Source of the DNA: Gammaproteobacteria bacterium
Lineage (GTDB): Bacteria > Pseudomonadota > Gammaproteobacteria > Steroidobacterales > Woeseiaceae
Length of the DNA stretch: 40,822 nt
Direction of reading: 5' to 3'
Assembly (NCBI GenBank): GCA_029863705.1
Contig: JAOTUU010000008.1
Location: forward strand, 1 to 40,822
Shown: positions 1 through 40,822 of the stretch, piece by piece
Position numbering within the stretch: the stretch's first letter is position 1
Layout of the letters: each line of letters starts with the position of its first letter
Translations under genes and position numbers: made by a program
Notes under the pieces: generated by a model
The model's input: the letters and a program-made list of their open reading frames with translations, nothing else
Told to the model about the DNA's origin: nothing
The model's database searches: none

Positions 1-774
1 GGAGCCGCGGTCGGCCAGGTCAGAGGATCCGCCCGCTCTTACGATGTCGTTCGCGACAGGGCGATATCGCGATACCAGGCGCTCCGGGAGGCCAGCGAAC
101 GGCGCATGCGGCTCGGTGAAGTTGAGGCTGATGAAAAACGGCTTGTCCGATTCCTCGTCGATAAAACGAATAGCCGACTCGGTAAGAAATCTCGCCTGCA
201 TTCCCGTGTGGGTCGCTTCTTCACCGTTGCTGGAAAAACTGACGGTGCCGCTGTGCAAGTACTGGTTCTGCCACCCTGCTTTGTACGGGTCATAGCTCAG
301 CCAGCGATCGAACCCGGGCTGCGGCGGCTTGCTGTTGGTCGTCGCGTGCCATTTGCCGAATAGGCCTGTCCGGTAGCCTTCGTCGGACAATCTTTCCGAC
401 AATAGTGTTTCGCCGGCCAGCCAGTTTGCATTGAACTCTTCCTGCTCGCTCAGGAAGTCGTGCACACCGTGCTGCGATGGCATCTTGCCCGTATGAAAAC
501 TTGCTCGCGCAGCTGAGCACACCGGCGCTGGCGACATCGCATTTTCGAATAACACACCTTGATCGGCCAGCCAGTCGATATTCGGCGTTTCGATCTGTTC
601 CAGACCGTACGCACCGAGCGCCCACTGCGCATGGTCGTCCGCCATGACAACGACAATATTAGTATTGACTGCCGACTGGGCAAGCGCAACGCCTGGCGCG
701 ACCGCCAGCAGGGCCAGCAACATTGAGGTGAAAAAAAGGCGCTCCCGGATGGGAGCGCCTTTGCAAGTCTTCAT
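1..774 (-). CDS. Sulfatase (Cys-type), 3' part cut off by the window edge; the start could be ATG at 723 instead of 774
   Basis: Read from the reverse complement (absent from the ORF track because it runs off the edge): ...NTNIVVVMADDHAQWALGAYGLEQIETPNIDWLADQGVLFENAMSPAPVCSAARASFHTGKMPSQHGVHDF... with the CxAxR formylglycine motif (CSAAR) and FGKWH. Confidence 0.88.
   Translation of the reverse strand, partial: MKTCKGAPIRERLFFTSMLLALLAVAPGVALAQSAVNTNIVVVMADDHAQWALGAYGLEQIETPNIDWLADQGVLFENAMSPAPVCSAARASFHTGKMPSQHGVHDFLSEQEEFNANWLAGETLLSERLSDEGYRTGLFGKWHATTNSKPPQPGFDRWLSYDPYKAGWQNQYLHSGTVSFSSNGEEATHTGMQARFLTESAIRFIDEESDKPFFISLNFTEPHAPFAGLPERLVSRYRPVANDIVRAGGSSDLADRGS
731..760 (-). terminator. 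Rho-independent terminator downstream of the TonB-dependent receptor gene
   Basis: AGGCGCTCCC-ATCC-GGGAGCGCCT hairpin (10-bp stem, 4-nt loop) followed by a T tract when read on the minus strand. Confidence 0.8.
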
Positions 775-801
775 AGAACGATCTTCAGCACAGTCTCTGT
801 A

Positions 802-3800
802 CTAGAAGTCCACTCGTATGCCGAGTTGAATCCGATACAGCGAATCCCAGGTATCGGGCAACTCGACCGGCGGCGTGAACGACGTGAAGTTATACGTATT
901 CGTTACGCCATCGATACCCGCGGTAACAACACCAACCGCCGAACCAATGTCCTGCGTGTTGACATAGCGTTTTCTACCGTACTGGGAGTCGATCAGGTTC
1001 AGCACGTTCTCAATATCGAAGTAGACCTTCCCGGTAGCGCCGCCGAAGAACGGAATTTCCTGTTGGAAACGAAGATCCAGATCGCTTGACCACGCCTGAT
1101 CAAAGCTACCCTTCTTCTGAATCGCGCCGCGTTTCAGGTCGTTCTTGTCCGCCCAGTCGAAGAATGCAGTTGTATCGAAACCGGGGTCGAAATTAACCAG
1201 CGGATCGCTGGCGTCGGTCGGAACGTACAGCAGGTTTCGCGCTCGGCCACCTGTATCACCAATGTCTCCGGAATACGGCGAGCCGTTAAACACGGTGCTG
1301 ATCGGACTGCCTGAACGACGCTGGAAGAACGCCGTGACACTCGACTTGTAACCAGACCAGATCTCCTTGCTGAATGTCGACGCAATGACGAAGTTATGCG
1401 GCGTATTTCGCAGCGAGGGGCCAACCGGCAGATTGACAATGTCGTCGGCTACAACAGCGCGGAAATTTTCAGCCGCGGTGAAGGAAGTACCCGGATTGCC
1501 GATCTCCGATTCATTGTATGAATACCCCAGGACAAGATTCAGCTGCGATGTATCACCCCAATCGAAACTCTTATTGGCCTGAATCGACGTGGTGAACGTA
1601 TGGCCGCCATCACCTGGTTTGTTGGTGAAGTAGACGTCCTGATTACCACCGAAACAATCCGGTGTCACATTGCTGAATCCCTGACGAGCGCCATTGAACG
1701 TCGCATTGCAATTCAACAGTAACGGATCAATCTGGGAGTATGTCGGCCGACCGTCAGGTGCCGTACCCGTCTGCGTCAGCGACAGATCGAGGAAGTCGAC
1801 CTGGTCCTTAAGGTCTGCGTAGATAATATCCAGTTTCACGTTCCAGTCACTCATGAGATCGCTCTCGAACGATGTGTTGTGTTCGAGGCCGAAACTGAAA
1901 CGATTAACGGTTGGCAACTTGATATTCGGATCAGTCGCATTAACCGCGCCTGCATTATTGAGTGCCTGCTGTTGCCCTGCTTCGATTACACATTGTGGAA
2001 TGCCCTGGAAACTGCCGCTTGCGAGTACGTTCAAATCAGCGGCAGTGCAAGTTGTTGGGCCAGCAAAGCCTGTCGCACTGCCCACACCGAGAGCACCACC
2101 GAAGTTCTGGTAGGCATTCGAGAACCACACCGTCGGGTCGTTACCCGAGAAGACGCCAAACCCGAGCGACATTCTCGTATCGCCGAATTTGTCCGGCAGC
2201 GTATAGTTCAGGCCGATTCTTGGCTGAAACGCATCCAGTCCGTCGTAGCCGACCTGGTTTGACATGCCGTAACGCGCCACGTAATTGGGGTTCTCCAACG
2301 GCAGGTCATTTGACTCATACCAGTCGTATCGCACGCCAAAGACAAGTTGCATAGCGTCGTTGATGTCCCACTGATCCTGCACGAATAGCGAATTGATATC
2401 CCGCCCGTAAATCGCTGCAGCATCGTTCGGATCCTGCGTAAACGAAACACCAGAGCGAATCTCGTAAGCTGCGCCCGCCGCGAGGTTTGCGATGCTATCG
2501 AAGAATACGGTGCCGGTAGCATTGATAATGAACAGGTTAAAGACGTCCAGCGTCTCGTACTCATAACCTGCCGTAATCAAGTGGTCACCAACCTGGTAGT
2601 CCATCTTGATTTTGAGTTGATCTTTCTCCGTAGCCAATCTGTTAGCCGAACGGAATGTACCCGGACCGCTGACGAACTCCTGACCAAAGAATTCTCCACC
2701 GAACTGTCCGGATCCACCAATGGCGATACGAGGAATCGGGATCGCGTCCTGGGCCTCACCACCGCCCAACGGATTCTGCAGATCGGTAACTTCCTGGGTG
2801 GAATAGCGAATTTCCGTAGACAAGCGGTCTGTCCAGTCGGAATAGAGCCTTAGGGCAAAGGTATCGGAATCCGAACCGCGGAAATGGAAGTTGTCCGAAA
2901 ACGTGAATTCGCCTCGGCCGGTGCCAATATCGTCACCAATCGTCGTGGTTTCTTCCAGACTCGAGAATGTACCTTCCAGACGATGATCATCGTTTATGTT
3001 CCAGTCGATACGAGCAAATATCCGCTCCGAGGTAACTGGCAGGTTGCGGACAACCGAACCGGCGTCGCGCCCATAGGAACTGCTCAGAATGTCGCGAATC
3101 TGATTGACCTCGGCCGTTGTGAATACGGTGTCGTTCTGTGGAAAGGACGTGTCGTCTGCTGCACCAACCTGATTAACCGTTGCTGTATCAAACTTTTCGT
3201 AAGACAGATAGAAAAACAGTTTGTCCTGAATAATTGGCCCGCTGACTTCAGCACCGTAATTCTTGCGCTCAAACGTGCCCTGATCAAATTTTGAATTGTG
3301 GATCTTGTCGCCTGTCAGGCTGTCATCGTTGAACAGGTAGAAGCCGCCGCCGTGCCAATCGTTTTCGCCGGACTTGGTTACGACGTTGACGTTGCAACCG
3401 CTAAATTGGCCGTATTCCACAGAGACAGGGGCAAATTCGACCGCTGCTGCCTGGACTGTATCGAACGGAATAGGAAACGTGAATCGAGCAAGGTTACCCG
3501 ACAGGTTCAGGCCGAAGGCGTCGGTAGCCCTTACACCGTCAATCGTAAACGAGTTGGTTCGGCTCGATCCGCCAAGACAACTAATCGCACCGGACTGGTC
3601 ACCACCGTCTCCGGTTTGACCGACGCTGATTCTTGGGTCTATGCGAATGATGTCGCGAATCTGGCGCTGCGTCGATGGCATGTCGGTGATCTGCTCCAGA
3701 GAAAAACTCGAGCTCGGTCCCGATGCTGTCGTGATCGTTTCGATCTGCGCCGCTGTCACGACGACTTCATCGATGCTGGCGTTAGCTGCCTCGAATGTAA

Positions 3801-4170
3801 CTGTGAATGACGATGTGCCTGCCACGTCTGTGTACAGGTCCGTAATCAGGACATCTTCAAAGCCGTCACCGCTTATCCGCACAGTGTAAGGACCGCCGGC
3901 ACTGATAGACCGGAAGCTGACAACACCGCGAGAATCAGTCGTCGCTGTCCGGCGGCGGCCATCTCGGGAGTCCGTAACGGTAGCTGTAGCTCCAGCGGCC
4001 GGCTGTCCGTCCGGCTGTATAACCGTGCCGTGGATGGATGCTGTGATTTCTTGCGCAGCCGCGTCTGTAGTGATTAAGACAACAGGCATAGTTGTCGCAA
4101 TCGCAAACAACAGTGCTGCACCGACGATTCCAAACCTAAATCGTAAATTCCTCATTCGAGCTCCCCTCAA
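802..4170 (-). CDS. TonB-dependent receptor, Oar-like, with N-terminal carboxypeptidase-regulatory-like domain
   Basis: 1122 aa; signal peptide; 'ITASIHGTVIQPDGQPAAGATATVTDSRDG' CarboxypepD_reg-like segment; plug-like 'NSFTIDGVRATDAFGLN'; barrel-like repeats; C-terminal aromatic 'RIQLGIRVDF'. Confidence 0.9.
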   Translation of the reverse strand: MRGARMRNLRFRFGIVGAALLFAIATTMPVVLITTDAAAQEITASIHGTVIQPDGQPAAGATATVTDSRDGRRRTATTDSRGVVSFRSISAGGPYTVRISGDGFEDVLITDLYTDVAGTSSFTVTFEAANASIDEVVVTAAQIETITTASGPSSSFSLEQITDMPSTQRQIRDIIRIDPRISVGQTGDGGDQSGAISCLGGSSRTNSFTIDGVRATDAFGLNLSGNLARFTFPIPFDTVQAAAVEFAPVSVEYGQFSGCNVNVVTKSGENDWHGGGFYLFNDDSLTGDKIHNSKFDQGTFERKNYGAEVSGPIIQDKLFFYLSYEKFDTATVNQVGAADDTSFPQNDTVFTTAEVNQIRDILSSSYGRDAGSVVRNLPVTSERIFARIDWNINDDHRLEGTFSSLEETTTIGDDIGTGRGEFTFSDNFHFRGSDSDTFALRLYSDWTDRLSTEIRYSTQEVTDLQNPLGGGEAQDAIPIPRIAIGGSGQFGGEFFGQEFVSGPGTFRSANRLATEKDQLKIKMDYQVGDHLITAGYEYETLDVFNLFIINATGTVFFDSIANLAAGAAYEIRSGVSFTQDPNDAAAIYGRDINSLFVQDQWDINDAMQLVFGVRYDWYESNDLPLENPNYVARYGMSNQVGYDGLDAFQPRIGLNYTLPDKFGDTRMSLGFGVFSGNDPTVWFSNAYQNFGGALGVGSATGFAGPTTCTAADLNVLASGSFQGIPQCVIEAGQQQALNNAGAVNATDPNIKLPTVNRFSFGLEHNTSFESDLMSDWNVKLDIIYADLKDQVDFLDLSLTQTGTAPDGRPTYSQIDPLLLNCNATFNGARQGFSNVTPDCFGGNQDVYFTNKPGDGGHTFTTSIQANKSFDWGDTSQLNLVLGYSYNESEIGNPGTSFTAAENFRAVVADDIVNLPVGPSLRNTPHNFVIASTFSKEIWSGYKSSVTAFFQRRSGSPISTVFNGSPYSGDIGDTGGRARNLLYVPTDASDPLVNFDPGFDTTAFFDWADKNDLKRGAIQKKGSFDQAWSSDLDLRFQQEIPFFGGATGKVYFDIENVLNLIDSQYGRKRYVNTQDIGSAVGVVTAGIDGVTNTYNFTSFTPPVELPDTWDSLYRIQLGIRVDF

Positions 4171-4463
4171 GGTATCGCGATGTCGAGTAAACAGACAAAA
4201 TGGTAGCTATTCACCCAATGATTTTGTTTTTGCTTCCTGATACTGAGTCAGATCTTTTTCTTTGTCGTTCGCCCGGCGATGCGCCAGCGAACTGGCCCAG
4301 TTTGGAAGTTCTACGTCCCAAGTGGAATCTAGAAGATTGTTAGGTATTCTGCAACAGAAGGAATCGAATACTGACTATGACCGGCGAGAATGGATAAACT
4401 CCTCGATTATACTGACGCCTGCAGGCGTAATTACAAGATACTTCAATAACTGAGCGCAAATCT

Positions 4464-5852
4464 TTGAAAATGAAATTTATTCCTTTGTGGTTCCTGCTCT
4501 TCTCGAGTCTGGCTACACACGCCGCGGACCGGCCGAACATCCTTCTGATATATGTTGATGACCTCGGCTACGGCGATCTCGGTAGCTACGGGCACCCGGT
4601 GTTGCGGACGCCGAATATTGATTCGCTGGCAACTGATGGACTGCGGTTGACCAATTACTATGCACCGTCCGCATTGTGCTCTCCCTCCAGGGCGGGGTTA
4701 CTGACCGGCCGCCATCCATACCGGACCGGCATCAAGAGCTGGATTCCGGAAGACAGCGGCGTTTACCTGCGAGACGCGGAGATCACTCTTGCCGAAGTGC
4801 TAAAGGAGGCTGGATACGCGACAGCGCATATTGGCAAGTGGCATCTTAATTCGGATCTCAGTAACCGAACGGAACCGCAACCGACGGACCAGGGCTTCGA
4901 TTACTTTTACGGCCACAACGCGTTTCAGATTCCACACAATTTCAACCCGACGAACATTTACCGCAACAAAAAAGCGCTGCCCATGCAGGAAGGCTATACA
5001 GCAGACTTGTATGCCGGCGAAGCGATCAGGTGGCTTGAAAAGCGTGACCAGGATGAACCGTTCTTTCTGTACCTGAGCATGGCCGAGCCACACACATCGA
5101 TTGCCAATCCTCCCGAGTACAATGCGATGTATGCGCAGTACAGTCGCGGTAAGATCGAGCCAATCGTTAATGGCCTCAAGGATCCGCCAAAGGAATCTCT
5201 CGTGCCCCGCGGCCCTGGCGAGTATTACGCGAATATAACGTATATGGATGCCCAGTTAGGCCGGGTGCTTGGCTGGTTGCGCGATCATAAACTCGAGCAG
5301 AACACCGTCGTTGTATTTTCGAGTGACAACGGTGCGGTCACGTCGCAGTGGATCAACTGGTGGGAAGTCAATGCCTACGGCAGCACGGGCGGTTACCGCG
5401 GCCGCAAACACTATCTTTACGAAGGCGGCTTGAAAGTACCGACCATCGTTCGCTTCCCCGGTGTGGTCAAATCCGGGTCTGTCTCGGATGCGACGGTGAT
5501 CGGTATGGACCTCTTCGTAACCCTTGCCAATATTGGTGGCGGCAAGGTGCCGGACGACCGCGCTATTGATGGAATCGATATCCAGCCGATTTTTCGTGGC
5601 GACGATTTGCCGCAACGAGGCCTGTTCTGGGCCCTGGACTCGGTGTCTGACCTGGAGTTCGCCATCCAGAAAGAATCCTGGAAGTTGTTGTTGGACCGAG
5701 ATCAGGAACCGCGGGAACTTTACAATCTCGCCGACGATCCGCTCGAATTCTTTAACCTGATTAGTAAAGAACCCGCCAAGACCAGGGAACTCACCGATGA
5801 GGCTGCAAAACACCTTGCCGCAATTGCCAACGACCCGTTGCGGCCAAACTAG
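4464..5852 (+). CDS. Sulfatase (arylsulfatase family), exported
   Basis: Signal peptide MKMKFIPLWFLLFSSLATHAA; RPNILLIYVDDLGYGDLGSYG; CSPSR formylglycine motif; GKWHLN; SSDNGA. Confidence 0.93.
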   Translation: MKMKFIPLWFLLFSSLATHAADRPNILLIYVDDLGYGDLGSYGHPVLRTPNIDSLATDGLRLTNYYAPSALCSPSRAGLLTGRHPYRTGIKSWIPEDSGVYLRDAEITLAEVLKEAGYATAHIGKWHLNSDLSNRTEPQPTDQGFDYFYGHNAFQIPHNFNPTNIYRNKKALPMQEGYTADLYAGEAIRWLEKRDQDEPFFLYLSMAEPHTSIANPPEYNAMYAQYSRGKIEPIVNGLKDPPKESLVPRGPGEYYANITYMDAQLGRVLGWLRDHKLEQNTVVVFSSDNGAVTSQWINWWEVNAYGSTGGYRGRKHYLYEGGLKVPTIVRFPGVVKSGSVSDATVIGMDLFVTLANIGGGKVPDDRAIDGIDIQPIFRGDDLPQRGLFWALDSVSDLEFAIQKESWKLLLDRDQEPRELYNLADDPLEFFNLISKEPAKTRELTDEAAKHLAAIANDPLRPN

Positions 5853-5868
5853 ACTCCGGATCTACGCA

Positions 5869-7269
5869 ATGAAATCAATAATCGCGATCGTCGCACTACT
5901 GTTCACCCACTCGGCCGTCGCGGACTGGTTCGATGACCTCAGGAATTCAGGCAATGCGGCAGACCTGTATCGCGTGCTGTATTACATGCCTAAGGGTGGC
6001 GACTTGCACAACCACCTGTCCGGGTCGAATTTCTCCGAATGGTGGTATGAGTTGGCGCTGGCCCAGAAAGAACGCGGCTATCACTACTACACCAAGGTAA
6101 GAATCGAAAACTGTGTCGCGTATGGCCGCAACCAGTTCGGTCACTCTCCCTACTATCTGATGTTCCGCAACATTATGGCTTCTCAATACGAACGCCTCAG
6201 CGATTGTGAGAAGAGCGAGTACAAACCACTTGGGCAGCTCAACGAGGACGAAAAGGCAGGTTGGCTAGCCAGTATTCAACTTGACAAGCCCTACGAGGGC
6301 CGCGAGGAGTTCTTTGGCACGCATTGGCCACGCCTCAATGCCCTGACAAAGAACCCCTTTATCCAGGCGGAGAGCCTATATCGCAATATGCAGGCATTTG
6401 GCGCGGAGGGTCTGAGCTATCTCGAGACTATGGTCGCTGTGTACGGTTTTGCCGAGCCGGACGGCGGCACGATCACAGCGGAACAGGTGGTAGATGTTCT
6501 ACGCCAGCGCTTGCGGCAAAAGGACGCCATCGCTACTGGTGTAACGGTGCGCTTGCAGCTTCCAATCCTGCGGTTCCTGCCGGACGCAGAGGAACAGCTC
6601 CGCGGTGTCTATGAGCTGGTGCAGAATAATAGCGACGTCTTTGTCGCCGTAAACATGGTTGGTCGTGAGGACAACGACAAAGGCCATCCACGACGTTTTC
6701 TTGCCACCCTCAGAGACCTGCGCCGAAAATACAGCGACGTCAGGCTCTCGATTCATGCCGGAGAGGTCGACGAACCCAACAATCACGTCCGCGATACGTT
6801 GCTACTGGGCGCCGACCGCATTGGGCACGGCATCAACCTGATTGGCGATGACGATACGATGTTGCTGATGCGACATGGCCCGTACATGGTGGAAATCAAC
6901 CTGATCAGCAATCTGCTACTGCAGTACGTTAACGATATAAACGAGCACCCGTTCCCCGAATACCTGAGGACGGGCATTCCGGTCGCGTTATCGACCGATG
7001 ATCGCGGGATGTGGGACTCGACGATGACAGACGAATTTTTTGTCGCTGTTACGGAATTCAAGCTCTCCTGGGATGAGGTCAAGACGCTGAGCCGAAACTC
7101 GCTCCAGTATTCGTTCGTTGCGCCGCGATTAAAACAGGATTTGCTGCAGGACTTCGCCAGCCGAATTTCAAAATTCGAGCGCGGCATGGAAAAGTACGGG
7201 CTTAAGGAGATTGGCCCGATGCCGCCAACCCGTTCGTTTATCTGCAAGCGCTACGAACTCTGCAATTAA
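5869..7269 (+). CDS. Adenosine deaminase family protein with signal peptide (ADGF-like)
   Basis: Start MKSIIAIVALLFTHSAVADW at 5869 within the listed ORF 5797-7269; HNHLSGS, SIHAGEVDEPNN, RIGHGINL and STDDRGM motifs. Confidence 0.88.
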   Translation: MKSIIAIVALLFTHSAVADWFDDLRNSGNAADLYRVLYYMPKGGDLHNHLSGSNFSEWWYELALAQKERGYHYYTKVRIENCVAYGRNQFGHSPYYLMFRNIMASQYERLSDCEKSEYKPLGQLNEDEKAGWLASIQLDKPYEGREEFFGTHWPRLNALTKNPFIQAESLYRNMQAFGAEGLSYLETMVAVYGFAEPDGGTITAEQVVDVLRQRLRQKDAIATGVTVRLQLPILRFLPDAEEQLRGVYELVQNNSDVFVAVNMVGREDNDKGHPRRFLATLRDLRRKYSDVRLSIHAGEVDEPNNHVRDTLLLGADRIGHGINLIGDDDTMLLMRHGPYMVEINLISNLLLQYVNDINEHPFPEYLRTGIPVALSTDDRGMWDSTMTDEFFVAVTEFKLSWDEVKTLSRNSLQYSFVAPRLKQDLLQDFASRISKFERGMEKYGLKEIGPMPPTRSFICKRYELCN

Positions 7270-7307
7270 GCGTCGCGACTGATCCGAGTGCTTTGGAGCT
7301 AACCTCT

Positions 7308-7964
7308 ATGCGACGATTCGTACTGATTACTATTGCGTTCGCGGCGCTGCCCGTTGCCGCCGCACAGGATTTGCAGTGGCCTCACGAGCAGCCGGACGAG
7401 TGGTTGCTGGCATTCGTCGATATCGAAACTACGGGCCTGGTGCCGGGACATCACGAGATGATCGATATCGGAATTGTGATGACGGATCTGGAAGGCGTTC
7501 AACTTGGAGAGTTGTTTGTTCGCATTCAACCCGAGCACCCCGAACGAACAGATGAGGGTGCTCGCGCAGTCAATGCATTCGATGAGGGCCGATGGCGGGA
7601 ACTGCGCGCATTGGCAGGCGACGAGGCTATCGACCGTATTGTGGGTTTTCACACAGGTATTGCGGGTGATCGGAATGTGATGATGGTCGCGTTTAATTCG
7701 CACTTCGATGCGTCGTTTCTCGACCACTTGTTTCGTTCACAGGGGCGTAGCTGGCGTGAGCTTTATCACTACTTCATTCTCGATTTGCCATCCATGGCCT
7801 GGAGCCTTGGAATTCGCAGCCTGACAGGGTCCTCCATATCGGGCACGCTGGGTATCGAGGACGAACCACACATCGCGCATTTGCATACCGGAATCACCGG
7901 TGCCAAATTGAACGCCAGGATATATCGTGAATTATTGGCTCTGACCAAGGCAGAGCAGGAGTAG
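7308..7964 (+). CDS. Exported DEDD-type 3'-5' exonuclease-fold protein
   Basis: MRRFVLITIAFAALPVAAAQ signal peptide; ExoI 'FVDIETTG'; ExoII-like 'NSHFDASFLD'; ExoIII-like region 'HTGITGAKLNARIYREL'. Confidence 0.7.
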   Translation: MRRFVLITIAFAALPVAAAQDLQWPHEQPDEWLLAFVDIETTGLVPGHHEMIDIGIVMTDLEGVQLGELFVRIQPEHPERTDEGARAVNAFDEGRWRELRALAGDEAIDRIVGFHTGIAGDRNVMMVAFNSHFDASFLDHLFRSQGRSWRELYHYFILDLPSMAWSLGIRSLTGSSISGTLGIEDEPHIAHLHTGITGAKLNARIYRELLALTKAEQE

Positions 7965-7967
7965 CAG

Positions 7968-8846
7968 ATGAGTTCAGCTATCGACCGATCCGGACTGAGT
8001 CAGGATGAAATCGATCGTTTCCAGGCCGACGGTTTTCTCCTGGTCGAAGACTTTTTTACGCACGAGGAACTTGACCGCTTCGGAAAGCTTGTAGATGCGG
8101 CGGTCCGCTATCGCACCGCCGACGATCGTCGCGCACTGTCGGACAAGAACCTCTACGAGCAGACCTTCGTACAGTGCATGAGGTTATGGGAGGATCATCC
8201 ATCGATTAGCCCGTTTACCTTTCACCCAAAACTCGGTGCCGCCTCCGCTGCACTACTGCAGACTGAACGCGTTCGACTATGGCACGACCAGGCGCTCTAC
8301 AAAGAAGCGGGTGGACGCAAGACCGATGCACACCTCGATTATCCGTTTTGGCCCGTCGACAAACCCGACCTGGTTTCGGTGTGGATTCCGTTTGACGATG
8401 TCCGACCGGGCGGTGGCATGATGAGTTACGTGCAGGGTTCGCACACCATGGGCATCACCCAGTTCGTCGACATCGGGGATCTGCGTGGTGGCGAGTCTAT
8501 CGACTTGTTGCAAACTCCGGAAGTAGCAAGCCGGCCGTTGATTCCGGTTAGCGCATCAAAAGGTTCTGCAATTTTTCATCACGCATGCACGATTCATGCA
8601 GCGGACGCGAACGAAACCGACAGCGTTCGTCGCGTGTTTACGATGGTCTATATGGCTGACGGTTGCCGTCGCTCGCGAGACGATGTGTACTTTGCGCTTG
8701 ATCGCGACGAGATCAAGACCGGCGATCTGATCGTTGGGCCAGGGCACCCCATCGCATGGCCACGCCCCAAGGATGACCTGCCTTCGTCACCCACTGTGAT
8801 GGGTCCGAAGACCGGCTTTGGCTTCTCAGACAGCGACGAGGCCTAG
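7968..8846 (+). CDS. Phytanoyl-CoA dioxygenase (PhyH) family Fe(II)/2-oxoglutarate oxygenase
   Basis: 'GLSQDEIDRFQADGFLLVEDFFTHEELDRF' PhyH N-terminus; 'HLDYPFWPVDKPDLVSVWIPFDDVRPGGGMMSYVQGSH' with HxD; distal 'HHACTIHAADANET'. Confidence 0.85.
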   Translation: MSSAIDRSGLSQDEIDRFQADGFLLVEDFFTHEELDRFGKLVDAAVRYRTADDRRALSDKNLYEQTFVQCMRLWEDHPSISPFTFHPKLGAASAALLQTERVRLWHDQALYKEAGGRKTDAHLDYPFWPVDKPDLVSVWIPFDDVRPGGGMMSYVQGSHTMGITQFVDIGDLRGGESIDLLQTPEVASRPLIPVSASKGSAIFHHACTIHAADANETDSVRRVFTMVYMADGCRRSRDDVYFALDRDEIKTGDLIVGPGHPIAWPRPKDDLPSSPTVMGPKTGFGFSDSDEA

Positions 8847-9512
8847 CAGTTCTGCAAGGTCGTTAATCTCGTGAACGACGTGATCAGCGTCCCGGACTGA
8901 ATCGCCATTAGGGTTATACCAGCAGGTGGCAATTCCGTAGTTCGCACCACCTTGAATATCGGACGCCAGGTTGTCGCCCACCATCAGAGATCGTTTCCTC
9001 GAAGGGAAATCCAGCGCTTCGAATGCGATGTCGAAGATCTTCGTGCCAGGCTTAGCCGCACCAACCTCGGCTGAGATGACGACAGCATCGAAATACTCAT
9101 CAATACCGAGTCGCTCGATCCGGGTTCTCTGCACTTCACCCAAACCGTTGGTGATCAACGCCAGCGTGGCTTGATCACTGAGTTGCTCAAGCATCTCGCG
9201 GGCACCGTCGTAAAGATCTCCATTCGCCCCCAACCCGGACACAAAATCTTCCGCCATTTGCAGTGGATCAGCATCAATATCTTCCTCTGCAGCCAGGCGC
9301 TCGAAACGTCGCGTGCGTACATGCTGGGGACTTATCTCGCCCCGCTCCACGCGCGCCCAAAGCTCAAGGTTAATGCTTTGATAGCTTGCGGCATATCGCG
9401 CCGGATTGCCTACTCCGGCCGCAGCCATTGTCTGGGCGAAGGCCGCGGACTCAGACGCATCTGAATCGAACAGTGTGTGATCCAGGTCCAGTAAGAACGT
9501 GCTGTATCGCAT
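8826..9512 (-). CDS. yjjG: HAD-superfamily hydrolase, YjjG-like pyrimidine 5'-nucleotidase
   Basis: MRYSTFLLDLDHTLFDSDASE (DxDxT), LALITNGLGEVQRTRIERLGI, AKPGTKIFDIAFE, VGDNLASDIQGGANYG; ATG at 9512 preferred over the track start at 9563. Confidence 0.78.
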   Translation of the reverse strand: MRYSTFLLDLDHTLFDSDASESAAFAQTMAAAGVGNPARYAASYQSINLELWARVERGEISPQHVRTRRFERLAAEEDIDADPLQMAEDFVSGLGANGDLYDGAREMLEQLSDQATLALITNGLGEVQRTRIERLGIDEYFDAVVISAEVGAAKPGTKIFDIAFEALDFPSRKRSLMVGDNLASDIQGGANYGIATCWYNPNGDSVRDADHVVHEINDLAELLGLVAV

Positions 9513-9626
9513 GAGCGGCTCTTGCTCCGTAATTTCTACGAGCATACAAGAGCGGCCGCTCAACTGGCTATTTTATTCTGGTATTGTATTTTGTTGTTGC
9601 AATAAATAACTACGGACTGAACCGCT

Positions 9627-11216
9627 ATGCGTGCCTCTCGTTTTTCAAGTCTGCTCCTGATCTTCGTCTTTGCGCTGGTCTCATGTAACAGCAGCGACAC
9701 CGGACAAAGCGCGACTCAATCTCCCGCGACCGAAGACCAGATCGTAACTCTGCTATTTACCAATGACGTCGAAAGTGCCTACGACCCTATACCGGCGTTT
9801 TGGCTGGACGATATTTCGATGATCGGAGGGATCGCTGAAATCACCACTCTGATCGAGTCGCTCCGCGAAACAGAGCCGAACGTATTTCTGTTCGATTCGG
9901 GCGATATTTTCACCGGAGCGCTGGCGAAACTCACGCTGGGCAAACTTGCTTTCGAACTCATGATAACGATGGGCTACGACGCCATGGCGATCGGCAATCA
10001 CGAATTCGAGTACGGCCACAAGATATTTGCGTGGGAGAAGAACAGAGCACCGTTTCCGGTTCTCGGCGCCAACTTCTACTACAAAGACACTGACCACCCC
10101 TACGCCCAGGCGCATGCAGTCATCGAGCGCAATGGCCTGCGCATCGGTGTAATCGGCATTATGGGACAGGACGCCGTCTCAGCCATCATTCCGTCTTACA
10201 TCGCCCCTCTGGATGTCCGCGATCCGGCCGACGCGGTTCGCAAGTCCGTTGCCGAATTGCGAGACCAGGTGGATCTTATCGTCTTGCTGACACATCAGGG
10301 TAAGACTGCGCCGATGCAAACTGACGCCGAATCGGATCCGAGGTTACAGCGAGATATCGACGCTGATATCGCACTCGCCGGCGCCGTCGAAGGCATTGAC
10401 GTCCTCTTTGCAGGACATGCCGATGCCGGAACACCAGAGCCAGTCGTCCACCCCGAAACCGGGACACTGATCATGCAGACGTACGGACAGGCAACGCATC
10501 TCGGCTATCTGCAACTCCGGCTGGATCGCGAGACCGGCGCCATTACAAGTTACGACGGCAAACTGATCCCGGTCGAATCTTCAAAACTCGACCCGGACCC
10601 GAGGATGCTCGCCAAGTTGAAGCACTATCGGGACCAGAACGCGGAGATCATGGCCAAGGTGGGTGCAACAGAGGCAGCAATGATTCGCCGCTATATCGAG
10701 GAATCGGATATCGGCAACCTGTTCGCCGATATCTTCGTAGCAGTAAGTGGCGCTGATATCGGGTTTGTGCACGGCGGCAGCCTGCGCAAGGATTTACCCA
10801 AGGGCGACATCCGCCTGGTGGATATCCTCGACTCTTACCCGTTTGTCGACGATGTGAATGTGAAAGAAATGAGCGGCGCACAGATTCGTCGTGCGCTGGA
10901 ACAATCGCTGACGTTTGAGCGCGGGATGCTGCAACTATCGGGACTCGAGATGATCTACGACCTGGATCAACCTGAATACAGTCGCATTGTGTCACTGAAA
11001 CGGAATGGCCAGCCGGTAGTCGACAGCGATCGCTTTACCGTGGCTGCACCTGGATTCCTGACCGAAGGCGGCGACCTTTACGATTCCTTTCCCGAATCTG
11101 AAGTGATTCAAAGTTTCGGCAAGGTATCCGATGTCATTATCGAGCACTTTCGCAACCACGAAGTTGTCAGCCTGCCCAAACGCGGTCGACAGTTGGAAAC
11201 TGTAAAAAGTCAGTAG
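9627..11216 (+). CDS. UshA-like 5'-nucleotidase/metallophosphatase lipoprotein
   Basis: Lipobox FALVSC; VTLLFTNDVESAY; DSGDIF; GNHEFEYG; LTHQGK; FAGHADAG; C-terminal 5'-nucleotidase domain 'HGGSLRKDLPKGDIRLVDILDSYPF'. Confidence 0.9.
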   Translation: MRASRFSSLLLIFVFALVSCNSSDTGQSATQSPATEDQIVTLLFTNDVESAYDPIPAFWLDDISMIGGIAEITTLIESLRETEPNVFLFDSGDIFTGALAKLTLGKLAFELMITMGYDAMAIGNHEFEYGHKIFAWEKNRAPFPVLGANFYYKDTDHPYAQAHAVIERNGLRIGVIGIMGQDAVSAIIPSYIAPLDVRDPADAVRKSVAELRDQVDLIVLLTHQGKTAPMQTDAESDPRLQRDIDADIALAGAVEGIDVLFAGHADAGTPEPVVHPETGTLIMQTYGQATHLGYLQLRLDRETGAITSYDGKLIPVESSKLDPDPRMLAKLKHYRDQNAEIMAKVGATEAAMIRRYIEESDIGNLFADIFVAVSGADIGFVHGGSLRKDLPKGDIRLVDILDSYPFVDDVNVKEMSGAQIRRALEQSLTFERGMLQLSGLEMIYDLDQPEYSRIVSLKRNGQPVVDSDRFTVAAPGFLTEGGDLYDSFPESEVIQSFGKVSDVIIEHFRNHEVVSLPKRGRQLETVKSQ

Positions 11217-11227
11217 CGAGAAATCTC

Positions 11228-12376
11228 ATGCCGGTCGACGAACTCGAAATTCAGGCCGCGGTTGCGCACAGCAGCGGCGAGCCTTTTGTTACCGAGAAGC
11301 TTCACTTAAGAGCTCCTGCGGCCAACGAAATACGCGTAAAGATCATTGCTACCAGCGTGTGTCACACGGACTTGATGACCAAAGACGAGGCTCTTTGTGA
11401 GTTTCCCATTGTTCTTGGCCACGAGGGTGCCGGGGTTGTTCACGCGTTGGGCGATAGCGTCACTGAGTTTGATATCGGGGACCATGTTGTCCTGAGTTAC
11501 GATTATTGCGGTCAGTGTCGACAGTGCAAGGACCACAAACCCTCGTACTGCAACGACCATGGCAGCTTGAACTTCGCCGGAATCAGGCCCAACGGGGACA
11601 AGACGCATCGTCGTCCGGTTAGTGAAACGGCGGACGTGTTTGGCTCTTTCTTCCAGCAGTCATCATTCGCAACGTATGCGCTGAGTCATGTCAGCAACAC
11701 GATCAAGGTGGACAAATCCCTGCCCTTGCCAATGCTGGCACCACTGGGCTGCGGTGTGCAGACCGGTGCGGGCACGGTCCTGAATACGCTGCAGGTTAAA
11801 TCGGATACCAGCATTGTTGTGTTCGGCTGCGGCTGCGTTGGTCTTTCGGCGATTATGGCTGCGAAAGTGGCGGACGCGAAAAATATCGTGGCGGTGGATG
11901 TCAATCCGGCTCGCCTGCAAATGGCTCTCGACCTGGGTGCCAGCCACGCTCTCGCGCCAGCAGATTTTGCCGAGGCCGCGTCACTGGTCGAGCATGTGAA
12001 GTCCATTTCACAGGGCAGCGGTTGTCAATATGCTATCGATACCACGGGTGTACCCAGCGTTCTCCGCCAGGCCTTCGATTGTTGTGGGCCGCTCGGTGTG
12101 ACGGCAATGATTGCGCCTGGCGTACCTGGCACGGAAGTGTGTATCGAGATGCTGGGCCTGCTGCCCGGCAAGTCCTTACGCGGGGTTATACAGGGCGACT
12201 CGGTCTCAAAGATTTTCATACCTGAGCTGATTGATCTTTGGCAGCGAGGCCAGTTTCCTTTCGAAAAAATGCTTACAAGATATGCATCGATCGACAAAAT
12301 TGAAGATGCCGCGCAGGCAATGGGTCGCGGCGAAATTATCAAGCCCATCGTAATTATCGACCCGGAGTTTGAGTAG
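11228..12376 (+). CDS. Zn-dependent alcohol dehydrogenase (MDR family, class III/aryl-alcohol type)
   Basis: SVCHTDLMTKD; GHEGAGVV; structural Zn CGQCRQCKDHKPSYC; Rossmann 'VFGCGCVGLSAIM'. Confidence 0.92.
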   Translation: MPVDELEIQAAVAHSSGEPFVTEKLHLRAPAANEIRVKIIATSVCHTDLMTKDEALCEFPIVLGHEGAGVVHALGDSVTEFDIGDHVVLSYDYCGQCRQCKDHKPSYCNDHGSLNFAGIRPNGDKTHRRPVSETADVFGSFFQQSSFATYALSHVSNTIKVDKSLPLPMLAPLGCGVQTGAGTVLNTLQVKSDTSIVVFGCGCVGLSAIMAAKVADAKNIVAVDVNPARLQMALDLGASHALAPADFAEAASLVEHVKSISQGSGCQYAIDTTGVPSVLRQAFDCCGPLGVTAMIAPGVPGTEVCIEMLGLLPGKSLRGVIQGDSVSKIFIPELIDLWQRGQFPFEKMLTRYASIDKIEDAAQAMGRGEIIKPIVIIDPEFE

Positions 12377-12380
12377 TTAC

Positions 12381-13829
12381 ATGCAACTGAAAAATAAAGA
12401 TTTGTTGTTGACCGACGGCTGGATCAATGCAGCGGAGTTTCGTTCAAAGCGGCAGTTCGCTGTAGATGACCCCGCCACACGCGAAGACATCGCAACGGTT
12501 AGCGATCTCGACGCGACGCACGCGAAGCAGGCAATTGCCGCGGCAACAACAGCATATGGCCATTGGAAAACTGTTCCCTCGCAGGAACGGATCCATGCCG
12601 TTCTGCGTTGGGCGGAACTAATTGAGGAGAACGCCGAAGACCTGGGTGTAATCATAAGCACCGAGAGCGGCAAGCCGCTGCGCGAGGCAAAAGGTGAATC
12701 CCTGCAGTGCGCGGCGTTGTTGCGCTGGTACGCCGATGAAATCCAACGGTGGAACACAGACAATCGTCCCGCGCCTGTTTCGGGTCAGCAAAACTATACG
12801 ATCAAGCAGCCCGTCGGCGTCGTTGCATGTATTACGCCATGGAATTTCCCGGCGGCCTCGGTGATCGTTAAGGCCGGTGCCGCCATCCTTACTGGCTGCA
12901 CGACCATTGTTAAACCATCCGACCTGACCCCACTTATCGCACTGGCATTCGCGCGTCTGTCTGCCGCCGCAAACCTGCCTGCCGGCGTTTTCAACGTACT
13001 GCCCTGCAAAGACCCGACGGAAATCGGCAACGAGCTTTGCAGCAATCCGGATGTACGCATGCTGTCGTTCACCGGGTCGACCCGGGTGGGCAAGAAACTC
13101 TATGCCGCTTGTGGCGATACCGTTAAGCGACTCGCCCTGGAGTTGGGAGGCAATGCGCCGTTCATCGTATTCGATGACGCGGACCTGGATCTGGCGATTG
13201 ATGGCGCGATAGGCGCCCGCTATTACAACAGCGGCCAAATATGCGTCGGCGCCAATCGCTATTTTGTGCACAGTAGCGTTTACGGAGAGTTCGCGCGCAG
13301 GCTCGCAGACCGTGTCAGCAAGATGCAAGTCGGTAACGGCTTCGACCCATCCAGCGACATCGGCCCGATGATCAACCAGGCAGCGATAGACCGTCTGACG
13401 CATGTAATTGAAAGCGCGACCGAAATGGGCGCCGAAGTACTTGCGGGCGGTGGCCAGGACGATGCATCGACATTGTTTTTTCAACCCACCGTATTAATCG
13501 GCATGACTCCCGACATGCCGGCATATACAACCGAAATCTTTGGTCCCGTCACCTGCCTGTACGAATTCGAAAACGAAGATCAGGTCGTGGCGCTTGCCAA
13601 TAACACTGAAGCCGGCCTGGCTGCGTATGTCTACTCGCGTGATACCAGCCGCCTCGCAAGAGTTAGCGAAGCGCTGGAAGCGGGTGTCGTGGGTGCAAAT
13701 TCATCCTCAATCTTTGCCAACGACTTGCCGTTCGGTGGCATCAAGCAATCCGGCCTTGGCCGGGAGCATGGTTCCCAGGGGCTTGAGGAATACGTCGAGA
13801 CGAAAAGTATCTGCCTGGTGTCGCAATGA
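12381..13829 (+). CDS. NAD(P)-dependent aldehyde dehydrogenase (succinate-semialdehyde dehydrogenase-like)
   Basis: 'VACITPWNFPAASVIVKAGAAILTGCTTIVKPSD', 'LALELGGNAPFIVFDDADLD', 'NSGQICVGANRY'; ATG at 12381 preferred (the track start at 12369 is TTG). Confidence 0.92.
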   Translation: MQLKNKDLLLTDGWINAAEFRSKRQFAVDDPATREDIATVSDLDATHAKQAIAAATTAYGHWKTVPSQERIHAVLRWAELIEENAEDLGVIISTESGKPLREAKGESLQCAALLRWYADEIQRWNTDNRPAPVSGQQNYTIKQPVGVVACITPWNFPAASVIVKAGAAILTGCTTIVKPSDLTPLIALAFARLSAAANLPAGVFNVLPCKDPTEIGNELCSNPDVRMLSFTGSTRVGKKLYAACGDTVKRLALELGGNAPFIVFDDADLDLAIDGAIGARYYNSGQICVGANRYFVHSSVYGEFARRLADRVSKMQVGNGFDPSSDIGPMINQAAIDRLTHVIESATEMGAEVLAGGGQDDASTLFFQPTVLIGMTPDMPAYTTEIFGPVTCLYEFENEDQVVALANNTEAGLAAYVYSRDTSRLARVSEALEAGVVGANSSSIFANDLPFGGIKQSGLGREHGSQGLEEYVETKSICLVSQ

Positions 13830-14398
13830 CGACGGAACACCAAAGCTGTCGCTCCGCCTTTATGCACATGAGTGAAGTCAGCAAGAGGCAACAAGTTCGC
13901 AATTTCGTCCAGTCACTGGATATGAGCGATTACCTGGTCGAGACGGACCTCTTTCCCAGAGAGGTGCTGGAAGCATACAGCGCACTCAATATGGAAATGA
14001 AAATCACCGACGAGCAAGCGCAGTACGTGGACGAGCAGCGGGGTGGCTCTCAGGGCAACTATCGCGAAGGCATGAAGCAAAAGATTGCAAACGTGGTTGA
14101 TTGCCTGGCCCACTATCCGCAATCAAAGCGTGCGGTAATTACCGTTTGTAACGAGCCTATGCCCGAACACAGCGATGACGCGAATGCCAAGTGTCTGCGT
14201 GAACTACACCTTTATCTGGATGAGGAAGACAAGCTTAGCGGTACTGTGTTCTTCCGTGCCCAGGCGGCTTTCCTGTTTCCGAAGAACATCCATCTGATCG
14301 GCTCGATAATGTCGGAGATAGCACGGCAGCTGCCACAGAAACCAGCATTGGGAAGTTTGTTCTATCTGGCAACGGTACTGGTTGCGGATCGGTCTTAG
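13826..14398 (+). CDS. Small thymidylate-synthase-like protein (tentative fold assignment)
   Basis: ATGA overlap with the upstream ALDH stop; 'SKRAVITVCNEPM...NAKCLRELHLYLDEEDKLSGTVFFRAQAAFLFPKNIHLIGSIMSEIARQL' parallels the ThyA core 'RRAIVSLWN...PCHxxFQFYVxDGKLSCQLYQRSxDxFLGLPFNIASYA'. Confidence 0.55.
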   Translation: MTTEHQSCRSAFMHMSEVSKRQQVRNFVQSLDMSDYLVETDLFPREVLEAYSALNMEMKITDEQAQYVDEQRGGSQGNYREGMKQKIANVVDCLAHYPQSKRAVITVCNEPMPEHSDDANAKCLRELHLYLDEEDKLSGTVFFRAQAAFLFPKNIHLIGSIMSEIARQLPQKPALGSLFYLATVLVADRS

Positions 14399-15318
14399 AC
14401 CTGAATACCGTTCAAATCACACATGGCGCCCAATGCGATGCTGATGGCGCCCTCCACGCTGGCTGCGTAATCAAGAATAGCGGTACTGGCTGTCGGCTTA
14501 CTGATGATGGGACATATAGTGCCAACCAGGCAGCCCAGGTGGCCGGCAACATGAAACAACAAGCTTGACTCCATTTCCATATTTACGACCCTTTGGTCCT
14601 GCACCTGCAGATCAGACAGCTGTGTCTTGATGGACGGGACCGTATTCACAAGACCCTCTATGTATCGGCCAGACGGCCCGTAGAAACCCGGCGTCGCGGC
14701 GGTGATCCCGGTGACGTAATCGACATTCAGGGAGCTTGCGCGGTCAGCCAGTGCGGCCACTACGCTCGGCGAGGCCTTGGCGGCGTAAGGGATTATTTTG
14801 CTCCGGAACCTCGCAGCCTCCGAAGTCGAATTTACAAGTATTTCAAATGCTTGCCGCTCAATATCTGTGACGACCTGGTCGGCTGGCGGATGATCGTAGT
14901 ACAAACCGGCGTTATCCAGCCCGAGCGCATAAGTTGATATCGCCATTGTTCCCGGTTCGATATCGTCCTGGGTTCCTGCAGAGGTCCCGATGCGGATGAA
15001 TTTCAGCGGCGCTGTTCCCGACCGATACTCGCTACTGTCGAAATCGAAAGCATGCACCGTGTATGCTTCGACCAACGCGATTTCGACGTTGTCGACCCCG
15101 ATGCCGGTGCCAATAACGGAAACCGGCATACCCTTGTAACTACCCGTAAAAGTGACGTATTCCCTGTGCCTTACTTCGGCACTGACAGTGTCGAATCGTT
15201 TGGCCACCCGAGTCGCCCGAGCCGGGTCACCCACCAGGAAAACATTTGCAGCCAGTTGACCCCTGGTCAGACCGAGATGGAGAACCTTGCCATCAATGAC
15301 GACGATCTCTGACTTCAT
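14395..15318 (-). CDS. udp: Uridine phosphorylase / nucleoside phosphorylase family (PNP_UDP_1)
   Basis: 'VFLVGDPARATRVAKRFD', 'VIGTGIGVDNVEIALVEAY', 'IRIGTSAGTQDDIEPGTMAIS', 'VVNMEMESSLLF'; ATG at 15318 preferred over 15402. Confidence 0.85.
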   Translation of the reverse strand: MKSEIVVIDGKVLHLGLTRGQLAANVFLVGDPARATRVAKRFDTVSAEVRHREYVTFTGSYKGMPVSVIGTGIGVDNVEIALVEAYTVHAFDFDSSEYRSGTAPLKFIRIGTSAGTQDDIEPGTMAISTYALGLDNAGLYYDHPPADQVVTDIERQAFEILVNSTSEAARFRSKIIPYAAKASPSVVAALADRASSLNVDYVTGITAATPGFYGPSGRYIEGLVNTVPSIKTQLSDLQVQDQRVVNMEMESSLLFHVAGHLGCLVGTICPIISKPTASTAILDYAASVEGAISIALGAMCDLNGIQV

Positions 15319-15369
15319 ACTTGAAAATACCCGGCACGTGAGAAATGTGTTAATGAAGATTATTACACT

Positions 15370-17169
15370 TTGCTGGCGGCGCGACGATTGAGTGACATAC
15401 ACATACTAATTATTGGCGGTGCATCACTCGACACGCTGGATGGTGCTGATCAGCTGGTTGCCGGCGGCGCCGGTATGTACACAGCAATGGCATCGCGGCG
15501 CAGCGGCGCGTCGGTTACTTTGTTCGCACCAAGGCCGGAACCGGTTCCGGCCGCCCTGCAGCAGGTTGCCGCGAGCGTGTCGTGGCTCGGTCCGACCGTC
15601 GCGCAGCAAGACCTGCCACATTTTGAGATAACACACCGGGATGGCGAGACCCGATACGTGCAGGCACGCTTTGGCGCGGAGGCGTCGATATCACCGGCGA
15701 GTCTGCCCGCCGATCTGTCCGGCTTTGACTGCGTCCATCTTGTGCCGCTCGGCAATATCCGCAACCAATACGATTTTATGCTCGCCTGCCGCGCAAATGG
15801 CGCACGCAGGATATCTGCCGGAACCGCCCTTGATTTGATTGACGAACAGCCGGATGACGCGTCTGCTCTCTTGGATGGGGCGGACTTCTTTTTCATGAAT
15901 GAGAAAGAGGCCGTACGCTTGTTTGGATCGATGGCTGCAGTCAGGTCCCGAACCGGGCAGACGATTTTTGTTACCCAGGGCAGTGATGGTGCGACGGTTG
16001 TGCAGGGCGACATTGCTACTCAGTTACCCGGCGTTGCGGCAACAGTCCGGGATCCGACCGGCGCTGGGGACACCTTTTGTGGCGCAACACTTGTCGGCTT
16101 GTCACGAGGTCATCACCCGGTCATGGCGGCGCGCAATGCGATGCCACTTGCGGCACAAATGATCGGAGACGTCGGACCGGCCGCACTATTGCTCTCATCG
16201 CCGCCACCAGGCTCACCGACTGACGAGCGTGTAGTTGTTAGCCCTGCACAGATAAGTCGAATCGCTGCGCTGATATCCGAACTCGAGGATGTCACGCCAT
16301 ACGCATTTACAGGCCCTGACCTTCCGAGGCCTGGTCACCCGGCATCGCTTGATTATTTCTTCGCGTCAACGCTACAGCAGTTCAGCTTCTGGTCGACGAA
16401 CGGCGGTCGATACGAACGCCCGCTGGTCGCCACCGTCGACGGAGAAGAACGCAAGGGTGCGTTCTATCTGTTTCGTGCCTATCTCCGCTGGCTCGAAAGT
16501 AGTCCGGAGATGCTAACGCCCGCGGGCCAGGCGGAACTGAGCAACGCAGACATGAAGGCAGTGTTTCGCGCCGATGACGGCACGCATCCGATGCCCGCCC
16601 TCGAATTACACCTGCAGTTGGCGCGCCAGTACGGGCGCGACATGCTGGCGCTCGGTCTGACGCCGCAGGAGGTGCTGGAGCAGGTCAATACCTCAGCTAC
16701 GCCGCTGCGCACGCTGTTTCAAATCCTCGATCATGTCGGCGGTTACAAAGAAGACCCGCTGCGAAAAAAGGCGGCGCTACTGGCCATCATCTTGCAGCAA
16801 CGGCCGGAAGCGTTCCTTGCCAGCCGCGAAGACAAAGTGCCGCCCGTGGTCGACTACCATGTCATGCGCTCCTGCCTGCGCACCGGCCTGGTCGACGTGG
16901 TGGACAACGAGCTCGCGAGCAAGTTGGTCGGGCGACAACTATTGTCCCAAGCCGAAGAGTGGGCGGTGCGAAACGCCGCACACCATGCCGTTGAACGCGT
17001 CGTCTCTGAATCAGGTAAGAGCATGGGCGCGGTGGACTGGTTCTTTTTCCAGGCGCGCAAACGCTGCCCCGAAATGACTGAACCACGCTGCAGCTTTTGT
17101 GCGGTCGAACCTGTTTGCGCCAAGCGCAAAGAGCTTTTTCAACCAGTACGCAGGACGAGCTTTTACTGA
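15370..17169 (+). CDS. PfkB-family kinase fused to a Qng1 (queuosine-nucleotide N-glycosidase/DUF2419)-like HhH-glycosylase-fold domain with C-terminal EndoIII-type Cys cluster
   Basis: PfkB: GGAGMYTAMASRRSGA, NEKEA, DPTGAGDTFCGA. Qng1-like: LDYFFASTLQQFSFWS, KGAFYLFRAYLRWL, FRADDGTHPMPALELHLQLARQYGRDML, DPLRKKAALLAIIL, VVDYHVMRSCLRTGLV. Tail CPEMTEPRCSFCAVEPVC (C-x7-C-x2-C-x5-C). The start is TTG at 15370 or, more likely, TTG at 15388 (MSDIHILIIGGASLD). Confidence 0.75.
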   Translation: MLAARRLSDIHILIIGGASLDTLDGADQLVAGGAGMYTAMASRRSGASVTLFAPRPEPVPAALQQVAASVSWLGPTVAQQDLPHFEITHRDGETRYVQARFGAEASISPASLPADLSGFDCVHLVPLGNIRNQYDFMLACRANGARRISAGTALDLIDEQPDDASALLDGADFFFMNEKEAVRLFGSMAAVRSRTGQTIFVTQGSDGATVVQGDIATQLPGVAATVRDPTGAGDTFCGATLVGLSRGHHPVMAARNAMPLAAQMIGDVGPAALLLSSPPPGSPTDERVVVSPAQISRIAALISELEDVTPYAFTGPDLPRPGHPASLDYFFASTLQQFSFWSTNGGRYERPLVATVDGEERKGAFYLFRAYLRWLESSPEMLTPAGQAELSNADMKAVFRADDGTHPMPALELHLQLARQYGRDMLALGLTPQEVLEQVNTSATPLRTLFQILDHVGGYKEDPLRKKAALLAIILQQRPEAFLASREDKVPPVVDYHVMRSCLRTGLVDVVDNELASKLVGRQLLSQAEEWAVRNAAHHAVERVVSESGKSMGAVDWFFFQARKRCPEMTEPRCSFCAVEPVCAKRKELFQPVRRTSFY

Positions 17170-17219
17170 CGTCGTGATTTTCCCGGTGCTAGACTTGCCG
17201 TCCGCATCGGGGAAAAAAT

Positions 17220-18725
17220 ATGCTCAACGGAAAACATCTCATTGCCGGCAGCTGGGTCGCTGGTGAATCGACGTTTGAAAACGCGCCTGTTTTGGGCGCT
17301 GTCGACCAATTCGCAGTTGCTACTGCGGATCACGTCGATGCGGCGGTGCTTGCGGCCGAGCAGGCATTCTTGTCCTATGGAAATTCGAGCAGAAAAGATC
17401 GAGCGGCATTCTTGCGCACGATCGCAGACGAATTAGAGTCACGCGGTGAAGCCATTACCGCGATCGGCATGCGGGAAACGGGGCTTCCGGAAGTGCGCCT
17501 GAACGGAGAGCGCGGTCGAACCGCTGGTCAATTCAGGCTCTTCGCCGATCATATTGAGGCCGGTGATTATCTGGATCGAAGACATGATGAGGCCTTGCCG
17601 GATCGCGAACCGCTGCCGCGACCTGACCTTCGCTTGATGCAGCGCCCGGTGGGTCCGGTTGCTGTTTTCGGTGCGTCGAACTTTCCGCTCGCCTTTTCGG
17701 CCGCGGGCGGTGATACGGCCGCGGCCCTCGCGGCAGGATGTCCTGTTGTAGTCCGAGGCCACTCGGCTCACCCCGGGATATCTGACCTCGTGGCGCAATC
17801 CGTCGATGCTGCAATCAAGACCTGTGGCATACATCCCGGAACGTTCTCCCTGATTCAGGGTGGGGATCACTCGGTCGGTCATGCCCTCGTCAGCCATCCC
17901 CTGATCAGGGCTGTCGGATTCACTGGCAGCCTGGCCGGAGGGCGCGCACTGTTTGATTTATGCGCCGCTCGCCCGGAGCCCATTCCGTTTTTTGGCGAGC
18001 TCGGTTCCGTTAACCCAATGTTTCTGCTTCCCGCAGCACTTGCCTCGCGTAGTGAGTCGATCGCCATCGGGTGGGCCGAATCGTTGACCATGGGGGCGGG
18101 CCAGTTTTGCACAAACCCCGGTATTGCTGTGCTTGCCAGGGGAAGCGACGCTGACGCTTTTGTTGTTGCTGCCAAGGGTGCTTTGAACAAAGTCGAAGCC
18201 CAAACCATGCTGACCGATGGCATCGCTTCTGCATTTCGCGATGGCCGCGAAGACATGCAAGCCGTGGCTGGTGTGACTGAGGTACTCGGTAAGACCTGTG
18301 GTGGTCGCAGCGTAGAGCCGTATCTCTTTGTCACAAGCGGTGAAGACTGGTTCGCGAACGAATTATTAAGCGAAGAAGTCTTCGGCCCGCTTGGCATGGT
18401 AGTGATCGCCAAAGACGCGGATGAAATGATCGCCATCGCAGATGCTCTCAAAGGCCAGCTAACCTGCACACTGCATATGGACGACGGTGACACCGAGTTG
18501 GCTCGAACGCTGCTGCCAATACTTGAACGCAAAGCAGGTCGAATTCTAGCCAATGGATTCCCGACGGGCGTCGAAGTTTGCGACTCAATGGTCCACGGCG
18601 GACCCTATCCCGCGTCGACGAACTTCGGCGCAACTTCAGTCGGTACTATGTCCATCCGACGGTTTCTCAGGCCGATCGCGTACCAGAACATACCTACAGA
18701 GATTCTCCCCACAGACTTGATTTGA
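17220..18725 (+). CDS. Aldehyde dehydrogenase, alpha-ketoglutaric semialdehyde (2,5-dioxovalerate) dehydrogenase-like
   Basis: 'LNGKHLIAGSWVAGESTF', 'RPVGPVAVFGASNFPLAFSAAGGDTAAALAAGCPVVVRGHSAHPG', catalytic 'FFGELGSVNP' and 'GAGQFCTNPG'. Confidence 0.88.
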   Translation: MLNGKHLIAGSWVAGESTFENAPVLGAVDQFAVATADHVDAAVLAAEQAFLSYGNSSRKDRAAFLRTIADELESRGEAITAIGMRETGLPEVRLNGERGRTAGQFRLFADHIEAGDYLDRRHDEALPDREPLPRPDLRLMQRPVGPVAVFGASNFPLAFSAAGGDTAAALAAGCPVVVRGHSAHPGISDLVAQSVDAAIKTCGIHPGTFSLIQGGDHSVGHALVSHPLIRAVGFTGSLAGGRALFDLCAARPEPIPFFGELGSVNPMFLLPAALASRSESIAIGWAESLTMGAGQFCTNPGIAVLARGSDADAFVVAAKGALNKVEAQTMLTDGIASAFRDGREDMQAVAGVTEVLGKTCGGRSVEPYLFVTSGEDWFANELLSEEVFGPLGMVVIAKDADEMIAIADALKGQLTCTLHMDDGDTELARTLLPILERKAGRILANGFPTGVEVCDSMVHGGPYPASTNFGATSVGTMSIRRFLRPIAYQNIPTEILPTDLI

Positions 18726-18890
18726 ATTTGCGGTCAACTCAGCCTGCGCACACCGCAAGCAACTGTTCCAAGCTGTCCGCAGGACGACCTTCTACTGAAA
18801 CGCAATAAAGGCATGCTGATCGGCTGCCGCTCGGCTATAATTCCAGTGTTATATCCTATTGCCAATAATCAAAAACAATTGGGGAACGTC

Positions 18891-21800
18891 GTGAAGAATC
18901 TACTTCTTTTCAAGAACTTATCTATCTTGTGTACTGCGGTCGCACTATCCGCGATATTATTCAGCGGAACAGCGCTTGCGCAAAACACGTCATCATCGCT
19001 CAGGGTCGTCGTCACAGACGCAAACGGTGCTGCAGCAAGTGGCATTCGGGTCAACGTGACGCACGTACCAACTGGACGTTCCCAGGTCGTTGCTTCGAGT
19101 ACTCAAGGCATTGCGGCAATGCGCGGCCTTGCCGTTGGTGGTCCATATGAGGTATCTGTCGTAGGCGGCGCCGATTACGCAGCGGATGTCATTCAAAACA
19201 TCTATCTCGAACTGGATAAGACCGCGGTTGTCGATCTCGCGGTGCGGTCCGTTATCGAAGAAATCATGGTTACGGCTGTGGCTCCGACCGGAGAAATAGC
19301 TGTTGGCGTAGGTAGCGCTTTCGACCGCGCGACACTCGACGCTACTCCTTCAATTTCTCGCGACTTTGTCAGCGCCCTGGCAACCGACCCCAAGATCATG
19401 GTGGACAACAGTGTCGCGCGCGGCCCGGCCGTGTCTATGGCAGGACAAAACTTTCGATTCAATAGTTTGACGATTGACGGCGTGCCGCAAAACGATAACT
19501 TCGGACTATCGAAGAATGCTTCAGCGACACAGCGCACACCGATATCGATTGACGCAATCGAGGCAATCACGGTCAACATGGCGCCCTACGACGTGACCTA
19601 TGGCAACTTTATTGGTGGCAACATCAATATTGTCACGAAGTCCGGCACTAATGACTTCAGTGGTAGCGCCTATTATTTCTCGACGGACGACAGCTTCACC
19701 GGCGACAAGTCCCAGGGCGACACGATCAGCATTCCCGATTTCTCGGAGGACACCTACGGCTTCACGCTCGGCGGGCCAATAATCGAGGACAAACTGTTCT
19801 TCTTCACTAATTACGAGAAGTTCGAAACGACGCGGCCAGCCAATGCTCTTCCCATTGAGCAAATTGCGGGCGTAACGCAGGCCGATGTAGATCGGGTCAG
19901 ATCAGTCCTGCAGACAGAGTACGGATTCGACCCCGGACCGTACGCAGCAACAGACGACGACCAGGACGAAAAACTCCTCGTCAAGTTCGACTGGTTCATC
20001 AATGACGATCACCGAGCCATAGCGACTTACCAGAGTGCTGACGGCGATGTGATCTTCGATGATTTCCCGACTTCGGCAGCCCTGCATTCCAATCGTTACA
20101 ACATTAATGAAGAAATGAATGCTTACTCGCTGCATGTGTTCTCGAACTGGACTGACAATTTCTCAACCGAATTCAAATTCGGTACCAAGGATGTCAAGAA
20201 CCGCCAGGTCAGTGTTGATTCGTCAACCAACGAGTTCTGGGTCTTCACGAACGCCGGCGGCACAATATTCGCGGGCGGCGACCGGTTCCGGCATGCGAAC
20301 GAGTTGGACAATGAGTCTGATGTTTTCCGCATCAAGGGTGACTATGTCATGGGTGACCATGTCATTACGGCCGGCTGGGAAAGAGAATCGAAATCAGTTC
20401 GCAACCTCTTCCTGCCTTTCTCTCGCGGCGCTTTCGTGTTCTTCGGCATCGACGCTCTTGAGGCTCGCGATCTCGGCTTCCTGCTGTTCGGCGGCTCAAA
20501 TACGGGTATACCGTCCGACGCTGAAGCGAATTTCACACTCGATGTCGACAGCTTTTTCGTCCAGGATGAGTGGACGCCAACGAGTGACCTGACCATGACT
20601 TTCGGTTTGCGATTCGACTCGCTATCCAATAGCGATGCGATCACAGACAACCCGAATTTCTTCGCCAGGCGCGGCTACGCGAACGGCGAGAATCTCGACG
20701 GTAAGGATCTCGTGCAACCTCGATTTGGCTTCAGCTGGGATGCCTCAGATCGTTTGACGGTCAGAGGCGGTGCCGGTCTGTTTGGTGGCGGTTCGCCATT
20801 GATCATCCTGTCGAACAGCTATGCAGGTGACGGAATCAGCCGTACATTTGCGGGCTTTTTCGCAGGGTTCTTCGGTCCGCCCGTCAGCGATAGCCTCGAT
20901 GCCGCCGTTGCAGCATTGCCTAGCCCGACTGCAGCGTTCGACAATATGCAACAGTACCTCGGAGTGGATCCAGTTGGCCAAACCGACGCAATTGACCCGA
21001 GCTACGATATTCTAAGTAGCTGGAAATATAGTATCGGTGTGGACTACCTGGCAGATCTTGGTTTTCTCGGAGACGACTGGCAGTTGTCAGCAGACGTAAT
21101 CTTTTCCGATGTCAAAACTGCTTACAATATCTTTGAGGCACGACGGTCCGTAGTCGATCAAGCTCCGGATGGCAGACCTATTTACGATACGCCGCCTGGC
21201 GCTGATTACATTACGACCAACACCAACAAGGGCAGTGGCACGGTCATCTCGTTTAACGCGAACAAGATGTTCGACACCGATGCCGGTACGTTTGACGTGA
21301 CTTTCGGGTACACCCACCAGGATATCGATGAGTTGCGAGCCTACAATCGCTTCATAACATTTGAGACGTTGGCGTTCGATGCGGGTACGGATCTGAACAA
21401 CCCTGTTTTGGCACCTTCTAAATACGAGGTAGAAGACCGCTTCACAGGCACCTTGACTTGGCAAAAAGAACTGTTCGGCGACAACGTTACGAGCCTCGGA
21501 CTCGTTTGGCAGGCTCGATCGGGACGGCACTTTACGTACGTTTTCGGCAGCCAGGGCCTCTCAACTTTTGGAGGTCATGAATTCGCTGACTGGGGAAGTG
21601 AAAGCGAAACGCCCGGCACCCATCTGTTCTACGTACCGACAAGCGCAACCGACCAGATCATCTCTGGTGACCCGGGCTTCCTCGCTGATCTAGATCAGTT
21701 CATCAGCGATGACAGATGCCTCAGCAAGAACCGTGGCTCGATCATGACTCGGAACGCCTGCACGACGGGCTGGGTAAACATCATCAATTTGCGGCTTGCG

Positions 21801-22079
21801 CAAGAGATCAACGTTGGCGATATGGCGTTTGACCTGATGTTCGATATCGAAAACCTGGGCAACCTGCTCAATGATGATTGGGGTCGTGTGGACAGCTACA
21901 CGGCACCATCCAACGTCGCACCTGCCAATGTCGCGATTAACGGCGCCGGCGATCAGTATGTTCTGACGCCTTCCGCGTCATACGTTCCCGGCGATTCAAG
22001 CACGATTGTGTCGAAACCTGAGATAGCAGCACTGCCGTCTGTGTATCGCATTCAGCTTGGCGTACGCTTCCGCTTCTAG
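18891..22079 (+). CDS. TonB-dependent receptor, Oar-like, with N-terminal carboxypeptidase-regulatory-like domain
   Basis: Likely GTG start at 18891 (VKNLLLFKNLSILCTAVALSAILFSGTALAQ signal peptide) within ORF 18813-22079; 'SLRVVVTDANGAAASGIRVNVTHVPTGRSQ'; 'FNSLTIDGVPQNDNFGL'; C-terminal 'YRIQLGVRFRF'. Confidence 0.9.
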   Translation: MKNLLLFKNLSILCTAVALSAILFSGTALAQNTSSSLRVVVTDANGAAASGIRVNVTHVPTGRSQVVASSTQGIAAMRGLAVGGPYEVSVVGGADYAADVIQNIYLELDKTAVVDLAVRSVIEEIMVTAVAPTGEIAVGVGSAFDRATLDATPSISRDFVSALATDPKIMVDNSVARGPAVSMAGQNFRFNSLTIDGVPQNDNFGLSKNASATQRTPISIDAIEAITVNMAPYDVTYGNFIGGNINIVTKSGTNDFSGSAYYFSTDDSFTGDKSQGDTISIPDFSEDTYGFTLGGPIIEDKLFFFTNYEKFETTRPANALPIEQIAGVTQADVDRVRSVLQTEYGFDPGPYAATDDDQDEKLLVKFDWFINDDHRAIATYQSADGDVIFDDFPTSAALHSNRYNINEEMNAYSLHVFSNWTDNFSTEFKFGTKDVKNRQVSVDSSTNEFWVFTNAGGTIFAGGDRFRHANELDNESDVFRIKGDYVMGDHVITAGWERESKSVRNLFLPFSRGAFVFFGIDALEARDLGFLLFGGSNTGIPSDAEANFTLDVDSFFVQDEWTPTSDLTMTFGLRFDSLSNSDAITDNPNFFARRGYANGENLDGKDLVQPRFGFSWDASDRLTVRGGAGLFGGGSPLIILSNSYAGDGISRTFAGFFAGFFGPPVSDSLDAAVAALPSPTAAFDNMQQYLGVDPVGQTDAIDPSYDILSSWKYSIGVDYLADLGFLGDDWQLSADVIFSDVKTAYNIFEARRSVVDQAPDGRPIYDTPPGADYITTNTNKGSGTVISFNANKMFDTDAGTFDVTFGYTHQDIDELRAYNRFITFETLAFDAGTDLNNPVLAPSKYEVEDRFTGTLTWQKELFGDNVTSLGLVWQARSGRHFTYVFGSQGLSTFGGHEFADWGSESETPGTHLFYVPTSATDQIISGDPGFLADLDQFISDDRCLSKNRGSIMTRNACTTGWVNIINLRLAQEINVGDMAFDLMFDIENLGNLLNDDWGRVDSYTAPSNVAPANVAINGAGDQYVLTPSASYVPGDSSTIVSKPEIAALPSVYRIQLGVRFRF

Positions 22080-22104
22080 GCGATTTCGTACAATGCGCAA
22101 TTGG

Positions 22105-22132
22105 AAGGGGCAGCATTGCTGCCCCTTTTTTT
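22105..22132 (+). terminator. Rho-independent terminator after the second TonB-dependent receptor
   Basis: AAGGGGCAGC-ATT-GCTGCCCCTT hairpin followed by a run of T. Confidence 0.88.
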
Positions 22133-22148
22133 GTGTCAAAATACGTCG

Positions 22149-23099
22149 GTGATTGACGTCGACAAACTTTCTCGCCTTAAGCTCTCTCTTCTTACGACGT
22201 TTCAGGTATTGCTGCAGGAACGCAGCGCCCGCGCCGCGGCTGAAAAACTCAATCTGTCCCAGTCCGCTGTCAGCAAGAATCTCGCCCAACTCCGACGTTT
22301 GTTTGATGATCCTTTGTTCTACCGCACATCACATGGCCTGACGCCTACTCCACTTGCCAGGAGTCTCGAAGGTCCGCTGTGTGAGGTGTTGTTTCAGATC
22401 GACGGCCTTCTGAACCCCGCAGAGTTTGTCGCCGAGAGTTACAGCGGACGTGTGCGAATTGCGTTGCATGATGCCGGGTATGCTTTCATTGCAGCTCCGC
22501 TGATGGCCCTGTGTGAAAAACAGGCGCCGGGTCTTCAGGCAGATTTCTGGTTCAAGGACGTCAAGGGTCTGCAGGCACTACTGAATGCCGAAATTGATCT
22601 TTTGATTCTGCCGCAGGATATCGGACAACAATGGCATGATGATGAACAACTGATCTGGCGCGAACTTTATCAGGAGCCATTGGTTTGTCTGCTGCGGTCC
22701 GGCAACCCTGCATTGCAGCGTGCGTGGAACGAAAAAACCTATTTGGCCTGCTCGCACATTGGCGTGCGCGACAGTCAACTCGGCACAGCAATGCTTGATC
22801 AGCGACTCAACCAGCAGCATCACGGGCGGGATTTTTCGGCAATGGCTCCCGATTTCCACACAGCGACGCGACTTGTGCAACAAACGGATTCAGTATTCAC
22901 CTGTTCGCATAGTTGGGCTGAACTGGTATTGGCGGAGGTCGATGTCGTCAGGAAGCCTCTACCATTCCCCGAGCAACAGTGCTCTTATCAGCTCGTTTGG
23001 CATAAGCGGACAGACACCTCTCCGCTGCACATCTGGTTGCGCGATCGTATCTGTGACATTTGCGATGGCCTGAAGGTGCGTTACGAACTTAAGCGCTGA
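22149..23099 (+). CDS. LysR-family transcriptional regulator
   Basis: 'LSLLTTFQVLLQERSARAAAEKLNLSQSAVSKNLAQLRRLFDDPLFYRTSHGLTPTPLA' HTH; GTG start at 22149 preferred over track TTG 22101, which lies upstream of the terminator. Confidence 0.9.
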   Translation: MIDVDKLSRLKLSLLTTFQVLLQERSARAAAEKLNLSQSAVSKNLAQLRRLFDDPLFYRTSHGLTPTPLARSLEGPLCEVLFQIDGLLNPAEFVAESYSGRVRIALHDAGYAFIAAPLMALCEKQAPGLQADFWFKDVKGLQALLNAEIDLLILPQDIGQQWHDDEQLIWRELYQEPLVCLLRSGNPALQRAWNEKTYLACSHIGVRDSQLGTAMLDQRLNQQHHGRDFSAMAPDFHTATRLVQQTDSVFTCSHSWAELVLAEVDVVRKPLPFPEQQCSYQLVWHKRTDTSPLHIWLRDRICDICDGLKVRYELKR

Positions 23100-23104
23100 C
23101 CGTT

Positions 23105-23971
23105 CTAGATATACACCGCCGGTGTAATCACATTCTGAATGCCTGCCGCACGTAGACGTTCGGCGGCCATCTCGACACCGGCCTGCGGCATCTTCTCCCA
23201 TTCCAGCGCTTTACCTTTGACGCCATGATGTTGAAAGGCATTCAGTTTGATGCGGACGTCTTTTCCAAGCGACCCGACAAACTCGATCAACTGGTTCAAC
23301 TCGGCGTCGTTATCGGTTTTGCCGGGGATCAAAAGAAACCGCAATTCATAGAGTTTTCCGGCCGCGTACAGCATCCTGGCTGCGCGAAGACTACGTTGAT
23401 TGCTCTTGCCGGTTAGTCCCTCATGCAGAGAGTCGTCAAATGCCTTTATGTCGAGCATTACGCCGTCTGTAACACGCATTAGCTTCGTCCAGTTTTCGGC
23501 ACCCAGGTGACCGTTGCTATCGACAAAACAGCTAAGGCCTGCGATATCCTCATCCGATTTGACGGCTTGAAACAGTTCGCTGATGAATTTCAGTTGCTGC
23601 GTAGGTTCGCCGCCGGATACCGTGATGCCGCTCAAGAATGGCCGGTGCTTGCGGATCAACTCCAGGATATTCGCGATGCTGTATTGCCGCACCATCGGGT
23701 TGGCGCTGATCGGACACACGTCAATACAGGCGTCACATGAATCGCAGGCAATAGGGTCGAACGAAATCTTGCCGTCCACCAGGGACAATGCGTCGGCGTG
23801 GCAGGCAGGAACACATTCGCCACAATGATTGCAAACGCCAATCGTATGGGGATTGTGGCAAGCCGAGCAATTGAAGTTACATCCCTGCAAGAAGATAACG
23901 AGTCGGTTGCCCGGCCCGTCTACGCACGAATAGGTCAGAATTTTACTGACTGTAGCCTGGGCGGAGCTCAT
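23105..23971 (-). CDS. yjjW: Glycyl-radical-enzyme activase, YjjW family (radical SAM plus ferredoxin-like clusters)
   Basis: 'CVDGPGNRLVIFLQGCNFNCSACHNPHTIG' radical-SAM CxxxCxxC; CNHCGECVPAC and CDSCDACIDVC; 'SGGEPTQQ'. Adjacent to yjjI. Confidence 0.87.
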   Translation of the reverse strand: MSSAQATVSKILTYSCVDGPGNRLVIFLQGCNFNCSACHNPHTIGVCNHCGECVPACHADALSLVDGKISFDPIACDSCDACIDVCPISANPMVRQYSIANILELIRKHRPFLSGITVSGGEPTQQLKFISELFQAVKSDEDIAGLSCFVDSNGHLGAENWTKLMRVTDGVMLDIKAFDDSLHEGLTGKSNQRSLRAARMLYAAGKLYELRFLLIPGKTDNDAELNQLIEFVGSLGKDVRIKLNAFQHHGVKGKALEWEKMPQAGVEMAAERLRAAGIQNVITPAVYI

Positions 23972-25478
23972 GACTCATGACTCGAGGTTTGCGCTCAAGA
24001 ATATTCACTATGTCGGCAGCTTCCGCGCCCAACGCAGTGGTATTTGTGCGCGAACCTTTTTCCTCGTTAAATTTCTTGATGTCTGACAAACGGATCATGA
24101 AACCGGTCACACGCACCAGGTCATTGCTTGCAACATTGACTGTGAATTCACGGAATCCGCAGGAAAACGCACCTTTGCAAAGTTGTTGCATCGCTTCCGG
24201 ATTGTTCTTGATGGTTTCATCCAGTGTCAGGATTTCGCTGATCCCGGATTCATAGTATTGATGGTGTGGCGCAAGCGCCTGAATATGCATCACCGGATCC
24301 GGTTCGGTACCGTAGGGAATCCGCACACCAGGCGTTGCTTCTTCATCATTGCTCAGTCCTGCCTGCGCGTGCAGCATGGCACGGCCTCGCCAGACATTCT
24401 TCATAGGCCGCCGCTCGACAGCTTCTGCCAACACCCTGGAAATCCTGTGGCCCAGTGCGTTCGCGAGGTCGTCAAATCCATATCGACCGGCCCGACCTTC
24501 CTTGTCCTGCAGCACGTTGACCGCCTCGGCCATTGCGTAGATGCCATACATCGCGGTGAATCGATCTCGCTCTATCCAGCCCTCCTCAACAAGGAAACTT
24601 TCGAAGAAATTGGATTCGTCAAACAGAAACTTTATCCGGTTTTCAGCAAGCCGGAAATTCATCTCCATGTAATGTGGAAGCACGCGGTCAAAGAAGTCTG
24701 CTTCGCCTTTCGAGCGCAGGGCAACTTCCTTCAAACTGAGACGCGTCAAGGTCGACGAACCGCCGGCAACAGGCAGAGCGTTGTAGCAACTTACGATTCC
24801 GTAGCCACGTTCGTCGAAAGTCTCGACGTGCATCGGATGGTTCGCGATATGCGGCTTCGAGCATTCAACGATGCTGTTTGTGGCGATGGCCAGTATCTGC
24901 TCGCTACTGACTTGCGGATCATAGAAAAACGTCAGGTTCGGTGCGGTCTGCTTCAGCTCGGAATCAACCCGCAAAATGGTACGAGCTACCCGATTGTCCG
25001 TCGGACCGATGTTGGCGTGCATGAACGCATCGGGCAAGGTGCGATCAAGATAACGCCAGAATAATTTTATCTTCTTGTAGAGTTCGTCATCATCCACACC
25101 GTCGCAGAACGGCAGTAGCAGATCATCCAATTGGCCTAAGTAGACTGGCATGCCTGTGACAGACGGGACGTGGTGATAGGCAATCATCAATGTGTTGATC
25201 GCCTCATCGAGGGTCTCGGGCACGGGCAGTTCCAGGTACTCGCTGCCATGCTTGAGCACAATGCTGTAGTCAGGCAACACGTAGCGTGGCTTGTAAGGCG
25301 CATGTCCCTCATACAGATCGCAGATCACCCGCTCATCCAACGCCTGTTGCGTATCCGTGTCCAGGGCCGGATACGGCAGCATATTCTCGGCCTCGAGCGA
25401 CAGGTAGTGCGCCTTCTGCGCTGGGCTCAAGGTCTTGTCAGTTGTGATTTCATGCAGCTTGCGAGTGATTTCTTGCAC
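23943..25478 (-). CDS. yjjI: Glycyl radical enzyme, YjjI family
   Basis: 'GIVSCYNALPVAGGSSTLTRLSLKEVA' (candidate active-site Cys) and C-terminal glycyl-radical loop 'VRVTGFMIRLSDIKK'; partner of the YjjW-like activase; GTG start at 25478. Confidence 0.85.
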   Translation of the reverse strand: MQEITRKLHEITTDKTLSPAQKAHYLSLEAENMLPYPALDTDTQQALDERVICDLYEGHAPYKPRYVLPDYSIVLKHGSEYLELPVPETLDEAINTLMIAYHHVPSVTGMPVYLGQLDDLLLPFCDGVDDDELYKKIKLFWRYLDRTLPDAFMHANIGPTDNRVARTILRVDSELKQTAPNLTFFYDPQVSSEQILAIATNSIVECSKPHIANHPMHVETFDERGYGIVSCYNALPVAGGSSTLTRLSLKEVALRSKGEADFFDRVLPHYMEMNFRLAENRIKFLFDESNFFESFLVEEGWIERDRFTAMYGIYAMAEAVNVLQDKEGRAGRYGFDDLANALGHRISRVLAEAVERRPMKNVWRGRAMLHAQAGLSNDEEATPGVRIPYGTEPDPVMHIQALAPHHQYYESGISEILTLDETIKNNPEAMQQLCKGAFSCGFREFTVNVASNDLVRVTGFMIRLSDIKKFNEEKGSRTNTTALGAEAADIVNILERKPRVMSHELRPGYSQ

Positions 25479-25564
25479 GTCTCTGCTCCCGCTGGAAAAC
25501 GCCTCTTGCCACTATATTAGTCGAAAGCGTGTATTTCGAAAATGGAAATTTAAGAAATATTATT

Positions 25565-25579
25565 TTTCTATAATAGAAA
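25565..25579. promoter_or_regulatory. 15-bp palindrome TTTCTATAATAGAAA, candidate operator in the AT-rich divergent yjjI / amidohydrolase intergenic region
   Basis: Perfect 7-bp arms around one central base; TTTCGAAA palindrome also present at 25534-25541. Confidence 0.4.
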
Positions 25580-25700
25580 CTCTCTGCCTGCGCCATATTC
25601 AGCAAGAACCGAGCCTGGGAGCCCTTCTGACAGGCCAGCAATTAACGCTCCAGCCCGCCGCGGCCGCCGTGATACGGCATTTTTGTGTCAGAATACGTGG

Positions 25701-27143
25701 GTGAAGAAAACTCCGGGAATTGTTGCGCTTATTGCCGTCCTCGCCGCCCTGTTCGCTTGCACACCGCAAGAAGATGCAGGACCAACGGTAGCGGCCGGGC
25801 AATCCGCAAAGCAGATCGATTTGATCGTCAACGGCGACTACGTAATAACGATGGATGATGCGGCCACTGTCCATACAGGTGCCGCAGTTGCCATCGATCA
25901 AGGCGTTATCATCGCCGTCGGGCCGGCCGCAGAAATTGCCGCAAGCTACGACGCAAGCGAGGTCCTTGCTGGCCAGGATCGCATTGTCACGCCCGGACTG
26001 GTTAACGGCCACTCGCATGCAGCCATGACTTTGCTTCGTGGCGTCGCCGACGACCTCGCACTCATGGACTGGCTAACGAATTATATCTTCCCTGCCGAGG
26101 TGGAATTCGTTGATGCCGAGTTCGTCCGTATTGGCACCGAGCTGGCCTGCTGGGAAATGATCCGTGGCGGCACAACGACCTTCGTCGATATGTACTATTA
26201 CCCGGATACGATTGCCGACGTCGTCGACAAGTGTGGAATGCGCGCTTTGATTTCCACAACTGTTATCGACCAACGTAGCCCTGACGCCGAAAATGCGGCC
26301 GATTCAATTCGCAAAGGCAGCGGCTTTATCGAACGATGGCAGGACAGGAACAGTCGCATCTCGCCCATATTCGGGCCTCACGCAAATTACACCCTCGATG
26401 CAGATCAGTTACGCGCGACACATGAAGCAGCATTGGCACTCGGCGTCCCCATCAGTATTCACATGTCGGAATCGGCCTTCGAGGTGCAGTACAGCAAAGA
26501 CACATATGGCATGACCAGCATCGAGTTGTTCGAGTCAATCGGCTTCTTCGACGGACCAACAATAGGGGCGCATGTCGTTTGGCCGACCGAGGCCGAGATA
26601 CAGATTCTCGTCGACCGGCGAGTCGGCGTTATTCATAACCCAAGTTCGAACATGAAAATTGCGTCGGGCATTGCGCCTGTCGCCGACATGCTGGCCGCCG
26701 GCGTCCGCGTGGGTCTGGGCACGGATGGTGCGGCCAGTAATAACGATCTCGACATGTGGGAAGAGATGCGACTCGCGTCGTTCCTGCAGAAAGTTGAACA
26801 GATGAATCCTGAGGTTCTTCCAGCCGTCACCGTGTTTCGTATGGCTACAAGCGGTGGAGCCACCGCCATTGGACTCGGGGAATCTATCGGTTCGCTGGAG
26901 GTCGGCAAACGCGCCGATATTATCCAGGTCGCATTTGACGACGTTCATCATGTGCCAACTTACGATGTCATTTCTCACCTCGTTTATGTTTCAGACGAAC
27001 AGGATGTTGCATCGGTTGTCGTCGATGGTAAATTGTTGATGCGCGAAAAGGAGCTTCTGACCATCGATACAGCACGCGTAGCCGAAGAGGCCCGGGCTCT
27101 CGCCGCCAGAATTCAAAGTGCGTTGAAGGAGAGAAACCGCTAA
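25701..27143 (+). CDS. Amidohydrolase, S-adenosylhomocysteine/5'-methylthioadenosine deaminase-like, predicted lipoprotein
   Basis: GTG start at 25701; lipobox LAALFAC; 'IVTPGLVNGHSHAAMTLLRGVADDLALMDWLTNYIFPAE', 'IGAHVVWPTEAEIQIL', 'VIHNPSSNMKIASGIAPVADMLAAGVRVGLGTDGAASNNDLDMWEEMR'. Confidence 0.87.
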   Translation: MKKTPGIVALIAVLAALFACTPQEDAGPTVAAGQSAKQIDLIVNGDYVITMDDAATVHTGAAVAIDQGVIIAVGPAAEIAASYDASEVLAGQDRIVTPGLVNGHSHAAMTLLRGVADDLALMDWLTNYIFPAEVEFVDAEFVRIGTELACWEMIRGGTTTFVDMYYYPDTIADVVDKCGMRALISTTVIDQRSPDAENAADSIRKGSGFIERWQDRNSRISPIFGPHANYTLDADQLRATHEAALALGVPISIHMSESAFEVQYSKDTYGMTSIELFESIGFFDGPTIGAHVVWPTEAEIQILVDRRVGVIHNPSSNMKIASGIAPVADMLAAGVRVGLGTDGAASNNDLDMWEEMRLASFLQKVEQMNPEVLPAVTVFRMATSGGATAIGLGESIGSLEVGKRADIIQVAFDDVHHVPTYDVISHLVYVSDEQDVASVVVDGKLLMREKELLTIDTARVAEEARALAARIQSALKERNR

Positions 27144-27574
27144 TGTTGCGTAACGTTGTGGCAACCGTTATCGGCGTCGTTACGGCGTTCGTTACGGTTA
27201 TGCTCGTCGACAAAATCGGGCACATGGTCTATCCCGCACCCGCAGGTCTCGACTTCACTGACCCGGACGCGATACGCCCTTACCTTGCTACACTGCCAAT
27301 TGGTGCATTTCTCTTTATCCTGGCATCGTCGGTGGTCGCTGCTTTTGACGGCACTCTCGTTGCCTGCTTGATCGGCGACGCGAGGGCGAGGATATTCGGT
27401 ATCGTGGTGGGCGGTTTCGTTTTTGCGGCATCTGTCGCTAATTTCATCGCCATTCCGCACCCGCTCTGGTTAGCGCTCGCGACACTCGCCGGAGTGGTCC
27501 TGAGCACCTTGCTGGCAATGCGCCTGGCAACTGCGATTCGCGGAACGGAAACCCGTGACGGCAATCCAGGATAG
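27143..27574 (+). CDS. Small integral membrane protein of unknown function
   Basis: 143 aa with about four hydrophobic segments; start overlaps the upstream stop (A at 27143) and the 3' end overlaps the downstream thioesterase start. Confidence 0.7.
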   Translation: MLRNVVATVIGVVTAFVTVMLVDKIGHMVYPAPAGLDFTDPDAIRPYLATLPIGAFLFILASSVVAAFDGTLVACLIGDARARIFGIVVGGFVFAASVANFIAIPHPLWLALATLAGVVLSTLLAMRLATAIRGTETRDGNPG

Positions 27575-28013
27575 CTTCAAGGACAATCATTGCTATGGCT
27601 GCGGTGCCGATAACCCGCTTGGCATGCAGATCAAAAGTCACTGGGATGGCGAGGTATCAACCTGCACGTATGTGCCGCGTCCTGAACAAAGTGCGGGGCC
27701 AACTCACCTGCTTTACGGCGGCGCAATAGCCAGCCTTATCGATTGTCACAGTGTTGGCACGGCCATCGCTAACTACTACGATCTGGAGAAGCGCGACGTT
27801 GGAACGGATCCGCAAATCTGGTGCGTAACCGGCCGACTTACCGTGAATTACCTGAAACCGACGCCGATAGATCAGCCCGTTGAACTGCGCGCAGTCGTTA
27901 CAGAGTGCACTGAGAAAAAGACCATTCTGGAATGCAGCGTCAGTTCAGGCGGTGAAGTCACCGCCCAAGGCGAAGTCATTGCCATACGAGTCCCCTACTC
28001 CTGGCGAGAGTAG
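27555..28013 (+). CDS. Hotdog-fold thioesterase (PaaI-like)
   Basis: 'NHCYGCGADNPLGMQIKSHWDG', 'THLLYGGAIASLIDCHSVGTA', 'VTGRLTVNYLKPTPIDQPVEL'; GTG start. Confidence 0.82.
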   Translation: MTAIQDSFKDNHCYGCGADNPLGMQIKSHWDGEVSTCTYVPRPEQSAGPTHLLYGGAIASLIDCHSVGTAIANYYDLEKRDVGTDPQIWCVTGRLTVNYLKPTPIDQPVELRAVVTECTEKKTILECSVSSGGEVTAQGEVIAIRVPYSWRE

Positions 28014-28025
28014 GCAGAAACAAAA

Positions 28026-29225
28026 CTAAAGAAAACTCGTGCCGTAGTCCGTTGGCGGCAGGTCAAAAAACGTCGCAATGCTTTGACCAATATCGGCAAA
28101 GGTCTCACGCTTGCCCAGGGCACCGGCTGTAACGCCCGCGCCATACGCCAACACAGGGATGTGCTCACGCGTGTGGTCGGAGCCGGGCCATGTCGGGTCG
28201 CAGCCATGGTCTGCACAAAGGAACAGCACATCATCGTCCTGCATGATGTCCAGCAACTCCGGGAGACGTTGATCGAGGTATTCGAGCGCTGTCGCATAGC
28301 CTTCTGCATCGCGCCTGTGGCCGAATAGCATGTCGAAGTCGACGAGGTTGGTAAATATGATGGTGCGATCGCCGGCTTCACGCATCGCATCCAGCGTCGC
28401 ATCAAAGAGCGCCGCATTGCCCGTCGCTTTGATCTTCTTCGTAATGCCCCGGTTCGCGTAGATATCGGCGATCTTGCCAACACTCACGACATCGCCCCCG
28501 CTGGCTACCAGCTTGTCGAGCACGGTGTCCGCGTGGGGGGGCGTCGTTAGATCACGGCGATTGCCCGTACGCACATAGGTATCGGGCCCATCGCCAACGA
28601 ACGGACGCGCTATCACTCGACCGATGTTGTAGTCATCCACCAGCTCTCTGGCGATGTCGCATAGATCATAAAGGCGTTGCAGGCCGAATGACTCTTCATG
28701 GCACGCGATCTGGAATACGCTGTCAGCTGACGTATAAAAAATCGGCTTACCAGATGCCACGTGCTCATCACCAAGCTGCTGAATGATGGTTGTTCCGGAC
28801 GAATGGCAGTTGCCGAGGTAGCCCGGCAAATCTGCACGTATTACTAATTTATCGAGCAACTCCTGCGGAAATGTATTGGTCTTGCCGGTGAAGTAGCCCC
28901 AATCGAATAGCACGGGGAGGCCTGCGATCTCCCAGTGACCACTGGGCGTATCCTTGCCACTCGAAAGTTCTTCGGCGAAACCGTAGGCGCCGGTAATCTC
29001 AACGTCGGTATCCACACCTGCGGGAAATTCACCGGCGCTATCGCGGCCAGCATGGAACAAGCCGAGTTTCGCGAGATTCGGCAAACGCAGCGGCCCGGCT
29101 GAAGAAGCTGCACGCCGCTCCGCGATGTGACCCATTGTGTTCGAACCAACATCACCGAATCGCTCGGCATCAGCCGTCGCGCCTATGCCAAAGGAATCGA
29201 GTACCAGAATTATTGCTCTGCTCAT
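28026..29225 (-). CDS. deoB: Phosphopentomutase
   Basis: '[36 protein letters not shown]', '[17 protein letters not shown]', '[15 protein letters not shown]', '[26 protein letters not shown]'. Confidence 0.95.
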
Positions 29226-29244
29226 TGCTCTACTCTAACAAATT

Positions 29245-29267
29245 AAAAGGCCCGGTTACCCGGGCCT
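29245..29267 (-). terminator. Rho-independent terminator at the end of the cytochrome oxidase operon
   Basis: Minus strand AGGCCCGG-GTAA-CCGGGCCT hairpin followed by TTT. Confidence 0.65.
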
Positions 29268-29292
29268 CGACTGTTCGATCTTTGTGACCCTG

Positions 29293-29640
29293 CTAATGGT
29301 GCGGCGTCTCGACTTCAAGCTCGCTTTCGCCGTAGACCTCAAAGCGCGTTTCCTCAATGTATTCGCCTTCCAGGGCCATCAGCCAAATAAGCACGAGGAT
29401 CGCGACCGGCGGGCCCAGAATCGCCAGCTTCAAAGCAGGCCTTTCCCATTTCATGTGCATGAAGATCGCGAGGATGAAGCCAGCCTTCAGGAACATGAAC
29501 AGCAGGATCAACCCCCAGCGAAGATTGCCCTGAAAATTCATGTAGTCGACCATATAGGAAAAGAAACTGAGTACAAACAGCAGCCCCCAAATCCAGAAGT
29601 AGACACTGAGTGGGTGTTGTTGGCCTTCTTCACTTGCCAT
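29293..29640 (-). CDS. Cytochrome c oxidase subunit IV-like (prokaryotic) membrane protein
   Basis: Last gene of the oxidase cluster; 'YFWIWGLLFVLSFFSYMVDYMNFQGNLRWGLILLFMFLKAGFILAIFMHMKWERPALKLAI'. Confidence 0.82.
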   Translation of the reverse strand: MASEEGQQHPLSVYFWIWGLLFVLSFFSYMVDYMNFQGNLRWGLILLFMFLKAGFILAIFMHMKWERPALKLAILGPPVAILVLIWLMALEGEYIEETRFEVYGESELEVETPHH

Positions 29641-29661
29641 GCTTACGGCTCCTGATTTCTC

Positions 29662-30345
29662 TTACCAGAGATAGAAAAACGCGAAAATGAATACCCAGAC
29701 GAGGTCAACGAAATGCCAGTAAAGACCGGTGATCTCGACGATTTCGTAGTTACCGCCCCGCCGCTCATAGAAACCATTGCGTACACGGTTCGCTACGACG
29801 AGCAAATAGATGACGCCCGCCGACACGTGCAGTCCGTGGAAGCCGGTGATCATGAAGAAGCTGGCCCCAAACTGCGGCGCACCGAACGGATTCCCCCACG
29901 GCCTGACGCCTTCCATTATCAACTTGGTCCACTCGAAGGCCTGCATGCCGACGAATGATGCGCCGAGCAATGCTGTTGCAACCATGAGCCAAAATGTTTT
30001 GTTCCGGTCCTTGCGATAGCCCATGTTGACGGCCATCGCCATCGTGCCCGATGACGTAATAAGGATGAACGTCATGATGGCGATAAGGATCAGCGGAATC
30101 GGGTCGCCACCAAATGACAGGGCAAAGACTTCACTCGGGATCGGCCACGGATCGGTCGTTGATATACGAACCGACATATAGCCCACAAGGAAGCAACTGA
30201 AAATGAATGTGTCACTCAGCAGGAATATCCACATCATTGCCTTGCCCCACGGGACACCAAACACCTGCTTGTCCCTGGAGAAGTCGTTGACGATGGTATT
30301 CGCGTCGCCTGCTTCCACTATCGCTTCTGACATAGATAACCCCAA
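29662..30345 (-). CDS. Cytochrome c oxidase subunit III
   Basis: 'WGKAMMWIFLLSDTFIFSCFLVGYMSVRIS', 'FEWTKLIMEGVRPWGNPFGAPQFGASFFMITGFHGLHVSAGVIYLL', 'GLYWHFVDLVWVFIFAFFYL'. Confidence 0.92.
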   Translation of the reverse strand: MGLSMSEAIVEAGDANTIVNDFSRDKQVFGVPWGKAMMWIFLLSDTFIFSCFLVGYMSVRISTTDPWPIPSEVFALSFGGDPIPLILIAIMTFILITSSGTMAMAVNMGYRKDRNKTFWLMVATALLGASFVGMQAFEWTKLIMEGVRPWGNPFGAPQFGASFFMITGFHGLHVSAGVIYLLVVANRVRNGFYERRGGNYEIVEITGLYWHFVDLVWVFIFAFFYLW

Positions 30346-30361
30346 ATCAAATCGACAGAAC

Positions 30362-31024
30362 TCAAGTCGATATCATCAAACCAAACAAGACGAGCCATAC
30401 GAGCAACAGGAAATGCCAGTAGATCGTGCAAAGTTCGACGCTTTGCCTGACAGCGTCTTCGTCGCTACCACCCATCGCTTTTATCGTCGCACGTGCCCAG
30501 ACATACAAACCACCCAAAATGTGAAGGCCGTGCAAGCCAGTTAACAAATAAAAGAATGCGTCTGACGGGTTGCTCGTCAGGTAATGCCCCGAAGCGCTCA
30601 ATTGCTGCCAGGCAATCAGTTGCCCCACCAGAAATGCGATTGTCAGGAACCCTGTCAGCAAAAGGCCCGGTAACAGTGACGACGCATCACGCCGCATGGC
30701 TATGTTGCGGGTCCACTGCAAAGTAGCACTGGCCAGCACAAGCACGCCTGTGTTTACCCAGAGTAAAGCGGGCTCGGTTAGCGGCACCCAATCGCCCAAA
30801 TCCATGCGCAACGAATACGCGCTGAGAATGAGCGCGAAGAACGATGTGATTACCGCAAGCAGCGTCGTTAACGCGACCAATTTCGGCCCTGCGTTAAAGG
30901 GTGCCTGGTGAGCGGATTCCGGTGCCACCTCTGCTATCCAGGGCTGCGTATTGAAGGACTGCCGAAGTATCCACCCCAACAGCGCAGCGAGCATTGTCGC
31001 CAATACGATGAGACCGATTTCCAC
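30362..31024 (-). CDS. Second cytochrome c oxidase subunit III-like protein
   Basis: 'NPSDAFFYLLTGLHGLHILGGLYVWARATIK', 'ELCTIYWHFLLLVWLVLFGLM'; GTG start overlapping the coxI stop (TAGTG). Confidence 0.86.
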   Translation of the reverse strand: MEIGLIVLATMLAALLGWILRQSFNTQPWIAEVAPESAHQAPFNAGPKLVALTTLLAVITSFFALILSAYSLRMDLGDWVPLTEPALLWVNTGVLVLASATLQWTRNIAMRRDASSLLPGLLLTGFLTIAFLVGQLIAWQQLSASGHYLTSNPSDAFFYLLTGLHGLHILGGLYVWARATIKAMGGSDEDAVRQSVELCTIYWHFLLLVWLVLFGLMIST

Positions 31025-32787
31025 TAGTGATCTGCTCCGTGATCACGCCCGACCGGCGCGACGTCGGCCGGCACGTTCTGTGGAATGAAGTCATCGGCAT
31101 ATCCCGGCACGCTATAGTCATACGCCCAGCGATGACAGGTTGGCAACTCATGGCCCCAGTTGCCATGTTTCGGCGGATTGTCCGGTGTCTGCCATTCCAG
31201 CGTGGTGGCATCCCAGGGGTTCGGATCGGCCTTTGGCCCTCTTTTCAGGCTCCAGATCACATTTACAAAGAACAGTATCTGCGCGGCTGCCACAAACAGC
31301 GCCGAGATGGTAATTGCGGCGTTGAGGTCTTGAGCAGAGGCAGGCAGGAAGTCGGTATTGCCCATAGCGAAGTAGCGTCGCGGCACGCCCTGGAAGCCCA
31401 GGTAGTGCATCGGCAGATAAATCGCGTAGGTGCCGAGGAATGTCATCCAGAAATGCCACTTGCCGAGCGCCTTGTTATACATCCTGCCTGTGATTTTTGG
31501 CCACCAGTGATAGATAGCGCCAAATACGACGAGGATCGGCGATACACCCATGACCATGTGGAAATGAGCAACAACGAAATAGGTATCGGATAGCGGCAAA
31601 TCGATCGTGACGTTGCCGAGGAACAGCCCGGTCAAGCCACCGTGGAGGAAGGTGAAGATGAAACCAATCGAGAACAGCATCGGTACCCTGAGATGGATAT
31701 TGCCCTCCCATAGTGTCAACACCCAGTTATAAACCTTGATTGCCGTAGGCACCGCGATGATCAGCGTCGTCGTTGCGAAGAAGAAACCGAAGTACGGATT
31801 CATGCCGCTGACGTACATATGGTGTGCCCAGACGATGAAGCTCAGGCCGCCGATGGCGATAATGGCCCAGACCATCATCCGGTAACCGAAGATGTTCTTG
31901 CGTGCATGCGTGCTTAGAAGGTCCGACACAATGCCGAAGGCCGGCAGCGCAACGATGTAAACCTCCGGGTGACCGAAGAACCAAAACAGATGCTGGAACA
32001 GGATCGGACTGCCGCCCGAGTAACCGGGATCCACACCTGCCGAGCTGATCGCGGGCATAAAGAAGCTCGTGTGCAGTGTTTTGTCGAACAGCATCATGAT
32101 GGCGCTAACGAGCAATGCGGGAAACGCGAGCAGACCCAGAATCGTTGCTATAAATATGCCCCACACCGACAACGGCATACGCATCAATGTCATACCGCGA
32201 CAGCGAGCCTGTAAGACAGTCGTAATGTAGTTAAGACCGCCCATCGTAAACGCGACGATAAATACACCCAGCGAAGCAAGCATCAATACGATGCCCCACT
32301 CCGTGCCCGGCGTTCCGGGCATAATTGCTTGTGGTGGATACAGCGTCCAACCCGCCCCCGTCGCGCCACCGGGCACGAAGAAGCTAATGAGCAAAATAAT
32401 AACGGACAGCAAATACACCCAGTAGCTGAGCATATTCAGATACGGGAACACCATGTCTCGAGAGCCGACCATGAGTGGGATCAGGTAATTACCGAAGCCA
32501 CCGAGAAATAGCGCCGTCAGCAGGTAGATCACCATGATCATGCCGTGCATCGTGACAAACTGGTAATAGTTCTCGGGGTTGATGAATGAAAACGAGTCGG
32601 GGAAGCCCAGTTGCAGGCGCATCATCGCCGACAGACACAAAGCGATTACGCCGACGAAGATCGCCGTACAACCGTACTGGATTGCGATGACCTTGTGGTC
32701 CTGGCTCCAGACATACTTGCTAATGAACGTTTGCGGATCGTGATGCTCGATTTCGTGGTCACGATCGGCGATTGCAACGTATCCCAT
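31024..32787 (-). CDS. Cytochrome c oxidase subunit I (heme-copper, A-type)
   Basis: 'HGMIMVIYLLTALFLGGFGNYLIPLMVGSRDMVFPYLN', 'FGHPEVYIVALPAFGIVSDLLST', 'WAHHMYVSGM', 'HFHMVMG'. Confidence 0.96.
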   Translation of the reverse strand: MGYVAIADRDHEIEHHDPQTFISKYVWSQDHKVIAIQYGCTAIFVGVIALCLSAMMRLQLGFPDSFSFINPENYYQFVTMHGMIMVIYLLTALFLGGFGNYLIPLMVGSRDMVFPYLNMLSYWVYLLSVIILLISFFVPGGATGAGWTLYPPQAIMPGTPGTEWGIVLMLASLGVFIVAFTMGGLNYITTVLQARCRGMTLMRMPLSVWGIFIATILGLLAFPALLVSAIMMLFDKTLHTSFFMPAISSAGVDPGYSGGSPILFQHLFWFFGHPEVYIVALPAFGIVSDLLSTHARKNIFGYRMMVWAIIAIGGLSFIVWAHHMYVSGMNPYFGFFFATTTLIIAVPTAIKVYNWVLTLWEGNIHLRVPMLFSIGFIFTFLHGGLTGLFLGNVTIDLPLSDTYFVVAHFHMVMGVSPILVVFGAIYHWWPKITGRMYNKALGKWHFWMTFLGTYAIYLPMHYLGFQGVPRRYFAMGNTDFLPASAQDLNAAITISALFVAAAQILFFVNVIWSLKRGPKADPNPWDATTLEWQTPDNPPKHGNWGHELPTCHRWAYDYSVPGYADDFIPQNVPADVAPVGRDHGADH

Positions 32788-32796
32788 GCGGCTATC

Positions 32797-34152
32797 CTAT
32801 TTGAGCGTGTTGATGTAAGCGACGAGATCATTGATAGCTTGTTCGTCGCGGGCGACGCCGGCCATCAATCCCATTTGAAATCCGTAATAGTCCGACAAAT
32901 GCGAACCGCGAATTCCATCCCTGAAGTTTTCAAGCTGTCGGGCGAGGTACCAATCTGACATTCCGGCCGCCCGAGGCGCGTTCATTGCCTGAATCCCCTG
33001 CCCGTCCGCACCGTGACAATAGGAGCAGACCCGGTAGAGCTTCTCGCCGTTGCTGACATCGCCGGCAACGGTTGACGGTGCCGGGTTATCTGGCAATGTC
33101 TGAATGTGCGCAATGACGTTATCGATAGCCGCGTCATTGGCCAATGTGGCAGCCATTGGCGCCATTTGCCTGCCAAACACGTCGTCAGCATGGGCGCCGC
33201 GAGCACCGCTCTTGTAATTTTGTAGCTGACGCTTCAGATACCAGGCGCTCTGGCCTGCAATCTTGGGTGCATTCAATGCCGCCATACCCTCGCCCTGCTG
33301 GCCATGGCACGCAGCGCATACGATGAACTGCGCCGAACCAACCTGGGCATTGCCAGCGACCTTCATGCTGTTTTGTGCCCATGTGGATTGCTTCGCTATC
33401 CAGCTCGCATACTCCTCCGGCTTATCAACTACGACGGCACCACGCATAGTGTGATGGGCAATCCCACAGAGCTCCTCACACAGGATCTCGAAGCGACCGA
33501 GTTTCGTCGGCGTCAGCCAGAGAAACGTTTCCATACCTGGAACGAGATCCATCTTGACGCGAAATTGCGCCACGGCAAAATCGTGTAAGACGTCCTTGGA
33601 ACGCAATAGAAATTTGACGGGTTGATCAATCGGAATATGCGCTTCGGGGCTATAGACGAGAATGTCGTCCTGACCATTGGGATCATCCGGATCCATGCCA
33701 AATGGATTGTCGTCAGTAATGCGCTCGGCATCGACTTCACCGAACTTGCCATCGTCGCCCGGATAACGAAACGTCCAATGCCATTGCTGACCAACGGCCT
33801 CAACCTCGATGGCATCTTCGGGAACGTTGACGAAACTTGCCCAGACGAATAGCCCCGGCGCCAACATGGCCGCAACACCGACTGCGGTTAACGCAGTCAG
33901 CCACGTTTCCAGCTTTTTGTTCTCCGGCTCATACGTCGCACGAGCACCTTTCTTGAACCGGAATTTGATAACGCAGTAAGCCAGGAACAGGTTCACCAGG
34001 ACAAAAACGGTGCCGGTTACCCAAAACGTGACGTCGATCGTAAAATCGATCAGGCCCCAGTTGGAAGCCAACTCGGTAAACGTCCAGGGACTAACAAGGT
34101 GAAAAACAACGGAACCGACAACGAGCAGAATCAGGACAACAGCTAAAGGCAT
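32797..34152 (-). CDS. Cytochrome c oxidase subunit II fused to two C-terminal cytochrome c domains (caa3-like)
   Basis: CuA motif CEELCGIAHHTM; heme c sites CAACH and CSYCH in tandemly repeated modules. Confidence 0.94.
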   Translation of the reverse strand: MPLAVVLILLVVGSVVFHLVSPWTFTELASNWGLIDFTIDVTFWVTGTVFVLVNLFLAYCVIKFRFKKGARATYEPENKKLETWLTALTAVGVAAMLAPGLFVWASFVNVPEDAIEVEAVGQQWHWTFRYPGDDGKFGEVDAERITDDNPFGMDPDDPNGQDDILVYSPEAHIPIDQPVKFLLRSKDVLHDFAVAQFRVKMDLVPGMETFLWLTPTKLGRFEILCEELCGIAHHTMRGAVVVDKPEEYASWIAKQSTWAQNSMKVAGNAQVGSAQFIVCAACHGQQGEGMAALNAPKIAGQSAWYLKRQLQNYKSGARGAHADDVFGRQMAPMAATLANDAAIDNVIAHIQTLPDNPAPSTVAGDVSNGEKLYRVCSYCHGADGQGIQAMNAPRAAGMSDWYLARQLENFRDGIRGSHLSDYYGFQMGLMAGVARDEQAINDLVAYINTLK

Positions 34153-34220
34153 ACTTCAAGCATCCTATTGTTGGCTAACGCGAATTTTGTCGCCGGCAAC
34201 AGAGGAGCCGATGCCAGTCT

Positions 34221-34252
34221 TTTTAGTACGTATAAACCGAAATATACTAAAA
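34221..34252. promoter_or_regulatory. Inverted repeat TTTTAGTA-N16-TACTAAAA upstream of the oxidase operon, candidate operator
   Basis: Perfect 8-bp arms; lies 5' of coxII (start 34152, minus) and covers the anti-sigma stop codon. Confidence 0.35.
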
Positions 34253-34648
34253 GAGGCGCTCGATGTCTTGTTTGACAGCCTCTTCGGCCTTTTCAAGGTC
34301 CGATTGCAGGTCCTCGATCTCCTGCTGCAGAGGCCTCGTCAGCACCGCTGACTGAGCATTCCACTCAATACTGGGTACCGTGAGCGCCGATGCGGCCGGC
34401 TCGGTTACGCCTGGTTGCGGTTCCGGGGACCGCAGGTTGATAGCCACAATTATTGTTGCAGCAACTGCAACACCGGTCAGGCTACTGACCCACCAGAACG
34501 ACGCGGGGCGCGATTCTGCAACTGGTTTTTGGGCCGCTTGTACCTGGACTCCCTGCAATGACGCCTCAATTCGGTCATTGAGCTCATCAGATACCGCACA
34601 TTCAATTTGACCTGCGTCGTCGCGCAGTCGTTTGGCGAGCTTATCCAT
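34247..34648 (-). CDS. Putative anti-sigma factor, single-pass membrane protein
   Basis: Overlaps the sigma-factor ORF by 8 nt; charged N-terminal domain then TM 'WWVSSLTGVAVAATIIVAI' and a coiled-coil-like C-terminus. Confidence 0.6.
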   Translation of the reverse strand: MDKLAKRLRDDAGQIECAVSDELNDRIEASLQGVQVQAAQKPVAESRPASFWWVSSLTGVAVAATIIVAINLRSPEPQPGVTEPAASALTVPSIEWNAQSAVLTRPLQQEIEDLQSDLEKAEEAVKQDIERLF

Positions 34649-35189
34649 AGGCTTTTCTCTCAGTAGCCGCTGTTTCGCGGTTTAGATCAGCATCGAGTGC
34701 CTTTCGGCCCCGTAACAAGTTGACTTTTGTCCACGACACGGAGCGTTCGAGGACCGAGGAAATATCTTTGACCGACATGTCTTCGACATAGCGTAGCCAC
34801 ATCGCTGCGTACACCTCGTCACTGAACAGGCGGCGTGCGGTCATCCACAAATTCGACCTCTCCGACGCGGCGATGCAATGCAGTAATGGATCATTTTCCG
34901 AATCGCTTAGATCACCAAGCTCAAGCATCTGCGGTGACTGATTTTTCGCCGCATTATTGATAGCAATCCGATACAGCCACGTGCTGAAACGCCACCTTGG
35001 GTCGTAGCTGTTGAGGTATCGATAGGCGTTGATCAATGTGTCCTGCAGCGCGTCCTCCGCATCGGCATAGCTGGAAGAACGGGTCAGAAGGAAACGCAGC
35101 AGACCTTCACGGTATGAGCGCACAAGGTCGGCGAACGCTTTCGCCGACCCGTTTTTTGCCGCCACTATGAGTGCCGCCTCGTTACTCAC
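34641..35189 (-). CDS. ECF-type RNA polymerase sigma factor
   Basis: 'YADAEDALQDTLINAYRYLNSYDPRWRFSTWLYRIAINNAAK' (sigma region 2) and 'YAAMWLRYVEDMSVKDISSVLERSVSWTKVNLLRGRKAL' (region 4); GTG start. Confidence 0.88.
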   Translation of the reverse strand: MSNEAALIVAAKNGSAKAFADLVRSYREGLLRFLLTRSSSYADAEDALQDTLINAYRYLNSYDPRWRFSTWLYRIAINNAAKNQSPQMLELGDLSDSENDPLLHCIAASERSNLWMTARRLFSDEVYAAMWLRYVEDMSVKDISSVLERSVSWTKVNLLRGRKALDADLNRETAATERKAYG

Positions 35190-35215
35190 GCCTGCCCCGC
35201 CCTGCTTTGTTACGA

Positions 35216-36133
35216 CTAGTGAATGAGTTCCATAACGGCCTCGGGATCCATTGCGATCTTGATGGTTAACGCCGTGCCATCGGTATCGACACTGGTATTC
35301 TGCAGCAGCGAAGCGAACTCTGGATCCAGGTCGTTATTAAATATTTGTAAACTGATCAGGCCCCGCACAATGCTCGCCAGTGAATCGGCCATTTCTTTCT
35401 CAGTTGTCCTGAGCTGGGCTTCAATAGCCATCTTGCCCTTCTCGTCTGCCACGATCAGCGCGGCCTGCTCCGTATTTCGCAGGATGTTGGAATCCCAACC
35501 GAGCTCATCGCCGAGGTCTCCCGCCTTGACACCGGCCTGCATCAGGCTTCGTTCAGCACTCAGCACGAACAGTGCACCATTCGATTTTTTTGCGCCCGGA
35601 TGTTTGCCATTATTCGCAATCATCTTCTCCATATCGGCTTCTGTCGCAGTCACGAGGATCTTGTCCTTAACCACGAAACTAAAATAGGCACCATCATCAA
35701 ACGAATCGATATCGATATTCGAATGCCCGTCTTGGTCACCGTTCTCGCCAACGAAATAATATGCCTTACTGCCAGACCCTAGTTTGTCGAGCGACCCGGA
35801 CACCCCGGCTATTGCCAGCACTTTGTCTTTGGTTTCCTGGCTGATATTGCCTTCGATCACGACAACCACGTTTTCGCCCGATGTTGCGAACGCAGTAATT
35901 TGATTGGTCTCTTTTTCGAGGTCAATGCCGGTTTCCTCAAGAACCTCTTCAAAGACCTCCTCTTGCAACCACCCAAAAAGATGCTTTCCCGCCTCGCTGG
36001 AACGCATTTCTTCGAAGTCGGCATGGAAATACCATTTCGACGCCTCAGGAAGATCATCCGGGCCTACCGCCGCCAGCATCGTTGCTGGAACAAAGAAAAG
36101 CGGGGCAATTAGCAGGTATCGCAAAATACGCAT
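35216..36133 (-). CDS. Exported hypothetical protein
   Basis: 305 aa; signal peptide MRILRYLLIAPLFFVPATMLAAVG; 'YYFVGENGDQDGHSNIDIDSFDDGAYFSFVVKDKILVTATEADMEKMI'; no family assigned confidently. Confidence 0.75.
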   Translation of the reverse strand: MRILRYLLIAPLFFVPATMLAAVGPDDLPEASKWYFHADFEEMRSSEAGKHLFGWLQEEVFEEVLEETGIDLEKETNQITAFATSGENVVVVIEGNISQETKDKVLAIAGVSGSLDKLGSGSKAYYFVGENGDQDGHSNIDIDSFDDGAYFSFVVKDKILVTATEADMEKMIANNGKHPGAKKSNGALFVLSAERSLMQAGVKAGDLGDELGWDSNILRNTEQAALIVADEKGKMAIEAQLRTTEKEMADSLASIVRGLISLQIFNNDLDPEFASLLQNTSVDTDGTALTIKIAMDPEAVMELIH

Positions 36134-36192
36134 GGGTGTGTCCTTAAGTTTGGCTTCTGTTACCTGTTTATAGCGCCGGCTGACGCTAAAGG

Positions 36193-37623
36193 TTACAAAT
36201 TATCGGCGCTTGGCTTGTTTGTCGCCATGCTGACCAGCATCGTTACAACAATGCCGACCGCAAATCCTGGAACGGCCTCGTAGAGCCCGTAGGTCTGTTC
36301 TTTGAACTCCAGCACCCAAACGATGCTGGTCAGGAAGCCCGCCAGCATTCCTGACAACACACCGGCGCGCGTGGTTTTCTTGTAGTAAAGCAGGCAAATC
36401 ACCACAGGGCCAAAAGCGGCACCCAGCCCGGACCACGCGAACAGCACGAAGTAGAAAATAAATTGTGCTTCCGGAATCGCGAATGCGACCGCCACAATAC
36501 CAATGATGATGGTTACGATTTTGCCGTACCCCGACAGCGCCTTATCGCCTTTCTGGCTGCCGAGTATCTTCTGCATCGTGTCACGAACAATGGCGGATGA
36601 CGCGAGTAGTAATAAAGAATCGGCTGTCGACATGATCGCTGACAACACGATGACAAGCAGCAGACCAGCTACCAGCGGAGGGAAGAGTTCGGTCGCCAGC
36701 ATCGGAAAAATGGTTTCTGAATCTTCGATTCCCGGAAATAGCGCCCGCCCTGCCAGGCCGGCGGTTACCGCACCGACCGAGAAAAACAGCGTTATACAAA
36801 CCGAAACATAACGCGCCTTTCTCAACTCGCCATCGTCGCGTGCCGACATGTAGCGAATCAGCAGTTGCGGCACACCCAGAAACGGTAAACCGATCGCGAC
36901 AAAACTCACTATTCCTACCCATCCTGCGATGCCATCCGCGACGGAAAACATGCTGACAAGATCCGGATCCTGGGAAACGAGATTCGATAATACGCTGTCC
37001 CAACCGCCGCCCGCGTTTACGGCCACGAGCGGCACAATGATCAGCCCGAGTAGCATCAGTATGCCCTGCAACACGTCCGTGTAGGCCACCGCTTTGTACC
37101 CGCCGATGAACGTGTAGGCGATAATGATGGCCGAGCCGGTGATAACGCCGACCTTATAGTCCATGCCGATGAATTCGCTGAATGCCTTGCCCGAGGCGAC
37201 CAGCTGCGCGGTCACGTAGGCTGTCACCATTGTCAGGATAATGACTACAGCGAAGGCGCGTATCAGGTGCCATGAGTCGTTAAACCGTGCCGCGAGGACG
37301 TCGGGAACCGTTATCGAATGTGTTTCATCACCCATCCGTTTGAGGCGCCTTGATATCAATAGCCACGATAAAGCGATACCGACCAGCTCACCCACCACGA
37401 CCCAGTAGGCCTGGGCGCCGACCGCGTAGCCCATGCCGGTAAGACCGAGCAGCAACCAACCACTCTCACCCGTCGCATTGGTACTGAACGCAACGACCCA
37501 ATACGGCAGCTTCTTGCCCGCAAGGTAAAACCCGCTGAGCGTGTTAGTTTCGCGGCGACTCCAGACGGCTAATCCCGCCAGGAGGCAAAGATAAACGATT
37601 AGGACGACAACGATCGATGCCAT
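36193..37623 (-). CDS. Sodium:solute symporter (SSS family, PutP-like)
   Basis: 'SGFYLAGKKLPYWVVAFSTNATGESGWLLLGLTGMGYAVG', 'GGYKAVAYTDVLQGILMLLGLI', 'LFAWSGLGAAFGPVVIC'. Confidence 0.9.
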   Translation of the reverse strand: MASIVVVLIVYLCLLAGLAVWSRRETNTLSGFYLAGKKLPYWVVAFSTNATGESGWLLLGLTGMGYAVGAQAYWVVVGELVGIALSWLLISRRLKRMGDETHSITVPDVLAARFNDSWHLIRAFAVVIILTMVTAYVTAQLVASGKAFSEFIGMDYKVGVITGSAIIIAYTFIGGYKAVAYTDVLQGILMLLGLIIVPLVAVNAGGGWDSVLSNLVSQDPDLVSMFSVADGIAGWVGIVSFVAIGLPFLGVPQLLIRYMSARDDGELRKARYVSVCITLFFSVGAVTAGLAGRALFPGIEDSETIFPMLATELFPPLVAGLLLVIVLSAIMSTADSLLLLASSAIVRDTMQKILGSQKGDKALSGYGKIVTIIIGIVAVAFAIPEAQFIFYFVLFAWSGLGAAFGPVVICLLYYKKTTRAGVLSGMLAGFLTSIVWVLEFKEQTYGLYEAVPGFAVGIVVTMLVSMATNKPSADNL

Positions 37624-37633
37624 GACTCAGCGC

Positions 37634-38362
37634 CTATGCGTCGCGAGTAATTCGGCCTGCGATAATGCCGGCTATAAGCAAGAAAACGCCAATACCGAAC
37701 AGGTATTCGGGATAGATCCTGAAGATGCCGCAAACAAAAATCGCCGCGATGTTGATAACTTGAAATGCATTGATGATGTTGCTCTCACGAAGCACCGCCT
37801 TCGGGAAGCGCAGCCGTGAAATCATCAGGAGGGCGAGCACAAACATAAGGACCGGCAAATAAAGATGCAACGGCAATAACACTGCGATATCGTCGTGCCT
37901 GAGCAGCACGATAACCATCGACGATAACAGGCCGCCGCCGGCTGCCGTTATTGGTATGCCTGCAAACCAGCCTGTGCGAGGCTTCGATGAGGCCAGGTTA
38001 AACCGCGCCAGTCGCATTGCACCGGCCAGTACAAACACACCACATGCGGCGAGTAATACCCAAAACTGACCCGATTCAACTTCAACATCGGCGATTTGCA
38101 GCCCGGCGTTAAAAATGAGGACACCGGGGGCGACGCCGAAGGATACAAGGTCGGCCATCGAGTCGAACTCAGCGCCGAAACTCGACGTTGCTTTGAGCAG
38201 CCGTGCCGCAATTCCGTCCATGGTGTCCAAAAGGCCACACCAGACGATCAGCCAGGCTGCGAACTCCAGGTCACCGATCTGTGCGGTCACAATGGAGCTC
38301 AGACCGAGCAGTAAGCTCAGGGCAGTAAGACTATTAGGAATAGAATAGCGGAGTACGCTCAA
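37634..38362 (-). CDS. pssA: CDP-diacylglycerol--serine O-phosphatidyltransferase-like (CDP-alcohol phosphatidyltransferase)
   Basis: Complete motif DG-x2-AR-x8-G-x3-D-x3-D: 'DGIAARLLKATSSFGAEFDSMAD'; multiple TM segments; TTG start. Confidence 0.85.
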   Translation of the reverse strand: MSVLRYSIPNSLTALSLLLGLSSIVTAQIGDLEFAAWLIVWCGLLDTMDGIAARLLKATSSFGAEFDSMADLVSFGVAPGVLIFNAGLQIADVEVESGQFWVLLAACGVFVLAGAMRLARFNLASSKPRTGWFAGIPITAAGGGLLSSMVIVLLRHDDIAVLLPLHLYLPVLMFVLALLMISRLRFPKAVLRESNIINAFQVINIAAIFVCGIFRIYPEYLFGIGVFLLIAGIIAGRITRDA

Positions 38363-38438
38363 GACTGGTGTTCACTCTGACGCGGTGACTTCGAGCCATT
38401 TTGCATGGCGGGCCACGTTTAATCCAGTCGCCAGCCGC

Positions 38439-39275
38439 TTATCGGCCCCTGGAAAAACGGCGAGTGGTCACGCCGATCGGGCCGCGCGGCAGGACTATCT
38501 GCATTGGTGCGCCGTCGCGAACAATATCAACAACAACGGATTCACCCGGTTCACCTTGCATCGTCTGCTGCGTCAGCTCCATGGTGCTGAAGACACGCTG
38601 CCCGTCATAGCCTGTTATCTCGTCGCCCGATTGCAGTCCGGCGAGTTGCCCGGGCGATGACTCTATGACGCTACCGACCTGGACAGCGGTTGGCCGACCG
38701 TTGGCTGTCAGGTATTGCTCATACTCGATATCACCAAGCTCGGCACGCAGTGACAGGTCTGGATTCAGGCCGATATCGAACGGGTCAAAAGGCTCACCGG
38801 AACGTCGCGCATCAAACCGCGCCTGCATGGCCTGTACCTGGAGTTGCGCCTCGCGCTGAATGATCCACTCCGCCCGATCAGGCGCGAACCCCTGGTTTAC
38901 GAGAGCAGTCCTGCGCCCCTCGGGCGAACGATCAGGACGTGTCTGCCGCCTGGCTTCGAATGCCAGGCGTTCTGCCTGCGTCTCCGTCGCGGTGAACTCG
39001 TCACGCGCTTCTTCCGCGTCACGCATGTCACCAAGCTCCTCGATTTCGGCATAGATTACTCGCAGCTCCTCTTCGAGCAACTGCCGCGCATTACGCTCTT
39101 GCGCAACGGCAACCTCAAGAGCGCGAATTCGATCTTCGGTCGCTGCTGACGCGTCGAAATAATCAGCAGAATTGAACTCTGGTGTCGGGGCCGACGCCCG
39201 ATCATTCATTTTGTAAGCCGCGACCGCGAATCCGGCGACAAGGACAACTCCAAGAACGCTTGCTGTGATTTTCAT
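38439..39275 (-). CDS. PDZ-domain protein with N-terminal membrane anchor and coiled coil
   Basis: 'QVGSVIESSPGQLAGLQSGDEITGYDGQRVFSTMELTQQTMQGEPGESVVVDIVRDG' PDZ; upstream Glu/Arg-rich coiled coil. Confidence 0.82.
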   Translation of the reverse strand: MKITASVLGVVLVAGFAVAAYKMNDRASAPTPEFNSADYFDASAATEDRIRALEVAVAQERNARQLLEEELRVIYAEIEELGDMRDAEEARDEFTATETQAERLAFEARRQTRPDRSPEGRRTALVNQGFAPDRAEWIIQREAQLQVQAMQARFDARRSGEPFDPFDIGLNPDLSLRAELGDIEYEQYLTANGRPTAVQVGSVIESSPGQLAGLQSGDEITGYDGQRVFSTMELTQQTMQGEPGESVVVDIVRDGAPMQIVLPRGPIGVTTRRFSRGR

Positions 39276-39369
39276 AGACTGTCTCCGAGCCCATCATACA
39301 ACGACGATCTGCTGTAATCAGACCGGGTTTGTGTTGTTATGTTGCGCATAACTGACCGGAGATTCTGCT

Positions 39370-40822
39370 GTGATCCATAAACGACTATTCCCCATTGTGG
39401 CGCTCGCGTTTGCGGCCTGTTCCGAGGCCCCTTTAGAGGATCCTGCCGAACGGGTTAACCAGATAGCTTCAGATTTCGTACACGGCTATTTCCGGCAATT
39501 CCCGGAAGAAGTCTACGAGGTAGGCTATAGCGGCGCCCCGATGGACCGCTTTGGCGACCACAGTGAGGCGGCCACAAATGCGTGGGATGCCAAGGTAGAC
39601 CAATGGCTCATATCGCTAAACGAGATTGATGTAGAGGAACTTGCGGGTTCAGCCGAAGCAGTCACCTATGTGTTCACGCATGAGCAACTACAGGCTCATG
39701 TTGATCGACGAGTTTGCCAAACTGACTTGTGGAACGTCAGCCCGACCTGGACAGGCTGGCAATTTATGTTTGCATCCACAATGGCGATTCAGCCGATTGA
39801 AACCGCTGACGAACAGCAAGCCGCCATCGATCGAATCGTTGATGCGGCGCGATTCCTGAAAACGGATATCAGCAATTTGCGCCGAGGTCTCGATCAAGGT
39901 TATGCCGCAGCACAAAGTAACGTTGTCGCCGTCATCGACCAGGTAACGTCACTCATCGACACGCCCACTGAAGATTCGCCGCTGTTCAGCCCTGCCTTCC
40001 GTTCCGACGACGAGGGCTTCATTAGCGGCTACCGTGCAGCATACGAATCGACTCTCAAGCCGGCGCTGGTCGCTTATCGCGACTTTCTGGCGAGCGATTA
40101 CGAGGGTCGGGACGCTGTCGGTGTCGGAAATAATCCGAACGGTGAGGCCTGCTACGCGGCATCGGTCCGCTACTGGTCGTCCGTTTCGATGACTGCCGAG
40201 GAAATTCACCGCGCCGGCCTCTCGCAAATGGCGCGCATCCAGAGCGAGATGCTGCAGATAGCGCAAGATTCGTTTGGCACTGACGACGTAAAGGGCTTGC
40301 TCGCTGAATTGCGCACGAACCCTGATTACACATTTGGCAGCGAGCAGGAAATGCTCGACTATATTGGCGCTGCTGTGCAACGCGGCAAGGAGGCCTTGCC
40401 AGATTGGTTCGGCAATGTTCCCGATGCCGATTTGATAATCATTCCGTCGCCCGCATACGAAAAGGATTCCGGTGGAGGATTCTATTCTGCCGGTTCGGCC
40501 GACGGCAGTCGTCCGGGTACCTACCAGGTGGGCACCTACAATCCGCAGGGAATCAGCAAGGCAGGCGCGGAATCGACCGCATTTCACGAGAGCTACCCCG
40601 GCCATCACACGCAAGTCTCGCTCTCGCTCATGAACTCTTCCTTGCACCCGATATTGCGTTATATCGGGGTATCAGGATCTGTAGAAGGCTGGGCTTTGTA
40701 CACCGAGCGCCTCGCAGATGAGATGGGCCTTTATTCGAGTGACATTGCACGGCTGGGAATGCTGTCGAATGAGGCTTATCGTGCGGCCCGGCTCGTGGTC
40801 GACCCGGGCATGCACGTTATGG
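39370..40822 (+). CDS. DUF885-family protein, predicted lipoprotein, truncated at the window end
   Basis: GTG start at 39370; lipobox ALAFAAC; 'GTYQVGTYNPQGISKAGAESTAFHESYPGHHTQ' (HExxPGHH) and 'GSVEGWALYTERLADEMGLY'. Not in the ORF track because it is open at the edge. Confidence 0.88.
   Translation, partial: MIHKRLFPIVALAFAACSEAPLEDPAERVNQIASDFVHGYFRQFPEEVYEVGYSGAPMDRFGDHSEAATNAWDAKVDQWLISLNEIDVEELAGSAEAVTYVFTHEQLQAHVDRRVCQTDLWNVSPTWTGWQFMFASTMAIQPIETADEQQAAIDRIVDAARFLKTDISNLRRGLDQGYAAAQSNVVAVIDQVTSLIDTPTEDSPLFSPAFRSDDEGFISGYRAAYESTLKPALVAYRDFLASDYEGRDAVGVGNNPNGEACYAASVRYWSSVSMTAEEIHRAGLSQMARIQSEMLQIAQDSFGTDDVKGLLAELRTNPDYTFGSEQEMLDYIGAAVQRGKEALPDWFGNVPDADLIIIPSPAYEKDSGGGFYSAGSADGSRPGTYQVGTYNPQGISKAGAESTAFHESYPGHHTQVSLSLMNSSLHPILRYIGVSGSVEGWALYTERLADEMGLYSSDIARLGMLSNEAYRAARLVVDPGMHVM

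Follow-up and report, generated by a model that had tools for sequence, protein, structure and literature searches.

A PfkB nucleoside-kinase-like domain fused to a Qng1-like N-glycosidase domain in bacteria that tend to lack queuosine-precursor genes

Introduction

The salvage enzyme Qng1 acts on queuosine-5'-monophosphate (PMC11592518), and in the literature we found no dedicated kinase is named for this 5'-phosphorylated substrate. A 40,822-nucleotide stretch of a Woeseiaceae genome (the window) raises the question of whether one polypeptide can serve both steps, and for which base. A preliminary description of the window, made from its letters, proposed that one open reading frame joins a PfkB kinase to a Qng1-like N-glycosidase with an EndoIII-type Fe-S tail, and that it may salvage queuosine. 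Here we examine this protein, its relatives and the genomes that carry it. Neither a PfkB-Qng1 fusion nor an Fe-S Qng1 was described in the literature that we searched, which included few subscription papers; the Qng1 family and PfkB kinases are themselves known.

A conserved two-domain protein

The frame at 15370-17169 on the plus strand runs uninterrupted for 599 residues, the numbering used here. Because alignments to homologs begin at residues 7-12 and a TTG at 15388 is conserved in the fusion locus L021, the true start is probably this TTG at about 15388, giving a gene at 15388..17169 (plus strand) and a protein of 593 residues. Both halves scored above curated Pfam cut-offs (PfkB, E = 2.4e-18; Q_salvage PF10343, E = 1.5e-8, 35 bits against a cut-off of 25), and the AlphaFold model of the whole protein had a pLDDT of 91.7. 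We identified the fusion family at 67 loci in Gammaproteobacteria (Woeseiaceae-type), Chloroflexota, Marinimicrobia, Bacteroidota (Flavobacteria), Acidobacteriota and Gemmatimonadota, with full-length identity of about 45-86% across most of them; a search for viral and plasmid relatives returned none. As both domains occupy a single frame on dozens of unrelated contigs from six phyla, a frameshift or assembly artefact is ruled out, and the frame is confirmed as a real conserved protein and a genuine fusion. A few Chloroflexota carry stand-alone C-terminal domains (L081, L083-L085), beside which we recognised no adjoining PfkB gene.

The N-terminal half (PF00294; residues 10-281, 15397..16212, plus strand) contains the PfkB signatures picked out in the preliminary description, GGAGMYTA (32-39), NEKEA (177-181) and DPTGAGDTFCGA (228-239). 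The segment DPTGAGD (228-234; 16051..16071, plus strand) corresponds to the anion hole of PfkB kinases and ends in D234, their catalytic Asp. Residue counts across 54 fusions showed the glycine motif and the TGAG anion hole to be invariant (54/54), with D234 an Asp in 52 and a Glu in 2. With PF00294, the GG motif and DxTGAGD with its catalytic Asp all present, the domain has the features of PfkB family membership. A profile of this half matched best to PDB entry 3kd6, a C. tepidum nucleoside kinase (E = 2.7e-16). It also matched E. coli YdjH, BthNK and MJ0406 at better than 1e-10, with 3h49 also among the best. These matches make nucleoside specificity likely: most of those past the 1e-10 level are nucleoside kinases (the PDB names of 3kd6, 3b1q and 2c49 say so). 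By fold, however, ribokinases score well too. The fusion thus shares its signature motifs and catalytic Asp with PfkB nucleoside kinases such as Burkholderia thailandensis BthNK, Chlorobium tepidum 3kd6 and MJ0406, which are the best sequence matches of its kinase half and good fold matches. Unlike them, its kinase is joined to an N-glycosidase-like domain.

A Qng1-like C-terminal half

The C-terminal half (residues 285-599; 16222..17166, plus strand) resembles Qng1 by both sequence and fold. In a Foldseek search of the PDB with its AlphaFold model (pLDDT 90.4), the 11 best matches were all Qng1, human or S. thermophilus (TM 0.73-0.79), and EndoIII and MutY ranked after them (E of about 1e-3 versus about 1e-11 for Qng1). 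Identity to Qng1 in the structural alignment was 16-19%. HHalign comparison with 25 canonical Chloroflexota Qng1 proteins gave a probability of 97% (E = 6e-11) over 278 columns. Together with the Q_salvage match, these results uphold the proposed Qng1 likeness, with EndoIII and MutY as the next best families.

We then located the expected catalytic residues. R465-K466-K467 (16762..16770, plus strand), the equivalent of Qng1 K199, and D495 of the VDYH segment (16852..16854, plus strand), which corresponds both to D231 of Qng1 and to the Asp in EndoIII VDTH, align with the KR and ADYK segments of canonical Qng1. The RKK triplet, and with it the Lys/Asp pair anticipated from the letters (K466/K467 and D495), is invariant in 54/54 fusions. 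The corresponding Qng1 positions appear in PDB titles as the mutants K199C (7u5a) and D231N (7ulc). D556 (17035..17037, plus strand), invariant in our alignment A1, is the HHalign equivalent of the active-site residue D298. In the canonical protein L112, the spacing of K248, D280 and D347 (32, 67) equals that of K199, D231 and D298 in S. thermophilus Qng1.

The fusion therefore has in common with Qng1 (DUF2419/PF10343; human and Sphaerobacter thermophilus, 7ugk, 7u07, 7u91, 7ulc) its fold, the Lys/Asp pair (K199, D231), D298, the FxFW segment and a C-terminal R-T-x-x-Y. It differs in its joined kinase, in a tail with four cysteines absent from canonical Qng1, and in residues near the FxFW motif and at W302. 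Qng1 uses D298 and W302 as active-site residues (PMC11592518), and HHalign places F560 of the fusion at W302. Five residues near the FxFW motif that are invariant in canonical Qng1 (N107, D113, N116, W128 and Y140 in L112 numbering) are replaced in the fusion by D, T, Q, Y and A/S, and these replacements suggest that base recognition is probably changed. Because neither these residues nor W302 are kept, the C-terminal half is best classed as a member of a Qng1-like superfamily and not as a Qng1 ortholog.

Queuosine-pathway genes in fusion-bearing genomes

The suggested link to the queuosine pathway gained its support from the gene content of 39 genomes with the fusion family and 53 fusion-less relatives. 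Tgt was present in 36/39 and QueA in 37/39 of the fusion-bearing genomes, with QueC above the cut-off in 8/39, compared with QueC in 46/53 (45 above the cut-off) and QueA in 51/53 of the relatives. Within the window's group, 40 genomes carry QueA; QueC was absent from 10 of the 12 of these with the fusion (one, G008, is a contig-edge fragment) and from 2 of the 28 without it (Fisher, 4.5e-6). A Pagel test on the QueA tree also correlated the fusion with QueC loss (LR 22.6, p = 1.5e-4), a correlation that rests on this single-gene tree and on only two well-supported independent pairs; genomes with the fusion and no QueC fall in several places in the tree. QueE is missing together with QueC in fusion genomes. 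The base importer QPTR is missing from 7/12 genomes with the fusion versus 3/28 without (Fisher, 0.003; Pagel, p = 0.07). The window's own genome has Tgt, QueA and QueF and lacks QueC, QueE and QPTR, by gene content a preQ0/preQ1-salvage set in the terms of PMC11570991.

One fusion-bearing genome, G061, retains a trace of the loss. Remnants of QueC are joined out of frame to remnants of QueE (L187:1369-1613; G061:C25) at the ancestral site, whose two neighbouring genes enclose queC-queE in relatives, and this fossil indicates that the pathway was lost in G061. Since the fusion tends to occur where queuosine-precursor genes have been lost, it probably recovers queuosine-precursor bases from nucleosides. 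It is not only a replacement, because some genomes carry both the fusion and QueC (two genus mates, and sampled Acidobacteriota and Gemmatimonadota). Chloroflexota proved uninformative as a second phyletic test, as QueC is rare there anyway (55 of 301 genomes); the fusion occurs in few of the sampled genomes of that phylum. Many Chloroflexota genomes with QueC also encode canonical Qng1, which suggests a role for it in recycling Q, beyond auxotrophs alone.

We consider it fairly likely that the fusion is a bifunctional salvage enzyme, a nucleoside kinase and 5'-nucleotide N-glycosidase that would free a 7-deazaguanine base for Tgt. Evidence on the identity of this base comes from the downstream genes. 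Among 16 main Tgts compared, 15 carry the preQ1-type motif GG[LV]xVGE and not GG[LS][AS]G. QueF is present in every gammaproteobacterial and Marinimicrobia fusion genome tested, which points to preQ0, and its absence from most Chloroflexota and from Flavobacteria with the fusion would fit preQ1 or queuine. Because most Tgts are preQ1-type and the window's lineage retains QueF, we consider preQ0/preQ1 no less likely than queuine. An independent hint for preQ0/preQ1 is a preQ0/preQ1 transporter gene beside qng1 in an Acidobacteriota bacterium, an arrangement that its authors found unexpected (PMC11130926).

The Qng1 homology of the C-terminal half would also suit an enzyme that, like Qng1, takes queuosine to queuine by phosphorylation and cleavage, after which a QueL-type lyase would turn the queuine into preQ1 or Tgt would insert it directly. 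Substrates for such an enzyme would be at hand, as queuosine, Q-3'MP and Q-5'MP are products of tRNA turnover (PMC11130926), and a preQ1-type Tgt can take queuine at high concentration (PMC11570991). The predominance of the preQ1-type motif (15/16) nevertheless speaks against it, as do the replaced Qng1-invariant residues near FxFW and the retention of QueF, which neither queuine nor preQ1 salvage would need, in all the gammaproteobacterial and Marinimicrobia fusion genomes tested. One genome looks like a case of queuine use: the fusion-bearing Chloroflexota genome G078, whose Tgt has GGSLG without the preQ1-type Val (L104; G078:C137:194326-195534), lacks QueC, QueF and an above-cut-off QueA, and may use queuine directly. 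Overall we regard the queuosine-to-queuine reading as unlikely, and on the same evidence the earlier suggestion of queuosine itself as the substrate is not supported. Anaerolineaceae with the fusion family also carry a second, divergent Tgt paralog in which GYGGWPLD replaces GGLxVGE (L099, L100, L101, L102).

Gene neighbourhood

The window is a nucleoside-catabolism island. It encodes an adenosine-deaminase-like protein, a UshA-like 5'-nucleotidase that is a probable lipoprotein (lipobox-like LVSC; 9627..11216, plus strand), a nucleoside phosphorylase divergent from the fusion (PNP_UDP_1, E = 1.5e-26; 14395..15402, minus strand), the phosphopentomutase DeoB (above its NCBIfam cut-off; 28026..29225, minus strand), a 5'-deoxyadenosine/MTA-type deaminase and TonB receptors. 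An aldehyde-dehydrogenase-like gene (Pfam E = 1.5e-44; 17220..18725, plus strand) lies 50 bp downstream of the fusion and is conserved beside it in L021 and L028, and the phosphorylase adjoins the fusion also in L021, L026 and L029. In Woeseiaceae a surface-type 5'-nucleotidase gene is linked to the fusion: in L028 and L074 the UshA frame abuts the start of the fusion or shares 4 bp with it, and lies 26 bp away in L030. Recurrent neighbours are taxon-specific, with UshA, the aldehyde dehydrogenase and the phosphorylase in Gammaproteobacteria and SurE, an MGMT-like gene and holA in Chloroflexota; SurE, another nucleotidase, is often near the fusion in Anaerolineaceae loci. The island also holds a YjjW activase and a YjjI glycyl radical enzyme (23105-25478; above NCBIfam cut-offs), conserved in L021, and a 190-residue protein with weak likeness to thymidylate synthase (13826-14398; NCBIfam 7e-5), the order of which is conserved in L021 and L029. 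A conserved neighbourhood with queuosine genes is ruled out to a distance of about 8 kb, since no fusion locus has a homolog of Tgt, QueA, QueC or QueE that close.

These surroundings, with their 5'-nucleotidase, nucleoside phosphorylase, adenosine-deaminase-like protein and phosphopentomutase and no nearby queuosine gene, would also fit a carbon- or ribose-scavenging enzyme akin to PsuK/PsuG, which would act on some other phosphorolysis-resistant nucleoside unrelated to queuosine and pass ribose-5-phosphate to metabolism. Such a role does not predict the loss of QueC and QueE, with its fossil, in fusion genomes, and the Qng1-like character of the C-terminal domain also counts against it; we hold it to be improbable.

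A model for nucleoside salvage

In the 7-deazaguanine salvage route that we favour, extracellular nucleotides would be dephosphorylated and the resulting nucleoside taken up, after which the kinase would trap it for cleavage. With ATP, the PfkB domain would phosphorylate such a 7-deazaguanine-type nucleoside at its 5'-OH, and the HhH/Qng1-type domain would hydrolyse the N-glycosidic bond of the 5'-monophosphate through the Asp495/Lys466-467 pair, releasing free base and ribose-5-phosphate. The base would then pass to QueF, Tgt and QueA, which would use it to modify tRNA; most of the cells concerned no longer have de novo synthesis. We infer the two reactions, and their order, from the pairing of the domains: because Qng1 acts on queuosine-5'-monophosphate, a joined 5'-kinase would supply the Qng1-type 5'-phosphorylated substrate within the same polypeptide. 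Because phosphorylases act through N7, they cleave 7-deazapurine nucleosides poorly, and this would account for a hydrolytic route of its own next to the phosphorylase gene.

There is precedent for this order of steps. In pseudouridine salvage, the PfkB kinase PsuK makes the 5'-phosphate and the glycosidase PsuG then frees the base and ribose-5-phosphate. The fusion would follow the same phosphorylate-then-cleave logic with a Qng1-like glycosidase, whereas PsuG belongs to an unrelated C-glycosidase family. A bacterial enzyme known to release a queuosine-pathway base from a nucleoside is QueK, the Clostridioides difficile queuosine nucleosidase (PMC11130926), which is of a protein family unrelated to the fusion and differs from it in substrate specificity, with no kinase step known.

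We put forward more tentatively, as a possibility that the data allow us to take seriously, a specific form of this model: that the one-protein route frees preQ0/preQ1 and not queuine, that it replaces both de novo synthesis and base import, and that it is carried out by an Fe-S Qng1-like enzyme preserving a step between EndoIII-type glycosylases and eukaryotic Qng1. As the fusion is associated with loss of QueC/QueE, its function is open to direct testing; the association also suggests that many uncultured bacteria may depend on 7-deazaguanine nucleosides from their neighbours.

The four-cysteine tail and its resemblance to EndoIII

The tail of the protein reads C566-x7-C574-x2-C577-x5-C583 (17065..17118, plus strand), as first described. 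From their conservation and profile alignment, the four cysteines are predicted [4Fe-4S] ligands at the EndoIII position. They are invariant in 54/54 fusions, in the stand-alone C-terminal domains that reach the tail and in two divergent proteins, L142 and L144, at 31-36% identity. Canonical Qng1 has no such cysteines, its IPDM being directly joined to RPYHRTRTIYY; at the same place the fusion has CPEM, about 20 residues bearing the cysteines, and then LFQPVRRTSFY. A profile of the last 140 residues found EndoIII first in the PDB (E = 0.011) and then Qng1, and in its alignment to EndoIII the four-Cys motif follows the VDxH segment in matching order.

Compared with the EndoIII/MutY HhH-GPD glycosylases, which carry a [4Fe-4S] cluster, the fusion thus shares the Asp of the VDxH segment and the order of the C-terminal cysteines. 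It departs from them in the first Cys spacing (x7, as against x6 in the EndoIII motif C-x6-C-x2-C-x5-C), an extra N-terminal Qng1 region and the joined kinase. Pfam HhH-GPD gave no match in the window protein and a non-significant one (E = 0.11) in L024, and L142 has matches to Q_salvage and also to AGOG, a family of DNA glycosylases (1.7e-4). By these comparisons the fusion family is intermediate between Qng1 and the Fe-S DNA glycosylases. Its C-terminal loop would bind a [4Fe-4S] cluster that came from an EndoIII-like ancestor and was lost in canonical Qng1; if so, the human and other eukaryotic salvage enzyme would descend from Fe-S DNA glycosylases.

A nucleotide-pool or DNA-repair glycosylase that removes a damaged base, with the kinase as its salvage partner, is very unlikely: the Fe-S motif and Asp do align with EndoIII, and HhH-GPD and AGOG do surface in L024 and L142, but Qng1 is by far the better match by fold and Pfam, free nucleotides are the substrate to expect beside a joined 5' nucleoside kinase, and the association with queuosine genes stands against it.

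Further relatives extend the family. The divergent Chloroflexota Qng1-like proteins L142 (L142:797-1903) and L144 (L144:1347-2879) have extra cysteines in addition to the same four, and AGOG matches both weakly; in L144 the Qng1-like part lies in frame behind a GIY-YIG domain. At L145 (G110:C33), two more divergent Q_salvage genes (407-1549 and 5651-6862) lie within 7 kb in opposite orientation, each with a cysteine-bearing tail.
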